In this document: one piece after another, positions 1 through 64,000 of the stretch
Numbering within the stretch: the stretch's first letter is position 1
How the letters are laid out: each line of letters begins with the position of its first letter
Origin: Atopobium sp. oral taxon 416
GTDB lineage: Bacteria > Actinomycetota > Coriobacteriia > Coriobacteriales > Atopobiaceae
Length of the DNA: 64,000 nt
Direction of reading: 5' to 3'
Assembly: GCF_018128285.1 (NCBI RefSeq)
Contig: NZ_CP072380.1
Span: forward strand, 992,001-1,056,000
The notes under the pieces: model-generated
Told to the model about the DNA's origin: nothing
The model's database searches: none
What the model saw: only the letters and a program-made list of their open reading frames with translations
Program-made: the position numbers and the translations under genes

Positions 1-2
1 GT

Positions 3-809
3 ACCGGTGAGCTGATCGAAGCAGCACTTGAACAGGGGGCAAGAAAGTTCCTTATTGGACTTGGCGGCAGCGCGACAAGTGACGGCGGATGGGGAATGGC
101 ACAAGCCTTAGGCGTAAAGTTCCTCGATGCTGAAGGACAACCGATCCGGCCCGGTCTCAGAGGGCTTAAGGATCTGCGCCAGATTGATACTTCCGGATTA
201 GATCCCCGTATCCGGGAAAGTGAGTTTACCGCACTCAGTGATGTCACCAATCCCCTCACTGGTTCGGAGGGAGCTGTCTTCGTGTACGGTCCACAGAAGG
301 GGATTGCACCGGAAGAGCTGCATGAGGTAGACGTGTGGATGGCTTCGTATGCCCGCCTCATCGAACAGGAACTGACAGGCGTATCGACTGATGTTCCCGG
401 TGCCGGTGCTGCGGGTGGCTTAGGCGCAGGCCTGCATGTATTTTGCGGCGCTCGTATCGTGTCCGGTATTGACACGATCCTTGACCTGATCGGCATCGAA
501 TCGAAGATGGATACTGTCGATCTTGTCGTCACCGGTGAAGGCCATATGGACAACCAATCAGTCAAAGGAAAAGCGCCGATCGGAGTAGCTAAGCGTGCAA
601 AGAAGCATAACCTTCCCGTGATAGCTGTGGTGGGAGGTAGAGAAGATGACCTCTCTTCTGTCTACAGTGCGGGGATCGACTGTGTGCTCACGACGGTTGA
701 AGGTCCCTGTACGTTGGAAGATTGCATGAAACGTGTGGCGATTGAGATCCCCAATGCTGGAGAGACCACAATGCGGGCCTTTCTATTGGGCCGCTCTCGT
801 GCACAGTAG
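3..809 (+). CDS. Glycerate kinase, 5' truncated by window edge
   Basis: Phosphorylates D-glycerate with ATP in glycerate/glyoxylate metabolism in the cytosol (family knowledge for the GlxK/GarK type I glycerate kinases). The frame is open from base 3 to the stop at 807-809, so the N-terminal third lies outside the window. The visible part carries the family glycine-rich segment GLGGSATSDGG, a GAAGGLGAG segment and VVTGEGHMD followed by QSVKGKAPIGVA, all typical of this kinase fold. The methionine at 96 lies within the conserved domain and is not the real start. No neighbour on the right belongs to the pathway; the next genes are dead transposases. The family call is firm; the exact physiological substrate is inferred. 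Confidence 0.93.
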   Translation, partial: TGELIEAALEQGARKFLIGLGGSATSDGGWGMAQALGVKFLDAEGQPIRPGLRGLKDLRQIDTSGLDPRIRESEFTALSDVTNPLTGSEGAVFVYGPQKGIAPEELHEVDVWMASYARLIEQELTGVSTDVPGAGAAGGLGAGLHVFCGARIVSGIDTILDLIGIESKMDTVDLVVTGEGHMDNQSVKGKAPIGVAKRAKKHNLPVIAVVGGREDDLSSVYSAGIDCVLTTVEGPCTLEDCMKRVAIEIPNAGETTMRAFLLGRSRAQ

Positions 810-999
810 CCTGTTCTGAGGAGAGGCCTGGTATCTCAACTCTGGTGTGGCAGACGCTCAAAGAGACCTGAGCATGCAGTGTTTCACACCTCTGCCGAAT
901 TCCACCGTATGCCGTATGAAAAAACTCTTCGGTAGTTCATGTGGGTACCTATTCGGCATAACGCCAGCTACGGTACAGAAAGTATTCAGATATGGGAAG

Positions 1000-1032
1000 G
1001 GCGACTCCGCGAGGGGTTGCCAGCGCTTTTTT
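1000..1032 (+). terminator. Possible intrinsic terminator after the glycerate kinase
   Basis: GGCGACTCC and GGGGTTGCC pair (with two G-U pairs) around a GCGA tetraloop, followed after five bases by six T. It lies about 190 bp beyond the kinase stop; bases 810-999 hold nothing else I recognise. Confidence 0.4.
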
Positions 1033-1264
1033 CCTCTAGGGAAACGATGATTAATTCGCCTCGATGAGGCCGCTGGGGCTGTACGCTGTATGACATCGGC
1101 TTAAAATGTCTCGAACCACACAGTGCCCATATCCACATAGATGCCTATCTGTCTTCTGGATATGGTATAGCTACATCCACACATTCCAGCATATCCAAAA
1201 GGCAGATATGGATAGCCTGATGAGCTTTTAGGACCTTACATCCTAAGGTCTGAAGAGAAAGATC

Positions 1265-1591
1265 AGGCGAGAGGCATTCCTGGAGCGGGTGGATACAATC
1301 GTTGTGTGGGATAGCTGGATTGTTCTGGTAGATACCAGCTACCACTGACAGGCTCCTGTCAGGCATGTGCGTGCTGCAAAGGCGAAGCTTAGGATGTATC
1401 TGCTGCAGGTAATGTTTGCTCTCTTAAGACGAGGGGACTTAAAGATGCTATCCTGGATTGTCGGTCCTATCAGCGCTTCTGTGCACGTAGACCTCATGTC
1501 TGAGCAGGTACCAGATGCGACGACACTTGCGAAATTCCGCCATAGCCTTAAAGCGAGAGGAGTTCGGCAAGGTTTGTGCTTCACGACCTAG
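1265..1591 (+). pseudogene. IS5-family transposase, N-terminal fragment
   Basis: Reading the frame through one in-frame TGA near 1340 gives a peptide with the IS5 N-terminal pattern: REAFLERVDTIVVWDSW, then KLRMYLLQVMFALL, then EQVPDATTLAKFRHSL. In intact family members this region precedes the DDE catalytic core, which is absent here. The fragment ends where an ISL3-like fragment begins, so it was truncated by later insertion or deletion. It is not functional. Family assignment rests on these motifs only. Confidence 0.6.
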
Positions 1592-1947
1592 ATTCGACTT
1601 CACCAAAAGTATCTCGGACCGCAGAAAGGACTGCGCATGGAGCAGATTCTACGCTGGGCACTGAGGTGAAGATGGTCGTGACCGGGGCCCGCATGGGGGG
1701 ATGTGGCATCGTGGTCTTCGCGAGGCCGTACAGTAAGGAGGCGCTGCGCTGCCCCGTATGTGGCAGGAGATGCGCCTGCCATGTCCATATAGAGCCGCGG
1801 CGCTGGCGCGTCATGGACCTCGGCAGGGCGAAATGCTGGATCGAATACCGCCCTGCGCGCATGAACTGCTCCGAGCATGGCGTGCATGCAAACGGGATCG
1901 AGGTTCACGTACGGCTTCGAGTAGACGAGCGATCCTGCCCTGACTGA
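1576..1947 (+). pseudogene. ISL3-family transposase, N-terminal zinc-finger fragment
   Basis: The peptide contains the ISL3 N-terminal zinc-binding motif (CPVCGRRC), then RRWRVMDLGRAKCWIEYRP and a following CSEHG, which is the usual order of the ISL3 DNA-binding region. Intact ISL3 transposases exceed 400 residues and carry a DDE core, both missing here. The open frame ends at a stop just before an IS3 remnant on the opposite strand. A C-terminal ISL3 fragment occurs at 16252-16640, but the two need not derive from the same copy. Confidence 0.65.
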
Positions 1948-1952
1948 GGTGG

Positions 1953-3130
1953 ACCCTGAACTCTGCACAGATAGGCAGTGAGCCTTCCTGCATACTCTAA
2001 AGGGGTCAGCCAGCCCAGGCGTCCCTGTCTCCCGAGATTGTTGTGGTAGCTGACGTATTTGTCGACCCTTTCCATGATCTTCTCTGTCAGGAGATGGGCT
2101 GTCTCTCCCATCTGCTCCCAGAAGCTCTCGATGCAGGCACTGTCCCAGCAATGTCCGCCTCGATATCGACTGGCGGGCCCCAAGCTGCCTGAGCTTGTCG
2201 CTGTAGGCCCTTGCGGTATAGTGGACGCCCTGGTTTGAGTATGCCCAGATGTCGTCGGGAAGCTCGAACCTTTTGAATTGATCGGTATGTATCGAACACC
2301 AGCTTCTCCTCCATCGAGGTTAAGCACTTGTAGGCAAGAAGAACGATCGCTCTTACAGTTAAGGATGTCGGACATGTAGAGGGAGCTCTCGTCCCTGTAT
2401 AGGAGGTAGGTGTTTGTCGGTAGAGGCGACCTTCAAGGGATCTTCGCTCCTGAAGTTTCTGTCCACGGCACTGGGTGCTACCTGGGGCTTGCTGTCCTGC
2501 CCGATCGGGTGGTAGGGCCTCCTGCGCTTCCTGCTCCACACGATGCTGAACTTGCCCATGATGCTCTGCACCTTCTTGCACCTCATCCTGACCTTTTGCT
2601 CGGAACAAGGCTGTCGGTGATCTGGCGCGAGCCCTTCCTGAAGCCATGGGCGGAGAAGGCCGCCTGCACCTGCTTTTTCGCTGTGAGGTCGCCATCCTCG
2701 CGCTCGGCCCGCTTCAGGGCTGTGACCACCCACTCGTAAGTAGCCGCGCCTCGAGACCTCGAGCGCCTTATAGGCTGCGCTCACGTTAAAGAACGGGTCC
2801 TGCTCGCCGGTGTGTCAAGAGCCTCTAAAGCCTTCACCTGCGCCTTAAAGGGCCTTCCTCTCGGCCTTCTCACGCGGCATGGAGGTCCTCTGCCTTGTCA
2901 CGACGTCCTACTTCTTCTGCCTGATGGTCTTTACCTTGTCGCGGTGCCTGGCCTGGGGTGTATCCATCTTCGTGAGGGTGCCCTTCATGCTGGCTTTCTT
3001 CCAGCGCTAGATCGCCCACTCGATGCGCTTGTAGCTGGCAAGGAAGGTAGAGATCCCCACCTGACCTCTCACCTTCCCGCTAGTGTCTCATACACTCTTC
3101 CTTCGTGAACTTGCTATCGATCATATACAA
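1953..3130 (-). pseudogene. IS3-family element remnant (orfA and orfB, multiply frameshifted)
   Basis: Three minus-strand frames together spell a decayed IS3 OrfB: a helix-like segment KKVQSIMGKFSIVWSRKRRRPY, then NFRSEDPLKVASTDKHLPPIQGRELPL (expected DDE core start, with the usual TD-x-T-Y region degraded), and at the C-terminal end WDSACIESFWEQM (catalytic E region) followed by GRLGWLTPLEYAGRL. Bases 2812-3125 read on the same strand as a degraded OrfA beginning near MIDSKFTKEEC. Stops and frame changes throughout make it inactive. Confidence 0.6.
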
Positions 3131-3210
3131 AACCCCTATCTCCTTGAAAGCCCGTTGCCATGTGATCAAAAAATTTCTCCCTCAATATGCGAGATTTAGC
3201 TTGCGTTTTC

Positions 3211-3231
3211 GGGGGGGGGGGGGGGGGGGGG
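3211..3231. repeat. Homopolymeric run of 21 G
   Basis: An uninterrupted run of 21 G lies between the IS3 remnant and the pilus operon, 563 bp upstream of the first pilus gene. Runs of this length are prone to slipped-strand mispairing. No confident gene contains it. Confidence 0.95.
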
Positions 3232-3793
3232 TAGACTCAGGGCATCTCAACAAGGAAATGTGCGTTCGCAATATACGCAAATAGGAACAGCAACTCGCTG
3301 AGTTTGGGCTGGCGGCATCTAGGCAGAAATGGGTCACCATGAGTAGTAGGCAGAAACAAACGAGACATCCTGTATGGTTCAGGTTCGTAGACGAGCTCTC
3401 TGCCGAATACAACGATTCCGCTGTCCATTATATTGACAGGGTTCACCGACGAAATCTTCGTTCTCGCAAGCGAGGAGGCTCCGAGGAAATGGATGCGCGC
3501 CTCGGACATCAAGGTGCTCTACAGGAAGGCAAGGCAGATCTTTTGGGCAAGGGTGCCGTCGGGGAAAATTCATCTGCACAGAGATATTTCTGCAGGCAGA
3601 TGGCCTATTTCTGGCAGAAAAGCTGCGGAAAACGGGTTTAAAGGTTATCTGAAAGCATTGATTCATTCGGGTTCTTTTAATCCGCTTTGAGAAGTCATTC
3701 GGGCCAAAGTGGCTTTCAAGAAACAGTTTACTGTTAGAAGTAGTTCCAGTTCGGTCCACACACAGGCAATAACGAAAGCATATGAGGCTGCTC
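3232..3793. other. Region without a recognised gene, upstream of the pilus operon
   Basis: Short overlapping open frames exist on both strands, but none shows a family motif or a convincing ribosome site. The stretch just before 3794 should contain the pilus promoter; I could not place a clear -35/-10 pair. Confidence 0.5.
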
Positions 3794-5935
3794 ATGAAGA
3801 AGACGCTTGAATGGACACATCCAGCATTGCATCTCGTTCAGAAGGCACTTATGGCTGCTGTCGCCATCATCGTGGCAGTAGGTCTGTTCGTCTCGCCTGT
3901 GACAGCGTTTGCTGAGAATGCCTCAACGACAGACCTTACGGCTCCGACTCATGAGAAGACTGTCACGGATAATGGTGATGGTACCTATAAGATCACGCTC
4001 AGCGTGACCGGTAACTCTGTCCAGAGCTCAACGACTACACATGCTGATGTCATTGTTGTCATGGATCTCTCGCGTTCTATGAACTACGGTCAGTGGGGTG
4101 ATTACTATACCAGACCGTCGCGCCTGTCAGTTGCGAAGAGTGCAGTTAACTCTCTTGCCGATGAACTGCTGTCGAACAATACCATCGATAATCCAGACGC
4201 CGTTCGTCTTTCGCTTGTCACCTTTAGCGATTATGCAACTGTGAATAAAGAATTTACTACCGATCTTGACGATTTCCAGGATACTGTTGATGGACTGAGC
4301 GCAACTGGCGGAACCAACTGGGAAGATGCCCTGACAGTTGCCAATAGCATGCAAACGCGTGATGCAAGCCATACTTACATCATCTTCGTCTCTGACGGCA
4401 ATCCGACATTCAGAAATACTCTTGGTGGTTATACCGATTACCGCGAAGATCGTGAGAGTACCTCCGGCAGCCATACCTACTATGGATCGGGCAACTCTGA
4501 CGACAATGGGAAGAACTACTACTATGCATCACAGGTAGCATCCTCGATTACTGACGCAGACAAGATTCTGTTCTCTGTTGGCGTTTTCGGCAACGTCTCG
4601 AGGATGCAGCAGCTTGCTTCTGATGCGGGACAGGCGGGCAACTACTACAGTGCAAGCGATCAGACTTCCCTGAATCAGGCCTTTCAGAATATCGCCAACA
4701 CCATTACGACCAATATTTCCTATACGAACGTGAAGATTGAGGACACTCTTAACTCAACGTATGTGGATTACGCCCTGCCGACAAACGCATCGGTCCCCGA
4801 ATTCACCTACAGCTACAAGAAGAATGGCGTTGACTATACGCCGACGTCTCCCATTCCTTCCGCATCTTTTACAGATGGCAAGGTGAGCTGGGATCTCGGG
4901 AGCATTGAGCTTGAGAAGGGTGTTACCTATGCCGTGAGCTTCAATGTAAAGCTGAACCAGAAGGCGTATGACGACGCAGCAAACGCTGAAGATATCTTCA
5001 AGGTCTATACGAATAGTACTGGCACGCTCTCATACAGAAAGATTACGAGGGTGACTGGTCAGGAACCAAAGTACTCCGATCAAGAGACCCTCGAGTATGA
5101 CAACCCGCAGGTGACGGTTCCAGTCTCCAAGCTCACTGTCTCCAAGAGCTGGAAGAACAGCGATGGCACTGATGCTGATTCATCTCTTCTTCCAGATGCC
5201 CTTGTAGTTACCGTTAAGCAGACGAATGCTAAGGGTGAGACCAACTATACTTACAGAACTGTCACGCTGAATGCAGCGAACAATTGGACATCGACTGTCA
5301 ATGTCTCTGCTGGTCCTGGTGGCAACACCTATAGCGTGACTGAGAATACGACTGATGCGTGGGCGCAGGGTCTTCCTAATGCAGTGAAGCTTACTGGTCT
5401 TACCGCACAGACTGGTACTCAGGCAATCACCAATATCTACAGGACGGGCACACTAACTCTCAAGAAGATGACTAAGGGTAATGCTGCTAACACAAGTGAT
5501 TCGTTTAAGTTTGAGTTGAATTGTGCTGGCCTCGAGAACAAGACATTCACAAGCGAGGACAAGACTATTGCATTCGATGGAACTGGTAAAGCTGAAGTTG
5601 AACTGTCGAATGACGAGACTATCACGCTGACCAACGTTCCTGCTGACACGACCATTGTCATTACGGAGACATCCACTACTCCTAATGCTAAGACAACGAC
5701 GACCGCGAAGGTCGGCGATACCACTACGACCTTTACCAGGGATGAACCCAAGACTGTCAATGCGACGGTTACAGATGGCGGGACCACTGATGTGGTCTAC
5801 ACGAACCAGGCTGAGATTGTTCCTGACACTGGTCTTGATATCTTCACTGCATCTCAAGGTGTGCTTCTCGGTGTAGCTGTAGCAGGTGCAGCAACGCTCG
5901 CAGCAGCGGCCATAAGGAAGAACCATGGCGAGTGA
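3794..5935 (+). CDS. Pilus tip adhesin with von Willebrand A domain
   Basis: Cell-wall-anchored adhesin expected at the tip of a sortase-assembled pilus. Numbering from the ATG at 3794: signal peptide about 1-40 (hydrophobic AAVAIIVAVGLF, cleavage after AFA); VWA domain about 85-300 with a MIDAS DLSRS at 91-95 and a later FVSDG; SpaA/Cna-B-like beta domains about 440-660 (LTVSKSWKN, YSVTENT, VITETST); sorting signal VPDTG at 676-680, a hydrophobic helix and the basic tail IRKNHGE. This start is preferred over 3782 because GAGG sits six bases upstream. It is first in a same-strand operon with a dead signal peptidase, major pilin and sortase. The sorting motif departs from LPxTG. Ligand unknown. 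Confidence 0.9.
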   Translation: MKKTLEWTHPALHLVQKALMAAVAIIVAVGLFVSPVTAFAENASTTDLTAPTHEKTVTDNGDGTYKITLSVTGNSVQSSTTTHADVIVVMDLSRSMNYGQWGDYYTRPSRLSVAKSAVNSLADELLSNNTIDNPDAVRLSLVTFSDYATVNKEFTTDLDDFQDTVDGLSATGGTNWEDALTVANSMQTRDASHTYIIFVSDGNPTFRNTLGGYTDYREDRESTSGSHTYYGSGNSDDNGKNYYYASQVASSITDADKILFSVGVFGNVSRMQQLASDAGQAGNYYSASDQTSLNQAFQNIANTITTNISYTNVKIEDTLNSTYVDYALPTNASVPEFTYSYKKNGVDYTPTSPIPSASFTDGKVSWDLGSIELEKGVTYAVSFNVKLNQKAYDDAANAEDIFKVYTNSTGTLSYRKITRVTGQEPKYSDQETLEYDNPQVTVPVSKLTVSKSWKNSDGTDADSSLLPDALVVTVKQTNAKGETNYTYRTVTLNAANNWTSTVNVSAGPGGNTYSVTENTTDAWAQGLPNAVKLTGLTAQTGTQAITNIYRTGTLTLKKMTKGNAANTSDSFKFELNCAGLENKTFTSEDKTIAFDGTGKAEVELSNDETITLTNVPADTTIVITETSTTPNAKTTTTAKVGDTTTTFTRDEPKTVNATVTDGGTTDVVYTNQAEIVPDTGLDIFTASQGVLLGVAVAGAATLAAAAIRKNHGE

Positions 5936-6182
5936 AAGGAGAAGTAGACGGCAAAGCACTGGGCGTCAGGGCCAGACAGCACAAGAGCCCCAAGATCCGC
6001 AGGAGCTATCCCTGGAGCTCATAGCGCAGAAGCTCGACCAGCTTACATGGCGGCACAGCCTCATGGGGGTGGACGAACGGGAAGTATGGCACGTAATAGG
6101 GAGGCTGGACGAGATGTACCGGCAGCTCTATCGCGAACAGGAAGTCCGCTACGAGGCTCTTCTCCAAGAAGCCAGACAGTAG
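5925..6182 (+). CDS. Small charged coiled-coil protein of the pilus operon
   Basis: Unrecognised 85-residue protein. It begins 11 bases inside the 3' end of the tip adhesin gene, which suggests translational coupling. The first 25 residues are Arg/Gln/Ser-rich and probably disordered; residues about 27-85 are highly charged and helical (LIAQKLDQLTWRH, VWHVIGRLDEMYRQLY, YEALLQEARQ), likely a coiled coil. There is no signal peptide or membrane segment, so it should be cytosolic. Position between the tip pilin and the signal-peptidase-like gene suggests a pilus assembly or regulatory helper, but this is inference from context only. Confidence 0.65.
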   Translation: MASERRSRRQSTGRQGQTAQEPQDPQELSLELIAQKLDQLTWRHSLMGVDEREVWHVIGRLDEMYRQLYREQEVRYEALLQEARQ

Positions 6183-6250
6183 CACCTGACGCCATCCCCC
6201 GCAGACGATACGAAACTTCTCGTAGCCAGATATCTGCAAAGGATTCGTGG

Positions 6251-6811
6251 TTGGAAGCTTTCCACTCAGAGCTCCTCCAAGCTCCGACGAAAGCTGCTAT
6301 CGAGAAACGCAGAGGTCGCTTCGAGACGCAGAGGTCAGTAGCGGGTACCCTGCTCAAGCTCCTGATCTTCATTGGAGCGCTCTACTTGGTCTTCACCACA
6401 GCCTTCGGGCTCTTCCGTGTTGTAGGAAATGCAATGCGGCCGACGGCGGGGGATGGGGATCTGGCACTGACGACGAGGATCTTCGACTCGCTCGAGACGA
6501 ACGATCTGGTGGTGTACGAGCACGGAGGAGCCCTTCAGCTCGGACGTGTGGTTGCACAGCCAGGAGATACCGTCGAGATTGACGATGACGGAGATTTACT
6601 AGTCAATGGCAACCTGCAGGCTTCGGTCACGCAAGGAACCACGGTGAAAGGTTCGGGTTCCTTCAAATACCCGATCGCCCTAAGGGATGGACAATACTTC
6701 ATCCTCAACGACGACAGAAGTTCTACCCAAGACTCGAGAGAGCTTGGTCCGGTTGGGCTTAACGAGGTCAGGGGAAAGCTCATAGCGCTCCTCAGGCTCC
6801 GTGAGATATAG
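6251..6811 (+). CDS. Signal peptidase I homologue lacking both catalytic residues
   Basis: Membrane protein of the signal peptidase I (S26) fold. I prefer the TTG at 6251 (AAAGGA seven bases upstream), giving 186 residues; ATGs at 6047 and 6086 would extend it back through the preceding gene. One membrane helix (LLKLLIFIGALYLVFTTAF, about 35-52) precedes box B, which reads VVGNAMRPT: alanine 61 replaces the catalytic serine of the usual SMxPT. In box D the usual lysine-arginine before the conserved PGD is replaced by LGRVVAQPGD, with glycine 98 at the catalytic lysine. Box E is close to normal (NDDRSSTQDSRELG). The fold is kept but the dyad is gone, as in the SipA-type pilus assembly factor of Streptococcus pyogenes, so it is likely an assembly chaperone and not a protease. 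Confidence 0.85.
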   Translation: MEAFHSELLQAPTKAAIEKRRGRFETQRSVAGTLLKLLIFIGALYLVFTTAFGLFRVVGNAMRPTAGDGDLALTTRIFDSLETNDLVVYEHGGALQLGRVVAQPGDTVEIDDDGDLLVNGNLQASVTQGTTVKGSGSFKYPIALRDGQYFILNDDRSSTQDSRELGPVGLNEVRGKLIALLRLREI

Positions 6812-6838
6812 GTAAATTCTTAGAGGAAGGGATCCATC

Positions 6839-7921
6839 ATGAAGTTCAGCTCGAAGAAGTTTGGGAGCATCGCTACTGCTGCGGTGCTCGCAGGAACCAT
6901 GGCATTTATGCCAGCAACTGCGTTTGCAACAACCGTAACGTCTACCAACAACCTCGTCAGTAAGACGTGGGTTGCAGCTTCCAATGCCCAGCTCAACGAT
7001 GCCGAGAAGTTTACCTTCGATCTCACCTTCGATAGTGCGAAGACACAGCAGCAGGGCACCAACACCCTGACCGATTTCTCTGACTTCGGTACCAAGAAAG
7101 TTGACGTCACCACAACTTGGAAGAAAGATGCTAATGGCAAAACCTCTGCAACTGCTAATCTCTCAGCAGCTGATCTCTTTGGTACGACTGATTTCACGAC
7201 CCCGGGAACCTATGTATTCCATCTGAAGGAGGAGAAAGGCTCTAACCCCAATATCACTTATAGTGATGTTGAGTATGACATCTACGTGACTGTCGCCTGG
7301 CCCGATGACTATCCAACCAGCAAGACGCCGGTTATCAAGAGCATTAAGGTTCATGACAAGGACAACAACAAGACCGAAACCGCATCCTTCACCAATTCTG
7401 CTGCCGCAAACGACAACCTGACCGTCTCCAAGAACGTCTCCGGTTCTGCAGCCAACATCGCAGATACCTTCAGCTATACCCTCGATGTCAAAGGTGCTAC
7501 TGGACAATACACTGTCAAGAAGTCGGATGGTACTTCTGACACGCTTACTGCTGGAACGACATATACCTTCACTCTGCAGGATGGTCAGCATATCGTCGTG
7601 AACAACCTCCCTGACGGCGCTACCTATACCGTCACGGAGACGGATACAAAGTCCTATGACAGCACTGATGTCACGGACGAGGATGATACGACGGCAGATA
7701 ACGTCACCTTGGCAGATGTGAAGGGAGGCAACGCCCCGATCGGCAAGGGTACCATCAGCAAGGGTGGTGACGCTGTTGCCTTCAAGAACAAGAAGGGCTT
7801 CGCTTCCGATACCGGCATTACGATGAACACCCTCCCGTTCATTGCGGTCGCTATGGTTGCTGTCGCTGGCGGTGTAGCCCTCGTTATCTCCCGTCGTCGT
7901 CATGCCGGCGAGGACTTCTAA
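6839..7921 (+). CDS. Major pilin, FctA-like, with two isopeptide domains
   Basis: Probable shaft subunit of the pilus (360 residues). Signal peptide 1-30 (cleavage after AFA). Two tandem beta domains follow. Domain 1 (about 32-188) has lysine 42 in SKTW, glutamates 131-132 in YVFHLKEE and asparagine 186 in SFTN. Domain 2 (about 193-319) has lysine 198 in TVSKN, glutamate 267 in YTVTET and asparagine 317 in FKNKK. This is the Lys-Glu-Asn arrangement that forms intramolecular isopeptide bonds in Spy0128/FctA pilins. The C-terminus has ASDTG at 322-326, a hydrophobic helix and SRRRHAGEDF. A strong AGAGGAAGG ribosome site precedes the ATG. The sortase gene follows after six bases. Bond formation is inferred from residue placement. 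Confidence 0.92.
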   Translation: MKFSSKKFGSIATAAVLAGTMAFMPATAFATTVTSTNNLVSKTWVAASNAQLNDAEKFTFDLTFDSAKTQQQGTNTLTDFSDFGTKKVDVTTTWKKDANGKTSATANLSAADLFGTTDFTTPGTYVFHLKEEKGSNPNITYSDVEYDIYVTVAWPDDYPTSKTPVIKSIKVHDKDNNKTETASFTNSAAANDNLTVSKNVSGSAANIADTFSYTLDVKGATGQYTVKKSDGTSDTLTAGTTYTFTLQDGQHIVVNNLPDGATYTVTETDTKSYDSTDVTDEDDTTADNVTLADVKGGNAPIGKGTISKGGDAVAFKNKKGFASDTGITMNTLPFIAVAMVAVAGGVALVISRRRHAGEDF

Positions 7922-7927
7922 AGATTG

Positions 7928-8710
7928 ATGCGTGCGGTAGCAGACACCTTCGGATGCTATGGAAGGTACGGGCACCAGACAGCTGGTGCCCGTGCTGCCC
8001 GTATCTTTGACCATGTCGTTACGTGGGTGATGGTCATCGTCCTGCTCCTGATTGGGGGCCTTGCAGGATATTCCCTTTGGGATTCCTATCAGGTGGTAGA
8101 AGGTACCGATCTCACGCAGTATCGTCCAGGGGGCTATGGTTTCGGCGAGCTTCTCGCGATGAATCCCGATGTAGTTGCCTGGCTCACGGTAGACAACACG
8201 GGCATCGACTATCCGGTGGTCCAGGGATCGGATGATTTCGAGTACCTCGACAAGGATGCGACGGGAGCAAGCTCTGCGTCAGGATCTCTCTTCCTAGACT
8301 CTGCCTGTGACCGGAACTTCACCGAACCCTATGAGGTCATCATGGGACACCACATGGTATCCCACAAGATGTTCGGAGATCTCGACCTCTTTCTGGATCA
8401 TAGCTTCTTCGATTCGAACAAGTCGGCCAAGCTCTATCTGCCACACGAGACGCTCGAGCTTGAAGTGGATGCGGTGCTTACGGAGAATGCCTACGATCAG
8501 GTCATCTTCGGGACGCCTGCAGAAACAGGACAGGTGGCGGAGGTAGTCCAGAAGGCTGAGAGTTCGGCTGTGCACTACCGACAAGGCAGTCTCTCTTCGG
8601 AAGTTCAGATCATCTCTCTTTCGACCTGCTCTTCCAATGCGACGGATGCGAGGACTATCGTGCTCTGCAAGGTGGTCGACCGGTACGACGAGGACAATGC
8701 AGGAGACTAG
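7928..8710 (+). CDS. Class B sortase (pilus polymerising or anchoring)
   Basis: Transpeptidase that joins pilin subunits at their sorting signal. The 260-residue protein has a cytosolic basic N-terminus, one membrane helix (about 30-48, VTWVMVIVLLLIGGLAGY) and a sortase domain from about 70. Catalytic histidine is in IMGHHM (H141), cysteine in LSTCSS (C234), and arginine in DARTIVL (R242). The segment between histidine and cysteine, with MFGDLDLFLDHSFF, matches class B sortases. I chose the ATG at 7928; a TTG at 7925 is in the same frame. It is the only sortase in this locus, so it probably handles the atypical DTG/DTA signals of all three pilins. Confidence 0.93.
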   Translation: MRAVADTFGCYGRYGHQTAGARAARIFDHVVTWVMVIVLLLIGGLAGYSLWDSYQVVEGTDLTQYRPGGYGFGELLAMNPDVVAWLTVDNTGIDYPVVQGSDDFEYLDKDATGASSASGSLFLDSACDRNFTEPYEVIMGHHMVSHKMFGDLDLFLDHSFFDSNKSAKLYLPHETLELEVDAVLTENAYDQVIFGTPAETGQVAEVVQKAESSAVHYRQGSLSSEVQIISLSTCSSNATDARTIVLCKVVDRYDEDNAGD

Positions 8711-8799
8711 CGATTCTGTGCTTGCTCATCTGCAGGCATGAGTCATACAGGATGCCGGAACTCAAAGTGCCCGGCTACAACAGAGAAGGACACAAGGAT

Positions 8800-9486
8800 A
8801 TGATCAGGCAGAGCAAAGTTGGATCGTTCCGCACGAAAGGTGTTCGCGGATTCAGCTTGTTCGTGGCAGCTCTGGGTCTCATCTGCGCCGTTATCGCTGA
8901 CACGGCTGTCCCTGCATTCGCTTACGACAAGGCTGAAGCCGATATCCCTGTCGAGGTCACACTCTCCGGAGACAAGGCCGAGTCTGTTCCTGGCTTCACT
9001 GTCACGGCAAAGCCTCAGAACGATGCAAGTTACAAGGCACTGGCCGAAGGCACGCTCTTCTTCAATGGAGCAGGCAAAGCCTCTTTCGCTGTGACGGCTT
9101 CTGAGCCAGTCGAGTACTCCTACAAGGTCACCCAGACCGTAGGAAACGCCGAGAACTGGACCTATGACTCCCGCATTTACCAGGTGACGGTGCAGTTTTG
9201 GAATGATAACTCCGAGAAGCTGACGCCCAAGGTCTTCGTCTACGAGATTGATACCTCCGGCAAAAAGGTCGGTAAGGCTGAGCTCTGCTCCTTCGATAAC
9301 AGCTACACTGCCCCTGCCGCGCCTGAGCCTCCTGCAAAGCAGAAGCCTGAGCAGAGGAAGGAGATGAACCCGGATATGTCCGATACCGCCTCCATCGCGA
9401 CGATCCAGGCACTCTCTGCTCTGGGTATTGCCTTCATCGGCATTGCCGTCTGCATGCGCTTCGGGAAGTGCAGGAACGACAAGTAG
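8800..9486 (+). CDS. Minor or basal pilin subunit, FctB-like
   Basis: Secreted wall protein of 229 residues from the ATG at 8800, preferred over 8722 or 8752 because GAAGGA lies upstream and it places the basic and hydrophobic signal peptide (FSLFVAALGLICAVIADT) near the N-terminus, with cleavage after AFA. One beta domain follows (ADIPVEVTLSGDK, YSYKVTQTVGN, YQVTVQFW, CSFDNSYT), consistent with an isopeptide pilin fold. A Pro-rich linker (APAAPEPPAKQKPEQ) leads to MSDTA, a hydrophobic helix and the tail GKCRNDK. The Pro-rich tail and small size suggest the basal subunit that anchors the pilus, by analogy with FctB/GBS52. The sorting motif ends in alanine where glycine is usual. Confidence 0.82.
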   Translation: MIRQSKVGSFRTKGVRGFSLFVAALGLICAVIADTAVPAFAYDKAEADIPVEVTLSGDKAESVPGFTVTAKPQNDASYKALAEGTLFFNGAGKASFAVTASEPVEYSYKVTQTVGNAENWTYDSRIYQVTVQFWNDNSEKLTPKVFVYEIDTSGKKVGKAELCSFDNSYTAPAAPEPPAKQKPEQRKEMNPDMSDTASIATIQALSALGIAFIGIAVCMRFGKCRNDK

Positions 9487-9577
9487 TCTCTCGTATAGCT
9501 GATAGACAAAAGGAAGGCTCTCCCGGGATAATGAACTGCCTCCCATTTCCTGGACATAGGAAATGGGAGGCATATTC

Positions 9578-10012
9578 ATGCATACCGATCTGAGGGTCAA
9601 GCACGACATCGAGGCAAGGAAGAAGGCGGCAGAGCTCTTCGGGAAAGGACGTGGATACAAGAGCGTGGCGAAGGAGCTCTCCATGTCGCGCAGCACCGTG
9701 AGAAAATGGCAGCAGATATGGAAGGCGTTCGGAAGCGAGGCGCTGCTGTCGATGGACGGGAAGCCGGCAAGGTATACATACGGACAGAAGGTCGTGGCCG
9801 CGAAGGCCGTCGTCGAGGATGGCATGTCCAAGGGCGATGCGATGGCTAGGTATGGCATCATGTCGCTGGCCCCGCTCGACAGGTGGTGCAGGGCATACCG
9901 CAAGGGCGGCGCCGAGGCGCTGAGGCCGAAGCCCAAGGGACGCCCGAAGGGATCGGGGGCCGCAGCGAGGCCGCTCACGCGCGAGCAGCAGCTCGAGCGC
10001 AGGGTTCAGTAG
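9578..10012 (+). CDS. IS3-family OrfA (helix-turn-helix protein)
   Basis: DNA-binding half of an IS3-type transposase, 144 residues from the ATG at 9578 (GGGAGG seven bases upstream). Two helix-turn-helix units are visible (RGYKSVAKELSMSRSTVRKWQ and MSKGDAMARYGIMSLAPLDRW), then a basic tail rich in PKPKGRPKG. The frame stops at TAG 10010-10012, yet the bases after it still encode LEAEVAYLKKLR, the leucine zipper normally at the OrfA C-terminus, up to the slippery run of seven A at 10036-10042. The stop therefore appears to be a nonsense mutation that would prevent the OrfAB fusion. Confidence 0.85.
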   Translation: MHTDLRVKHDIEARKKAAELFGKGRGYKSVAKELSMSRSTVRKWQQIWKAFGSEALLSMDGKPARYTYGQKVVAAKAVVEDGMSKGDAMARYGIMSLAPLDRWCRAYRKGGAEALRPKPKGRPKGSGAAARPLTREQQLERRVQ

Positions 10013-10029
10013 CTCGAGGCCGAGGTGGC

Positions 10030-10941
10030 GTACCTAAAAAAACTGCGGTCCTTGGCCGGAAGGGGAAGGATCTGACCAGGGCGAAGGCAGAGGCCGTGCA
10101 TGCGCTCGCGCAGGAGGGCTACAGGCTCGACGACCTGCTGGCGGCAGCGGGCCTCGCGAGGTCGACGTACCACTATGCGCTCTCCCATCCCGCCAGACCC
10201 ACCAGGCCAAAGCTCTGGAAGCGCGTGACGGAGATATTCTCGCGCTGCCCCAACGGATGCGGCCACAGGGAGATAGCCATGTGCCTGCGCAGCGAGGACG
10301 GAGCGCGCATAGCCGACAAGACGGTGCTCAAGATCATGCACGAGATGGGGATATCCTGCGGCATCAGGCGCGAGACCGACTACCACAGATACAACTCGTA
10401 CAAGGGGGTCGTGGGCAGCACCTTCGAGAACCTGCTGGGACGCGACTTCGCGGCCGAAGGGTCATGGGAGAAGATGGGGACAGACGTGACGGAATTCAGG
10501 TGCTCGTTCGGCAAGGCATACCTCGCGCCGCTCTACGACTTCTCGAGCAGGGAGATCGTCGCATGGTCCATATCGGAGCACCCCGACATGGCGCAGCAGA
10601 TGGACATGCTCTGCATGCTCATAGAGAAGCTCCCCGCATGGAAGCATCCGCTGCTCCACAGCGACATGGGATGGCAGTACCAGCATGAGGCCTATTGTTC
10701 CAAGCTCGAGGGGGCAGGGATCGTGCAGAGCATGTCCAGGAAGGGCAACTGCCTCGACAATGCCTGCACCGAGGGCCTCTTCGGCCATATGAAGGACGAG
10801 TTCTTCCGCGGGAATGACTGGGACACGTTCGGGGTGTTCAAGGCAGACCTTGAGGCATATATAATCTTCTGGAACACCCGCAGGCGCCAGAAGGCGCTTG
10901 GCGGCCTGACCCCGGAGGAATTCCGGAACCAGGCCGTCTAG
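10030..10941 (+). CDS. IS3-family OrfB (DDE integrase domain)
   Basis: Catalytic half of the transposase, in the -1 frame relative to OrfA. The region starts around the A7 slippery run and has no obvious start of its own. It contains an HTH_21-like segment (LDDLLAAAGLARSTYHY), then the integrase core: first aspartate in GTDVTEFRC, second in LLHSDMGWQYQH, and the glutamate in CTEGLFGHMKDEFF, ending LGGLTPEEFRNQAV. All three acidic residues are present. Because OrfA stops before the slippery site, the fused transposase cannot be made unless the TAG is read through, so activity in cis is doubtful. Confidence 0.85.
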   Translation, partial: VPKKTAVLGRKGKDLTRAKAEAVHALAQEGYRLDDLLAAAGLARSTYHYALSHPARPTRPKLWKRVTEIFSRCPNGCGHREIAMCLRSEDGARIADKTVLKIMHEMGISCGIRRETDYHRYNSYKGVVGSTFENLLGRDFAAEGSWEKMGTDVTEFRCSFGKAYLAPLYDFSSREIVAWSISEHPDMAQQMDMLCMLIEKLPAWKHPLLHSDMGWQYQHEAYCSKLEGAGIVQSMSRKGNCLDNACTEGLFGHMKDEFFRGNDWDTFGVFKADLEAYIIFWNTRRRQKALGGLTPEEFRNQAV

Positions 10942-11423
10942 GTTCAGTCTCTATTAGGGCGTCCAGGATTTGGGGCACAGTTCAATAACCGGGAGAGCCT
11001 CCTTGCTTAGCTTTGGGTGTTTGCTTTAGCAGGCCTGTTCGATGAAGTGCTTCAGGGTATAGATGCCCAAGCCTATCTGTGTTGAGGTGATGATGCAGAC
11101 TATCTCGTTTACACCGAATTCCTCAGCTGGACCTGCTGTTTCTGGTGGGCACGCTTGTCTGTCTTCGTGAGGGCAATGATGAAGGGAAGGCCAGCCCCTT
11201 TCAGGTAGTCGATCATCTGGAGATCGAGTGCCTGGGCATCGTGCCTGATGTCCACAAGTGCAATCACAAGATTGTGGCTGCGTTCGCTCGTGAAGTAAGC
11301 ATCGATTAAATCAGCCCAACGCTGCTTCTCTGTCTGGGAACGCTGCGCAAAGCCATAGCCGGGAAGACCCACGAAGTAGATGTCGTCAGCCTCGGCAAGG
11401 ACGCCCCTATGGTGTGTCAAGAG

Positions 11424-12307
11424 TCATCTCACGGCTCTTGCATATTTCGGATAGGAGCATCGAGTATCTGTCCTAAAGCTCGCAGTGTTTCCTCGCTTCG
11501 CGCTCGATCTCGCTGATCCTGATGGGCTCGGTGTTAAAGCCTTAAAGCAGCATCCCTGTGGGTGAGGTGTGCCGACAGCCGTTTCGACTTTAAGGCCCTC
11601 TTCGCACTCGTGCTTTTTGGCACCCGGGTTCAAAAGAGCACGGAAGACCTGTCTAGCTATGTATCTCTTCAAACATCTTGTGATCTCGCGCTTCGATGTG
11701 CCTTTAGCTATCCTTTTGAAGACGTAGGTCAGCCTCCGTTTGTCGTAGCGCATGCAGCTGAGCGCGATGGTATACAGCGCCCGGAAAGCCTGTCGGTTGA
11801 GTCGGTATCTGACAGGCTTGCCGCTCGATGGGTGCCGCTGCGCGCAGCGCTGTAAATGCCGAGGGCAGCGGGCCGCAGCCCCCTTACCTTTAGCAGGGCA
11901 GGCGCATTGTCCTGCACAAGCTCCACTGTGAGTGCCTCCAGCTTGTCTGCCTTGTTCTTCGCAAGCGCCTGGAGCATAAGTAGCGAGTCGACAACCAGCT
12001 CAGCACCCTTTGGCCTCTTCCTGGCAAGCGACCTCATCATTTCGGAAGTTCCCATCCTGCCGTACTTCGAGCGGATCTCCTCCGGAGCCGCTGCACCTCT
12101 TGTCTCGCTTGGGCCGCAGGACCTCCATGACAGCGACACTGCACGATTCCGCATCCCCGAATCGCCTCTACGAGCGATTCGTATCCGGCCCTGTCTGCCG
12201 GATACTCTCCGCTGAAGGCCACTTCTGCCCATGGCATCCAACACACACAGTACATGGTTGTCCTTGTGTGTGTCGACGCTAGTGCAGAGCGTCCCGGAAC
12301 CAGACAT
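11424..12307 (-). pseudogene. IS110-family transposase (DEDD), frameshifted, copy A
   Basis: The start is MSGSGTLCTSVDTHKDNHVL at 12307, with the RuvC-like first aspartate in SVDTHKD. The frame then moves to EVAFSGEYPADRAGYESLVEAIRGCG, moves again into the helical middle (MRSLARKRPKG, LVQDNAPALLKV), and ends in a further frame with SSGKPVRYRLNRQAF and MRYDKRRLTYVFKR, which belong to the IS110 C-terminal transposase_20 region. At least three frame changes are needed, so it is inactive as read. Copy B has the same frame disruptions. Confidence 0.8.
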
Positions 12308-12614
12308 GCAAGGCCTCCATCCGTCATGGGGCATCTTATCGGCAGGCCAGACACAACACTGACAGAAGCGCTAGAAGCAGGAGAGTCCGGCCTGCTGGCA
12401 GTGCCCATGCTCCTGTGAAGTCATGACAGGCCTTCGGGATGCCCACGGCAGGGCGCGACAGGGCAGCTGCAGGCCGGCCTGCACGACGGCGGTTGGTGTA
12501 TGGGCCAGCGTCCTGTTACAAGCCAATGTTCCCAAGGCGTATGCCCTACAGCTAACTCTGCAGGAAATCCCCTGTCGAATCAACTGTGGTGTCATTATCA
12601 GTGTTGGTGTAAGC
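12308..12614 (-). ncRNA. Predicted IS110 bridge-RNA region (copy A)
   Basis: IS110-family elements express a structured bridge RNA from the non-coding end upstream of the recombinase; one loop pairs with the target and another with the donor. Here about 307 bp lie between the element end and the transposase start and have no coding function I recognise. The same block is kept in fragment C and partly in copy B. The RNA itself is inferred from position, not from a fold I could compute. Confidence 0.35.
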
Positions 12615-12800
12615 GGTCTTGCCGGGCTTGCTTGAGACCTTGATAAGAGACTTCCTGTTGAAGAGCCTGTTGATGAGGGAAGATTTGCCGACATTGGAGT
12701 GGCCGACGAAGGAGGCCTCGGGAGCCTTCGGCTGCGGCAGCTGCTCGACCGTGCCATACGAGGCAAGGTAGTGGACTTGTTCATAGCGAATTCCCATGGA

Positions 12801-13310
12801 TCAGACCTCCTGTATCTGGGTAGCGAGGGGAGCAAGAAGCTCGGTGATGGTTCCCTGGCCGACGACCGTGACCTTGTGCATGACGCGGGAGATAGCGGTA
12901 TAGAGGCAACATCTCACAAGCAGCGTTGCAGGATAGACCTCTGTCTGTGCGTCGGGGACGATGACCGTATCGAATTCCAGCCCCTTGGCGAGAGAGATCG
13001 AGGACGACAACACCCCTCAGAGGCAGGATATTGTCTACCCCATGACGCGGGACGATTTCCTAAGTTGCGTTCCGAGCCAGTGAGCACGGGCAGACGTATC
13101 GCAGACAAGCGCCGTGAGACCATCTGTATCGTGCGCTTCGTCCGCGGGCTCCTTGAGCTTTGCGAGAGAACCTTCGGTATCCTTTTCCTTCCTTGAAAAT
13201 CTGTACCTTCGCGCTAGACCGAGGTAGCGCAGATATTCCGCAAGCGCAAGTGAGACGGCATCATCTTGGGCAAATTGGAGGGTCGTATCGATCGCTACAT
13301 CGTCAGACAC
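12801..13310 (-). pseudogene. UvrD/HelD-like helicase, C-terminal remnant
   Basis: Two adjacent minus-strand segments separated by stops near 13014-13037 spell the C-terminal RecA-like domain of a superfamily 1 helicase: DTDGLTALVCDTSARAHWL, then SISLAKGLEFDTVIVPDA and LYTAISRVMHKVTVVGQG. The LEFDTVIVPDA and LYTAISR elements are diagnostic of UvrD/HelD-type proteins. The segments are in different local frames around the stop, and the N-terminal portion, including the Walker A region, is missing, cut by an IS3 fragment at 13304. It ends four bases before engB and was probably once transcribed with it. Confidence 0.7.
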
Positions 13311-13435
13311 AACACGGTCAGGCGCAAGCGCTCGCTCAAAGGCGTGAGCCCGATGGAGTTCAGGAAGGCTTTGGGCTTGGCCCTGGCAGCTTAGGATTAT
13401 CGATGGAAATGGTACGGAAAATCGTTATCACCCTC
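13304..13435 (+). mobile_element. IS3-family C-terminal fragment with element end
   Basis: The frame beginning near 13304 reads VRRKRSLKGVSPMEFRKALGLALAA then stop at 13393, nearly the same as the end of the fragment at 58590-58909 (RRKRSLKGVSPMEFRQSLGLALTA). The non-coding tail GGAATGGTACGGAAAA and TACCACCCTC at 58920 has a matching tail here, so the element end is close to 13435, where a truncated foreign gene begins. Confidence 0.65.
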
Positions 13436-13439
13436 TGAA

Positions 13440-13754
13440 GGCCAATTTCAACAGGCATTAACATATATTGCAAGGGAGGAAAGAAAGGAATATATTTATT
13501 TTTTAACAAGCCTGAGTCCACAAGATGTTCCTGATGAATTATTTGGACAAGTTGCTACTCTTTTAGTTCATAGGCTGACGCATAAAAATGAATTTGACGT
13601 AATACAGAATCATCTGAGCGTTGGCTCTTTAAAACAGGTGCCTAAATTAAATAGAGGGAAAGCGATTCTTACCAGTATAAATCTACTGAGAGAATTACAA
13701 TTGAGCATCACAAAATACAACAGAGCTTATGATAGTTTAGCTTTTAAACTTTAA
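13440..13754 (+). pseudogene. HerA/DUF87-like ATPase, C-terminal remnant
   Basis: There is no start codon, but the frame is open from the IS3 fragment end to TAA at 13752. The about 104-residue peptide begins GQFQQALTYIAREERKEY and continues with FLTSLSPQDVPDELFGQVATLLVHRLTH, resembling the sensor-like region after the ATPase core in HerA/DUF87 proteins (typically S-x-R-P-S-x-I then hydrophobic-x-x-R). HerA-like ATPases pair with nucleases or Sir2 proteins in anti-phage loci. Base composition is clearly AT-richer than the neighbours, suggesting acquisition. The N-terminal Walker motifs are gone. The family call rests on moderate similarity recalled from the family. Confidence 0.45.
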
Positions 13755-13813
13755 AAAATAAATGGCTATATCTCTCAGCGCCCTGGTTGATAATATTTAT
13801 ACGAGGAGATACT

Positions 13814-14329
13814 GTGAGCAAGAAGAAGAGAGAATATATTACGATCCAACAGACTAAAGGGCAGGCTCGGCTGTTTCCTACAGTGGTTGTGCAGATAGTC
13901 ATTGCATCCATCAGTATCATCTATTTCATTATGACTCTCTTGGCGTTGAATAACCCTGATGTACAGAGTGCTGTGGTTAATGCTGGAGCCGCTGAAGCTA
14001 TGGGAATACAGCCTGAACAGGCGATAACGTATTTGAGGATCATGCTGGTGGTCGAGCTTATCGTTAACATTGCTGCCCTAATCTCAGGCTTCATGGGGAT
14101 CACGATCATCTCGGATGCCCGCTCGATCAATACCTTCTGGAACATGACGGTCTTTACGTTGGTAATGACGAGCATCGGACTAATCATCGCAGGTATCATC
14201 GGCAGCATGCTGACCAGCACGGTCGTCTTCGTGACCAGTTTACTGATGGTGATCTTTACACGCCAGGCGCGCAAAGAGATTGATGAGGTGCTTGCGACAA
14301 AGCTGCACCACAAGAAGGGACATCGCTAA
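13814..14329 (+). CDS. Predicted four-helix membrane protein, unknown function
   Basis: Not recognised. From the GTG at 13814 (GAGGAG six bases upstream; TTG/ATG-like codons from 13787 are less well placed) it has 171 residues. A basic N-terminus (SKKKREYITIQQTKGQ) is followed by four hydrophobic helices: PTVVVQIVIASISIIYFIM, a segment around LVVELIVNIAALISGFMG, MTVFTLVMTSIGLIIAGII and STVVFVTSLLMVIF. The C-terminal tail is charged (RQARKEIDEVLATKLHHKK). It stands alone between IS remnants; codon use matches the host more than the AT-rich fragment before it. Confidence 0.7.
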   Translation: MSKKKREYITIQQTKGQARLFPTVVVQIVIASISIIYFIMTLLALNNPDVQSAVVNAGAAEAMGIQPEQAITYLRIMLVVELIVNIAALISGFMGITIISDARSINTFWNMTVFTLVMTSIGLIIAGIIGSMLTSTVVFVTSLLMVIFTRQARKEIDEVLATKLHHKKGHR

Positions 14330-15092
14330 TATAGAACGCAATAATTCAGAGGGGGGGAACATGCCAGACGGTGTGCTCCCTCATTTCATAGAGGGAAGTG
14401 TACCAGTAGGGTTACACCTGATGTGGTGAGTGATAGCAGAGATGCGGGGTAGCGATGCGAGCAGTGGCAGGCGTCCCAAGTGGGATGCCTGCCGCTTTGA
14501 AGGAGGGGATGAGTTGGTGGTTAGAGATCGTGACGTGTGGTGCGCAGCGCTCCAGTCACTACTCTTCTTGCCATCCCGTAAGCCAAGAGCGGATACCCGC
14601 CGTAGTGAATATTGTGCCTCGAATTCCCCTACCAACTGCAACGTCTGAAAGTGAAAGACGTCCCAGGGTGTCTTGTTAGCGAGGCATCTATTCGGTCTTA
14701 GGTTGATAGCATTCGTATAGAGCTGTCTGACTTCAGATAAGGTGGCATCAGGAAAGCTTGTACACTTTGGGAGGTACTCTTAGATAGGGCCATAGCTGTC
14801 TTTCAATGCTCACTTTTTGTCACAGGTGATAAGGCAGACAGAAGAGAAACTCAGCTTTCAGTGTCTGTGTGACATCTCTGTGCTGTGCAGATCTCTTTGT
14901 CTCTCTTTGGTGTGCTGGTCTTGACAGGACAACCAGATACAGCAAGCTTTCCTGTCTTAGCTACAGCTTGTGCTGTATGTGTCTGTGCAAAAGGTAGCGC
15001 TTAGGTATCTTGTGCTTCCTGCTGACAAGTGTGAGGCCCCTTATCTTTCTCACAGCGCTATCTGCCTTCTCAGTCTTTGATCCGGCAGATTG
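14330..15092. other. Region without a recognised gene
   Basis: Short open frames only. Composition and stop density suggest further decayed mobile DNA leading into the IS30 remnant, but I cannot assign a family. Confidence 0.5.
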
Positions 15093-16090
15093 TCAAGCTG
15101 AGTGCAACATCTTCCTAAAGACCTCGTTGGCTGTCCTGTATTTCAGGACCTTCCTCGCCCTGTCACAGATTAGCTCCACTACATGCTGCACCTCCTCGTT
15201 TGTGACCTTACCGAAGTCGCTGCTCTTAGGGGAAGAACTTGCGCAGGAGCCCGTTGGTGTTCTTAACTGTCGGCTTCTGCCATAGATGGTGGGGGTCGCA
15301 GAGATGGTGGGGGTCGCAGAAGTAGAACTGCACGCCTCAAAGGGCATCTGTGACATCTGCATGCCCTGCGAACTGCTTGCCCCACTTAGGCGTGAGCGTC
15401 TTAAGGGGACGTCCCTGCAGCAGCCCGACCTCGGCCTTAGAGACGCTCCCGCTGTCGTGGTGGCATCTCTTTGCGAGAAGCAGCCTCACTGCCCTGTCGG
15501 CAAGCACGAGCAGGCACACGGGTCCCGCTGCCACGAGCGTGTCGTCTGCCCAGTCTCCGAGGTAAGACCTCTCATCGGCCTGCTTTGGCCTCTCATCCAT
15601 GGTGTGCGAGATCCTGATCTTGCCCCTCATCTTAGGCCTCTTGCTGCGATCCTCTTCCCCTTCCTGCGCAGGTGGTGCCGTACCTGGCCTTCGGGGCCGG
15701 TTTCCGGCAGCTCGAGGGCGGCGGCTAAGGACCTCACGGTAGAATAGTCGGCAGGCTCAACGACGCCGCTGCCGCCACCCTCGAGCCTGAGATGTCGTCT
15801 ATCTCCTCCAGGGACCAGTGTCTGTCCATGATGAGTAAGCGCACCTTCTGTGCGAGCGCAGGGTCTGAAAGCCGCCTTTTCGCCCTGCATCTCCTGCGGC
15901 GCTCATCCGCCCTCCTTTGGGCAGTACATGCCCTAAAGTGTCCGTGGTGGCCGTTCCTCTTGAGCTTGTGGCAGACGCTGGAGCTGTCCCTGCCGATCTC
16001 TGCCGCGATATAGGCAATTGACCTTCCCTCTGCATGCAGCGTGGCTATGCAGTCCCTCTCCTGAGGGCTAAGATGTGTGTAGTGGCACAT
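15093..16090 (-). pseudogene. IS30-family transposase, frameshifted
   Basis: The start is MCHYTHLSPQERDCIATLHA at 16090. The N-terminal helix-turn-helix of IS30 follows (GRSIAYIAAEIGRDSSSV). After frame changes the DDE core is seen as RPKQADERSYLGDWADDTLVA, then LVLADRAVRLLLAK, then TLTPKWGKQFAGH where DNGKEF is usual, and finally FGKVTNEEVQHVVELI and RKVLKYRTANEVF, the IS30 C-terminus. A tandem duplication of 18 bp (15286-15321, ATGGTGGGGGTCGCAGAR twice) and several frame changes make it inactive. Confidence 0.72.
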
Positions 16091-16251
16091 TCCTTCTAGC
16101 TTTCGACGCTGACTAGCCAACCAACATCGTAGCCTTCCGGAGTGTGCCACGCTTGCATTCAGCGGGTCATCCTGTTGCACTTAGAATGCTAATCCGCCGC
16201 CTTACTTGCACTCACTGACATCTCATGGCTTAAAGCTACAGGTGGTGTTGG

Positions 16252-16640
16252 GTGGGCATCTGGACAAAGGATACTTGCCTCCAGCTGCTGGCGCCCAGCT
16301 GTCCACCAAAAGATTACAGCTCACTTCTCAGGGAGGCACAGATGGCAGAGGCGATACAGGATGTCTATGGCTGCCCTGACAGAAAATCTACAGCCAAAGC
16401 CCCAGACCGGCTCTGCTCGTGGATGATGCACTCTGCCGTGGCTAAGATCAAGAGGGTGGCAGGTACCCTTAGGAAGAGCGTGAGGGGATCTTGAACTGGT
16501 GGGAGAGGAGTTTGACCAATTTGTTTCTCGAAGGGCTGAACTCGATCGTCCAGTCAGCAAAAAGCGCTGCCAGGGGCTTCAGGAACGTCGCCTACTTTAA
16601 GACAAGGATCTTTCTCAGACTGAGAAACTCAACTTCTCAG
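16252..16640 (+). pseudogene. ISL3-family transposase, C-terminal fragment
   Basis: The first frame gives LLREAQMAEAIQDVYGC and a weak helical segment; a shifted frame from about 16525 gives FLEGLNSIVQSAKSAARGFRN followed by YFKTRIFLRL, the typical ISL3 C-terminus in which the glutamate of N/FLEGLN is the last DDE residue. Upstream catalytic parts are missing. It ends just before the terminal region of the heptad-repeat gene. Confidence 0.62.
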
Positions 16641-16723
16641 TCCAGAGACAGCTAGCCTGTGCTACCCACTAGGGACGTCGAAGAGCCGAAAAAGGGGGGA
16701 AGACAAAGTTATCGAAAAGTCTC

Positions 16724-19591
16724 TTAGTCATCCTGATTCTTGGAGAAGAGCGCTGCCAGACGATCGAGGAAGTCCTGGTTCTGGTCGTCGTTCTGATCAG
16801 AGCTATTGGAGTTCTTGTTGTCCTCAGGCTCTTCGATACCGTCGACAACGTAGACGAACTCAACCTCACGGACATTGGTGTTGGACGGGGCGACGAAGGA
16901 GTGCAGCTGGTAGTTGCGCCCCAGCTTATCGTCGATTGTATCCTGTACCTGATCCAAGACCTTCTGGTCTAAGCCGCTTACACGGTCACGTAGTTCGTTC
17001 AAGCCATCAGCAAGGGTGTGGGAGCCATCGTCTGCCTGAGCAGAACCGTCAGCAAGCTGGCCTAAGCCACTGTTGAGCTCTCCAGTACCGGCAGCAAGCT
17101 GGTCAGCACCGTCATTCAGTTGCGTAGCACCAGAGTAGAGCGTATCAACACCAGCTCTCAGTTCGTTAGCGCCACCTGCGGCGGTTGCAGTTGCTGCATG
17201 CAGGGTGTTGAGACCGTCGCTCAGCGAATGGCTACCAGACTGTAGCTGTGTAGCCCCGTTATCAAGCTGTGTTGCACCGGAACTCAGCGTATTGAGGCCT
17301 GCGCTCAGAGTATTCGCGCCCTGCGCGAGTTTTACTGATCCATCAAGAGCACTACCTGCTCCATCATCAAGCTTGGCACTGTTTTCAATCAGGGCATCGG
17401 CACCTTTTGTTAATTGATCGGCAAGATCCTTGATACCATTGTTAAGTCGTGAAGCCCCATTGGCGAGTTGTGCAATACTAGCCAATTTGTTCTCAGTAGG
17501 AAGTTGATTCTTGAGTCTATCTACATACTCTGAAGAACTCTGAGTGAGATCATTGGCAGCAGTTAATGCATCTTGAGACTTCTGTAAGACTGAGCCGATG
17601 CCGTTATCACCGTTAAGTGAATCGAGCGTATTCTGAAGTGCATCTGCATCGGCATTCAACTGTTGAGCAGTTTGCATCAGCTTCTGTGCTGATTGCAGAG
17701 ATTGGCTAACTTGCTGCGCTGTTTGAGCGGAGGTTGTAGCTCTCTGTGCGGAGGAAGTAGCAGAGATTGCAGCAGCGGCTGCATGATCTTTGGCAGAGGT
17801 TGCAGCGTTGGTGGAATTTTTCAGAGAACCCTGTGTCGCTTTTACCTGAGCCTTTTGATCCTCAGTCAGGTTGTCTGCATTGAGAAGGCTGTTCAAGGAA
17901 TCGGATACAGAAGTGTCAGATGCAGCAGCTGTGCCTGCTTCCTGTGCAGCTTGCGTAGCAGCCCCCGCCGCAGTACCTGCATCTTGCGCAGCGCCTGCAG
18001 AAGCATTTCCGATCGCAGCCAAAGCATCAGGCAATTGCGATACGCTGGAAACCTCCCTTTGAATCGTTTTCAGATCGGTTTTAACTGTATTCGCCTGATT
18101 TTGTGCGGTTATTGCGCCTGTTTTGAGCTGGTCTGAAGAGGTCTTGACGTCGTTTAATCTACCTTGGATGCCAGTCAGAGAGTTCTTTGCCGCGGTGATT
18201 TGATTATTAACTGCAGCTACCTGATCTTTTAAACCAGAAGCCATCCGATTGACCTGAGCAGCACCATCAGCAACTTGCTGAGAACCACGAGTAAGGGCAT
18301 CGAGATCACCGTTCTGCGCCTTAAGCTGTTCTTTTAAGTCTTGTGCACCTTTGCTTAAGCGACCAGTACCACTCTTGAGTTGGCCTAAACCATTCTGAAG
18401 ATCGCTAGAGCCCTGTGCTACGCCAATACCACCTGCTGCAGCATTTGCAGCTCCAGTTTTTGCAGCGTCAGTGCCTACCTTCAGCTGATCAGTGCCTGAA
18501 GCGAGGGTTGCGCTGCCGTCAGCAGCAGTACCTGTGCCGTCGTTGATCTGGTTGAGGCCGGAGGAGAGCTGGTTCGCACCGCTGGAGAGCCGTGCGGTGC
18601 CGCTGGCTGCGGCACTGGTGCCGGCTGCCAAGGTGTTTGCACCTGAGGCGAGGGTAGAGGAACCCGTGAAGGCAGAGCTTGCACCATTACTGATCTGATC
18701 GAGGGCATCTCTCAGAGCATTGCCGCCATCAGAGAGCTGGTTTGCGCCATCCTCGAGTTCGTTTGCGGCATCAGTGATGTCGCTGGTGTCGTAGTCATCG
18801 ACATTGAGGTCGAGGTTGATCGGCATAGCTGCAATCTGCCAGCCGCTGTAGATGAAGCTCTTTGCATTGCCACGGATGTGCCAGTCACCGTTCTGTCCCG
18901 GAAGCAGGATGTAGGTGAGGATGGTGTTATTGCCGGCCTGGGTGATCGTTGCGTCGTTGGCCTCCTCGAGGGAGAAGTTCGCATTTGCGAAAGTACCCTG
19001 TGCCTGGAGCATGAAGCTCTTGGCGAAGTCGGCTTCCTTAGAGTCATCATCCAGCCCGTCGATCTTCAGGTCGATATCGAGCTCGCCGTCTTTGCCTGCC
19101 AGCTCATCCGGGTCGATCTGCTGACCGTCCAGGGTGTAGGCGATCGAAACTCTCCAGGGGAGAGTGGTGTTTTCGTTCAGATCGCCCTGATAGTAGGTCG
19201 GTTCTTTGGCGAGCGTCGTCAGATCAGTCCGATCGTCGGTATTGTTCAGTTGCTGGTTGGTGGACAGGTTCTCGACGCTCTCATAGGTGCCTGGGTCGGA
19301 GACGTCAGTTGCCTCATCGGTATCGAAGGTGTTGACGACGAAGATGCCGTCAGTGGCGCCGGCGGCGTCGTGCTTGGAGTAGACGACCTCAGTCTTCTTG
19401 GTGCTGTTGTTGTTTTGAGTATCTTGCGTATCTTGTGACTCAGAAGATTCGTCTGAGTTGTTGTCCTGATTGTTGTCCTCAGCGAGTGCTTGCACGGCCG
19501 CGGTAGGCCACGTGCTCATGACGAGGGCGGTACCCACAGCACCCACGGCGATACGTTTGCCGGCTGATACCGTTGCTGTCTGTTTTTTCAT
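16724..19591 (-). CDS. Large secreted heptad-repeat (L-x-x-G) protein, partner of MMPL exporter
   Basis: Secreted 955-residue protein. It has a signal peptide 1-38 (basic KKQTATVSAGKR, hydrophobic VGAVGTALVMSTW, cleavage after ALA), an Asn/Asp/Ser/Gln-rich linker 39-66, and an N-terminal globular region about 67-280. Two blocks of heptads follow with leucine and glycine three residues apart (such as ANTLAAGTSAA and GANQLSSGLNQ), about 285-420 and 745-885, flanking a long Ala/Ser/Gln-rich coil. The acidic C-terminus has no membrane helix or sorting signal. The repeats match the X-X-X-L-X-X-G family seen in YhgE/Pip-type and MMPL-linked proteins. It lies 33 bases downstream of the MMPL gene, so both are probably one transcript. 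A role as extracytoplasmic adaptor is inferred. Confidence 0.85.
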   Translation of the reverse strand: MKKQTATVSAGKRIAVGAVGTALVMSTWPTAAVQALAEDNNQDNNSDESSESQDTQDTQNNNSTKKTEVVYSKHDAAGATDGIFVVNTFDTDEATDVSDPGTYESVENLSTNQQLNNTDDRTDLTTLAKEPTYYQGDLNENTTLPWRVSIAYTLDGQQIDPDELAGKDGELDIDLKIDGLDDDSKEADFAKSFMLQAQGTFANANFSLEEANDATITQAGNNTILTYILLPGQNGDWHIRGNAKSFIYSGWQIAAMPINLDLNVDDYDTSDITDAANELEDGANQLSDGGNALRDALDQISNGASSAFTGSSTLASGANTLAAGTSAAASGTARLSSGANQLSSGLNQINDGTGTAADGSATLASGTDQLKVGTDAAKTGAANAAAGGIGVAQGSSDLQNGLGQLKSGTGRLSKGAQDLKEQLKAQNGDLDALTRGSQQVADGAAQVNRMASGLKDQVAAVNNQITAAKNSLTGIQGRLNDVKTSSDQLKTGAITAQNQANTVKTDLKTIQREVSSVSQLPDALAAIGNASAGAAQDAGTAAGAATQAAQEAGTAAASDTSVSDSLNSLLNADNLTEDQKAQVKATQGSLKNSTNAATSAKDHAAAAAISATSSAQRATTSAQTAQQVSQSLQSAQKLMQTAQQLNADADALQNTLDSLNGDNGIGSVLQKSQDALTAANDLTQSSSEYVDRLKNQLPTENKLASIAQLANGASRLNNGIKDLADQLTKGADALIENSAKLDDGAGSALDGSVKLAQGANTLSAGLNTLSSGATQLDNGATQLQSGSHSLSDGLNTLHAATATAAGGANELRAGVDTLYSGATQLNDGADQLAAGTGELNSGLGQLADGSAQADDGSHTLADGLNELRDRVSGLDQKVLDQVQDTIDDKLGRNYQLHSFVAPSNTNVREVEFVYVVDGIEEPEDNKNSNSSDQNDDQNQDFLDRLAALFSKNQDD

Positions 19592-19624
19592 AGCCTAAAA
19601 CTCCTAACTGGGAAAATGCTTACA

Positions 19625-21757
19625 TTAGCGGGACTTTAACTGTTGGGGCTTACGGGTTGGACGGGGCTCTTTAACTTTCTTCTGTCCCGGCATATAGAAC
19701 CCGGCGTGCCACGTGGTGTGACGGACAAACCCGTCGAAGATTCTGAAGAGTAGCGGCAGCACGAAAAAGATCTCAATGACAGAGATCAGTGCGCCACGGG
19801 CGATCAGCATACCGACCTGCTGGATCATCGGGCTTGAGACCGAGAAATAGATACCCAGGCAGGCGACGATCAGAATCGAGCTTGATGTCATGATCGGCTG
19901 GGCTGTGTGCTCCACGGAATCGATGCTTGCGGTTGTCTTGTCCGTGATCTTTCTGCGCTTCAGGTAATCCTCGGTGTAGATGATCGCGTAGTCGACGGCA
20001 GCGCCGAGCTGGACTGCATCGATGACCAGGAAAGCCACGAAGTTGATGGTCTCTCCGGTAAAGTACGGGACCGCTTCATTGATCCAGATGGAGAGCTCGA
20101 TCGCGGTAACCAACAGAATAGGGATCGAGATCGAGCGGAACATGATCAAAAGTACTGCACCGATTGCGAGGATGGAAGCCATACGTACGACCATGGAGTC
20201 GGAGGAGGTGACCGAGCGGATATCGTAGTAGCTCACGTTATTGCCGACCAGGTGCGTATCCCCGTCGTAGTGCTGAGACAGGAGGTCACGGACATGTTCA
20301 ACGAGGTCGAAGCCTTCCTTGGACTCATCTGGGATCTTGGAAGTCAAGACGATGCGGGAGTAGCCGCCATTCAGGAGCTGGCTTACCTGAGGGGAAGGGC
20401 CAACGCCGGCTGGCATTGCGGTACCTGCGATCGTGGACCAGGAGAGGATGGACTTGGTGGTCGGGAGATCCTCAAGGTTGTCGATCAAGTCCTCTTCCTC
20501 GGCCCAGTGTCCCTCAGGGACCATGATGGCCCAGGTCTGGGACTCGCCGAAGGCTTTATTGATAAGGTCAGAGTCGATCTTCACCTGTGAGGTCGGAGCC
20601 AAGTTGGAGGACTCTCCGTAGGTGAAGCTTACGGAGTCGGATGCCAGATAGGCAGGGATGGCCAGAACGGTTGCGATGATGAGGGCAGGGATTGCGCCTG
20701 CATGGCAGACCTTGGACATGCCCTTGAAGGATTTGAAGAACGGTTTGTGAGTGGTCTTCTCCACGGCGTTTCTCATGTCGTAGAGGATGCACGGCATAAA
20801 CAGTGTGATTGAGAAGAAGGAACACACGATACCTTTGGCAAGCGCGATTCCCATATCGGCACCGATCAAAAACTGCATGGCAGCAAGGGACAGGAAGCCG
20901 AAGAAGGTGACGGCAGCGGAGGACAGGATGACCGGAAAGGATACAGCCATTGCCTGGACCATAGCCTCAAACTGATCCGGATTTTTTTCTCGCTGTTTGC
21001 CGAAGTTGGTCAAAAGGACAATGGAGTAGTCCATCGACACAGCTAGCTGCAGGACCGAAGCTACCAACTGGGTGATAGAGGAGATTGTCCCCCTGAAGAT
21101 GTTAGTGCCCATATTCAGGACAATTGCGATACCGATGGTGATCAGCATCACGATCGGGTGTAGGTAGCTCGTAGTGTTGAGCATCACAATCACGAGGACC
21201 GTGATCACTGCGATCAACATGATGCGGCTCATATCGGTGTTGATGTCTGCCAAGCTGGCAGCGTTGGATACAGCAGAGCCATCCATTGCCACAGTCTGGG
21301 CGCCCGGGATCTGGTGGGCAAGGGCGCGGATGTGGTCTATCTGGCTCTGGTCGACATCTTCACTGAAGACTGCTTGGAAGAGATAGCCCTTCCCGTCATA
21401 CCAGCCATCGACCGTGTCTTGATCCTGCACTTCAAGGGGCAGAGCAATATTGGCTTGATCGCCCAGCCAGGTAACAGAGATAACGCCCGCTTGCTTCTCG
21501 AGTTGGTTCTTGAAGTTGTTGGCATCGGGCAGTGAGATACCGGTGACATAGATACGCGCATCGGGGATATCATTGCCGTATACGTCCTTCATCAGCTGTA
21601 AGTCCTGAGAGGAGGGGGCCGATGCAGGAAGGTAATCGGACATGTCTGCATCGATCTTCACCTGTGGGATCAACGTCAGACATATCGCGGTCACAATCAG
21701 AAATACGGTAATGACAATCCTTCTGTGCTTGAGTACACCACGGAAGAATTTTTCCAT
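19625..21757 (-). CDS. MMPL-family RND exporter
   Basis: Proton-driven RND exporter of the MMPL family, usually moving lipids or hydrophobic compounds across the membrane. The ATG at 21757 (MEKFFRGVLKHRR) is preferred over a TTG 18 bases upstream because GAGGAG overlaps that TTG. The 710 residues show helix 1 (IVITVFLIVTAICLTLI), an extracytoplasmic loop domain about 35-180, helices 2-6 with SMDYSIVLLTNF, a second loop domain about 375-515, and helices 8-12 with AVDYAIIYTEDY. The two Asp-Tyr pairs match the proton-relay residues of MmpL proteins. The tail is basic. It is first in an operon with the heptad-repeat protein and divergent from a TetR gene, which probably represses it. Confidence 0.9.
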   Translation of the reverse strand: MEKFFRGVLKHRRIVITVFLIVTAICLTLIPQVKIDADMSDYLPASAPSSQDLQLMKDVYGNDIPDARIYVTGISLPDANNFKNQLEKQAGVISVTWLGDQANIALPLEVQDQDTVDGWYDGKGYLFQAVFSEDVDQSQIDHIRALAHQIPGAQTVAMDGSAVSNAASLADINTDMSRIMLIAVITVLVIVMLNTTSYLHPIVMLITIGIAIVLNMGTNIFRGTISSITQLVASVLQLAVSMDYSIVLLTNFGKQREKNPDQFEAMVQAMAVSFPVILSSAAVTFFGFLSLAAMQFLIGADMGIALAKGIVCSFFSITLFMPCILYDMRNAVEKTTHKPFFKSFKGMSKVCHAGAIPALIIATVLAIPAYLASDSVSFTYGESSNLAPTSQVKIDSDLINKAFGESQTWAIMVPEGHWAEEEDLIDNLEDLPTTKSILSWSTIAGTAMPAGVGPSPQVSQLLNGGYSRIVLTSKIPDESKEGFDLVEHVRDLLSQHYDGDTHLVGNNVSYYDIRSVTSSDSMVVRMASILAIGAVLLIMFRSISIPILLVTAIELSIWINEAVPYFTGETINFVAFLVIDAVQLGAAVDYAIIYTEDYLKRRKITDKTTASIDSVEHTAQPIMTSSSILIVACLGIYFSVSSPMIQQVGMLIARGALISVIEIFFVLPLLFRIFDGFVRHTTWHAGFYMPGQKKVKEPRPTRKPQQLKSR

Positions 21758-21799
21758 GTATGGGCTCCTCCTCAATACTGTTGCGTCCTACCGTTCGCG

Positions 21800-21831
21800 T
21801 GTTCAATGAGGCAAGTGACCGAAATTGAACA
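21800..21831. promoter_or_regulatory. Candidate TetR operator upstream of the MMPL operon
   Basis: TGTTCAAT (21800-21807) and ATTGAACA (21824-21831) form a perfect 8-bp inverted repeat with a 16-bp spacer, 43 bp upstream of the MMPL start and inside the divergent intergenic region shared with the TetR gene. This is inferred from symmetry and position. Confidence 0.45.
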
Positions 21832-22000
21832 CATGTTGGGTTTTTACCACAATTTAAAAATGTATATCTAGAAGAGCGGGGAATTTATACAGATTGTAAG
21901 GACTTGTTTAAATAACCTTTTACTTGTGAAGATATAGTGAACCATAACGGTTGGTGTCAAAAGCGTGCGGTTGCCGAAGGGAGCAAGAAGGATGGAAGAC

Positions 22001-22630
22001 ATGGAGCCCACAAAGACTGTCTCAAAGCGTAGTCCAGAGGGCAGCAACAGGAATTCTTTGCGTTCTTTGCACCTTTTGGAGGAAGCGTTTCTGACGCTTG
22101 TTATGAAAACGCCAGTAGACAAGATCACCGTGTCAGATATCACTCGGGAGGCCTGTCTCAACCGGGGGACCTTCTATGCGCACTTTGCTTCGATGTCAGA
22201 TCTTGAAAAGTATGTATTAGAACATCTAGCCGACCGCTTTATTGACTTTGCCTCTAACTGGTACGATATCTCCTTTTTAAAGAATCCCCGTCCCATGTTG
22301 GTTCAGTTGGGTAGCTTCGTGCAGATGCACCGGAAGCTGATTACCTCGATCACCCGTTCCACCTCATTTAATCCCTTCATGGTGGCGCTGGAGCAAAGCA
22401 TAGAAAAGCGTCTCTACGACTCAATCGAGAAAACCTATGCGGACAGAGAACCACACCGCCTCGCCCTCATTGTGATCACCGTCGACTACGTTGTCCACGG
22501 AATACTTTCCTCCTACAGCTCCTGGATTCAAGGGGAGTACGGCACCTTGAGTTTAGAACAGGTCAACGACGCGTTAGAACGCCTGATCAAAGCGACCGGT
22601 CTCACGCTGCTCGACGAGGATATGGACTAA
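22001..22630 (+). CDS. TetR/AcrR-family transcriptional regulator
   Basis: Cytosolic DNA-binding repressor. Using the ATG at 22001 (AAGGA eight bases upstream; GTG 21965 and ATG 21992 are alternatives) it has 209 residues. The N-terminal helix-turn-helix is VDKITVSDITREACLNRGTFYAHF, followed by DLEKYVLEHLADRF. The C-terminal all-helical ligand domain has the pattern of the TetR_C_7/DhaS-like group (PRPMLVQLGSFVQMHRKLI, and near the end VVHGILSSYSSWI). It is transcribed away from the MMPL/heptad operon, the classic arrangement for local control of an exporter. The inducer is unknown. Confidence 0.88.
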   Translation: MEPTKTVSKRSPEGSNRNSLRSLHLLEEAFLTLVMKTPVDKITVSDITREACLNRGTFYAHFASMSDLEKYVLEHLADRFIDFASNWYDISFLKNPRPMLVQLGSFVQMHRKLITSITRSTSFNPFMVALEQSIEKRLYDSIEKTYADREPHRLALIVITVDYVVHGILSSYSSWIQGEYGTLSLEQVNDALERLIKATGLTLLDEDMD

Positions 22631-22637
22631 CAAAAAA

Positions 22638-22667
22638 CAATAGAGCCCGCGTATGTGGGCTCTATTG
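22638..22667. terminator. Bidirectional intrinsic terminator
   Basis: CAATAGAGCCC and GGGCTCTATTG form a perfect 11-bp stem with an 8-base loop between two convergent genes; an A-rich tract precedes it, giving a T-run on the minus strand. Confidence 0.75.
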
Positions 22668-22729
22668 TACTTAGAGAGCAAGTATTGATAACCCTAACCA
22701 CGTACATCCGAGTCCATCGTGAGGTGGAT

Positions 22730-23822
22730 CTAATAGGCAGGGAAGCGCTTCTCGCGGTTGGTGAGGACCTTCTGGTGTACTGCCTCACGGTTAGGGGTCT
22801 CAAAATTGACCACGATGTGTAAGTTCATGGACTGCCACTCCTCATCGATGTAAAATCCATGAGCCTGTAGTACATGGGGCTCTTCGGTAGCGATATGCAT
22901 CGCAATACCGTGGGCATGGGCAGCCGTCTTGCCACCTTGGTTTTGGGCATAGATGCCCACTGTGGCCAGGATCACTTTGCCGTTGGTGGCGTGCTGGAAC
23001 TTCTGTTGAACCCTGCGCATCATAGTGTCAATTTCTTCTACTCTCATTGAGTCTTTAACTTTCACATGGATGCTGCCAACAAGAAGCTCGGGCTGTAGGA
23101 GCTCAGAAGCAGATCGTACGCGCCTAAAACATCCAGGTCTTCCTTGACCAGCGCTTTGACTCGCTCTGCCAGATCAGGATCGATGTGCTCACCTAAGATC
23201 TGTGTTAAGGCGTCATGGAGCATATCGATGCCACCTTAGCAGATAACAGCAGAGATCATGGTACCGACCTAAGCCTCGAGGCTGATACCGAAAGCGATAT
23301 AGATGAACGCCGTCGCCAAGGTAGAGATGGAAAGGGTAGCATCGAAAAGGGCATCTGAGCCGGAGGCCACCAAAGCGTCAGAGCCTATTTTCTCACTGGT
23401 CGCTTTGACAAAACGATCCAAGAAGATCTTTACGGAAATCGTCACCGCGGTCAGAGTCAAACTCACTGTAGTATAGCTGGGTGCTTCCGGCGCAGTAATC
23501 GTTTGGATAGAGTCGATCAATGAGGTGATACCTGCATACAAAACGATCATAGAGACGGCCGAGGCAGTGAGGCACTCGATGCGGCCATAGCCGAGCGGGT
23601 GTTTCTTATCCGGAGGCAGATGGGCTAGCTTGGTGCTTACGATCGTGATTGTAGACAACAGGGTGTCGGAGAGGGTATTGATTGCATCGAATATGATTGC
23701 GATTGAATTGGTGAGGATACTGATGATAGCCTTCATGATTGTAAGGCCCGCATTGGCGCAGAGACCGGTGGCGGAGGTCCGAACAATTACGGACTCACGG
23801 CTCTATATGCGCTCTAACATTG
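22730..23822 (-). pseudogene. Cation diffusion facilitator metal exporter, broken
   Basis: A CDF-family metal/proton antiporter in pieces. Reading minus-strand frames in order gives MLERI, a stop, SRESVIVRTSATGLCANAGL, then IISILTNSIAIIFDAINTLSDTLLSTITI (helices 1-2 with the metal-site aspartates), then PPDKKHPLGYGRIE, then the later helices, two stops where tryptophan would be expected (EA-stop-VGTMISAVIC-stop-GGIDML), a frame change near 23090, and the cytosolic dimer domain VGSIHVKVKDSMRVEEID to the end. Three nonsense codons and one frameshift mean no full protein. The N-terminal and C-terminal cores remain well preserved, so the loss looks recent. Confidence 0.82.
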
Positions 23823-24275
23823 AGTGTCGAAACCCTCCAACATTTTGTGTGCAACAGATCTTTCAGCTCCCCGCGTCTCTTTAGGAGCCAGGTGAACCAT
23901 ACATGCGAGACTTTTGGGTATCTGACGGGCGCGTTCTTGTAAGACTTCGCCCGTTTGGGTCAGTGTAACGATTACCTCGTGCATATCTTCCTCAGGGCGG
24001 GATCGCTTGATATAGCCCATTGCTCGAGCTTGTGCAAAACCGGGGCGAGCGTCCCGGAATCTAAGAAGAGGCGCTCACCGATCCAGGATATCGTAGCCTG
24101 CTTCTCCCCCCCACATCACCATCATGCAGATATATTGCATGTAGGTGAGCCCCAAGGGGTCTAGAAGGTAGTGCCTGGCGACGTTTGAGGCCGCATAGAG
24201 GGAGAAGCAGCGCCAGTTTTGAAGCAAAAGCTCAGGGTAGCGTGACTTATCCGTGCTGGGTGGTTGCGTTGCCAC
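23814..24275 (-). pseudogene. MarR/OhrR-like regulator, frameshifted
   Basis: The GTG at 24275 overlaps the stop of the peroxidase gene, so the two were one operon. The N-terminal part reads PELLLQNWRCFSLYAASNVARHYLLDPLGLTYMQYI, typical of OhrR-type MarR proteins though the redox cysteine position in LCFxLYA is occupied by CFSLYA in shifted register. A frame change near 24075 then gives GERLFLDSGTLAPVLHKLE (recognition helix), and a second near 24025 returns to GYIKRSRPEEDMHEVIVTLTQTG (the wing). The two changes destroy the protein as read. Expected role was peroxide-responsive control of the peroxidase gene. Confidence 0.78.
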
Positions 24276-24814
24276 TACAGCTGCTCCTTGATTGCGGCTT
24301 CTACATTCTTCATGTCTTCCGTGGGCTCAAAGCGCTTCACAAGCTTACCGTTGCGGTCGATCAGGAATTTGGTGAAGTTCCAGCGGATATAGGCCTTGTC
24401 CCCGAACTGCTTGGCGTTCTCGTTGGAGAAGGGACGCAGAGAGGCTGCCTTAGCGCCGGTGAAGCCCTTGAACGGTGCCTCGAGGGAGAGATCCCGGAAG
24501 AGGGGCTCTGCGTGATCCCCATCGACATCGATCTTCTTGAAACGCGGGAATGTGGTGTCGTACTTGAGGGTGCAGAAGTTGTTGATTTCATCATCGCTGC
24601 CCGGGGCTTGACCCATGAACTGGTTGCAGGGGAAGTCAAGGATCTCAAAGCCCTGATCGTGGTACTCCCTGTAGATGCGCTCCAAGTCTTTGTACTGCGG
24701 GGTGAAGCCACAACCGGTAGCGGTGTTGACAATCAGGAGGACCTTGCCCTTGTACTGGTCGAGTTTGGTCTGCGTACCGTCCTGTTTGGTGACGGTGTAG
24801 TCGTAGTAGCTCAT
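24275..24814 (-). CDS. Glutathione peroxidase family thiol peroxidase
   Basis: Cytosolic peroxidase of the GPx/BsaA family, 179 residues, reducing peroxides; bacterial members usually use thioredoxin. The catalytic cysteine lies in NTATGCGFTPQY, the second conserved block is FPCNQFMGQAPG, and the tryptophan block is IRWNFTKFLID, so the Cys-Gln-Trp set is present. Length is normal, with no signal peptide. Its stop overlaps the start of the broken MarR gene. The upstream region carries an inverted repeat that could be the regulator's operator. Confidence 0.95.
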   Translation of the reverse strand: MSYYDYTVTKQDGTQTKLDQYKGKVLLIVNTATGCGFTPQYKDLERIYREYHDQGFEILDFPCNQFMGQAPGSDDEINNFCTLKYDTTFPRFKKIDVDGDHAEPLFRDLSLEAPFKGFTGAKAASLRPFSNENAKQFGDKAYIRWNFTKFLIDRNGKLVKRFEPTEDMKNVEAAIKEQL

Positions 24815-24875
24815 GTGTCATCCTTTCATCGTGTGGTACTTTTTACTGATACTTAGTGCTATAGCCTCCTGAGTA

Positions 24876-24912
24876 AATATATTGCGCACAATTAAGCTGT
24901 ACACAATATATT
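24876..24912. promoter_or_regulatory. Candidate MarR/OhrR operator upstream of the peroxidase
   Basis: AATATATTG (24876-24884) and CAATATATT (24904-24912) are perfect inverted arms with a 19-bp spacer, about 60 bp upstream of the peroxidase start. The inner bases also carry TTGCGCACAA and TGTACACAA half-sites, the AT-rich style of MarR operators. Confidence 0.45.
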
Positions 24913-24966
24913 CACATATAAGAAATTGATATCGATAAGAAAGGGGTATGCGGTAGGGAAGGTGGG

Positions 24967-25962
24967 TCAACGCCGAGTAGCCTCGTGCTGCGCGGCAGCT
25001 TCCCGTACCTCCGCTACCTGCATCTGCTCAAAGTGGGGGCCTAAGAGCTTACCGAAGAGTGCTGCAAAGAACTGGTTGAAGAGTGTGCCGGTCTGCACCG
25101 GGAAGACCGTGATAGGCGGGAAGTAGGTTTGGGCGATGATAGCGCCGGCGGCGATATTGCGCAGTGCTGAACAGAAGATGATGCTGACCGCCTGCGCGCG
25201 ACGCACGTGCAGAGCACCAGCCGCCAGATATCCCCACAGATAGCCTGAGGCGGCCATAGCGGCGATAAAGAAGAGGATGCCGACCAACTCCGGGGTGAGG
25301 TTGAAGAAGAAGGTCGAAAGGCTCGTGGAGTTGGTAGTGATAACCAGGACCGTAAGAATACGGGCGGCAGGCATCAATCGTGGGGAGAGATAGGTCCTTG
25401 CTGCTCCCTTGGTGCGGTCATTGAGCCAGGTAGCAAGCAGGGCCGGGATTGCCACCATAAAAAGCATCTGTAGGATCATAGCTCGGGCGTCCACGGTGAC
25501 GGTGGCACCGAGTAAGAGCTGTAAAGTGGCCGGGATCGTAAAGGGGGCAATGCAGGTGGAGATTAAGAGAATCCCTAAGGTCAGTGCCATATCCCCGGCA
25601 TAGATCGACACCCACATCGTGGAGGTGACCGCTATCGGTACACAGTACTCCAGGACGATACCGCAGACTACATTGGGGTCAGAGAAGAAGAGCGATCCTA
25701 CAAGCCAAGCAAGCAACGGCATTGCAAGCTGTGAGATGCCGATAGCCACAAACATCGGCAGCGGATGGGTGAAGGTATTCTTCAGATTCGAGAAGTCGTT
25801 GGTCAGTGACCCCTGGAAGGTGATGAAGGCAAAGATCGGGGAGACAAAGGGGACAAAGCCCTGAAAGAGCCAGGGAAAGCAGATGCCACACACAAGGCAG
25901 GCAGGGACAATTACGATCATGTGGCGGGCAATAAAGCTCCCAAAGGCCATCCAGCGATCCAT
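24967..25962 (-). CDS. Bile acid:sodium symporter (BASS) family transporter
   Basis: Integral membrane protein of 331 residues with about nine to ten helices, beginning MDRWMAFGSFIARHMIVIVP. The overall pattern (ITFQGSLTNDFSNLKNTFTHP, VLEYCVPIAVTSTMWVSIYAGD, SIIFCSALRNIAAGAII) fits the BASS superfamily: an early MGL/LTNDF-type segment and the two crossing motifs near helix 4 (CVPIAVTST) and helix 9. Substrate cannot be told; bacterial members carry bile acids, pantoate or other organic acids with sodium. It stands alone, on the same strand as the peroxidase but separated by 150 bp. Confidence 0.78.
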   Translation of the reverse strand: MDRWMAFGSFIARHMIVIVPACLVCGICFPWLFQGFVPFVSPIFAFITFQGSLTNDFSNLKNTFTHPLPMFVAIGISQLAMPLLAWLVGSLFFSDPNVVCGIVLEYCVPIAVTSTMWVSIYAGDMALTLGILLISTCIAPFTIPATLQLLLGATVTVDARAMILQMLFMVAIPALLATWLNDRTKGAARTYLSPRLMPAARILTVLVITTNSTSLSTFFFNLTPELVGILFFIAAMAASGYLWGYLAAGALHVRRAQAVSIIFCSALRNIAAGAIIAQTYFPPITVFPVQTGTLFNQFFAALFGKLLGPHFEQMQVAEVREAAAQHEATRR

Positions 25963-26103
25963 GACATCCTTCCTTGTGTACTAGGTGCTCCTGGCTTAAA
26001 CTCCCTGCAATTATAGGGTTGGCTCAAACTGTGGGGAGTGTAGCAGTCGCGATCTCCTCAGGATCATTGCACGATCGAAATACTGCAGCGCCCTGTGTGC
26101 CCC

Positions 26104-28545
26104 TCATGCCAGGGTCCCAGAGTAGCCGTGTGGTAGTGCCTGAGATTCGTCGGGATTCGGTCCCGGCCACGAGCGGATCCGCTCGAGCATTCCATCCACG
26201 TCCAAGACGCCGAGGACAAAGCCTTTACGAATCAGCTCTTCCGGGACAAACTCATCGTACTTGTCAAAGTAGGGAACTTCGCCCGGATAGAGCAGATCTA
26301 TCGGATCGAGTGGCTTTGCAGCTTCTTCCTTCACGATTTTGAAGAACTCATAGCCGTCCACCTTCATCGTAAACTGCAGGAAGTAGGGACGGGAGGAGTC
26401 GAGGCCTTTGAGGCCTAAGCGCTCTGCACATTTGATCTTGAGGAAACGCTCTAGTGCCAAGAAGGCATAGGTACCGAGCCAGGGAAAGAGACAGTAGGTC
26501 CTGCCACCCACGTTGATCAGTGGTTGGTCAGTGATGTGGGCGTTGCGGCACACGTGGCGCGCCTGTGCCAGTCTAAAGCGGGCATTTCTTCTAAGGTAGG
26601 GGTAGACCGTATCCTCCTGCAACACCTTTTTCATGTGTTCCAGGATATGGGTGTTGATGTCCCCTGCGACCATACCGAAATAGGCGGGCACTTTGCCCTT
26701 GACTTTAGTGCATTCAATCAGGTGGCGCTTGTAGTCGATCTCCTCGATCACCCATACGGCACCGGCAATTGCGATACGTTCTCCGACCGGCGGTGGCTGC
26801 ACGATCGTACCTAACTCCTGCGATTCACTGCGGACCGTGAATTCTTCATCGGTTGAAAAGACTGCATAGAAGCGGAAGTCATTGATCTGCCGCTCTCCGG
26901 CAAGACCCACAATAAGGCCACCTTCAGGAGTGCGGTGGATATGCTCGATCTCAATTAGATGCCGCAATAATACCTTGTAATCTTCCTGGCTCACCCGGTG
27001 GAAGGGGGTCAGAGTCAGTACCTGTCGTGCCAGCTCAGAAGGAGCCATCTCACCAGTGCTTGCCAGTGTTGCCATCGTCTGATGGTAAAGCAAAGAGTAG
27101 GGAATCCGGTTGAAGCGCGGAGGCTCTACCCAGCGCTCCTCGATATAGAGCTGTACCAGAGAGATTCCCTGCAACAGTTTCCAGGGTACGGTCTCAGGGA
27201 GTAAGGCTCTGGCCTCTGGCTGCTCCTCGCGCATCACAAACCACATCTCAGAGGGGTTACCCCGTCTGCCGGTTCTACCCATACGCTGTAGGAAGCTAGA
27301 GACCGTAAAGGGGGCATCGATTTGGAAAGCGCGCTCGAGGCGGCCGATATCGATACCAAGCTCGAGGGTGGCGGTCGTCACCGTGGTGAGCTTGCTGTCC
27401 TCGTCGCGCATCATATCTTCAGCGGACTCACGGAAGCTCGCCGAGAGGTTGCCGTGGTGGATGAGGAAGCGGTCCGGTTCCCCGTTTGCCTCAGCGTATT
27501 GGCGCAGGGATGTGGTGACTGCCTCGCACTCCTCACGGGAGTTACAGAAGACAAGGCACTTGTGTCCCCGAGTGTGCTCAAAGATGTAGCCGATGCCAGG
27601 ATCCGCAAAGACCGGGGCGGTATCTGAGGCGGGTTCCGGGGTATCATCTCCTTTGTCGGGAGATTGTGCCTGTGGTGTAGCGTCAGTGACGTCTGTGACA
27701 TCTTCTGTGCGCTGATCGCGTGGTGGGATATGCTCTGAGCGTGGATGCTCGTTGTAGGGCATCTCGTAGGCGACGTCATTCTCAACGGTTTGAGTGGAAC
27801 CACCGAGTCCATCTTCACCGCGCTCGGGTGCCTGAGGACCTGAGATGTAGAAGTGCTCCATGGAGAGACGCCAGCGCTCTTTAGGGGCCTCAAACTTAGG
27901 GATCGCACACTTACGGCCACTGCCCCAGGAGAGGTAGACACCGGTTTCTTCAGGTTCACCGATCGTCGCAGAAAGGCCGATACGGCGGGGATTGACGTGC
28001 GCGAGTCGGCTGATACGCTGGATACAGCAGAGCGTCTGGTCACCGCGGTCCCCTCTGAGCAGCGAGTGTACCTCGTCGATCACCACATAGCGCAGATCTG
28101 CAAAGAGGCGAGGTATCGCACTGTGGCGGTGCAGCAGCATAGCCTCCAGGGATTCCGGTGTGATCTGCAGGATCCCCGAGGGATGCTTTAGCATCTTGTG
28201 CTTATGGGACTGTGAGACATCCCCGTGCCAGTGCCACACCGGGATATTCCCCTCGTTGCACAGGGGTTCCAAGCGCAAGAATTGGTCATTGATCAGAGCC
28301 TTTAAGGGCCCGATATAGATGCAGCCCACGCTCGTGGGTGGGTCCTCATAGAACTGGGTCAGGATCGGGAAAAAGGCCGCCTCAGTCTTTCCTGAGGCGG
28401 TCGAGGCGGTAAGCAGGAGGTTGTCGTCGGTGTTGAAGATCACATCAGCCGCAGCGACCTGGACGGCGCGTAAATCTTTCCAGTTGTGGGAATAGATGAA
28501 GTCCTGAACAAAGGGGGCATAACGGTCAAAAGTATCCATCGGCAT
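26104..28545 (-). CDS. Lhr/BrxHI-type DEVH superfamily 2 helicase
   Basis: ATP-dependent helicase of 813 residues. RecA domain 1 has motif I TASTASGKT (about 46-53), Ib-like QITPESLEA, motif II DEVH (157-160) and motif III SAT (192-194). RecA domain 2 has LVFCNSREECE, TATLELGIDIG (motif V) and QRMGRTGRRG (motif VI). About 80 residues of acidic, Pro/Thr/Asp-rich low complexity (236-315) are inserted between the two RecA domains, which is unusual. The C-terminal half resembles the accessory region of Lhr-like proteins. It is last in a three-gene operon, two bases after the ATPase gene. BrxHI of BREX loci is the closest functional analogue by context; its in vivo substrate is unknown. Confidence 0.87.
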   Translation of the reverse strand: MPMDTFDRYAPFVQDFIYSHNWKDLRAVQVAAADVIFNTDDNLLLTASTASGKTEAAFFPILTQFYEDPPTSVGCIYIGPLKALINDQFLRLEPLCNEGNIPVWHWHGDVSQSHKHKMLKHPSGILQITPESLEAMLLHRHSAIPRLFADLRYVVIDEVHSLLRGDRGDQTLCCIQRISRLAHVNPRRIGLSATIGEPEETGVYLSWGSGRKCAIPKFEAPKERWRLSMEHFYISGPQAPERGEDGLGGSTQTVENDVAYEMPYNEHPRSEHIPPRDQRTEDVTDVTDATPQAQSPDKGDDTPEPASDTAPVFADPGIGYIFEHTRGHKCLVFCNSREECEAVTTSLRQYAEANGEPDRFLIHHGNLSASFRESAEDMMRDEDSKLTTVTTATLELGIDIGRLERAFQIDAPFTVSSFLQRMGRTGRRGNPSEMWFVMREEQPEARALLPETVPWKLLQGISLVQLYIEERWVEPPRFNRIPYSLLYHQTMATLASTGEMAPSELARQVLTLTPFHRVSQEDYKVLLRHLIEIEHIHRTPEGGLIVGLAGERQINDFRFYAVFSTDEEFTVRSESQELGTIVQPPPVGERIAIAGAVWVIEEIDYKRHLIECTKVKGKVPAYFGMVAGDINTHILEHMKKVLQEDTVYPYLRRNARFRLAQARHVCRNAHITDQPLINVGGRTYCLFPWLGTYAFLALERFLKIKCAERLGLKGLDSSRPYFLQFTMKVDGYEFFKIVKEEAAKPLDPIDLLYPGEVPYFDKYDEFVPEELIRKGFVLGVLDVDGMLERIRSWPGPNPDESQALPHGYSGTLA

Positions 28546-28547
28546 CC

Positions 28548-29954
28548 CTAGATATCAAATTCGGCAAACTCATCGGTGCCGTTGTCACCTGTCTGAGCTG
28601 TAGTAGAGCTCGTGGCATTTGTCTTCTTGGAACGTAGGGCTGCCTGCTCCTCTACGGGCGTCTCGACGGGCTTCTTAAAGGTGTCGCCCTGCAGCAGGTC
28701 CTCGATCTTCATCGTTGGATTCTGGTAGAGGATATCGAGCATCTCAATAAAGTCACGGATAACCTCACGCGGGGTCAGGTGTGAATCTGCACCCACACGA
28801 TCAAACTCCGCAGATAAGAAGGCCACTAACTCCTGTTGAGTGATGGTGCGCTTATAGCCAAAGAGTTCGGCATGGATATCGGCTAGCTTTTCGATCAGGA
28901 CGAGGAGCTCCTCGTGGGTTAAAGGCTCCAAGTGGATGACCGGGGCGAGCATATCTGCCAAGCCTTCCTGGGCAAAGCGACCCTGGGTAAGGCGGCTTCT
29001 CAGTGCCTCGTAGGAGTAGAGGCCCCGGCGTCTGTCTTCGATAGTCTGTGGGGTGCCACCCATAATGATACCGAGATAGTGGGCCTTGCCCTGCAGGGTG
29101 TCGTTGTACATCGTGAGGATCTTCTCGTAGTTGTACTGACGGCTGATTGCATTGGGGATCTTGTACAGGTTGACCAGCTCATCGATCAGGATAATGAGGC
29201 CATTGTAGCCTGCGGCATGGAAGAACGTGGCTAGAACCTTCAGGTATTCGTACCAATCTGCATCATCGATAATGATGTTTACCCCGAGCTCTTGGCGAGC
29301 TCCGGTCTTGGTGCGGTACTCACCGCGGAACCACTTGGTGACATTGGCTTTGGTCTCGGCGTCGCCCTCGAGGCTGGCGTGCCAGTACATCGTAAGCAGA
29401 CGGGCAAAGTCATAGCCATGCACGAGCTCCTGTACCTGTGAGGTGATCTTCATGATCTGGCGCTCCATGGCATCTGTGAAGGTAGGATCGTCTGGCTTGA
29501 TGCCGTCCTCTACGGTGACCTTTGTTTGGATACCGGAAACCCAGCGGTCCAGAACTAAGTTCAAAGCGCCACCGTCCGGGCGGGTCTTGGTGGAGAGGTT
29601 ACGGATCAACTCACGATAGGTAGCCAGTCCCTGTCCATTAGTGCCTTGGAAACGGCGCTCGGGAGAGAGGTCTGCATCGCAGACCACAAAGTTGTTGCCC
29701 ATTGCGTGGTTACGGATGGTCTGCAGTAAGAAGGATTTACCGGAACCGTAGCGGCCCACAAGGAAACGGAAGCTTGCGCCGCCGTCTTGTACCAAGCTCA
29801 GGTCATGGAGCAGTGCAGCAATCTCACGCTCACGGCCGACCGTGATGTAGGGGAGACCGATTCTGGGAACAACGCCACCTTTGAGAGAGTTGATAATGAC
29901 AGAAGCAATGCGCTTAGGGACGCGCGCGGGCTGATTTGACTGTTGTTGGCTCAT
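28548..29954 (-). CDS. BrxC/BrxD-type (DUF2791) P-loop ATPase
   Basis: 468-residue AAA-like ATPase of the BREX ATP-binding family. N-terminal KRIASVIINSLKGGVVPRIGLPYITVGREREIAAL is a typical start; the Walker A is GRYGSGKS (67-74) and the Walker B lies in GLIILIDELVNLYKI, followed by a sensor-like MGGTPQTIED and the segment RLTQGRFAQEGLADMLAP. The C-terminal tail is Ser/Thr-rich and ends DEFAEFDI. It overlaps the TerB gene by four bases (ATGA) and is followed by the helicase after two bases, so the three are translated together. In BREX this ATPase partners with the helicase; no PglX or PglZ is present nearby. Confidence 0.87.
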   Translation of the reverse strand: MSQQQSNQPARVPKRIASVIINSLKGGVVPRIGLPYITVGREREIAALLHDLSLVQDGGASFRFLVGRYGSGKSFLLQTIRNHAMGNNFVVCDADLSPERRFQGTNGQGLATYRELIRNLSTKTRPDGGALNLVLDRWVSGIQTKVTVEDGIKPDDPTFTDAMERQIMKITSQVQELVHGYDFARLLTMYWHASLEGDAETKANVTKWFRGEYRTKTGARQELGVNIIIDDADWYEYLKVLATFFHAAGYNGLIILIDELVNLYKIPNAISRQYNYEKILTMYNDTLQGKAHYLGIIMGGTPQTIEDRRRGLYSYEALRSRLTQGRFAQEGLADMLAPVIHLEPLTHEELLVLIEKLADIHAELFGYKRTITQQELVAFLSAEFDRVGADSHLTPREVIRDFIEMLDILYQNPTMKIEDLLQGDTFKKPVETPVEEQAALRSKKTNATSSTTAQTGDNGTDEFAEFDI

Positions 29955-32038
29955 AGGTTCAAGGCCTTTCTTATATCATCCGTGTAGTCTTCAATAAGGC
30001 AGGGCTGGTCATTCTCGTCCATCTCAAGTGAGACGTCACCTGTTATATCAAAGAGTTTTTCGTTGATCGAGTCCACCAACATATCCGGTGTGGTGGGGGT
30101 GTGTTTAAGGATATCCTGAATCGGTTTGCCTGCAAGGAGTGCACGCAACAGCGAGAACTCAGTGTCGTCCAGGCTGTAGGGGTGTCCCTCATCTGTTTGT
30201 GTTTCAGTACTCTCCTGAGCGACCGGTGTACTCGCAGGTACTGCTTGCGATTTATTCTCGGGGGCTGTGGACGTAACGGTGACAACAGGCGCTACCGGCT
30301 CCGGTTCATCTTGGCGCTCTTCATCGACCAAAAGTGCATCGCGGGTAACCACAGAGGCATCCCTGATTGCATGGAGTTGGGAGAGATCGACGGTGAAGCG
30401 CCGCTCCTCCTTCTCTTTGCGGATTCGTTCTGCTTCTGCCTGCTTGACTTTAAAGTTGTCGATTGCCGTGACAATGAACTTTGTCTCGTATCTTGCCACC
30501 TTCTTCTGTGGCTTCAAGGGATGCTTGAAATTCCAGGCCTCGCGCATGTGGCGGTCAATCTCGCGATAGATCTTTCCCAGGGCTGGATTCGTGTGGTCAT
30601 ACCCGAAGGGGAACGTCTCACTGAAGTTATTGGCTGCATAGGGGAATGCCTCAGGGTTAGGTTTGTGTTCAAGAGTGATCCCATCACCTAAGTCATAGAG
30701 GATTTGGTCTTTGCCAAAATCTACCCTGACCGGTGTGGTGTCAAAGGCAGGCATCCAGATATTACCCCGATACCCTACAAGGAAGTTCACAAAGTTAACC
30801 TGGCGCCGTTTATGGAAGTGCTCCACAAAGTCACGGAATACTTCCGCGGTGATTGCGATGCGTTCTTTCTCGTGTTTTTTGAAGAAGGCGGAACGCTTGG
30901 GGTCTACCGAAGAGAAGATATCTAAAGCCTCAACCACATCCTTGTTGGAAACCGGATCAGTTCCATACTTGGGATCCGGGATCTCCCATTTCTTGTGCTG
31001 GGAAAAGATATAGTTCTGTGCCTTACGCAGGATGAAGGCAGCATGGGCGTATCTGCGATGATAGGGGCCTACCAGGAGCTTGGGATTATCGCCGGAGAAG
31101 ATACGGTAATCCTGAATGATCGTTTCGAGAGCTTCACGAACGAAGTTGTCTTCCTGATCCTCGGGATAACTATCCAACAGGCACTCAAGCTCGTCTAAAG
31201 TCTCCTTGGGGTTGTGGAGAATGTCGCCGAGTGCCAAAAGTTCATAGGCGTAGAGCAACCCGGTGAAACCGGGTGCTGTGTCGACTCTCCTATGTCTCCA
31301 CTGCGTTCTCCAGTAGAAGTACGCTCGTAGCTCTTTGTCGGTCAGATCGGTATACATCGGGCGGTAGAGTGTCTTCCACTTGACAGAGAACTTTGTATTC
31401 TCTTCGTAGTCCTTTGCGAGCTTGGTTTCCTTCATAAAGAGATCGGTGTGTTGGCGAAAGCCGTAGTAGGTAAAGCTGTCTTTGCGGTCCTCATCTTCGA
31501 GCCTGCGCATCTCCCTGAGCGTTTTTGGGAGGTTAGTGTGGGGGTTTCTTTTGGAGTGGCTGGTAATTCGTCTGGTGCCGACATTTGCCCACCTGCCGGG
31601 GCAGTTGTTCCAGGACCCGCCATAGACATTCTCGCCGAATTCATCCTCGGTAAGCGTGTCGTCAGAGTTGAGAAGGCCGTTAGCGTCCTCATCGGTAGAC
31701 GGATTCGAGTGAGAATAGAGACGGGCAAGGAGCAGTTTTCTTCTCAGCTCATTGTCATCGATCAGATATGCTCGTCCATCACTGGTCCTGAACCCCACAG
31801 CATACTCATCGTCGTCGACGTATCTCGATCTGCGGTGATCTTCGCGATGATCGATGTGCGCCGGTGAGGACGTGCCATGCTGTTGGTTATAGCGTTTTGC
31901 ATAGTCAGAACCGGTCTGGATCAGAGGCTCATCGCAGTATGTCCCCTGCTCCTCAATGATATCTCTGATTAACTCTCGCATTACGGCTTGAAGCTGTGCT
32001 TTTGCAGCGGGATCAGGCTGGTGAGGTTGGTGGATCAA
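29951..32038 (-). CDS. TerB-N/TerB-C domain protein
   Basis: Cytosolic protein of 695 residues from the TTG at 32038 (AAGGGA nine bases upstream); in-frame GTGs at 32086 and 32068 are alternatives. The middle carries a TerB-N-like pattern (LYRPMYTDLTDKELRAYFYWRTQ, then GLLYAYELLALGD), the region usually found in tellurite-resistance-related systems. The C-terminal 75 residues fit TerB-C (FSLLRALLAGK, then SINEKLFDITGD and LIEDYTDDIRKAL), after a Pro/Thr-rich linker. It is the first gene of the operon. Known Ter-domain proteins are linked by comparative genomics with stress and DNA processing; the biochemical role of this one is not established. Confidence 0.75.
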   Translation of the reverse strand: MIHQPHQPDPAAKAQLQAVMRELIRDIIEEQGTYCDEPLIQTGSDYAKRYNQQHGTSSPAHIDHREDHRRSRYVDDDEYAVGFRTSDGRAYLIDDNELRRKLLLARLYSHSNPSTDEDANGLLNSDDTLTEDEFGENVYGGSWNNCPGRWANVGTRRITSHSKRNPHTNLPKTLREMRRLEDEDRKDSFTYYGFRQHTDLFMKETKLAKDYEENTKFSVKWKTLYRPMYTDLTDKELRAYFYWRTQWRHRRVDTAPGFTGLLYAYELLALGDILHNPKETLDELECLLDSYPEDQEDNFVREALETIIQDYRIFSGDNPKLLVGPYHRRYAHAAFILRKAQNYIFSQHKKWEIPDPKYGTDPVSNKDVVEALDIFSSVDPKRSAFFKKHEKERIAITAEVFRDFVEHFHKRRQVNFVNFLVGYRGNIWMPAFDTTPVRVDFGKDQILYDLGDGITLEHKPNPEAFPYAANNFSETFPFGYDHTNPALGKIYREIDRHMREAWNFKHPLKPQKKVARYETKFIVTAIDNFKVKQAEAERIRKEKEERRFTVDLSQLHAIRDASVVTRDALLVDEERQDEPEPVAPVVTVTSTAPENKSQAVPASTPVAQESTETQTDEGHPYSLDDTEFSLLRALLAGKPIQDILKHTPTTPDMLVDSINEKLFDITGDVSLEMDENDQPCLIEDYTDDIRKALNL

Positions 32039-32249
32039 AATAATTGTTCCCTTTTTTCTAGTAGTCACACAAAGATAATTATACACGCGTTAACTACATA
32101 AGCGCGAACGTGTGTATGTCCATTAAAAGCTATAGAATTAGCCGGCCGCCGTGCTGTGCGGTGCGTAACGTTGTGGGGATCTGTCCTGTCACTGAGCCTT
32201 CATATTGTGACCTGTGTCAATATTTCGGACACAAAAACTTGAGATCTTT

Positions 32250-33480
32250 AAGCTGCATTGGATGGTGATATCTGGTCCTCTTCTGATATAGGTTTCGTTC
32301 TTTCAAAGAAAGCATCTACTACCTTCGCTGGAATTTTGTTGTTGATCGTTGAGTGGGGACGTTTTCTGTTGTAGTAGCCCTCAATGAATTCAGCTAGCGC
32401 ATGTATGGCATCCTTTCTTGTTGCAAAGCCTTCTCGCTAGTACATCTCGCCTTTAAGAGTGGAAAGAAAGACCTCTCTACGGCACTATCGTGGTAGTTAC
32501 CCCAGCGGCTGCAGGAGAGCCTCACATCGTTTATCTTAAGCCCACAGAGCAGACAAACCTAAGAGGTGTATTGGACACCTTTGTCTGAATGAAAGGCTGC
32601 ATTTTCTGCCACATATCCTCGACACCTAGCCACTTGCAGTGTATCTAGCACACTATCGGCTCCCGTTCTATCCAACAGCGATCAAGCCTACCACCATGTA
32701 GGTGTTTAAGTCTCACACAGCAAGAAAGATAGAACCAGCCCTTTTCTGTGAAGAGATAGGTAATATCTCCAACAAGCTTATAGGTGGAGTCAGGGCTTTA
32801 TGAGGTCACAATGTATAAGATCAGGCTTTGGTTTGGCATATCTGTCAGGGACAGTGGTTCTCTTCTGATCTGTAAAGGGAGTGAGCCCTTTATTCTTAAG
32901 CTCGCGCATGCATTTTCCTACCCTGTAGAGGGTAGTGTTGGAAAACTCATCAGCTAGATAGCAGTGGGTGTAAACCTAGCCCCAAAACCTCTGTCAGACT
33001 CTGCCCACACCCGCCAGATAGCCTCTGTAAGCTCACTGCACCCGTTTTCTGGTGCTCCTAAAGAACACCCATGAATAAAAGCTTGAGTGTAATGCCTTAA
33101 GGAGTAAAGCCTGTATCTTGATCGGGAAGTTTTCCTTCTCCTTAAGCATCTGCTTGTAACAATCTATTGCACTTAAGATCCTTTGCGAAGAAGGCCGTGG
33201 CTGCCTTTAAGAAGGCATGTTCCATCTCAAGCTCTTTGCTGCGCTTGGCATAAGGCTTTTGAGCTTTTCCTCTTTAGCCTCGCTGCGCTTAAGCAGCTGA
33301 TAGCCTATCTCTGTGCTCTTTTACCCAGCGGATCTGTGTTTTGGGATTAAGCCCTAACTCGGTGGCGAGATGGGCTATCGACTTGCCAGTGGAGATAGCG
33401 TAGTCAGCTGTTTTCAGGCGCTACTCATCGCTGTATTTGGTAGCAAGATTGTTTATTACCTGTCGTCCTTTCGGTCGGCT
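32250..33480 (-). pseudogene. IS3-family element, nearly full length but decayed
   Basis: The C-terminus is clear on the minus strand: GFATRKDAIHALAEFIEGYYN, then RKRPHSTINNKIPAKVVDAFFER, stop near 32252. The OrfA start region near 33470 reads KYSDE then RLKTADYAISTGKSIAHLATELG. Between them the OrfB core is full of stops. About 1.2 kb, the normal size of an IS3 element, so it is a single old copy. The 210 bp between it and the TerB gene hold no gene. Confidence 0.7.
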
Positions 33481-34389
33481 TGTCTTGCAGTTAAGAGGAA
33501 CCTCATAATTCCTCGAGCTGCACTGTCCGAAAAAACGATACAGGTCACAGCAACCTATGCTTACTGCGCTGGACAGGGCTGCTGCGTCCTGCGCTGCGTG
33601 GATTCCTGGCGGTAGTTCGAACACGACCACCTCTGTCATATGTCCAAGATCTGTGCCGATGCCTGGAGTAGGATATCGGCAGGGCTGGATTGCTTTCTGC
33701 GAGCTCGTCTAGAAAAAGTACGACAGCTCATACGATGACACCTCGCTTCCCCAGGGCCCACAGGATTATCTCGAATATCAAGGTATATGTCGAAGGAGTG
33801 TTCCACAGCCTTCCGAAGGCCCATATACAAGTCGTATGCCGACTCGTTCAACTAAAGATACAGCCACAGGGATTCTTTTGATGCTTGGTGCCGATCTCCT
33901 CCACGGGATGTGCCTCATGTGTATCCCGCTTGCAGGCATCGCGGCCACACTGCAGCCAAAGTTGTCTAAGCAGCTTACAGTTCATGGAGCCTAACTGTGC
34001 CGCAAGTCCCTAGCCATTTATGCCAAATGGATTCGATGTCTCCGATTAGGCCATGTCAGACTCATGATATAGCTGGTGGTTCTGAGACATCGATTTGACC
34101 ATCCTTTTGAATCCCGCAAAGATGTGTCCAAGGGACACGGATTGCGAGGCAAGGATATCGAAGACCACGAAGAAGATATACACAGCGCGAGCTTCAAGAT
34201 GGCAGTCGCGCTGGGGGTGGCGAAGGAGCAGGGGACGCTCTTGCAGGTTGCCGTAAAGCACGGCGTGAGCCCATCGCTTACGCCATCATGGAGAGATGAG
34301 CTGCCTACACCATATGGATTGGCTACACTTAGCTGGATGCTTTCATGAGGGACATAAGATACGAGAGAAAGGCATCCCCGATCCCCGCA
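33481..34389. other. Decayed mobile DNA, possibly IS1595-like
   Basis: No intact gene. On the plus strand around 33755-33880 the peptide SNIKVYVEGVFHSLPKAHIQ resembles the conserved SNLK-x-W-x-x-GTYH-x-x-x-KHLQ segment of IS1595/ISXO2 transposases. The rest (including a minus-strand open frame at 34046-34261) shows no motif I recognise. Confidence 0.35.
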
Positions 34390-35390
34390 ATGGCAAACCC
34401 CCAAGCATCCAAGAAAGTTCCACGAGAAGTTCAAGCACCAGATGGTTAAGCTCTACGACAACGGCAAGTCGACGTCTTAAGATACTTGAGAGGTACGGGT
34501 TGCGTCGCTCGACTCTGCACCTCCGGGTGAAGGCGATCCATAAGAGCGGCTCTACCAGAGCCACCTGCAAGTAGGACCCCTGAAGAGCAAGAGCTCATCG
34601 AGCTTGCAAGGGAAAACAGACAGCGCTGATATACGCACTAAGATAGCCGTGATAGAGGAAAGCTCCGATCACTACCTGATATCTGTGCAATGTTAAGATC
34701 CTAGGCGTGAAGAAGCTGCCCTACTGCTCGATTGCACTGCCGTAAGAAGGCCGCCCGATCCCTTAAGCGGAAACGTAGTCGCTGTGCAGACACGACAGTC
34801 GCAGGCGCTGTGGCGCCAGGAAGGGCAAGCTCGCCTCTCGAAGGCGCAGACGCGATAACGTAGAGGGTACACGCCTATGCACCCAACGAATCCGGGCTGA
34901 CCTGCATCCTTAAGCGTGTCTTCGACGCTCACGTACCGCACACCCACCTTACAGGCGAGCTGACCTACGTGTACGTGCTTTGCATCTGGCACCTGAGTCT
35001 GTCTGCACCTTGAGCTGGACATCTGCCATATCGGCGATCACATATCCGGCGCAAGGAAGCTTATGAAGTCAGCCTTTGTAAGCGTGACGTTTTTGCTCTT
35101 CGGCAAAGACGTGTCCCACACCAAGTGCGGCTTTAAGTTTGACAGTGCGGCGATAGGCGAGCTCTTTAGGATCATGCAGTCGAGGTACAAGAAGGGCTGC
35201 CCTGTGACAGCGCTATCGTCGAGTCCACCAACACGATACAAAAAGCCGAGTTTGTCTACCACAAGAGCTTTGAGAGCCTCTATGAGCTGCAAGCTGAGCG
35301 CTTAGGTGTGGTGGTACAGCTACGAGCGGATGCACTTAAAGCTAAGTTAGATGAGCCCGGTCGCGCTCAGGGAAGAGTCCCTCGCGAAGT
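34390..35390 (+). pseudogene. IS3-family element remnant (ISLre-like group)
   Basis: OrfA-like text: KFHEKFKHQMVKLYDNGKSTS, then YGLRRSTLHLRVKAIHKSGST and EEQELIELARENRQR. OrfB pieces in other frames include HLTGELTYVYVLCIWHLSLS (first catalytic aspartate region) and near the end GCPCDSAIVESTNTIQKAEF then VYHKSFESLYELQAE, the usual C-terminal block. Many stops and frame changes. Inactive. Confidence 0.6.
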
Positions 35391-35928
35391 AACAAAACTA
35401 TATTCTACCATCATACACGAAACGACTGTATAAATCTATGCCACTGCACTTATGCACATATTGGTCTGTAAGACAAATTTTTATTAAACCATACTAGTAA
35501 CTAGAAAAGGAGGAGTCATAGAAGAAAGGAGCTGTTAGAGAGAGCCAGGTCAATTTTTTATCAGTAATAATGGTTGTTTAATTCGCTATTTAATAAGAGG
35601 AGATGAAGTTATTTTTAAATGCGATGGTAATCAAGCTTTGTTATTGAGCTGAACGGCAGATGAATCATGTCGACAGCCCAATAAAATTTGGCAAATTTAA
35701 AAATATATGTTCTGGTCGGAGTGTAAACCCATCGGCAGGGTGAGATATTCCTTACCGGCAAGTAATAATGAAAATTACTCCTCTTATTCAAATAATATTG
35801 AGTGTTTTCCACTGTAGTAAAAACTACTTTCGCTTGAGAATATGTGTATCAAATAACCTATGTGCAAGGTCAAACTATTCTATATAGAAAACCATGTGGT
35901 CGCAAAATAATAGTAAAAAAGGTGAAAA
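35391..35928. other. AT-rich leader of the sugar island, no gene recognised
   Basis: Composition drops sharply to AT-rich here and stays so to about 43 kb. It should hold the promoter of the PTS operon. It also holds one short RFN-like sequence described separately. Confidence 0.5.
35731..35779 (+). promoter_or_regulatory. Weak, partial FMN-riboswitch-like sequence
   Basis: ATCGGCAGGGTGA, TTCC and TACCGGC occur in the order and spacing of the 5' half of the RFN element, followed by a small stem GTAAT/ATTAC. The 3' half of the element (GGTGAAATTCC-like block and GCCGACAGT) is not found after it. No riboflavin gene is nearby. It is either a remnant or chance. Confidence 0.2.
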
Positions 35929-36387
35929 TTGTTCTTCGATGAAAAAATAATAGAAATAAGATTAGATCTTGATACAAGTGAAGAAGTTATTTCATATCTG
36001 TCCGATATTCTATTTCAACGGGGCATTGTAAAAAAGAATTTTTGTAGTCATGTTATTGCAAGGGAAAAGCAATTCCCAACAGGGCTAGCTATTAATGGCG
36101 ATTTCAGTATCGCCATACCGCATACGGATTCTATATATGTAAATAGGCCACAAATTGCTCTAGCAACGTTATCTCATCCAATAGTTTTTAAGGATATGGT
36201 TGATGCCTCAAAAAATGTGAACGTGAGTTTAGTGTTCTTGATAGCAATGAGCAATCCGCATGAACAACCTCAGCTTCTTAACAATTTGCTGACGATGTGC
36301 CAGCAACCAAATGTGGTGAAAGAAATATTAAAGGCAAAGACGAGCTATGCAGTTTACAAAATTTTGCAGATACACAACTTGAAATGA
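35929..36387 (+). CDS. PTS EIIA component, galactitol/fructose type
   Basis: Cytosolic phosphocarrier of 152 residues that takes phosphate from HPr and passes it to EIIB. The active histidine sits in SIAIPHTDS, preceded by EEVISYLSDILFQRGIVKKNF and ending NVSLVFLIAMSNPHEQ and LLTMCQQPNVVKEIL, the EIIA_2 pattern. The start is TTG 35929; AAGGTGA lies just upstream. First gene of an IIA-IIC-IIB set on one strand. AT-rich like its neighbours and unlike the rest of the window. Confidence 0.88.
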   Translation: MFFDEKIIEIRLDLDTSEEVISYLSDILFQRGIVKKNFCSHVIAREKQFPTGLAINGDFSIAIPHTDSIYVNRPQIALATLSHPIVFKDMVDASKNVNVSLVFLIAMSNPHEQPQLLNNLLTMCQQPNVVKEILKAKTSYAVYKILQIHNLK

Positions 36388-36454
36388 TTGTCTGTAAAGA
36401 TAGCTAGTTGTATTTATAAAACTTCATAAATAAATTGATATGTTAGGAGTGACC

Positions 36455-37804
36455 ATGGCTATTATGGATGCAATCCAATGGTTTTTGGGATTGGGTTCTA
36501 CAGTAGGCGTTCCATTGATAATTATTGTGCTAGGTCTGATATTTGGGCTTAAACCTAGTAAGGCTATTATTTCTGGCCTAACTCTCGGTGCAGGATTCAT
36601 CGGCTTAAACATGGTAATTAACATGATGGCCGCAGACCTTCAGCCTGCTATCACTCAAATGGTCAATAGATTCGGTCTTTCGTTAAGCATTATGGATGTA
36701 GGATGCGGAGTAGGTGGCCCGCTTGCTTTCGCTAGTTCGTTGGGCGCATTAGCCATTCCTATTACTATCATCATTAATTTGATATTAATCTGGCTCGGTA
36801 TGACAAGAATTCTAAACGTTGATATTTGGAATTTATGGCAGCCAACTTTTATCGGCCTGTTAGTTTGGGCTGTAACAGGGAACTATGGTTATGGCATTAT
36901 TGCAATCTGCGCTGCATTCCTCCTTGAGCTGTTTATGGGTGACTTAATGCAGCCTATTACCGGAAAATTCTTTAAATTACCAGGGATTGCTGTCACTCAT
37001 ATGATGGCTCTGTCGGCTACCTTCCTGGCTGTTCCTTTGAATTGGCTTTTTGATAGGATTCCTGGTTTCAATAAATTAAATACTAGTCCTGAACAGATCC
37101 AAAAGCGGTTTGGTGTACTGGGCGACCCACTGGTAGTAGGATTCATTGTTGGTCTCATTATTGCATTACTTGCTGGTTCCGATGTTGCTGAGAGTTTACA
37201 GTTGGGCGTTGAGATGGGAGCAGTTTTAAAGATCCTGCCTAAAATGATTTCGATGTTTATGGAGAGCTTAACTCCTATTTCTGAAGCTGCACAATCTTTC
37301 TCTGAGAAACGTCTGCACGGGAAAAAGGTCAACATTGGTATGGATGCAGCTTTAACTGTCGGTCATCCTGCTGTTGTTGCTACGAGTGTCCTTATGATCC
37401 CCATCTCGTTACTGTTGGCAGTGATCCTTCCAGGTAATAAAGTTTTACCTTTAGGTGATTTAACTCTTTATGTATATGTATTTACGCTGCTTGTTGGTGC
37501 TTTTGGCGGGAACATTGTAAGAAGCATCATCGGTGCGACACTTTATTCTATCCCCATGCTCTATCTGTCTACATGGATGTCCCCTCTAGTAATGAAAACA
37601 TTTGTATTGGCAAACTACAGTATTCAAACGACAGGTGCTTTTTCATTTGAGCTTGCTGGATTATGGACAAATGCGATTTTCGTGTGGGCATCACAAAATT
37701 TAAGACTAGTGGGATTAATTATCATCATCGTTATTCTTCTAGGATTGATGTTCTATATGAATGTCGTTAAAAAGTACAACTCTGGTCTTGAAGAAGGAAA
37801 GTAA
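36455..37804 (+). CDS. PTS EIIC permease, galactitol type
   Basis: Membrane channel of the PTS, 449 residues from ATG 36455 (AGGAG five bases upstream, so preferred to 36440). About ten to twelve hydrophobic helices. Family landmarks of the EIIC-Gat group include GLKPSKAIISGLTLGAGF, MDVGCGVGGPLAFASS near the substrate site, and the C-terminal VFYMNVVKKYN. It accepts sugar at the outer face and transfers it during phosphorylation by EIIB. It starts after IIA and precedes IIB by two bases. The substrate is probably a hexitol, pentitol or hexulose; the context of a hexuloisomerase supports a keto-sugar or polyol route. Confidence 0.9.
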   Translation: MAIMDAIQWFLGLGSTVGVPLIIIVLGLIFGLKPSKAIISGLTLGAGFIGLNMVINMMAADLQPAITQMVNRFGLSLSIMDVGCGVGGPLAFASSLGALAIPITIIINLILIWLGMTRILNVDIWNLWQPTFIGLLVWAVTGNYGYGIIAICAAFLLELFMGDLMQPITGKFFKLPGIAVTHMMALSATFLAVPLNWLFDRIPGFNKLNTSPEQIQKRFGVLGDPLVVGFIVGLIIALLAGSDVAESLQLGVEMGAVLKILPKMISMFMESLTPISEAAQSFSEKRLHGKKVNIGMDAALTVGHPAVVATSVLMIPISLLLAVILPGNKVLPLGDLTLYVYVFTLLVGAFGGNIVRSIIGATLYSIPMLYLSTWMSPLVMKTFVLANYSIQTTGAFSFELAGLWTNAIFVWASQNLRLVGLIIIIVILLGLMFYMNVVKKYNSGLEEGK

Positions 37805-37806
37805 AA

Positions 37807-38100
37807 ATGAAAAAAATGTTGATTATGTGCGGAGCTGGGCATGCAACATCCACCATCGTGCATTCAAAAGTTAATGATTGGTTAGCTAAAAATAATCTGA
37901 CGGGCCAAATTGAAATAAAACAATCTGCTGTTACTGAAGAGATCGATAATATTAAAAACGGAGATTACGATATTGTAATCAGCACAACAATAGTTCCAGA
38001 AGAAATCCAGTCTAAAGTGATAAATGGTGTAGGTTTATTAACAGGTGTGGGTGCTGATAAAGTTTGGGAACAAATAAAAGAGCAGCTTTCACAGCAGTGA
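37807..38100 (+). CDS. PTS EIIB component, galactitol type
   Basis: 97-residue cytosolic protein carrying the phosphocysteine. The motif MLIMCGAGHATSTIVHSKV has the active cysteine at position 8; usual members read CGTGxATST, so histidine at the fifth position is a small variation. Rossmann-like pattern follows (YDIVISTTIVPEEIQ and GVGLLTGVGADKV). Start overlaps nothing; it lies two bases after the EIIC stop. Together with EIIA and EIIC it makes a complete EII complex. Downstream of it is a strong hairpin. Confidence 0.9.
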   Translation: MKKMLIMCGAGHATSTIVHSKVNDWLAKNNLTGQIEIKQSAVTEEIDNIKNGDYDIVISTTIVPEEIQSKVINGVGLLTGVGADKVWEQIKEQLSQQ

Positions 38101-38169
38101 AACAGGATTTTAATCGGTGTTGAATCGATAGCTACTTATATATAGTTGTCTCTGGCAGTTTTTATAGGA

Positions 38170-38218
38170 ATCAGCTGCATGTTTCTAATAGCATTTCAAT
38201 ATGAAAGATGCAGCTGAT
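38170..38218. promoter_or_regulatory. Long hairpin between EIIB and yjbQ
   Basis: ATCAGCTGCAT and ATGCAGCTGAT are perfect 11-bp arms, extended inward by TTTC/GAAA past one mismatch. There is no T-run, so it may be an mRNA-processing or operator site instead of a terminator. The rest of 38101-38402 holds no gene. Confidence 0.5.
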
Positions 38219-38402
38219 GTTTCTAAATATAAGCAAAATCTATTTCTCTCAGCCACTCAATAGAACGTAGTACGCAACTGAGGATAGTAATCAATAATAT
38301 TATTTTAAAAATATATCGTTAACTGCAACTCCATTAATAAAAGCTTTGCAGATATTAATGACGCAGAGATAATATCTTTAATTAAAGGAACTGAGGATTA
38401 CT

Positions 38403-38933
38403 TTGTCATTTTATTTTCAGGAAATTGAGATCAGCACTGTTTCAGGACGGCCATCCTACTACTTGATTACCCAGGATATAGATAAAATAATTGAACGTAG
38501 TGGGGTTGAGAATGGGATATGCCTGGTCCAGACTTACCACACAACTTGCTCTGTATATTTTGATGAATATATGCATGATAAAAATTATTACGGAGATGAT
38601 TATCTTCAGGTAGATCTGAACCATATTCTCGATAGACTAGTCCCTAAACAGTCTACTGAAAATTATCCATATTTAAGCCCGGGTCCTAAACATATTGCCT
38701 ACGGTATGAAGAAGATAGACCCTAATTACCCTGCAGTTAAGTGGACCATGTTGAATACCGATGCTCATTTAAGATCGGACTTTCTTGGCTCGAGCGTGAC
38801 GCTTGGAGTAAAAGGTGGCCAGTTACTTACTGGTCCAGTTGGACAGATATTCTTCGTTGATTTTGATCAGACTCGTGAGCGCGATAGAAAAATTCAGGTT
38901 ATTGTTTTAGGAGATGAAGAAGATGACGGCTGA
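38403..38933 (+). CDS. YjbQ/UPF0047 family protein
   Basis: Small cytosolic protein of 176 residues. The start is TTG 38403 with GAGGAT just upstream. The YjbQ fold is seen as NGICLVQTYHTTCSVYFDE early and HLRSDFLGSSVTLGVKGGQ, then GPVGQIFFVDFDQTRERDR late. The conserved histidine and arginine positions fit; E. coli YjbQ has weak thiamine-phosphate synthase activity, but the true role is unsettled. Members of this family turn up in carbohydrate operons with PTS components. It overlaps the SIS gene by eleven bases, so the two are coupled. Confidence 0.85.
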   Translation: MSFYFQEIEISTVSGRPSYYLITQDIDKIIERSGVENGICLVQTYHTTCSVYFDEYMHDKNYYGDDYLQVDLNHILDRLVPKQSTENYPYLSPGPKHIAYGMKKIDPNYPAVKWTMLNTDAHLRSDFLGSSVTLGVKGGQLLTGPVGQIFFVDFDQTRERDRKIQVIVLGDEEDDG

Positions 38934-39528
38934 ATACCAAAAACTTTTTGAGCGTGAAGGCAAAGAAATAGAAAATCTATCCGATACTATTTCTGGCAAA
39001 GAAGTTGAGGAGCTAAAAGACCTAATAGTTAATGCATCAAATAATATATTTTTTACAGGGTGCGGAACCTCTGCTATGGATGCCAAAAAGATTGTGCATA
39101 CTTTACGGGTAGTAGAGTTAAAGACCTTTTTCTTAAATCCTTCTGATGCTGTACATGGTGCTCTTGGTGTAATTTCACCTGGTGACATCGTTGTATTCAT
39201 CTCTAAAAGTGGCTCAACTAAAGAACTGACCTCTTTTTTACCGAATTTGAAAGAGAAGAATGTAAAGATCGTTACAGTAACTGAAAATCCTAAGTCAGAG
39301 ATTGCTCTTCAGTCAGATCTCGTTACTATTGTAAAAATAAACAATGAGTTGGATGAATTTGGTTTGCTCGCTACAACCAGCTCTTTGGCTGTTATCTCTT
39401 TGTTTGATGTGATTGCCTGCTTGATAATGAAAGAAAGCAAATTTACTAAAAAACAATTCCTAATCAATCATCCATCTGGCGCTGTTGGAGAAAAATTGAA
39501 GAATAGCTCAAACAGAGATAGATATTAA
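38923..39528 (+). CDS. SIS-domain sugar phosphate isomerase
   Basis: 201 residues from ATG 38923; AGGAG ends about eight bases upstream, so this start is preferred to 38914. A single SIS domain: NIFFTGCGTSAMDAKKIVHTL, then SPGDIVVFISKSGSTKELTSF (phosphosugar-binding Ser/Thr loop) and IVTVTENPKSEI, and the end NHPSGAVGEKL. The GTS and SKSGST loops are complete. Similar to KdsD/GutQ-type isomerases but without the CBS domains. Likely interconverts a phosphorylated intermediate of the sugar taken up by the PTS. Substrate inferred only. Confidence 0.88.
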   Translation: MTAEYQKLFEREGKEIENLSDTISGKEVEELKDLIVNASNNIFFTGCGTSAMDAKKIVHTLRVVELKTFFLNPSDAVHGALGVISPGDIVVFISKSGSTKELTSFLPNLKEKNVKIVTVTENPKSEIALQSDLVTIVKINNELDEFGLLATTSSLAVISLFDVIACLIMKESKFTKKQFLINHPSGAVGEKLKNSSNRDRY

Positions 39529-39573
39529 AATATATTTTTATTAACTCTACTATTGAATCTGTGAAGGAGTGAT

Positions 39574-40078
39574 ATGAAGATAGTGTCCCAAACGACGCCA
39601 GCGCAGAGTGTACCGGAACCAGACATGCAAGACCTTCATCCGTCATGGGGCATCTTATCGGCAGGCCAGACACAACACTGGCGAGAGCGCTAGAAGCAGG
39701 GGAGCCCGGTCTGCTGGCAGTGCCCATACTCCTGTGAAGTCATGGCGGGCCTTCGGGATGTCCGCGGCAGGGCAGCTGCAGGCCAGTCTGCACGACGGCG
39801 GTTGGTGTATGGGTCGGTGTCGTGGTGCAAGCCAATGTTCCCAGGGCGTATGCCCTACAGCCAACTCTGCAGGAAATCCCCTGCCGAATCAACTGTGGTG
39901 TCATTATCAGTGTTGGTGTAAGCAGTCGGACTAGTTAATCAATCAAACAAGTTGCCGACACAATTTAGTTAACGATATACAGTCTCATGTACATTCTCTT
40001 CATGAGGCTTTACTTCGAAATACTACTACAATAATTGATTTTCAAAATAGCCGTAAAGCTTGTGGATATTTTCACTAG
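39574..40078 (+). pseudogene. Unidentified gene interrupted by an IS110 fragment
   Basis: AAGGAG at 39562 and ATG at 39574 start a frame (MKIVSQTT) that runs into IS110-derived sequence after about six codons. After the fragment a frame of about 44 codons (HNLVNDIQSHVHSLHEALL and RKACGYFH) runs to TAG at 40076, just ahead of the hexuloisomerase gene, and is probably the other end of the same gene. Most of the gene has been lost. I do not recognise the remaining peptide. From its place in the operon it probably encoded another enzyme of the sugar pathway. Confidence 0.45.
39592..39923 (-). mobile_element. IS110 end fragment C (non-coding end plus start of transposase)
   Basis: Closely similar to the 12284-12614 end of copy A: it contains the first ten or so transposase codons (MSGSGTLCA) and all of the non-coding region up to the element end GGTGTAAGC. 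Everything downstream of codon 11 is absent. It therefore keeps mainly the presumed bridge-RNA block. It lies within the AT-rich sugar operon and differs strongly from it in composition. Confidence 0.7.
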
Positions 40079-40091
40079 AAAAAGTAAAAAA

Positions 40092-40634
40092 ATGAATGAA
40101 TTTGATACCGTTATTAATGAAATCGTAGGCGCTGAATCCTATGTCGACGAGAACTCTATAGACAAATTAATAAAGATTATTACTGAACATAATAGGATTT
40201 TTGTATTCGGTACCGGACGATCTGGTTTGATGTTAAAGGCATTCGCAATGCGACTTATGCAAATTGGAAAGGTTGTCTATGTCGTGGGAGAAACAATAAC
40301 TCCGAGTATACAAGAGGGTGATCTCTTGATTGTTGCGTCTGCCTCAGGAGAAACGGGCAGTGTTGTGCTTATGGCTAGATCGGCTTTAAAGTCAGATGTT
40401 GATCTTTTTGTAGTGTCAGCGAGCACAGAGTCTACTCTGGCGAAAATTCATACGCCTGACATAGTTATTCCTTCGGGTACAAAATACTCCACTGCATCAA
40501 ATAGCGTTCAGCCACTAGGCAGTCTATTTGAGCAAATGCTCTTACTTCTATTTGATTCCTCGGTGATGAGACTCGTAAACGGTGAACAAAATTTGGATCA
40601 AGAGATGGCATCACGTCATGCCAGTCTCGAATGA
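40092..40634 (+). CDS. hxlB: 6-phospho-3-hexuloisomerase
   Basis: Isomerises 3-hexulose 6-phosphate to fructose 6-phosphate, a ribulose monophosphate pathway step, in the cytosol. 180 residues from ATG 40092 (MNEFDTVINEI); a start at 40035 would add a non-conserved extension but neither has a strong ribosome site. The SIS domain shows HNRIFVFGTGRSGLMLKAF, MRLMQIGKVVYVVGETITPSI, LIVASASGETGS, and near the end QPLGSLFEQMLLLLFD then MASRHASLE, close to the HxlB consensus. The catalytic glutamate and histidine of the SIS group are placed as usual. No 3-hexulose-6-phosphate synthase is recognised; it could be the broken gene just upstream. Confidence 0.87.
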   Translation: MNEFDTVINEIVGAESYVDENSIDKLIKIITEHNRIFVFGTGRSGLMLKAFAMRLMQIGKVVYVVGETITPSIQEGDLLIVASASGETGSVVLMARSALKSDVDLFVVSASTESTLAKIHTPDIVIPSGTKYSTASNSVQPLGSLFEQMLLLLFDSSVMRLVNGEQNLDQEMASRHASLE

Positions 40635-40641
40635 CTTTAAA
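40634..40641. repeat. Target-site duplication, left copy
   Basis: ACTTTAAA, repeated at 40861-40868 on the other side of the MITE. It overlaps the last base of the hxlB stop codon. Confidence 0.85.
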
Positions 40642-40860
40642 TCTAACAGTCTAGATAACAGGTGATAGTATACCTACGTCGGGCTGCGGAGACCTACGTT
40701 GGCCATCATCATATGGCGAACCACCTTTGCAGCTTCAGGCTACCTATCACGGGCCTGGTTGACCTGGTAGAGGTAGACCTACCAGTTGAGGTAGCTTTTG
40801 CATGTTGGCCATGGACATGCCCGTGAAGCGCCAGATTCACTCGTTATCTAGACTGTTAGA
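40642..40860. mobile_element. Miniature inverted-repeat element (219 bp)
   Basis: Perfect 18-bp terminal inverted repeats: TCTAACAGTCTAGATAAC at 40642-40659 and its complement at 40843-40860. Both ends abut the 8-bp direct repeat ACTTTAAA. No open frame of significance inside. The interior is GC-richer than the surrounding sugar island and contains repeated CCTAC/GGTAG motifs that could fold. An 8-bp duplication is typical of ISL3, IS6 and some IS256 elements, so one of those is the probable parent. Confidence 0.85.
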
Positions 40861-40868
40861 ACTTTAAA
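40861..40868. repeat. Target-site duplication, right copy
   Basis: ACTTTAAA, identical to 40634-40641. Confidence 0.85.
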
Positions 40869-40886
40869 AAATCTGGTGGTGGCATT

Positions 40887-42979
40887 ATGAAGAAGAGAAG
40901 CACTGAAATATTACAGCGTCTTTTGGATACACCTACACACTTACTACCAGAAGAGGTGATTCTTTCTGATTACGACATGTCGGACAAAACACTTCGTCTA
41001 GATATTAGGGAAGCAAATGCGTTCACTCAAAGCGTGGACGTTTCTTCTAAGATCTCACTTGCAGATGGTTCCATTTATCTCGAGGCTGGCTTTGATTACA
41101 GTCAGATAACCGATGCGCTCAGTACTATGGATCTATTTGAATACAAGTTATCGTCTGAAGAAAGAAAGATATACATCACCGTTGAGCTGCTCTTGCAGGA
41201 GGGATATATCTCATTGCAGGCCCTTGCTGATTCTATGTTCGTTTCCCGCAATACTGTTGTACAGGACATCAAATTAGTTCGTTACTGGTTGAGCAAGTAC
41301 GATATTGAAGTGATCACTAAGGGCAAATATGGTGTAGAGATCAATTCGTCCGAAGAAAAACAGCGTGTTCTACTGGTAGATATTTTTTTGACTTATTGAG
41401 TAGCAGATACCATGCTCATGACTATTTTTCTGGGTTACTTGAACGTAAACTTGGCTTTAGCTATTCGATTGATGATATTTTAGGCTCTGTTCGGATGTTT
41501 GAAACAAAATTCAATACCTTCCTAACTGTAGAGTCAGAGTACAGAATATCTGCCTCTTTGTTAATATCATTTAATCAGCTTAAGAATAAAAATGATGTTG
41601 ATATCCAAACAGTGACTCAGGATTCATCATTTAATTCCTTGGATTTCGTCGGGCAGCTTATTGTTTTTGTAGCAAAGAAAATTAACAATTTAGGTGCATT
41701 AAATTCTGAACGTATCGGACAGATAGAGCAATTCATTTTTAATCAGAGCCACTATCCCCAAGTGGAACATGTAAACGATTTTGATTTTTATTGTACGGTA
41801 TCCCACTTCCTTACCCTTATAGGCATAGATTTGGGGATTGATCTGCAAAACGACGAATTGCTTATTGATCTATTAGTCTCGCATTTAAAGAGCCTGATAA
41901 ACTGGGATTCTGATTCATTTAATGCGAATATCGCAGGACCTCTAGGACCTCAGGTTAAATTAATCCGACAGGCAACAACTCGCAGTTTAAATGTTATAGA
42001 AAATTTTTTACATAGACCACTGTCCGATAGTATGGTTTCTTCTATTGTCATACACATTGCTGCTGCCGTTTTACGTAATGAAAATAAGAAAACTCCATCT
42101 AGAATTGCTATAGTCTGTCCGGGCTCTAGGGCCATGAGTGAGTACCTTCAAGAGCAAATAAAAAACTACTTCAATTTTTATGTCGCTTGTTCAATACAGA
42201 AAAACGATTTCAACTTTAATGATTTAGAGACGCAGCACCTAGACTTTGTAGTTACTACGGTAGATTTACCTCAGTTAACTGTTCCATCTGTCAAAGTGTC
42301 TCCGATGCTTACGATTAGTGACATCAATAATATCCAAGCTATAGCGTTTAAAATACAGCATGATTCTAAGCAGAATAGGAAAGATAATGATGCCTTGATC
42401 CAATTGGTTAGTCCAATCGTGAAATCAGGAAACATAAGGAAAATGGAGATAATTTATAATCAAACAGTTAGACTACTGAAGGAATTTGAGAATTCTGAAT
42501 ACCAGACAGCTATGAGCTCAGAAATTCTAAAAATAATGCCTATGCAGTTCATACGAATTGAATCTAGGTCCTTAAGCTGGAAAGATGGAATAAAAGCCGG
42601 ATTTACTGATCTTGTTGAGAATAATCTGGTAGGGCCTTCTTATGTTGACCATGCTATTGACAACGTAGAGAAATACGGGCCATATATTATTATCAATAGA
42701 GGTATCGCCCTTCCTCATGCAGAGTCAAAAGATGATGTACTGGAGGATTGCTTGAGCCTATTGATATCGCAAAAAGGCATCGAATTTGATAATAATGAAC
42801 GCGTTTTCTTGCTTTTTTGTTTCGCTCAGAACAGTGATATAGAGTACTTAAGGCTGTTCAAAGAGATTATGTCTCTTGGAAATAGGCAAACCGAAATCAA
42901 TAGATTGATAAAATCTCAAACAAGTGAACAAGCCCAGCGTATTCTGATTGAGATGCTTACCAATTATAAGAATAAGTAA
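40887..42979 (+). pseudogene. PRD/EIIA transcriptional regulator (MtlR/LicR type), frameshifted at a T run
   Basis: PTS-controlled activator expected to switch on the sugar island. The first part (40887-41399, 170 residues) has the N-terminal helix-turn-helix domains (LLLQEGYISLQALADSMFVSRNTVVQDIKLVRYWL). The second part (41396-42979) continues with two PRD regions, an EIIB-like segment (RIAIVCPGSRAM then VVTTVDLP) and a C-terminal EIIA domain with the active histidine in GIALPHAES. The two are in frames that differ by -1 and meet right after seven T (41383-41389); fused, they give about 695 residues, the usual family size. Either a one-base change or -1 slippage on T-TTT-TTG. No other lesion is seen. 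Confidence 0.82.
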
Positions 42980-43030
42980 TAAATCAATCAACCTTTTGGA
43001 TCGTCATCTCTACTGAGGTTAAGAGGCTCT

Positions 43031-43135
43031 ATGCATGCAAGAATGCGTGAGGATAATGAAATTGCATTAGCATATGAGTTAGCTATCAGTACCAGATTTA
43101 TTGATACGTATATTGGGAGCATGTATAGACCATGA
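43031..43135 (+). CDS. Possible 34-residue leader peptide
   Basis: A short frame MHARMREDNEIALAYELAI to GSMYRP ends in TGA that overlaps the ATG of the next gene in the four-base ATGA form, with GAGG a few bases upstream of its own ATG. The peptide is not recognised. It could instead be the tail of a decayed gene. Confidence 0.3.
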   Translation: MHARMREDNEIALAYELAISTRFIDTYIGSMYRP

Positions 43136-43836
43136 ATGTTCGGATATTGGAATTGATTGAGGGCGCTAAGCAGGCCCGAGGACTTACGGTAATCATCGAT
43201 GTCTACCGTGCGTTCTCGCTTGAGAGCTATCTCTTTGGACAGGGAGCCAAAGCGATCTTCCCGATCGGTTCAATTGAGGAAGCGCTGGCATACAGAAAGG
43301 AGCACCCTGACTACATCACCTTTGGTGAGCGCTACGGTGCACAGGTTGAAGGGTTTGAATACGGGAACTCTCCCTCACAGGTGGTAGGGAAGGACCTAAC
43401 CGGTAAATACTGCATCCACACCACGAGTGCCGGCACCCAGGGTATTGTCAACGCTACAGGAGCCACCGAGATTGTGGCGGCAAGTCTTGTAAATGCCGGT
43501 GCCATTGCCCGCTATATCCAATGCAAGGACCCCGAGGAAGTCTCTATCGTTGCGATGGGAAATCAAGGGGTGAGTACTGCAGATGAGGATGTACTGTGTG
43601 CTCACTATATCAAAGCCTTACTTGAAGGTGCTGATTACGAACAAACATGCACCCTCGTACAGCAGAAAGCAGAAGACCTGCGCACAAGCGCAGGAAAGAA
43701 GTTCTTTGATCCGAAGCAACCGGCGTTTCCTGAAGGTGACTTTGAGCTCTGCTCTGCCGTCGATCGATTTGCCTTTGCGATTCGCGTGGGGCACGACGAG
43801 ACAGGACGTCTCGTCAATACCCGCTTTGATTGCTAA
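43132..43836 (+). CDS. ComB-family 2-phosphosulfolactate phosphatase-like protein
   Basis: 234-residue cytosolic protein of the ComB family, whose founding member dephosphorylates 2-phosphosulfolactate in coenzyme M synthesis; bacterial homologues outside methanogens have unclear substrates. Family landmarks: TVIIDVYRAFSLESYLF, ITFGERYGAQVEGFEYGNSP, HTTSAGTQGIVNATGA and GAIARYIQ, and the CAVDRFAFAI-like end. The metal and phosphate-binding positions look complete. The gene begins after the AT-rich island with normal base composition for the host. Start ATG 43132. Confidence 0.85.
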   Translation: MNVRILELIEGAKQARGLTVIIDVYRAFSLESYLFGQGAKAIFPIGSIEEALAYRKEHPDYITFGERYGAQVEGFEYGNSPSQVVGKDLTGKYCIHTTSAGTQGIVNATGATEIVAASLVNAGAIARYIQCKDPEEVSIVAMGNQGVSTADEDVLCAHYIKALLEGADYEQTCTLVQQKAEDLRTSAGKKFFDPKQPAFPEGDFELCSAVDRFAFAIRVGHDETGRLVNTRFDC

Positions 43837-43873
43837 ACCTCGATACGTGATAGATAGGAACAAGGGCGTCGCA

Positions 43874-44098
43874 TCAACCGCCTAACGTGTAGTGGTCTGC
43901 GGCGTTCATCATATTGACCTCTGCTAACTCCATCTCGCCGTCGATATAGGGCTGATACATTGTGTCGATAGAACCTACACCCATTGAGCAGCCACTGCAG
44001 TTCTCGCAGCTGCCGTCACCGCAGAATGCGAGTCCCTTTCTCACGATTTCAATGCGCTCTTCCCGTGTAGTGTCTTTGATCAAAATTGAATGAGCCAT
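43874..44098 (-). CDS. Small cysteine-rich conserved protein
   Basis: 74 residues, transcribed convergently with the ComB-like gene. Four to five closely spaced cysteines (CGDGSCENCSGCSMGVG) suggest a metal site or iron-sulfur cluster, followed by the conserved-looking MYQPYIDGEMELAEVN. No signal peptide. I recall similar short proteins in Firmicutes and Coriobacteria with the QPYIDG segment, without a known function. The intergenic region 44099-44347 upstream contains no other gene. Confidence 0.6.
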   Translation of the reverse strand: MAHSILIKDTTREERIEIVRKGLAFCGDGSCENCSGCSMGVGSIDTMYQPYIDGEMELAEVNMMNAADHYTLGG

Positions 44099-44347
44099 GA
44101 TAAGCCTCCTGGTATTTTACTGTAGTTTTTCCCTTTCTGTTGTGATGTATACCCCGGCAGGTCTTGTGCGTAGCAGAGCATAGATGATTCCTACTAATAT
44201 TTATTGTTGGTAGTCTCTTGGTTCTCCAAGACCTAAGCGCTGATAGCTGAGATTTTATAGTTCTTAGTTGTATAGGTTGGGGAGGGGCGGGTACATCGAT
44301 CAAGGTATGCAACAAATAACTAAACCGTTTGGTTGGAAGGACTGTAC

Positions 44348-46333
44348 ATGAAACAATTTAAGACAGAGAGTAAAAAGCTTCTTGATCTGATGATCAACTC
44401 TATCTACACCAACAAGGAGATCTTCCTTCGTGAGCTTATATCAAATGCCTCCGACGCAATTGACAAGCTCAGCTTCAAGAGCCTGACTGACCCTTCCGTG
44501 AAGATCGACCAGAAGAGCCTGCCGATCAGTGTGTCGTTTGACAAGGATGTCAGGACCATTACGGTATCTGATAACGGAATCGGTATGACCGAAGACGAGC
44601 TGGACAAGAACCTGGGCACGATCGCTCATTCCGGGTCCCAACAGTTCAAAGACGAGATTGAGAAGGCCTCCGACAATAAGGATGATGCGGACTCAATCGA
44701 TATCATTGGCCAGTTTGGCGTCGGCTTCTACTCTGCCTTTATGGTCGCCAAGAAGGTCCGTGTTGTAAGCCGTGCCCTGGGTGCGGAGAAAGCCTACGCC
44801 TGGGAATCTGACGGTATCACCGGATACACGATCGATCCGGCAAAGCCGGACGAGCGCCCGAATGCGGAGGACCACGGCACTGACGTAATCGTCTACCTGA
44901 AGGATTCCACGAAGGACGAGGATACCGATAAGTATTTGAATGAGTACACACTGCAGGGGCTCATTAAGAAGTACTCCAACTACGTGCGCCACCCGATTCA
45001 GATGATGGTGACCAAGAGTAGACAGAAGCCAAAGCCGAAGGATGCAGGTGACGACTACAAGCCAGAGTATGAGGACTACCAGGAGCTTGACACCATTAAC
45101 TCGATGACCCCGATCTGGAAGAAGCAGAAGAGCGAGGTCGAGCAGAAGGACTACGACGAGTTCTACGAGTCCACGTTCCACGATTGGGCAAAACCACTCA
45201 AGACCTTAAGCTTCCACACTGAGGGCACTGTGAGCTATGATGCATTGCTCTTTATCCCTTCACAGGCTCCGTTTGATCTGTATAGTAAGGACTACCAGAA
45301 AGGCCTGGCGCTCTACTCCAACAACGTACTGATCCAGGAGAAGTGCGCAGATCTGCTCCCGGACTATTACAACTTCGTCCACGGCGTCGTAGATTCCCCG
45401 GATATCCAGCTCAATATCAGCCGTGAGACACTACAGCAGAGCGCACAGTTACGTGCGATCGCCCGTCGCGTGGAGAAGAAGATCACCCAGACCTTACAGG
45501 ATATGCGCGACAACGACCGTGAGAACTACATCAAATTCTTCAACAACTTCGGTCGTGGCCTCAAGTTCGGTATCTACAACTCCTACGGCTCCAAAGCCTC
45601 AGAGCTCGCTGACCTCCTGCTCTTCTGGTCCGCAAAAGAGAAGAAGTTCGTAACCTTCAAAGAGTACGTGAAGGCGATGCCGAAGGATCAGGACAAGATC
45701 TACTACGCCGCAGGCGAGTCTCAGGACCGCCTGGCCAAGATGCCGGTAGTGGGCTCTGCAATCAAACACGGTTACGACGTGCTCCTGTGTACGCAGGACG
45801 TCGATGAGTTCATGTTCCAGATCATGAGGAGCTACCACATTGACGCGGTAGCCGGTGACTCTGAGCACAAGGGCACCGATGCCCGTGACCTCGAGTTCCA
45901 AAACATATCCAAGTCCGATGTTGACTTCGCAACGAAGGATGAAAAGGACGAGGCCAAGAAGGCGACCGACGAGAACAAGGATCTGTTTGACGCAATGAAG
46001 AAGGCGCTGGGCGACAAGGTTACCGACGTGACCGTCACCGCGGGGCTCACAGATACCCCGGCTCGCATCACCGCGACCGGCCCGGTCTCCCTTGAGATGG
46101 AGCGTGTTATCGCGCAGGGTCCAGAGGCTGACAATACCCCGAAAGCCCAGCGTGTACTCGAGCTCAACCCCACACATCCGGTGTTCGCCAAACTGGTACA
46201 GTCTCAAAAGGACGGCGATGAGGACAAGCTGAAGCTCTACAGCAACATCCTCTATAACCAGGCTTTGCTGGTCGAAGGTCTCCCGATCGATGACCCGGTT
46301 CAATTTGCCGCTGAGGTCACTAAATTGATGTAG
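44348..46333 (+). CDS. htpG: HtpG (Hsp90) chaperone
   Basis: ATP-dependent chaperone, 661 residues. The ATG at 44348 is chosen because GGAAGGA lies about eight bases upstream; the TTG at 44333 only adds five residues. The GHKL ATPase domain has FLRELISNASDAIDKL, VSDNGIGMTEDEL, LGTIAHSGSQQF and GQFGVGFYSAFMV; the middle domain has LLFIPSQAPFDLY and the catalytic-loop region LNISRETLQQ; a normal C-terminal dimer domain follows. No lesion. No CIRCE or other heat-shock operator was seen in the 248-bp upstream region. A strong terminator follows. Confidence 0.97.
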   Translation: MKQFKTESKKLLDLMINSIYTNKEIFLRELISNASDAIDKLSFKSLTDPSVKIDQKSLPISVSFDKDVRTITVSDNGIGMTEDELDKNLGTIAHSGSQQFKDEIEKASDNKDDADSIDIIGQFGVGFYSAFMVAKKVRVVSRALGAEKAYAWESDGITGYTIDPAKPDERPNAEDHGTDVIVYLKDSTKDEDTDKYLNEYTLQGLIKKYSNYVRHPIQMMVTKSRQKPKPKDAGDDYKPEYEDYQELDTINSMTPIWKKQKSEVEQKDYDEFYESTFHDWAKPLKTLSFHTEGTVSYDALLFIPSQAPFDLYSKDYQKGLALYSNNVLIQEKCADLLPDYYNFVHGVVDSPDIQLNISRETLQQSAQLRAIARRVEKKITQTLQDMRDNDRENYIKFFNNFGRGLKFGIYNSYGSKASELADLLLFWSAKEKKFVTFKEYVKAMPKDQDKIYYAAGESQDRLAKMPVVGSAIKHGYDVLLCTQDVDEFMFQIMRSYHIDAVAGDSEHKGTDARDLEFQNISKSDVDFATKDEKDEAKKATDENKDLFDAMKKALGDKVTDVTVTAGLTDTPARITATGPVSLEMERVIAQGPEADNTPKAQRVLELNPTHPVFAKLVQSQKDGDEDKLKLYSNILYNQALLVEGLPIDDPVQFAAEVTKLM

Positions 46334-46356
46334 AGTTGCATGTCGAGATAAATGGG

Positions 46357-46390
46357 CGCCAGCTGCTCTATTTGGGCAGCTGGCGTTTTT
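46357..46390 (+). terminator. Intrinsic terminator of htpG
   Basis: CGCCAGCTGC and GCAGCTGGCG form a perfect 10-bp stem with a 9-base loop, followed by five T. It begins 24 bp after the htpG stop. Confidence 0.88.
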
Positions 46391-46539
46391 CATATCGAGA
46401 TAACCGGCTCAGTGACTCGTAGAACTCAACTTCTGGTAAGACGTTGTGAGCAGGTGGGATGCGGTATTAAATTGAACGAACTTGACACTGTTGAATTTGT
46501 GCAAACTGTGAATTAGTTGTTAAATCGACACTTTGAAAC

Positions 46540-46559
46540 GAACTCGACATGTCGAGTTC
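46540..46559. promoter_or_regulatory. Perfect 20-bp palindrome, candidate operator
   Basis: GAACTCGACATGTCGAGTTC (46540-46559) is fully self-complementary. A -10-like TATGAT lies at 46563, so the palindrome covers the -35 region of a promoter for the small gene at 46622. A related imperfect site (GAACTTGACACTGTTGAATT) lies about 65 bp upstream. Binding protein unknown. Confidence 0.6.
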
Positions 46560-46621
46560 ACTATGATACTAACCGAATATACGTTCCCGGAAAAAGCGTT
46601 GACAAACCTAAGGAGAATGGT

Positions 46622-46864
46622 ATGCGCAGAACAATGACTTTTGAAGGCAAGCGTCACAGCTATGACACCGAGAAATCCACTAAGCTTGCTCACAAGACCT
46701 TCGGTGAGTTCGGTGATCCGGCAGGTTACGAAGAGACCCTGTATCGTAACCGTTCAGGCTTCTATTTCCTCTATGGTCAGGGTGGCGAGGACTCTCCGTA
46801 TAAGGGTGGAGAGGATCTCAAGCCGATCTCTGAGTCTCAGGCACGTTCTTGGGAGAAGGAGTAG
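46622..46864 (+). CDS. Small conserved protein, unknown function
   Basis: 80 residues from ATG 46622 (AAGGAG seven bases upstream; earlier in-frame start at 46517 lies in the promoter). The sequence MRRTMTFEGKRHSYDTEKS, then EETLYRNRSGFYFLYGQGGEDS and an end SESQARSWEKE follow a pattern I recall from short hypothetical proteins of actinobacteria and their plasmids. No membrane helix or signal. It is transcribed alone between two terminators and sits under a strong palindromic operator candidate, which suggests tight control. Function unknown. Confidence 0.75.
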   Translation: MRRTMTFEGKRHSYDTEKSTKLAHKTFGEFGDPAGYEETLYRNRSGFYFLYGQGGEDSPYKGGEDLKPISESQARSWEKE

Positions 46865-46906
46865 TTGTACTGCCATAACAGCCAACTAACTAATTCATTA
46901 TTTTGA

Positions 46907-46945
46907 GAAAGCTCGGAGAACGAGGGAGTGGTTCTCCGAGCTTTC
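46907..46945. terminator. Strong bidirectional hairpin terminator
   Basis: GAAAGCTCGGAGAAC and GTTCTCCGAGCTTTC are perfect 15-bp arms with a 9-base loop, 42 bp after the small gene and ahead of deoC. Confidence 0.8.
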
Positions 46946-47079
46946 TATGTCGACACATACCTCAACAGGGAAGTACGAATGGATTTAAGGAGGATACGTT
47001 TGGGGATCGGTCTCTGGTTAAGTCTGGCGATCCAAGTAATATTGAGGTGTGTATTTGGTCCCAAGGAAAGGACGCCTGC

Positions 47080-47790
47080 ATGAAACGGTATACCATCGAT
47101 GACTTCTGCCGGCTGATTGACCACACCAATCTCCGGCCTGATGCGACACATGAGGATCTCAAGAAACTGTGCGACGAGGCGAAGCAATATCACTTCAAGA
47201 TGGTTGCGATCAACTCAGCGCAGTCAAAATTCTGTTCAGAGCAGCTGAAGGGGACCGATATAGACACCGGTGCGGCCATCAGCTTCCCATTGGGGCAGAC
47301 CAGCATAGTTACAAAGGTGTTCGAGACAAAGGATGCGTTGGCCAATGGCGCCAATGAGATCGACTACGTTGTCAACTTGACCGAAGTCAAAGCCGCAAAC
47401 TGGAACTATGTGAAAGACGAGATGCGGCAGATCGTTGATGCGTGCAACGAAGCACAGGTTCCTTCAAAGGTGATCTTTGAGAACTGCTTCCTGTCGCAGG
47501 GTGAGAAGATCAAACTGTGTGAGATTGCGAGCGAGGTTAAGCCGACCTTCATTAAGACGAGCACCGGCTTTGCAAAAGGTGGGGCTACGCTCGAGGATGT
47601 TCGCTTGATGCGCAAGTATGCTGATCCTGCAGTGAGGATCAAAGCTGCCGGCGGTATCCGCACAGCAGACGCCTTCCTCGACTTTGTGCATGCTGGTGCT
47701 GAACGTATCGGCTGCAGTAAGGGTATTCCCATCATCGAGGAGCTGCACCGCCGTATGGAGGCAAAGGGTGTCGATTATCTTGAGGTGTGA
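47080..47790 (+). CDS. deoC: Deoxyribose-phosphate aldolase
   Basis: Cleaves 2-deoxyribose 5-phosphate to glyceraldehyde 3-phosphate and acetaldehyde in deoxynucleoside catabolism. 236 residues from ATG 47080 (AAAGGA upstream); longer frame starts at 46903 would run through the terminator. TIM-barrel motifs: [48 protein letters not shown] with the Schiff-base lysine, and [12 protein letters not shown] with the second active lysine. All catalytic residues are present. Stands alone, with no other deo genes nearby. Confidence 0.97.
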
Positions 47791-47836
47791 AGGACACGTA
47801 CACCGTTTATCGTGAAATAGATCCCGTTCTACAGAA

Positions 47837-47874
47837 GAGTCCCTGTGTCGTATAGGTCTACGGCAGGGGGACTC
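47837..47874. terminator. Possible terminator between convergent genes
   Basis: GAGTCCC and GGGACTC are perfect 7-bp arms around a loop that itself contains weak pairing. It lies between deoC and the convergent exonuclease gene. Confidence 0.4.
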
Positions 47875-47902
47875 ATTGTGATTCTCTAAAAGATTGTGAG
47901 CA

Positions 47903-48883
47903 TCACTTAGCTACCGATTCGGCAAACATATTGCGCTCTTTGAATTCCGCCTGGACGGTCTTGAACATGAGGTCCACGTCCTCAAGGCCTAAGTGCCGCT
48001 CTTTTTGACTCTTTTTGAGGACATGGCGACGACGGGCCCAGGTCTCCAATGCTGCGGGGTGTGATTCACGCCTCAGTGAGGCTACCTCTGGATCACACCG
48101 CCTGCAGATGTCACGGGTGTCGATCGGGATGATCTCGCCCGCCTTCCGTGCCTCTGCATAGCCGTTCAGGTGGATGGTGAGCCAGGAATCCTCAAAGGCG
48201 GCGTTGTGTGCCATGTAGGGATAAGTTTCCAAGATCTTCAGCAGGGCTTTTTGAACGGGGATGTTCTCACGGAAGGGGGTCTTTCCGTCGAGATCCTTCC
48301 AGGTGATATGATGGATGTTGGAGAGGGGTACGCCTTTCTCCTTATACATCTCAGGGATACCGAAGTAAGCGGTGTGGCCGTTATTGGGTTTTGACTTCGG
48401 CTCGAGCAGCATGAATTCAAAGCCGACATTGATAATGTAGCCACGAGAGGGCTCTGTGCCGGTGGTTTCCAGATCGATCCCTAAGATCATGCCGGAGACC
48501 GGCGCTTCCTGATAGGCGACATTCAAGTCACGCAGGTCGGGATGCGCGGTTATCTCCACTTCCCTGTCGGTCCTTCCTTGCATCACCGCTACTGAGTGGA
48601 TCAGATCCTTATTGGAGAGGTTACGGGTGAGGGTCACTGGGCTTTCACGGCGCAGGCGCTTGGTACCAAACATATCACAGATGGTTCTGTTGTTGTCAGC
48701 CAAGCCACGGATCAGATCAAAGGAAAAGGGAAGCTTGTCAGCAGGGGAGTTTCTCCAGGTGTCCATCAGCATCGACAGTGCTTCTTCATTTTTCCGGCGT
48801 TCCTGGTTGAGTGCCTCATCCCCGGAGAGGAATCCGGGGAAGATCGCTGAGGTTGCCTGATCAATTGCTTGTGAAAGATTCAT
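47903..48883 (-). CDS. DEDDh 3'-5' exonuclease
   Basis: 326-residue cytosolic nuclease with a C-terminal RNase T/DnaQ-like domain. Exo I is GIDLETTGTEPS (Asp and Glu), Exo II lies in AHNAAFEDSWL (Asp), and Exo III in HLGLEDVDLM (His and Asp), so the DEDDh set is complete. The first 130 residues are helical and charged (RRKNEEALSMLMDTW, RTICDMFGTKRLRR) with no domain I recognise; this extension is longer than in DnaQ epsilon, so it is more like the oligoribonuclease/PolC-type or a stand-alone exonuclease. Convergent with deoC. Probable role in DNA repair or RNA turnover. Confidence 0.85.
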   Translation of the reverse strand: MNLSQAIDQATSAIFPGFLSGDEALNQERRKNEEALSMLMDTWRNSPADKLPFSFDLIRGLADNNRTICDMFGTKRLRRESPVTLTRNLSNKDLIHSVAVMQGRTDREVEITAHPDLRDLNVAYQEAPVSGMILGIDLETTGTEPSRGYIINVGFEFMLLEPKSKPNNGHTAYFGIPEMYKEKGVPLSNIHHITWKDLDGKTPFRENIPVQKALLKILETYPYMAHNAAFEDSWLTIHLNGYAEARKAGEIIPIDTRDICRRCDPEVASLRRESHPAALETWARRRHVLKKSQKERHLGLEDVDLMFKTVQAEFKERNMFAESVAK

Positions 48884-49262
48884 TGAGTAAAAACCTGAAT
48901 TCTTACGGTAGATCGTGTTGTAGAAATAGAAAGATTAGCACGTTACGGTATCTATCACGTATCTGCACAAAGGCAGGATATACCATTCATATACAAAGTA
49001 GTTCCTACCCGTTTTGCCGCTGACACGCGGACAGATTCCATTTCCCATAGTACCATGACGCTGCGACAGGTCTGTTTTGCCTAACGCTGCAAGGGTAGCA
49101 GGGTACTGAACAGTGTAATACTGGAATGTTTAAAATTCGATCAGTTCAAGGTCGTTTAGTTGTCCGCACCTTAATATGGCACATTAAAACTGGACACCGA
49201 TTTGACTTGACGAAGTGAACTCGCACAATGTGCTCATAGAGCGCGGAAAGTGAGGTTCGAGA
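48884..49262. other. Region without a recognised gene
   Basis: The promoter of the exonuclease gene should lie at its left end; the right end is the edge of an IS3 remnant. Nothing else seen. Confidence 0.5.
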
Positions 49263-50460
49263 ATGCCGAAGGGAAAGCCACACCCGGCCGAGCTCAAGGC
49301 CAAGGTGACGCTGGAGGCGCTGCAGGGCGCCGAGACTGTCAACGAGATAGCGAAGAAATACGACCTCAACCCAACCTGGTGAGGAACTAGAAGGCTAAGG
49401 CCGAAAGCGACCTGTCCAGGGTCTTCTCCGTTGCGCAGGACGAGCGAGCAGCGAGCGCGACTATCTTCAACGCCGTGTGCTTGTACATTACGGAATCGAC
49501 CTCGATTCCAAGGAAGGATCTGATCGACCCGGGATGGTGGGTTAGCGTGGTCAGGCAGCTCCAGCAGCTGTAGATCCCCAGGCTCACCTACTACAAGGCC
49601 AAGGGCCGCGCAGGCGCTCTTTTGAGGGATCGAATCGCAAGCGCGCCATGCGCATCGTGGATAACGTCCACCTGAAGCAGCCCTTACGCAGGTGCGAGGA
49701 AGATAAGCCGTACACTCGAGGCATCGAGGTGCTGGGCGCGAAGGCTCATGGAGAAGATGGGTGTGTGCTCGATCTGCCCCAAGCCGGCCAAAAGCTCGGT
49801 AAAGCATTCCTGCCTGCTGAAGAACAAGGCGATACGCTTTCCCAACCAGGTAGCGTCGAGATCACCTACATTCCGATAGGGGGCTTGCACCTGTGTCTGA
49901 TCTGTGTGATCGGCTGGTTCTCCCACTGCGTCGTGGGCCGGAAGGACTCATCCGACATGGGTGCCGCAGGTGTATGCGAGTGCATGTGCCAGGCACTGGA
50001 GGAGCACAAAGACCCTCCAGTGCCAACTTCAACCAGGGATCGCTCCTCTCCGCTGCAACGTATAAGGGTCTGCTGGCTTGCTGAAACATCTGCCAGAGCA
50101 TGGAAGTGGGTCGACAACACTATCGTAAAAGAGATGATCTAGAAGCCTCAAGAGTGAGTGCGTGAGGATCAACGAGTACAAAGCGCTCGGCGAGCTAAAG
50201 AAGGCTCAGCGCGGGCTTACGCTAAGCAGTACAATAACGAGTGGCTCCACCAGCTACTTAGCTACGAGACGCTCCTCAAACTGGTATCGCTTAGGGCTGA
50301 TGGCGGCGTAAGGCCGCCAGGAAAAAAGGTACCGGGTTCACTTCTGAAGCCGATTTCGTTGTCCAAACGGGCGTGCCACTTTACCTGTATATATACGTGC
50401 ATATATTCACAAGGGCGAAATGCTTTGGCGTACGTTAGAAAGCCCCCGATAAAGTAACAA
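49263..50460 (+). pseudogene. IS3-family element remnant
   Basis: OrfA starts MPKGKPHPAELKAKVTLEAL at 49263 and continues with GAETVNEIAKKYDLNPTW to an in-frame TGA. OrfB is in pieces: SVVRQLQQL, a stop, IPRLTYYKAKGR, then further on VEITYIPIGGLHLCLICVIGWFSHCVVG, which covers the first catalytic aspartate region, degraded to VEITY. No second Asp or Glu block survives in the same frame. Inactive. Confidence 0.65.
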
Positions 50461-50486
50461 TCACAATACAATTTTTGGTTTTTGAT

Positions 50487-50538
50487 GGTCTATCAGGGCA
50501 CTTTTATGTGGCGGCTCTGCATCTGTACCTTTATACTT
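50487..50538. repeat. 52-bp direct repeat, left copy
   Basis: Begins GGTCTATCAGGGCAC and ends CCTTTATACTT; identical to 52525-52576 and in the same orientation, flanking the IS1634-family element. Confidence 0.9.
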
Positions 50539-52354
50539 CCGGACTTTGGTTTTTCGATCCCCGATATGGTGCTATGGGTCCCTTCAGCCGCGCTTCCTGC
50601 CGGCAGAAGGGCCCTTCCCTTCGCCGCGCAGCATGGGCGAGCGTGCAGGAGGAGATCGCCTTCACGTCGCCTTCGGTGAGGTTGAAGTGAAGCAGCGGCA
50701 GCCCCGTCCTTGACGCCAGCTCCTCGATGATGGGGCTTCTCCTGGATATGTTGGCATACCTCCTCTCCGAGGTGCGGCACACATCGAGGCCGCGACAGAG
50801 CCCCATGATGTCCTTGGAGGAGAAGCTATCTCCCAGCACCTTCACCTGCAGGAGCCTCATGAGCAGCACCGCGATGTAGCAGACGAGGAAGTGGCCCGTG
50901 ATTGTGCTCTGCCTCTGAAGATAGACAGGCCTCGCATCGAGCTTAGACTTCATCACCCTGAAGCTCTCCTCGATCCTCCAGAGCCTGTGGTAGGTGCTGT
51001 ATATGGCCAGGGGGTCCATCCTGGTCTCCGAGGTCACGATCATGTTGTAGCCCACAAGGGCCCTGGCCTTCCTGATCGCCTCGTGGTTGAGCATGGCCGC
51101 GACCTTCATGTCCTCCCTGACCTCGCCCTCGCCGTCGACGGGGGAGAACGTGACATACTTCGCGCTGTCGCCGTACTCGGACCTTTTCGCGGCTGCCGCC
51201 TTAAGCGCCCTCGCCTTCTCCACCTGCCGGTCTATCTCGTATTTCTGCTTCCTGGCAAGCGAGGGGCTGTACGTGACGACGCGCCTCTCGGGGAGCTCGA
51301 CCTTCCTCTTCCTTCCGTCCTCTCCCTCTACCGTGTACTCGAAGTCGCCGTCCGCCATCTTGTAGCGAAACGATGTCTCGCCCTTCCCGTCGGCGACGTC
51401 CGTCCAGCCATCTCCCGAGAGCGCCCACGTGCGCTCCTTGGCGGGAAGCGCCTTCACCGACTTCGAGAATATGTAGCCGTCCCCTGCAAGCACCGCCTCC
51501 GCGATGTTGGCTGCGCAGTTCAGCCCCTTGTCGGCGACCCTCACGGTCCTGCCGGATATGGAGCCCCTCTCCTTCATCTGGGCGATGCACCTTCCGAGCT
51601 GCGGCCTGTCGCTCTCGTTGCCGGGAAACAGGCTCATCGCCACCGGGATGCAGTTGGCGTCGAGGAGAAGGCCCATCGCGACTGTCGGCTTTGGCCTGTG
51701 CTCCTTCGAGGGGCCCTTCCTCCTGAAATCGTCCTTGCGGTCGATCTCGAAGTAGAAGTTCGTGCAATCGAAGTAGGCCAAGGACATGTCGTGGCCGAAG
51801 GCCTCCTCCACGTGCGCATTGTAGATCTCGACGACCTTGTCGTACTCATCGCCCAGATAGGCGAGCCCGTCTCAGAGCTGGTCCAGCGTGAACTGCGCAT
51901 CGATGCCCTCCATCTGGGGCAGCACGCCCTCGAATGTCCTGAGCTTGGAGCAGGGGGCGACGGCCCTCGCATAGACGAGCGAGGAGAGGAGATCGTGCAG
52001 CGAGAAGCGCAAGCCCGAGGGGGTCTGGAGCAGCGCCATGTCCTCCGCCGTGCCGAGGGCCGTGTCCACCGCCTTGAGCGCGAAGTGGCCGAGATGCCTC
52101 GTCGCCGGGACATCGGAGATCTCCCGCACCCTCTCCCTCTCCATGCCGGCCTTGCGCTCGGCATTCATGCGGGCCACCTCGCGCTTGTAATGGGAGACGG
52201 GATCGGCGATGCCCTTCTCCATCAGCGCGTCGGCATAGTCCAGCGCCTTCACGGACCTGTGCGCGGTATGCCTTCGCTTGGGGTCCCAGTGGCTCTCGTA
52301 GATCTGGAGATAAAGCCCCTTCTTGTTGCGCGTCTGCTTGAGGAAGTAGGCCAT
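50531..52354 (-). pseudogene. IS1634-family transposase with one in-frame stop
   Basis: DDE transposase of the IS4/IS1634 superfamily. The ATG at 52354 (MAYFLKQTRNKKG) has AGGGAGG five bases upstream. The frame is the same throughout; a single TGA near 51870 (FTLDQL-stop-DGLAYLGDEY) breaks it. After it come AYFDCTNFYFEID (first Asp region), LLLDANCIPVAMSLFPGNESD, VADKGLNCAANIAEA (second Asp region) and LWRIEESFRVMKSKLDARPVY (the YREK-like Glu region). The reading frame has no stop inside the element: its TAA (50531-50533) lies in the flanking repeat. Otherwise well preserved; stop read-through would restore it. Confidence 0.85.
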
Positions 52355-52524
52355 CGCAGCCTCCCTGTCAACGTAAAGCACCATAGCACCATGTATATAT
52401 TCTATCAGGGAGCGATTTCCGGATCAAGCATACAGGCATGAAAAAAGCCAGCTCAGGGCTGGCTTTTGCGGTTCCGGGCCATGTCCCGGGTCCTGAAGAA
52501 TCGTGGTGCTAAACGCTAAAGACG
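50539..52524 (-). mobile_element. IS1634-family insertion sequence (about 1.99 kb)
   Basis: The element lies exactly between two 52-bp direct repeats. Its ends are weakly inverted (left CGGACTTTGGTTTTT, right in reverse CGTCTTTAGCGTTTA). It has one long transposase gene with a single in-frame stop. IS1634-family elements are known for long, variable target duplications, which fits the 52-bp repeat. It inserted upstream of the phosphate-transport operon. Confidence 0.82.
52443..52467 (-). terminator. Terminator-like hairpin at the IS1634 end
   Basis: AAAAGCCAGC and GCTGGCTTTT are perfect arms with a five-base loop, giving a T-run on both strands. It stands upstream of the transposase start, where it would block transcription entering from the flank. 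Confidence 0.75.
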
Positions 52525-52576
52525 GGTCTATCAGGGCACTTTTATGTGGCGGCTCTGCATCTGTACCTTTATACTT
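52525..52576. repeat. 52-bp direct repeat, right copy
   Basis: Identical to 50487-50538. It probably holds part of the native promoter region of the phosphate operon. Confidence 0.9.
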
Positions 52577-52599
52577 GATTACGTATTGATTTCGTAATC
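52577..52599. promoter_or_regulatory. Inverted repeat upstream of the phosphate operon
   Basis: GATTACG and CGTAATC are perfect 7-bp arms with a 9-bp spacer, 26 bp upstream of the DUF47 gene. Possible operator; regulator unknown. Confidence 0.4.
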
Positions 52600-52625
52600 T
52601 GAACTGAGCGTAGATAGGAAGCCAT

Positions 52626-53252
52626 ATGTCTCGTGTAAGCAAGAAGGAAGATCAGTTCTACGTATTATTTCAGGAGCTTGCAGACAAGATGGTCGTCGCA
52701 GCAGATTGCTACTATGACATTGTTTCCACATATCCGAAACATGCAAATCGCATCACTGAAATGAAAGACTACGAGATCGATTGCGATAGAGAAATCAGCA
52801 AGATCTTTGATCTTCTCAATAATTCGTTCGTGACGCCGTTTGATCGCGAGGATATCTCCGCGTTGATCCTAAAGATGGATGACGTTGTCGATGATATGGA
52901 AAACGTCTCAAGGCGCTACGAGCTCTTCCATGTGAACGCGACCTATCCCGAGGCTGAGCAGATGGCGGCGCTGGGCCGCGATGCCGTCCACGATATACAG
53001 GTCCTCTTCCAGCATTTCTCCAACTTCCGCAAGGACAAAGAAGTCCAGAAGCAGGCTGGCATGATCCACGATATTGAGGACCAGGGGGATCATGTCTACC
53101 ACAGCGCCTTGGCGAAGCTCTTTGACGAGGAGAACGTAACCGCGACCCACCTGCTCAAATGGGACACAATCTTTGGCAAGATGGAGGACATTCTTGACGA
53201 CTGTAAGACAGTCGCGACGCTCGTGGCGAATGTGGTGCTGAAGAATGCTTAG
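52626..53252 (+). CDS. DUF47/PhoU-like protein, partner of Pit
   Basis: 208-residue cytosolic all-helical protein of the DUF47 family, which is PhoU-like and almost always encoded next to Pit phosphate transporters. Characteristic segments: QFYVLFQELADKMVVAADCYYD, EIDCDREISKIFDLLNNSFVTPFDREDISALILKMDD as an acidic metal-binding stretch, and WDTIFGKMEDILDDCKTVA near the end. It overlaps the transporter start by eight bases, so it is coupled to it. Expected role is to modulate phosphate transport. Confidence 0.92.
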   Translation: MSRVSKKEDQFYVLFQELADKMVVAADCYYDIVSTYPKHANRITEMKDYEIDCDREISKIFDLLNNSFVTPFDREDISALILKMDDVVDDMENVSRRYELFHVNATYPEAEQMAALGRDAVHDIQVLFQHFSNFRKDKEVQKQAGMIHDIEDQGDHVYHSALAKLFDEENVTATHLLKWDTIFGKMEDILDDCKTVATLVANVVLKNA

Positions 53253-54237
53253 CTCACTTCTTGTGGGGGTGCTGATCGCCGCCTTCCTCTTCGAGTTGAT
53301 CAACGGGTTCCACGATGCGGCCAATGCAATCGCTACGACCGTCTACACCCGTGCCTTACCGCCCAGAGCCGCGATCATCATGTCCGCGTGCATGAACTTT
53401 TTGGGCGCCCTCACGCACGAGAGTGTGGCTATGACCATCGCCGAGGGCATCGTCTCGATCACGCCGGATCTCTACGTGATCTTCTCTGCGCTCGTGGGCG
53501 CAATCATTTGGGACCTGTTCACCTGGTGGAAGGCGGTCCCTTCCAGCTCCTCCCACGCGCTGATCGGCAGCCTCATCGGCGCCACAATCGTCTATACGCA
53601 CTCGCTCGGCTACGTGCAGTGGGACGGGGTCTTAAATAAGGTCATCATCCCGCTCTTCACTTCACCGCTGATTGGCTTTGCGCTTGGCTTTACACTCATG
53701 CGCTTCATCTTTGAGCTCTTTGCGAGCTGGACACCGCATCGCGCGAACACCTTGTTCCATCGGCTGCAGATCGTCTCTTCGATGTTTATGGCGTACAGCC
53801 ACGGCTCCAACGACGCCCAAAAAACGATGGGCATCATCACGATCGCCCTGGTCTCTCAGGGGCTCGTCGCAGCTGGTACCGGCATTCCTCTGTGGGTCAA
53901 GATCTTTTGCGCGACGACAATGGCAATCGGCACCTCCGTTGGCGGCCAGCGCATCATGAAGACTGTTGGATCCGGCGTCACCAAGCTGGAACCGGTCATG
54001 GGCTTTGTCTCTGAGACTTCCTCCGCCATTGCGATTCAGATCATGACGGCAATCGGTGCGCCGGTCTCCACCACCCAGGTCATCACCACCGCAATCATGG
54101 GCTCCGGTTCCGCGAAGGGACTGCGTAAGGTCCACTGGGGCGTCGCAGCCGACATCGTGCAAGCATGGTTTGTAACCCTGCCGGTTACGATCGTCTTAGG
54201 CGGCTTGGTCTGCTGGATTATCGGAATGATCGTATAG
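53245..54237 (+). CDS. pit: Pit-family inorganic phosphate transporter
   Basis: Low-affinity phosphate/cation symporter, 330 residues, about ten helices. Both inverted signature repeats are present: GFHDAANAIATTVYTRAL near the N-terminus and AYSHGSNDAQKTMGIITIAL in the second half, each with the GxNDxxNxI-like core, plus KAVPSSSSHALIGSLIGA and GAPVSTTQVITTAIMGSG. The start overlaps DUF47, giving a two-gene operon. The promoter region upstream carries the IS1634 insertion, which may have altered its expression. Confidence 0.95.
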   Translation: MLSSLLVGVLIAAFLFELINGFHDAANAIATTVYTRALPPRAAIIMSACMNFLGALTHESVAMTIAEGIVSITPDLYVIFSALVGAIIWDLFTWWKAVPSSSSHALIGSLIGATIVYTHSLGYVQWDGVLNKVIIPLFTSPLIGFALGFTLMRFIFELFASWTPHRANTLFHRLQIVSSMFMAYSHGSNDAQKTMGIITIALVSQGLVAAGTGIPLWVKIFCATTMAIGTSVGGQRIMKTVGSGVTKLEPVMGFVSETSSAIAIQIMTAIGAPVSTTQVITTAIMGSGSAKGLRKVHWGVAADIVQAWFVTLPVTIVLGGLVCWIIGMIV

Positions 54238-54255
54238 AGGGTAGGGTGTTTCTTC

Positions 54256-55560
54256 GTGTCAGAGACTGACTATCTCACTGCCTCACAAGGGTTATACACA
54301 TTTATCGAGGAAGTCCCTCGTGTACCTTCTTCACGGTAGCAGCGCTCCGCAAGCGGCTTGAGGCTGTTGTTGGGACAACCTATCTGCCGGAAGGTGATTC
54401 CTGGAAGATGGAGCCAGGACAGCGCTACTACGCCATCTGCAATAACTCGTCCCTGATCACCTGGAAGGTAGGGGATAAGCTTGATTCCTATCACTTCCAG
54501 CTCACCACCTCCTATGTGGATCCCCCGACCTACAAGCTGAAGAGCGTGCCGGAGCTTCAAGGCCCTGACAGTTATGATACCGAAGCCTAGGACGGCATGA
54601 TGGACTATATCTGGTTTGATCGTCCGCTGAGCCTGGCAGGCGAGGTGTACATGCGTACCCCCCAAAGGGACTTGAGGAGAAGCCCGTCTCCTTTGATAAG
54701 AATCTCTTGACCATCCCGAGCCTCGCAATTCATATGAACCGTGAGGTCAATGAATCCTTTGGGCCAGACCGAACAGTCGATCTCTGCCCTTTGTTCTCTG
54801 CAGGGGAACCTAAACAGGGACCTCTCGACAAATTGATCGCCGAGGAGCTCAGCTGTGAGCTGGATGCAATCCTCGCGCGTGACCTCTACCTCGTCAACCG
54901 TCAAAAGCCGACAGTGTGGGGTGCAGTCCAGGAGTTTGTGAGCGCACCGCACCTGGACGATCTGCAGTCCGCCTATGCGGGTTTGCAAGCCTTCCTGGGA
55001 TCGGATAACGAGCACGGCGTGTCCGTCTATGTCTGCTTTGATAACGAAGAAGTGGGCTCAAGCACCAAACAGGGAGCGCTTTTCGCCTTCCTGCATGACA
55101 CCTTGGTACGCATCAACAAGACACTCGGCAAAACCGAGGAGAAAGTACTACCGCTCGGCGGCGCAGTCTTTCCTCGTAAGTTCTGTGGCAATCCCCATGC
55201 CAAGCATCCCAACCACCCTGAGGTGGCAGATGCCACCAACACCTGCATCCCCCAACAAGGGCCTGGTGATCAAAGAGGCGGCCAACCAGCTCTATACGGC
55301 CGACGCGTTCAGCCGGGCAGTGCTGAGTGAGATACTCAACCGCAACGACGTCCCCTATCAGACCTTTGCGAACCGCTCCGATATGCGGAGAGGCTCCACA
55401 CTTGGCAACCTGAACAACGTGCAGGTCTCCGTCCACGCGGTGGATGTAGGCGCGCAGTTTGCGGTGCGCTCCGCCTATGAGATAGCAGGAGCCAAGAATA
55501 CCTGTCTGGGCGTTGAGACACTCAAAGTCTTCCATCAGATCACACTTCAGATTACCGGAG
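54256..55560 (+). pseudogene. M18 aspartyl aminopeptidase, frameshifted
   Basis: Zinc aminopeptidase of family M18 in fragments. The start GTG 54256 gives DYLTASQGLYTFIEE, then a frame change before CTFFTVAALRKRLEAV. It goes on with WKMEPGQRYYAICNNSSLITWKVG, then HFQLTTSYVDPPTYKLKSVPE where the first zinc ligand (His of SHxDSP) is altered to SY, a TAG at 54588, MDYIWFDRPLSLAGEV, a further shift, then TIPSLAIHMNREVNES, FDNEEVGSSTKQGA (catalytic Glu-Glu) and, after another shift, TADAFSRAVLSEIL with NRSDMRRGSTLG and EIAGAKNT. At least three frame changes and one stop: inactive. Confidence 0.85.
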
Positions 55561-55745
55561 TCGATCGGCTTCATCCGCATAAATCCTCTGTGAATATCCG
55601 CACTGTCTCAAACCTAAGGACTGTAATGGACGTGAGAGAGACAGCATCCAGGTTATTGGGGTTTGTATGCTGAAGTGACACCGGAGCTCTCAGTGTGGCA
55701 TCCTTGTGCCATACCAAAAAGGGCTGATAAGGGAGAACTATAACT

Positions 55746-55892
55746 ATGAGTTCAATGAGTGTCGTCGTTATTATCTTCGCTGTGGTGATCGGCTGTGCGA
55801 TCGGAATAGGGGTCTCCGCTATCTCTGACAGACGACGAGCTCGCAAAGAGCATCGATCGCACGATAAGGACTCTGATTTTATGGATTGGTAG
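55746..55892 (+). CDS. Small single-helix membrane protein (48 aa)
   Basis: An AGGGAGA ribosome site precedes ATG 55746. The protein begins MSSMSVVVIIFAVVIGCAIG, one hydrophobic helix (about 5-25), then a very basic stretch SDRRRARKEHRSH and an acidic end DKDSDFMDW. It lies directly upstream of feoAB on the same strand, 145 bp away. FeoB operons often hold a small membrane helper, but the cysteine-rich type is not seen here, so any link is only positional. Unknown function. Confidence 0.5.
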   Translation: MSSMSVVVIIFAVVIGCAIGIGVSAISDRRRARKEHRSHDKDSDFMDW

Positions 55893-56037
55893 ATATTCGG
55901 CCTGTGCATCAGAAATCTGAAAACGAGGGCATTGCACTAAATTAAGTGTTATAGGATAAAAACATATGAGAGAGGTATGGTAACCTTCTTTTTGTAGTGA
56001 GAGGCTACCGAAAACAACATATTGAAGGTTGATGAGC

Positions 56038-58473
56038 ATGAGTCAACACCAGACGCCGTCTGTAAAGGGAACAGATGACCAAATGACCGTGCGGGATCTC
56101 GAAATCGGAGAGACCGCGCAGATTGATACGGTCGGTGGAACGGGTGCGCTGAGACAGCATTTTCTGGACATGGGTGTCATCCCCGGAGCGGACATCACAC
56201 TGATCAAGTACGCTCCGATGAGCGATCCGATGGAATTCACCATCAGCGGCTATGAGCTGTCGCTTCGTCTAGCGGATGCAGCAAAGATCACCTGCCACCT
56301 GGTCACCCGCAAAGAAGCGAAACAGGCTCAGGATGCGGTACAGGCGCAGGCTGACAGCCTGATGGAGGCGCCGCAGGTAAGGCACCCCGGCCTCGGTGAG
56401 GAATCTGAGGGCGCCTATATCGATGCCCGTACGAAGGACCACTCACATCCGCTTCCGGACGATGCCACCTTAAGTTTCGCGCTTGCCGGCAACGAGAACT
56501 GCGGAAAGACAACGCTCTTCAACAAGCTGACCGGCGCCAACCAACACGTCGGCAACTTTCCGGGCGTCACGGTGGATCGTAAGGAAGGCTCCATTCTGGG
56601 GCATCCCAACACGAAGGTCACCGACCTGCCAGGCATCTATTCGATGAGTCCGTATTCTTCAGAGGAGTTGGTCTCCCGGCAGTTCATCCTGCAGGAGCAT
56701 CCCGCAATCATTGATATTGTCGATGCCACCAACATCGAGCGTAACCTCTATCTGACGATGCAGCTGATGGAGTTGAACCGCCCGATGGTATTGGCGCTCA
56801 ACATGATGGACGAAGTCCAGAACAACGGCGGTTCCATTGACGTGAACCGTATGGAGGATATCTTAGGCCTCCCGGTCGTCCCGATTGCCGCAGTCAACGG
56901 TGAGGGTGTCGACGAGCTCGTCGAGCACGCGGTCCACGTCGCCCACTATCAGGAGCTTCCGGGCAGACAGGACTTCTGCGATGAGAACGACCACGGCGGC
57001 GCGGTACACCGCTGCCTGCATGCCGTCATGCACCTGATCGAGGATCACGCGAAGCGTGCGGATATCCCGCTGCGCTTTGCCGCCACGAAACTGGTCGAGG
57101 GTGACAAGCGCGTCCAGGATGCGCTCAAGCTCGACCAAAATGAACTCGATGCGGTAGAGCACATTGTGCACCAGATGGAAAAGGAACGCGGGCTCGACCG
57201 TGCTGCAGCAATCGCAGATATGCGCTTTACCTTCATCCACAAAGTGGTCTCCGCCTGTGTGATCAAGCCGCTGGAGAGCAAAGAGACGATCCGCAGCCGC
57301 AAGATCGATGCGGTGCTGACTGGTAAATACTCCGCAATCCCCATGTTTATCTTGATCATGGCGGCGATCTTTATCCTCACCTTCAATGTGATCGGTCCGT
57401 TCTTTGGGGACCTGATCACGATGTTCGTTGATTGGGTGACGGGTATCGTAGATGGGGCGCTGACGGCCGGCAATGCCAGCCTGGTCATCCATTCCCTGAT
57501 CGTCGACGGCGTCTTTAACGCAGTCGGTACGGTGCTCCCGATTCTGCCAAACATCGTGGGCATGTACTTCTTCCTGTCACTTTTGGAGGATACCGGCTAT
57601 ATGGCTCGTGTCGCCTTTGTGATGGACAAACTGTTGCGTAAGATAGGACTCTCCGGCCGCTCCATCGTCCCGATGCTGATGGGCTTTGGCTGCTCGGTGC
57701 CGGCAGTTATGGCTACGAGAACGCTACCTTCTGAGCGTGACCGTAAACTCACCGTCGCATTGATTCCGTTCATGAGCTGCTCGACCAAGCTGACGATCTA
57801 CGGCTTCTTCACCGCAGCCTTCTTCCCTGGGCAGGGCGGTCTGATCATGATCTGCCTTTACCTGTTGGGCATCCTGATAGCTATTCTGTTCGGTCGTATC
57901 GCGCACCTGACCGTCGCGAAAGGCGAGGCGGTTCCGTTCGTAATGGAGCTGCCGAACTACCGTATGCCAGGCTTGCGAAGCGTTGGTCAGCTGCTGTGGG
58001 AGAAGACCAAGGACTTCCTAACCCGTGCCTTCACCACGGTCTTTGCTGCTGCCGTTATCATCTGGTTGCTGCAGACCTTCAGCCCGACCTTTGATATGGT
58101 CACCGATCCTGCTGACTCAATGCTTGCAGCCGTTGCAACCTGGATCAGCCCGATCTTCCGTCCACTCGGCTTCGGCGATTGGCGTATCACCACAGCTCTT
58201 ATCGCTGGCTTCATGGCAAAAGAGGTTGTCGTCGCAACCCTGTCTGTGCTGTTTGGTTCCATGGCAGAGCTCACTGTAGCCCTTACACCGCTGGCGGTTA
58301 TTACGCTGCTGGTTTTCTGCCTGCTCTATACGCCCTGCGTCGCGGCAATCTCCGCAATCCAGCGTGAGCTCGGCGGCAAGTGGGCCTGGGGTATCGTTGC
58401 CTTCCAGTGCATCGTGGCCTATGTGGTCGCACTTCTCGTCCACAGCGTCGGCTTGCTCTTAGGATTTGTATAA
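56038..58473 (+). CDS. feoB: Ferrous iron transporter, FeoA-FeoB fusion
   Basis: GTPase-linked ferrous iron uptake protein of the inner membrane, 811 residues from ATG 56038 (AAGG nine bases upstream; ATG 56032 and TTG 56029 are close alternatives). An SH3-like FeoA domain comes first (TVRDLEIGETAQIDTVGG, LDMGVIPGADITLIKY, about 15-90), joined by an acidic linker to FeoB: G1 AGNENCGKTTLFNKL, GNFPGVTVDRKEG, G3 DLPGIYSMSPYSSEE, G4 LNMMDE, then the helical domain and about eight to nine helices with the gate motifs MGFGCSVPAVMATRTL and PFMSCSTKLTIY. Fused FeoAB proteins are known but less common than separate genes. No Fur/DtxR box was clear upstream. Confidence 0.96.
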   Translation: MSQHQTPSVKGTDDQMTVRDLEIGETAQIDTVGGTGALRQHFLDMGVIPGADITLIKYAPMSDPMEFTISGYELSLRLADAAKITCHLVTRKEAKQAQDAVQAQADSLMEAPQVRHPGLGEESEGAYIDARTKDHSHPLPDDATLSFALAGNENCGKTTLFNKLTGANQHVGNFPGVTVDRKEGSILGHPNTKVTDLPGIYSMSPYSSEELVSRQFILQEHPAIIDIVDATNIERNLYLTMQLMELNRPMVLALNMMDEVQNNGGSIDVNRMEDILGLPVVPIAAVNGEGVDELVEHAVHVAHYQELPGRQDFCDENDHGGAVHRCLHAVMHLIEDHAKRADIPLRFAATKLVEGDKRVQDALKLDQNELDAVEHIVHQMEKERGLDRAAAIADMRFTFIHKVVSACVIKPLESKETIRSRKIDAVLTGKYSAIPMFILIMAAIFILTFNVIGPFFGDLITMFVDWVTGIVDGALTAGNASLVIHSLIVDGVFNAVGTVLPILPNIVGMYFFLSLLEDTGYMARVAFVMDKLLRKIGLSGRSIVPMLMGFGCSVPAVMATRTLPSERDRKLTVALIPFMSCSTKLTIYGFFTAAFFPGQGGLIMICLYLLGILIAILFGRIAHLTVAKGEAVPFVMELPNYRMPGLRSVGQLLWEKTKDFLTRAFTTVFAAAVIIWLLQTFSPTFDMVTDPADSMLAAVATWISPIFRPLGFGDWRITTALIAGFMAKEVVVATLSVLFGSMAELTVALTPLAVITLLVFCLLYTPCVAAISAIQRELGGKWAWGIVAFQCIVAYVVALLVHSVGLLLGFV

Positions 58474-58589
58474 CATTTTGAGTGGTAGGTACCATCAATA
58501 GTCTTGCGCACTTTCAGTCAGCCTGCCCATCACCCGTTAGGTGTGATTGAGTATCTCTTACGCTTCTTGGAGTAGGAGCAGCGCAGGCA

Positions 58590-58935
58590 TCGTATAATCC
58601 ACTCAGATTGCGGCTGCCACTATCGCTAGCCAGAAGTGGATATCTATCTGCGAAGAGGTAGGCATCGAGAGGTCGATGTCGCGCAAGAGCTGTACTTTCG
58701 ACAACCAGTGCATCAGAAGGCTTTCCTCGGAGCTTCTGAAGACGGAGGTGTTCAGGAAGTGCAAGTGGGACGGCGTGACCCTTAAGGAGCTGGAGGAGCG
58801 CATCAACCACTACATCGTCTGGTACAACACAAAGAGGCGCAAGCGCTCACTCAAAGGAGTGAGCCCGATGGAGTTCAGGCAGAGCCTCGGCCTCGCACTG
58901 ACAGCTTAGGTTTGTAGGTGGAATGGTACGGAAAA
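58590..58935 (+). pseudogene. IS3-family C-terminal fragment
   Basis: Begins HSDCGCHYR (second catalytic Asp region), continues IERSMSRKSCTFDNQCIRR then LKTEVFRKCKWDGVTLKELEERINHYIVWYNT, and ends SPMEFRQSLGLALTA at 58909. The catalytic glutamate position is altered (CIRRLSSELL). The following GGAATGGTACGGAAAA and ACCACCCTCA is the element end, shared with 13394-13435. Upstream half of OrfB and all of OrfA are missing. Confidence 0.65.
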
Positions 58936-58981
58936 CCGCTACCACCCTCAATCGGTAAGTCTGGGGTTGACTTTAACAACT

Positions 58982-60060
58982 GGCCTGCAGCTGCCCTGTC
59001 ACGTCCTGCCGCGGGCATCCCGAAGGCCCGCCATGACCTTATAGGAGCATGGGCACTGCCAGCAGACCGGACTCTCCTGCTTCTAGCGCTTCTGTCAGTG
59101 TTGTGTCTAACCTGCCGATAGGATGCCCATGATGGATGGAGGGCTTGCATGTCTGGTTCCGGGACGCTCTGCGCTAGCGTCGACACACACAAGGACAACC
59201 ATGTACTGTGTGTGTTGGATGCCATGGGCAGAAGTGGCCTTCAGCGGAGAGTATCCGGCAGACAGGGCCGGATACGAATCGCTCGTAGAGGCGATTCGGG
59301 GATGCGGAATCGTGCAGTGTCGCTGTCATGGAGGTCCTGCGGCCCAAGCGAGACAAGAGGTGCAGCGGCTCCGGAGGAGATCCGCTCGAAGTACGGCAGG
59401 ATGGGAACTTCCGAAATGATGAGGTCGCTTGCCAGGAAGAGGCCAAAGGGTGCTGAGCTGGTTGTCGACTCACTGCTTATGCTCCAGGCGCTTGCGAAGA
59501 ACAAGGCAGACAAGCTGGAGGCACTCACAGTGGAGCTTGTGCAGGACAATGCGCCTGCCCTGCTAAAGGTAAGGGGGCTGCGGCTCGCTGCCCTCGGCAT
59601 TTACAGCGCTGCGCGCAGCGGCACCCATCGAGCGGCAAGCCTGTCAGATACCGACTCAACCGACAGGCTTTCCGGGCGCTGTATACCATCGCGCTCAGCT
59701 GCATGCGCTACGACAAACGGAGGCTGACCTACGTCTTCAAAAGGATAGCTAAAGGCACATCGAAGCGCGAGATCACAAGATGTTTGAAGAGATACATAGC
59801 TAGACAGGTCTTCCGTGCTCTTTTGAACCCGGGTGCCAAAAAGCACGAGTGCGAAGAGGGCCTTAAAGTCGAAACGGCTGTCGGCACACCTCACTTAGAG
59901 GGAGGCCGCTTTAAGGCTTTAACACCGAGCCCGTCAGGATCAACGAGATCGAGCGCGAAGCGAGGAAACACTGCGAGCTTTAGGACAGATACTCGATGCT
60001 CCTATCCGAAATATGCAAAAGACGTGAGATGACTCTTAATACACCATAGGGGCGTCCTTG
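58982..60060 (+). mobile_element. IS110-family element, copy B, left end truncated
   Basis: Nearly identical to copy A over the transposase region. Homology begins at GGCCTGCAGCTGCCC (58982), so about 140 bp of the non-coding end are missing next to the IS3 fragment. The right end GGGGCGTCCTTG (to 60060) matches copy A's end exactly. Confidence 0.78.
59149..60032 (+). pseudogene. IS110-family transposase, frameshifted, copy B
   Basis: Starts MSGSGTLCASVDTHKDNHVL. The same frame changes as in copy A are seen: to AEVAFSGEYPADRAGYESL, then to MRSLARKRPKGAELVVDSL, then to MRYDKRRLTYVFKR. In the track peptides from both copies only one or a few residues differ. It is therefore inactive as read, and the two copies derive from an already frameshifted parent, or the frame is corrected in translation. 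Confidence 0.8.
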
Positions 60061-60170
60061 GGGACACTACCGAGTTTCGTTGCCTTGCATCGTTGTCTTC
60101 CATCCGCATAGCGGGTGGATTTTCATGCCGAGCATTCCGCGCGGCACAGGCTAAAGCCTTTCATAAAAAA

Positions 60171-60200
60171 TGGGCCGGAGGATTGAGTTCCTCTGGCCCA
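60171..60200 (-). terminator. Intrinsic terminator of the amylase gene
   Basis: TGGGCCGGAGGA and TCCTCTGGCCCA pair around a six-base loop with one mismatch; six A precede it, giving a T-run on the minus strand. It lies 26 bp after the amylase stop. Confidence 0.8.
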
Positions 60201-60225
60201 CTACTCTATATGGTTCAGTGTGAGA

Positions 60226-61983
60226 TTATTTCTCGCAGAGCCAGTAGGCGGTGTCGTACGCGCCCAGATCAGAGCCACCACCGAAGTCGTGCTGCTCACC
60301 GGTGATCAGATTGGTTCCCTGCCCACATTGGGCGTTGAAGTCAAGGTGTGCCGGTTTTGAATCCGCGTTGATTGCGACGATGACACGGCCGCTCTCGCAA
60401 GCACGCTGGAAGACTAATTGTTTCGGCTGGCACAGGAGCTCGTGATAGTCTCCCTCGCATAGCGCTTCGGCTCCGGCGGTCGTGAGGCGGGCCTTGGTGA
60501 GAGTTTGGATCCAGTCGGTGAGGTCGTTCCACTCGGGCTTGTCAAGTGACGGACGCTGCTCGTGGTCGCCGAACTTCTTCTCGCCCTCGATGCCCCATTC
60601 GCTGCCGTAGTAGACCGCAGGCACGCCCGGCATGCCAAAGAGCAGGCCGTAGAGCGGCTTCAGCTGCTTCTTATCGTTCAGCGTTGAGGCGATACGGCTG
60701 GTGTCGTGGTTATCGAGGAAGTTGAACAGGTGCTTACCAGTGTATAGGTCCCACGGCTTGTCGCCACTCTGGCGCTCCAGACTGTAGGCGATCTCATGCA
60801 TGTTGGAGGAGTTCATTGAGCCCCACAGGCCTTTGTAGGCCTCGTAGTTGTAGACGGTGTCGCAGGCGTCGTCGCCCATCCACTGGTTGTAGTCACCGAA
60901 CATCGTTTCACCCATTAGTAGGAACTTCTGATGGCGTTTTTCAGTGAGTTGGTTGGCCGTCTGACGGAGATACTTCAGGTATCCCGGATCCAGGCAGTAA
61001 GCGACGTCCAGTCTCAGTCCGTCGATATCGAACTCCTTTTCCCATCGCAGGATTACATCGTTGAGGTAGTTGTTGAGCTCGAGGTTGTTGTGGTTGAGCT
61101 GCACAAGCTCACTGACGCCCTGCCAGGACTCGTAGCTGAAGCCGTCATTGTAAGGGGAGTTGCTGTTCCAGTCGATGTTGAACCAGCCGACGTACTTGCT
61201 GTCTTGTCTGTTCTTGATAACATCTTGGAAAGCCCAGAAGCCACGGCCGACGTGGTTGAGTACGGCGTCGAGAATGACCTTGATGCCCTGCTGGTGCGCG
61301 GCATCGACGACCGCCCTAAGGTCCTCATTGGTGCCCAAGCGGCTGTCAACCTTCGTATAGTCGCGGGTGTCATAGCCGTGTGAATCGCTCTCGAAAACTG
61401 GGTTCAGCATAATGCAGGTGGCGCCGAGTTTCTTGGCCTGGACGATCCAGCCGTCATCGATGATCTTCAAAAGACGGTGCGGATCGTCGTTGGTAGCACC
61501 TTCAGCGCTGCCGTCGTTTCTCCAAGGTGCGCCGGTGAGGCCCAACGGATAGATCTGATAGACCATTGAGCCGTCGTACCAGTTTGCCTCGGTGAGCCAA
61601 GGCTGCTCCACAGCAGGTGCAGGTTGCGGTTGTGGCTTGTCCTGCTGTTTGGGTTGAACTTCTTCTTGAGCGTTGCCTTCTTGCGCTTCAGGTTCCAGCG
61701 TGTTCGTGGACGCTTCGGTCTGCTCCTCCTGCTGTTCGACAGGTGCTGCTTCAAGTGCCGCAAAAGCCTGCTTAAGCTTCTCAAGCAGCCCCAAGGTCTG
61801 TGCAACCTTCAGGACATCGTCGATTCTCATCCAGGAGTCTCCCTGCTCAATCTGTGAGACGACCTCACTAGAGACGCCGCTCTCCTGAGCCACTTGGTCA
61901 ATTGATTTATGGGAGACTTCTCTCCACTGTTTCAGCGAGGTACCGATTTGGGCGGTGAAGTCGCTGTTCTTGTTCTCAGTCAT
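60226..61983 (-). CDS. GH13 alpha-amylase-family enzyme with N-terminal XRE DNA-binding domain
   Basis: 585-residue fusion. Residues about 8-72 form an XRE/Cro helix-turn-helix (IGTSLKQWREVSHKSIDQVA, SGVSSEVVSQIEQGDSWM); about 78-128 is a Glu/Gln/Pro-rich linker; from 130 on is a GH13 barrel. Catalytic residues are all present: nucleophile Asp326 in DGLRLDVAYC, acid/base Glu359 in LLMGETMF, and Asp427 in FLDNHDTSR; conserved regions VILDAVLNH and MPGVPAVYYGSEWG also match cyclomaltodextrinase/neopullulanase-like members. There is no signal peptide, so it acts in the cytosol on maltodextrins. Start ATG 61983, one uninterrupted frame. A palindrome pair upstream may be its own operator. A DNA-binding amylase is unusual. 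Confidence 0.9.
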   Translation of the reverse strand: MTENKNSDFTAQIGTSLKQWREVSHKSIDQVAQESGVSSEVVSQIEQGDSWMRIDDVLKVAQTLGLLEKLKQAFAALEAAPVEQQEEQTEASTNTLEPEAQEGNAQEEVQPKQQDKPQPQPAPAVEQPWLTEANWYDGSMVYQIYPLGLTGAPWRNDGSAEGATNDDPHRLLKIIDDGWIVQAKKLGATCIMLNPVFESDSHGYDTRDYTKVDSRLGTNEDLRAVVDAAHQQGIKVILDAVLNHVGRGFWAFQDVIKNRQDSKYVGWFNIDWNSNSPYNDGFSYESWQGVSELVQLNHNNLELNNYLNDVILRWEKEFDIDGLRLDVAYCLDPGYLKYLRQTANQLTEKRHQKFLLMGETMFGDYNQWMGDDACDTVYNYEAYKGLWGSMNSSNMHEIAYSLERQSGDKPWDLYTGKHLFNFLDNHDTSRIASTLNDKKQLKPLYGLLFGMPGVPAVYYGSEWGIEGEKKFGDHEQRPSLDKPEWNDLTDWIQTLTKARLTTAGAEALCEGDYHELLCQPKQLVFQRACESGRVIVAINADSKPAHLDFNAQCGQGTNLITGEQHDFGGGSDLGAYDTAYWLCEK

Positions 61984-62004
61984 TGTTCACCTCTGTCAAG
62001 GTAG

Positions 62005-62037
62005 TGTTCGTATAGAACATGTAACCAATCATTACAT
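62005..62037. promoter_or_regulatory. Paired palindromes upstream of the XRE-amylase gene
   Basis: TGTTC-GTATA-GAACA (62005-62019) and ATGTAA-CCAATCA-TTACAT (62019-62037) are two adjoining inverted repeats, 22-54 bp upstream of the start. Both suit a dimeric XRE regulator, possibly the encoded protein itself. Confidence 0.4.
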
Positions 62038-62068
62038 ATTTGGCCATCATATAGTTGCGATATTGATG

Positions 62069-62830
62069 CTATTTCAACGTGTGTGGGATAACTACCCTGG
62101 TCCCATTATGGGTGATTACGTCGACTTTCATCCCGTAGATATCGCGAATGGTTGCCTCGGTGATAACTGAGGAGTCGCCAACGGTCTTGATGCTCCCTTC
62201 CTTCATCAGGATAAACCGGTCACAATACTGGAGGGCTAAGTTGATGTCGTGCATCACGGCAAGTACGCCGATCCCGCGATCGTTCACCTCGTGGTGCACC
62301 AACTGCATGATCTCTTGCTGATTGTAGGGGTCTAGGTTGTTGGTCGGCTCATCCAAGAGAAGATAGTCGGTCTGCTGGACAAAGGCGCGTGCCAAGGTTG
62401 CGACTTGTCGTTCACCGCCGGAGAGCTCATCCATATAGGAGAGGGCATGGTGGGAGAGATTGAGCCGTGCCAGGATGTCTGCGACCGCATCGAAGTCTTC
62501 CTGTCGGGGAGCACTTTCAATGTAGGGTTTTCTGCCCATCAGCACTGCGTCGAAGACTGTAGTGTGGGTAGCCTCCTCACGCTGGGCGACCATGCAGATC
62601 TTTTTGGCGCGCAGGCCCCGCTCCATATGCGGCAAGTCTTCGCCGTCGAGTGTGATGGTGCCGGAAGCGGGATGCAGGATCCCCATGATCAGAGAGAGTA
62701 AGGTCGATTTCCCGCAGCCGTTTTTCCCCAACAGGGCCGTGAAGCAGGCAGGTTTCACAGAGAGTGAGACGTCATGTAACAGGGCATTGCCGTGGGGATA
62801 GGCAAAGTTGATGTGATCGAGCTCAAGCAT
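62069..62830 (-). CDS. Iron-chelate ABC transporter ATPase (FecE type)
   Basis: 253 residues from ATG 62830, which overlaps the permease stop by one base; a longer frame upstream lies inside the permease gene. Walker A is GKNGCGKST, the signature is LSGGERQVATLARAF, Walker B LLLDEPTNNLDP, and the switch histidine is in VMHDIN, the order of FecE/FhuC-like ATPases. It powers import of ferric siderophores, haem or cobalamin. It ends IYGMKVDVITHNGTRVVIP, typical of this subgroup. Operon partner of the permease and of a binding protein only partly inside the window. Confidence 0.94.
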   Translation of the reverse strand: MLELDHINFAYPHGNALLHDVSLSVKPACFTALLGKNGCGKSTLLSLIMGILHPASGTITLDGEDLPHMERGLRAKKICMVAQREEATHTTVFDAVLMGRKPYIESAPRQEDFDAVADILARLNLSHHALSYMDELSGGERQVATLARAFVQQTDYLLLDEPTNNLDPYNQQEIMQLVHHEVNDRGIGVLAVMHDINLALQYCDRFILMKEGSIKTVGDSSVITEATIRDIYGMKVDVITHNGTRVVIPHTLK

Positions 62831-63933
62831 CAGTGACGAACCCCCTTGAAGAGTAGATAGATGAAGATGGGGGCACCGATGAGGGAGGTGATTGCAGAGA
62901 CCGGCAGGATAGTCGGGGGGATCAGGAGGTTGCAGAGCATATCCGCAACGATCAAGACGCAGGACCCACACAGCGCGCTGGCAGGGAGCAGATAGCGGTA
63001 ATCCGCACCCAAGATGCGGCGCATAATGTGGGGAGCGATCAACCCGACAAAGTTGATGATGCCGGCGCAGGCGATGACCGAAGAAGCAAGCAACGATGCG
63101 ATAATCGTGTTGGAGAGCCTGACCCCCTTGACGGAGATGCCCAACCCATAGGCGAGGGTGTCGCCAGTCTCAAGGGCGTTGTAGTTCCACCGGTTGCAGA
63201 AGATGAAGATCGCACCGGCTGCTGTAATGATGCTGAGCAGCCGTAGCTGTTGGGTTGAGACGCGGGTCAGATCCCCGAAGGTCCAAAAGATGACGGTAGC
63301 GACCTGGTCGTCGGAGGCGAAGTATTGGATCAAGGTGGTGCCTGCGGTGAAGACCGCCGAGAGGGCGACGCCGAGCAGGACGATGCTCTCGGAGCTCATG
63401 TCACGCAAGCTCGAGAGTCCGAGAATAATAACAGTGGAGAGTATCGCGCCGATAAAGGCGCAGATGCCGGTGAGGTAGGGGTTAGCAGTGGAGGAACCCA
63501 CCGTAGCAACCGCTGAGGTGGCGGTGCTGTCCGCAAAGAGGATGATCGCGACGGAGGCTCCGAATGCGGCGCCTTGGGAGATACCGAGGGTACTTGCAGA
63601 AGCCAGGGGATTTCTCAGCGTCGCCTGATAGGTGCAGCCGGCAAGTGCGAGCGCAATGCCGGAGACAATCGCGCTGAGGACCCTAGGCAGGCGAATGTTT
63701 TGGATGATTGCATCAACAGTGGGATCTGGGGATGCGTTGAACATACCCTGGACGATCTGCGCAAGGGAGAGCGTATAGGCTCCCAGTCCCATCGAGATCA
63801 TTGCGAGCACAAACGTTATGAGTGCCATTATGACAATCACACGGCGTTTGTGTTTAATATAGCCGCCGTAGGCAGTATAGCTTGCCACGGCGGCGGTTAC
63901 TTTAGATGTTTTGTAGGGATGCGTTTGTGTCAT
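62830..63933 (-). CDS. Iron-chelate ABC transporter permease (FecCD family)
   Basis: 367-residue membrane protein with about nine to ten helices. Family marks: IRLPRVLSAIVSGIALALAGCTYQATLRNPLASASTLGISQGA near the N-terminus, ISVKGVRLSNTIIAS, and IINFVGLIAPHIMRRILG (the cytosolic coupling EAA-like loop) followed by RYLLPASALCGS. The N-terminal extension of about 30 residues is basic. It works as a homodimer with the FecE-type ATPase and a substrate-binding protein. The substrate is probably a ferric siderophore or haem, not decided by the sequence. Confidence 0.94.
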   Translation of the reverse strand: MTQTHPYKTSKVTAAVASYTAYGGYIKHKRRVIVIMALITFVLAMISMGLGAYTLSLAQIVQGMFNASPDPTVDAIIQNIRLPRVLSAIVSGIALALAGCTYQATLRNPLASASTLGISQGAAFGASVAIILFADSTATSAVATVGSSTANPYLTGICAFIGAILSTVIILGLSSLRDMSSESIVLLGVALSAVFTAGTTLIQYFASDDQVATVIFWTFGDLTRVSTQQLRLLSIITAAGAIFIFCNRWNYNALETGDTLAYGLGISVKGVRLSNTIIASLLASSVIACAGIINFVGLIAPHIMRRILGADYRYLLPASALCGSCVLIVADMLCNLLIPPTILPVSAITSLIGAPIFIYLLFKGVRH

Positions 63934-63956
63934 AGGACCTTATTTAAGCCTCGCAG

Positions 63957-64000
63957 TTACGACAGCGGCGGGAACGTCGAGAAGGTCTCACCGTTCTGCT
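63957..64000 (-). CDS. End of an upstream gene, probably the substrate-binding protein
   Basis: A minus-strand frame coming from beyond the right edge ends QNGETFSTFPPLS and TAA at 63957-63959, 23 bases before the permease start. In FecBCD-type operons the binding protein gene often precedes the permease. Only about 13 codons are visible, so the identity is inferred from position. Confidence 0.4.
   Translation of the reverse strand, partial: QNGETFSTFPPLS

Follow-up and report, generated by a model that had tools for sequence, protein, structure and literature searches.

Operon structure and surroundings

The window (a stretch of 64,000 nucleotides of contig NZ_CP072380.1 from Atopobium sp. 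oral taxon 416) carries three co-directional genes on its minus strand, all with intact open reading frames and transcribed in the order sngA, sngB, sngC:

sngA, 29951..32038, minus strand: TerB_N/TerB_C protein of 695 amino acids (aa), read from a TTG start at 32038 (open reading frame, Pfam, PADLOC, structure model)
sngB, 28548..29954, minus strand: BrxC/D-family ATPase of 468 aa with an ATG start (Pfam, PADLOC, motifs)
sngC, 26104..28545, minus strand: Lhr/BrxHI-like SF2 helicase of 813 aa with an ATG start (Pfam, PADLOC, motifs, structure model)

The first two genes overlap by four bases (29951-29954), and a gap of two bases (28546-28547) separates the second from the third; both the trio and these junctions, as described in an initial annotation of the same DNA, are borne out by the open reading frames and Pfam domains. 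The TTG start of sngA is preceded by AAGGGA, whose end lies 9 bases upstream, and an alternative GTG start at 32086 would yield a protein of 711 aa.

The genes downstream of the operon encode a member of the bile-acid symporter family and a glutathione peroxidase, and upstream of it lies a broken transposase-like stretch, followed by phosphotransferase-system genes. The broken stretch (32248-33420, minus strand) consists of short frames interrupted by stops and frameshifts, which we take to be an IS3-type transposase together with the small helix-turn-helix protein that partners it. Our scan of the neighborhood covers 14 different frames (10 scanned with Pfam, 10 with PADLOC, and 6 with both; the two genes adjoining sngC were scanned with Pfam only). 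Among these 14 frames, no defense, methylase or nuclease family is matched at E 0.001, which agrees with the earlier remark that no nuclease, methylase or toxin lies next to the operon. Nor do the 10 frames given to PADLOC match any of its defense models, and we therefore place this copy outside any obvious defense island.

Identification of the operon as Shango

All three proteins find their best PADLOC matches among the components of Shango: SngA at 6e-52 (the weakest of the three, at 176 bits), SngB at 6e-193 and SngC at 1e-269. SngB scores 640 bits on the SngB model versus 171 on BrxD (a margin of 469 bits), and SngC scores 895 bits on the SngC model versus 400 on BrxHI (a margin of 495 bits). 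The Pfam assignments comprise TerB_N (3.8e-11) and TerB_C (1.5e-20) in SngA, BrxC_BrxD (8e-169; presumably the family formerly called DUF2791) in SngB, and DEAD (1.9e-26) and Helicase_C (5e-18) in SngC. The catalytic motifs of both enzymes are intact: SngB has a Walker A motif (GRYGSGKS at 67) and a Walker B motif (IILIDE at 254), and SngC has motifs I, II, III and VI (GKT at 52, DEVH at 157, SAT at 192 and QRMGRTGR at 420).

These assignments extend to relatives of the operon (collected as described below), from which we aligned hand-picked, mostly complete proteins, namely, 56 of 77 SngA relatives (alignment A2) and 33 of 68 SngC relatives (alignment A3). With the window's own protein added to each set, the PADLOC SngA model matches 57 of 57 proteins and the SngC model 34 of 34, with the same 34 also matching BrxHI more weakly; TerB_N and TerB_C are both present in all 57 SngA proteins. 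The Pfam TerB domain that a review table names for Shango (PF05099; PMC10952713) has no match in this genome or, at E 0.01, in any of the 57 SngA proteins, though all 57 match the SngA model.

As described in PMC10250203, Shango combines an ATPase and a DEAD/DEAH helicase with a TerB-like protein. Here, SngA, SngB and SngC stand together on the same strand and in the same order, with a TerB-like SngA and with SngB and SngC that fall in the Shango clade. Judged from sequence, the three-gene operon is thus almost certainly Shango, an anti-phage system already described in other bacteria. The profile-HMM comparison that the initial annotation had proposed, run with Pfam, PADLOC and NCBIfam, identifies its trio as SngA, SngB and SngC; as such, its observation is confirmed and its proposed novelty is not, and the claim of a new system falls away. 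Its description of a self-contained anti-phage module agrees with the Shango experiments that PMC10250203 reports, but it overlooked that the system already has a name.

In those experiments, the operon of Pseudomonas aeruginosa PA14, expressed in strain PAO1, lowers plating 10- to 100-fold for many but not all phages, and PMC10250203 also cites an approximately 10-fold inhibition of two phages by E. coli Shango. The PA14 and E. coli systems have the same three components as the operon in the window, their likeness to the window's proteins being judged through the PADLOC models; the window's sngB had no match when its DNA was searched against E. coli genomes. Whereas Shango has been tested in gammaproteobacteria, the host here is an actinobacterium (Coriobacteriales), which the operon probably protects from phage. 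A 2026 review (PMC12926258) still gives the mechanism of Shango as unknown, and a literature search, with preprints outside its scope, found no paper working it out among the matches listed. Shango is unmentioned among the matches listed for a search of the literature combining it with Coriobacteriia names.

Relation to BREX and Hachiman

The homologous ATPase and helicase of type 2 BREX, BrxD and BrxHI, are cousins of SngB and SngC, and the initial annotation had regarded the operon as a module with the TerB protein in place of PglX/PglZ. PMC12839542 describes these two BREX proteins as a dyad with tight linkage, in which BrxD is an ORC-Cdc6 AAA+ protein that possibly loads or activates BrxHI. 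The operon in the window differs from type 2 BREX in having a TerB_N/TerB_C partner instead, and its proteins score far lower on the Brx models than on the Sng models (by the 469 and 495 bits given above). On the NCBIfam model BREX_BrxD, SngB reaches 172.7 bits, below the equivalog cut-off of 350. The genome holds a single BrxC/D-family ATPase and, across its whole length, no match to PglZ (PF08665); neither a PglX/BrxX methyltransferase nor any other BREX gene occurs among the neighbors scanned with Pfam and PADLOC. Elsewhere in the family, PglZ is found in 22 of 140 genomes, 18 of which also have SngB, and in all 18 the two lie on different contigs (draft contigs, such that nearness across contig ends is possible). 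A BREX locus with the trio as its tail, which would have spoken against the earlier proposal, is therefore not seen in these genomes either. With Sng scores far above Brx scores, the BREX_BrxD cut-off missed and no PglZ in the genome, we reject a BREX tail, and a degraded or minimal BREX with the TerB protein standing in for PglX/PglZ retains next to no probability.

The likeness to Hachiman (HamAB) is one of working only, in that a DNA helicase would sense or act within an anti-phage complex. Hachiman combines a sensor helicase with an effector nuclease, and SngC, BrxHI, DruE and DpdJ have been grouped as a potentially distinct clade of SF2 helicases (both from PMC12278908). SngC matches HamB weakly (5e-12), and HamA is found neither among the best 25 of 56 SngC matches nor among the neighbors given to PADLOC.

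Recurrence of the trio

Scanning named genomes with an alignment of SngB returned at least 571 relatives. We retained the best 80, which derive from Coriobacteriia, Lachnospiraceae, Ruminococcus and other Oscillospiraceae, lactobacilli, Selenomonas, and others. Within the stretches fetched around these 80 SngB loci, SngA is present in 77 and SngC in 68. Because these loci were fetched separately, the association of the trio is not a matter of chance, and the three families do co-occur, a point that the initial annotation had left to a survey of other genomes. Ten of the 15 partner misses fall at contig ends: the 3 loci without SngA each have less than 300 bases of contig upstream, and 7 of the 12 without SngC have less than 1 kb downstream. 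The others (L101, L107, L168, L174 and L178) have 4.6 to 6.0 kb downstream, yet SngC is absent there. Of 51 further loci, all from genomes of the window's family or order, 42 carry the complete trio, 4 have only SngC, 3 have SngB and SngC, and 2 have SngA and SngB. Some missing partners lie elsewhere in the genome (SngB in G402, G404 and G429; SngC in G319 and G380).

The spacing between sngB and sngC is variable. They are more than 1 kb apart in 13 of the 45 same-order loci that hold both and on different contigs in at least three genomes (G319, G380 and G404), which argues that tight coexpression of SngC is not always needed. In G110:C2, sngC follows sngB at a distance of about 6 kb. The sngB-sngC gap is thus a frequent place of insertion in relatives. 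Ten inserted proteins, scanned from 6 of the 13 loci, come from unrelated genes: an FeFe-hydrogenase-like protein, three ABC transporter ATPases, an FtsX-like protein, a weakly matched substrate-binding protein, a peroxide-stress YaaA, an amino-acid permease, a methyltransferase-like protein and a DUF5104 protein. The inserts scanned share no effector, and on this basis we reject a missing effector between sngB and sngC. Four loci of genus g9 (L068, L070, L073 and L075) have a similar gene group at this place, which in L070, the only one of the four with its domains scanned, encodes FeFe-hydrogenase-like, substrate-binding-like and ABC transporter proteins.

Several conventions bear on these counts. 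The two locus collections overlap in organisms (L091 and L172 are identical), and gene starts in relatives, assigned by script, are approximate. In a rumen genome, sngC occupies two overlapping frames (L100:7396-9733), a possible frameshift or assembly error, and is counted as present. Five loci are left out of the counts, the divergence analysis and the tree: L097 to L099, which have no SngB or SngC relative above the cut-off, and L067 and L081, in which both proteins are distant. The latter two (L067:8328-12975 and L081:8256-11675) hold ATPase-helicase pairs whose ATPases share 39% and 23% identity, respectively, with the window's SngB; our script detects no SngA-like gene beside them, and they are perhaps BrxD/BrxHI-type pairs in other settings.

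Distribution and inheritance within the family

SngB occurs in 106 of the 140 genomes of the window's family (at E 1e-3), including 80 of the 101 of good quality, and in 19 of its 35 genera; it is absent from 34 genomes and 16 genera, some of these genomes being incomplete. As a rough yardstick of prevalence, type I HsdR is found in 53 of the 140 genomes at E 1e-40, a stricter cut-off than that used for SngB, and genus g260 shows little difference between the two, with HsdR listed for 14 genomes and SngB for 15. Presence in most of the relatives examined is mildly unusual, and it supplies natural hosts for testing the system in its native setting. Compared with the tested PA14 and E. coli systems, the window's system has no defense match among its scanned neighbors and is widely kept and genus tracking in its family. 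A location outside defense islands is in itself not new, because a defensome paper (PMC10924106) reports restriction-modification systems colocalizing with Shango outside islands; Shango is also listed among rumen defense systems in PMC13356809.

We built a tree from joined SngB and SngC sequences (quick search, simple model; 112 rows, of which 67 lack a genus label), which excludes loci lacking either protein. Relatives named in it (Olsenella, Atopobium and Collinsella) point to the Coriobacteriales, and to an Atopobiaceae-like position, for the window's organism. Its 24 genus labels can be explained by 23 changes, which is as few as possible (shuffles give 37.3, and 0 of 200 is as low); therefore, the SngB-SngC pair has mostly been inherited together within genera. 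Twelve of the 14 genus groups listed form one side of a branch (with a support of only 6 in the case of g9), and g250 and g265 need two changes. Above the genus level, the window's family (f1) fails to form a single clade: genera g3, g250 and g251 fall with family f3, one locus of g261 (L053) groups with family f79, and a locus of another family (L096) sits inside f1. In addition, L053 and the rows of g272 adjoin Bacillota rows. Because f1 is not one clade, transfer above the genus level is likely. Carriage by phages is rejected, with no SngB match in 50,697 phage records, as is carriage by plasmids, with SngC in 2 of 72,556 plasmid records (at E 1e-60), both of them large Paenibacillus plasmids at 40 to 44% identity.

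Divergence and structure of SngA

The divergence analysis uses 96 loci that have all three proteins (from 110 with SngA, 128 with SngB and 116 with SngC). Mean SngA identity is 65% where SngB stands at 92% and SngC at 89% (27 pairs), 48% where SngB stands at 82% (178 pairs), and 29% where SngB stands at 67% (1,758 pairs); the pairs are not independent of one another. SngA identity declines smoothly with SngB identity, and the three pairs with at least 95% SngB identity have at least 85% SngA identity. As such, there is no sign of SngA cassettes being swapped between similar operons, in a comparison of low power. Change spans the whole protein and is greatest in the linker before the last domain, in the middle and, at larger distances, in the N-terminal part; the TerB_N core and the C-terminal parts have changed least. 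Since it diverges far faster than its partners across the 96 trios, SngA is the first candidate for phage recognition and may be the phage-recognizing part, which makes its divergence a usable lead on the mechanism of Shango. The fast change could reflect relaxed constraint rather than an arms race.

An extra Pfam YjbR match in 8 of the 57 SngA proteins suggests a changeable input part; one of the 57 has a match to a type I specificity subunit. In a profile search against solved sequences, SngA matches PSPTO_3016 (1e-9, profile positions 10-111), the sole match below E 0.001. We take PSPTO_3016 to be a YjbR-type protein, in which case this match would fit the YjbR matches in SngA. Nuclease families are absent from the window's SngA and from the five Pfam families matched by the 57 proteins. 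Six aspartates are nearly invariant (D213, D495, D656, D664, D668 and D684), and E266 is invariant.

The SngA model is mostly helical, with a mean pLDDT of 77.6 and 229 of 695 residues below pLDDT 70. Its confident C-terminal unit (three helices, two strands and a helix) looks like a winged helix in the model, and the winged-helix proteins that Foldseek matches to it fall short of significance (E 3.3 and above). The SngA fold has no match in the PDB with E up to 0.001.

Candidate mechanism and alternatives

Among solved structures, the SngC model (mean pLDDT 73.1) is best matched by mycobacterial Lhr (5v9x, Foldseek 6e-21), in an alignment that spans 897 columns including gaps and most of the length of SngC, with a TM score of 0.53 by query length. 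Lhr has a role in DNA repair. After the helicase core, the C-terminal half of the SngC model comprises helical, beta-rich and alpha+beta parts. This order of elements in the model is compatible with the published description of BrxHI, whose domains are a helicase core, a winged helix, a HAS-type beta-barrel and an Lhr-type C-terminal domain (PMC12839542). No solved sequence matches SngB at E 0.01.

We consider the operon best explained as a Shango system with a sensor (SngA), a loader or activator (SngB) and a translocase (SngC), to which we assign a probability of roughly 60%; the particular roles given to each protein are more tentative and somewhat less likely to hold than to fail. In this scheme, SngA would be a variable sensor or adaptor that recognizes an infection cue, such as a protein of the phage or a replication structure that is abnormal, an idea prompted by its rapid divergence. 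SngA, its gene overlapping sngB by four bases, would then license the SngB-SngC machine. SngB, a predicted AAA+ ATPase (BrxD-like, of the ORC/Cdc6 type), would assemble on DNA and load or activate SngC, the loading idea being carried over from what PMC12839542 proposes for BrxD and BrxHI. SngC, as an Lhr/Ski2-like DNA translocase, would translocate on and remodel phage DNA, thereby blocking its replication. Because no nuclease domain is recognized in any of the three proteins, the SngC helicase is the likeliest effector to predict from sequence, perhaps together with host nucleases. Counting against this scheme are the loci in which sngB and sngC lie apart and the chance that SngA changes fast through relaxed constraint.

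The main rival to this sensor-loader-translocase scheme also accepts the operon as Shango but has SngA carry an unrecognized nuclease or toxic activity, which a DNA sensor formed by SngB and SngC would release, as HamB does for HamA. Hachiman provides the precedent of a sensor helicase paired with an effector nuclease (PMC12278908), and the conserved acidic residues of SngA (D213, D495, D656, D664, D668, D684 and E266) could serve such an activity. A catalytic domain might be hidden in SngA, since its fold has no PDB match and 229 of its 695 residues lie below pLDDT 70. Against this, Pfam gives TerB_N and TerB_C, and no nuclease family, both in the window's SngA and in the 57-protein set, and we regard a hidden effector as fairly unlikely. 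Less probable again is that the complex serves genome maintenance in this order (for example, by clearing abnormal replication structures), with phage defense being secondary. Several observations would suit a maintenance role, namely, the presence of SngB in 106 of 140 family genomes, the minimum of 23 changes for 24 genus labels in the SngB-SngC tree, the lack of a defense match among the scanned neighbors, the resemblance of SngC to Lhr, and two genomes (G319 and G380) that keep SngA and SngB together with SngC on another contig. However, SngB is found in none of 16 of the 35 family genera (some genomes being incomplete), which marks it as dispensable; the tree departs from the family above the genus level, which suggests transfers; the rapid divergence of SngA is not what a housekeeping subunit would show; and laboratory Shango blocks phages (PMC10250203).

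A broader view would have Shango in the Coriobacteriales as a chromosomal complex that is widely fixed, tracks genus and lies away from obvious defense islands, with an SngB/SngC engine conserved across phyla and an SngA receptor that diverges several-fold faster. Instead of a mobile defense cassette, it would be a resident machine for DNA surveillance whose receptor is tuned fast. The odds of this view are lowered because the family is not one clade in the tree, and we hold it to be doubtful. What is added to the knowledge of Shango is modest: the system is widespread in this family, and SngA diverges strongly.

Away from the operon, two short frames of the window (11109-11420 and 12552-12797, both on the minus strand), about 1.1 kb apart, resemble two halves of one gene, presumably a split EngB/YsxC-type GTPase.
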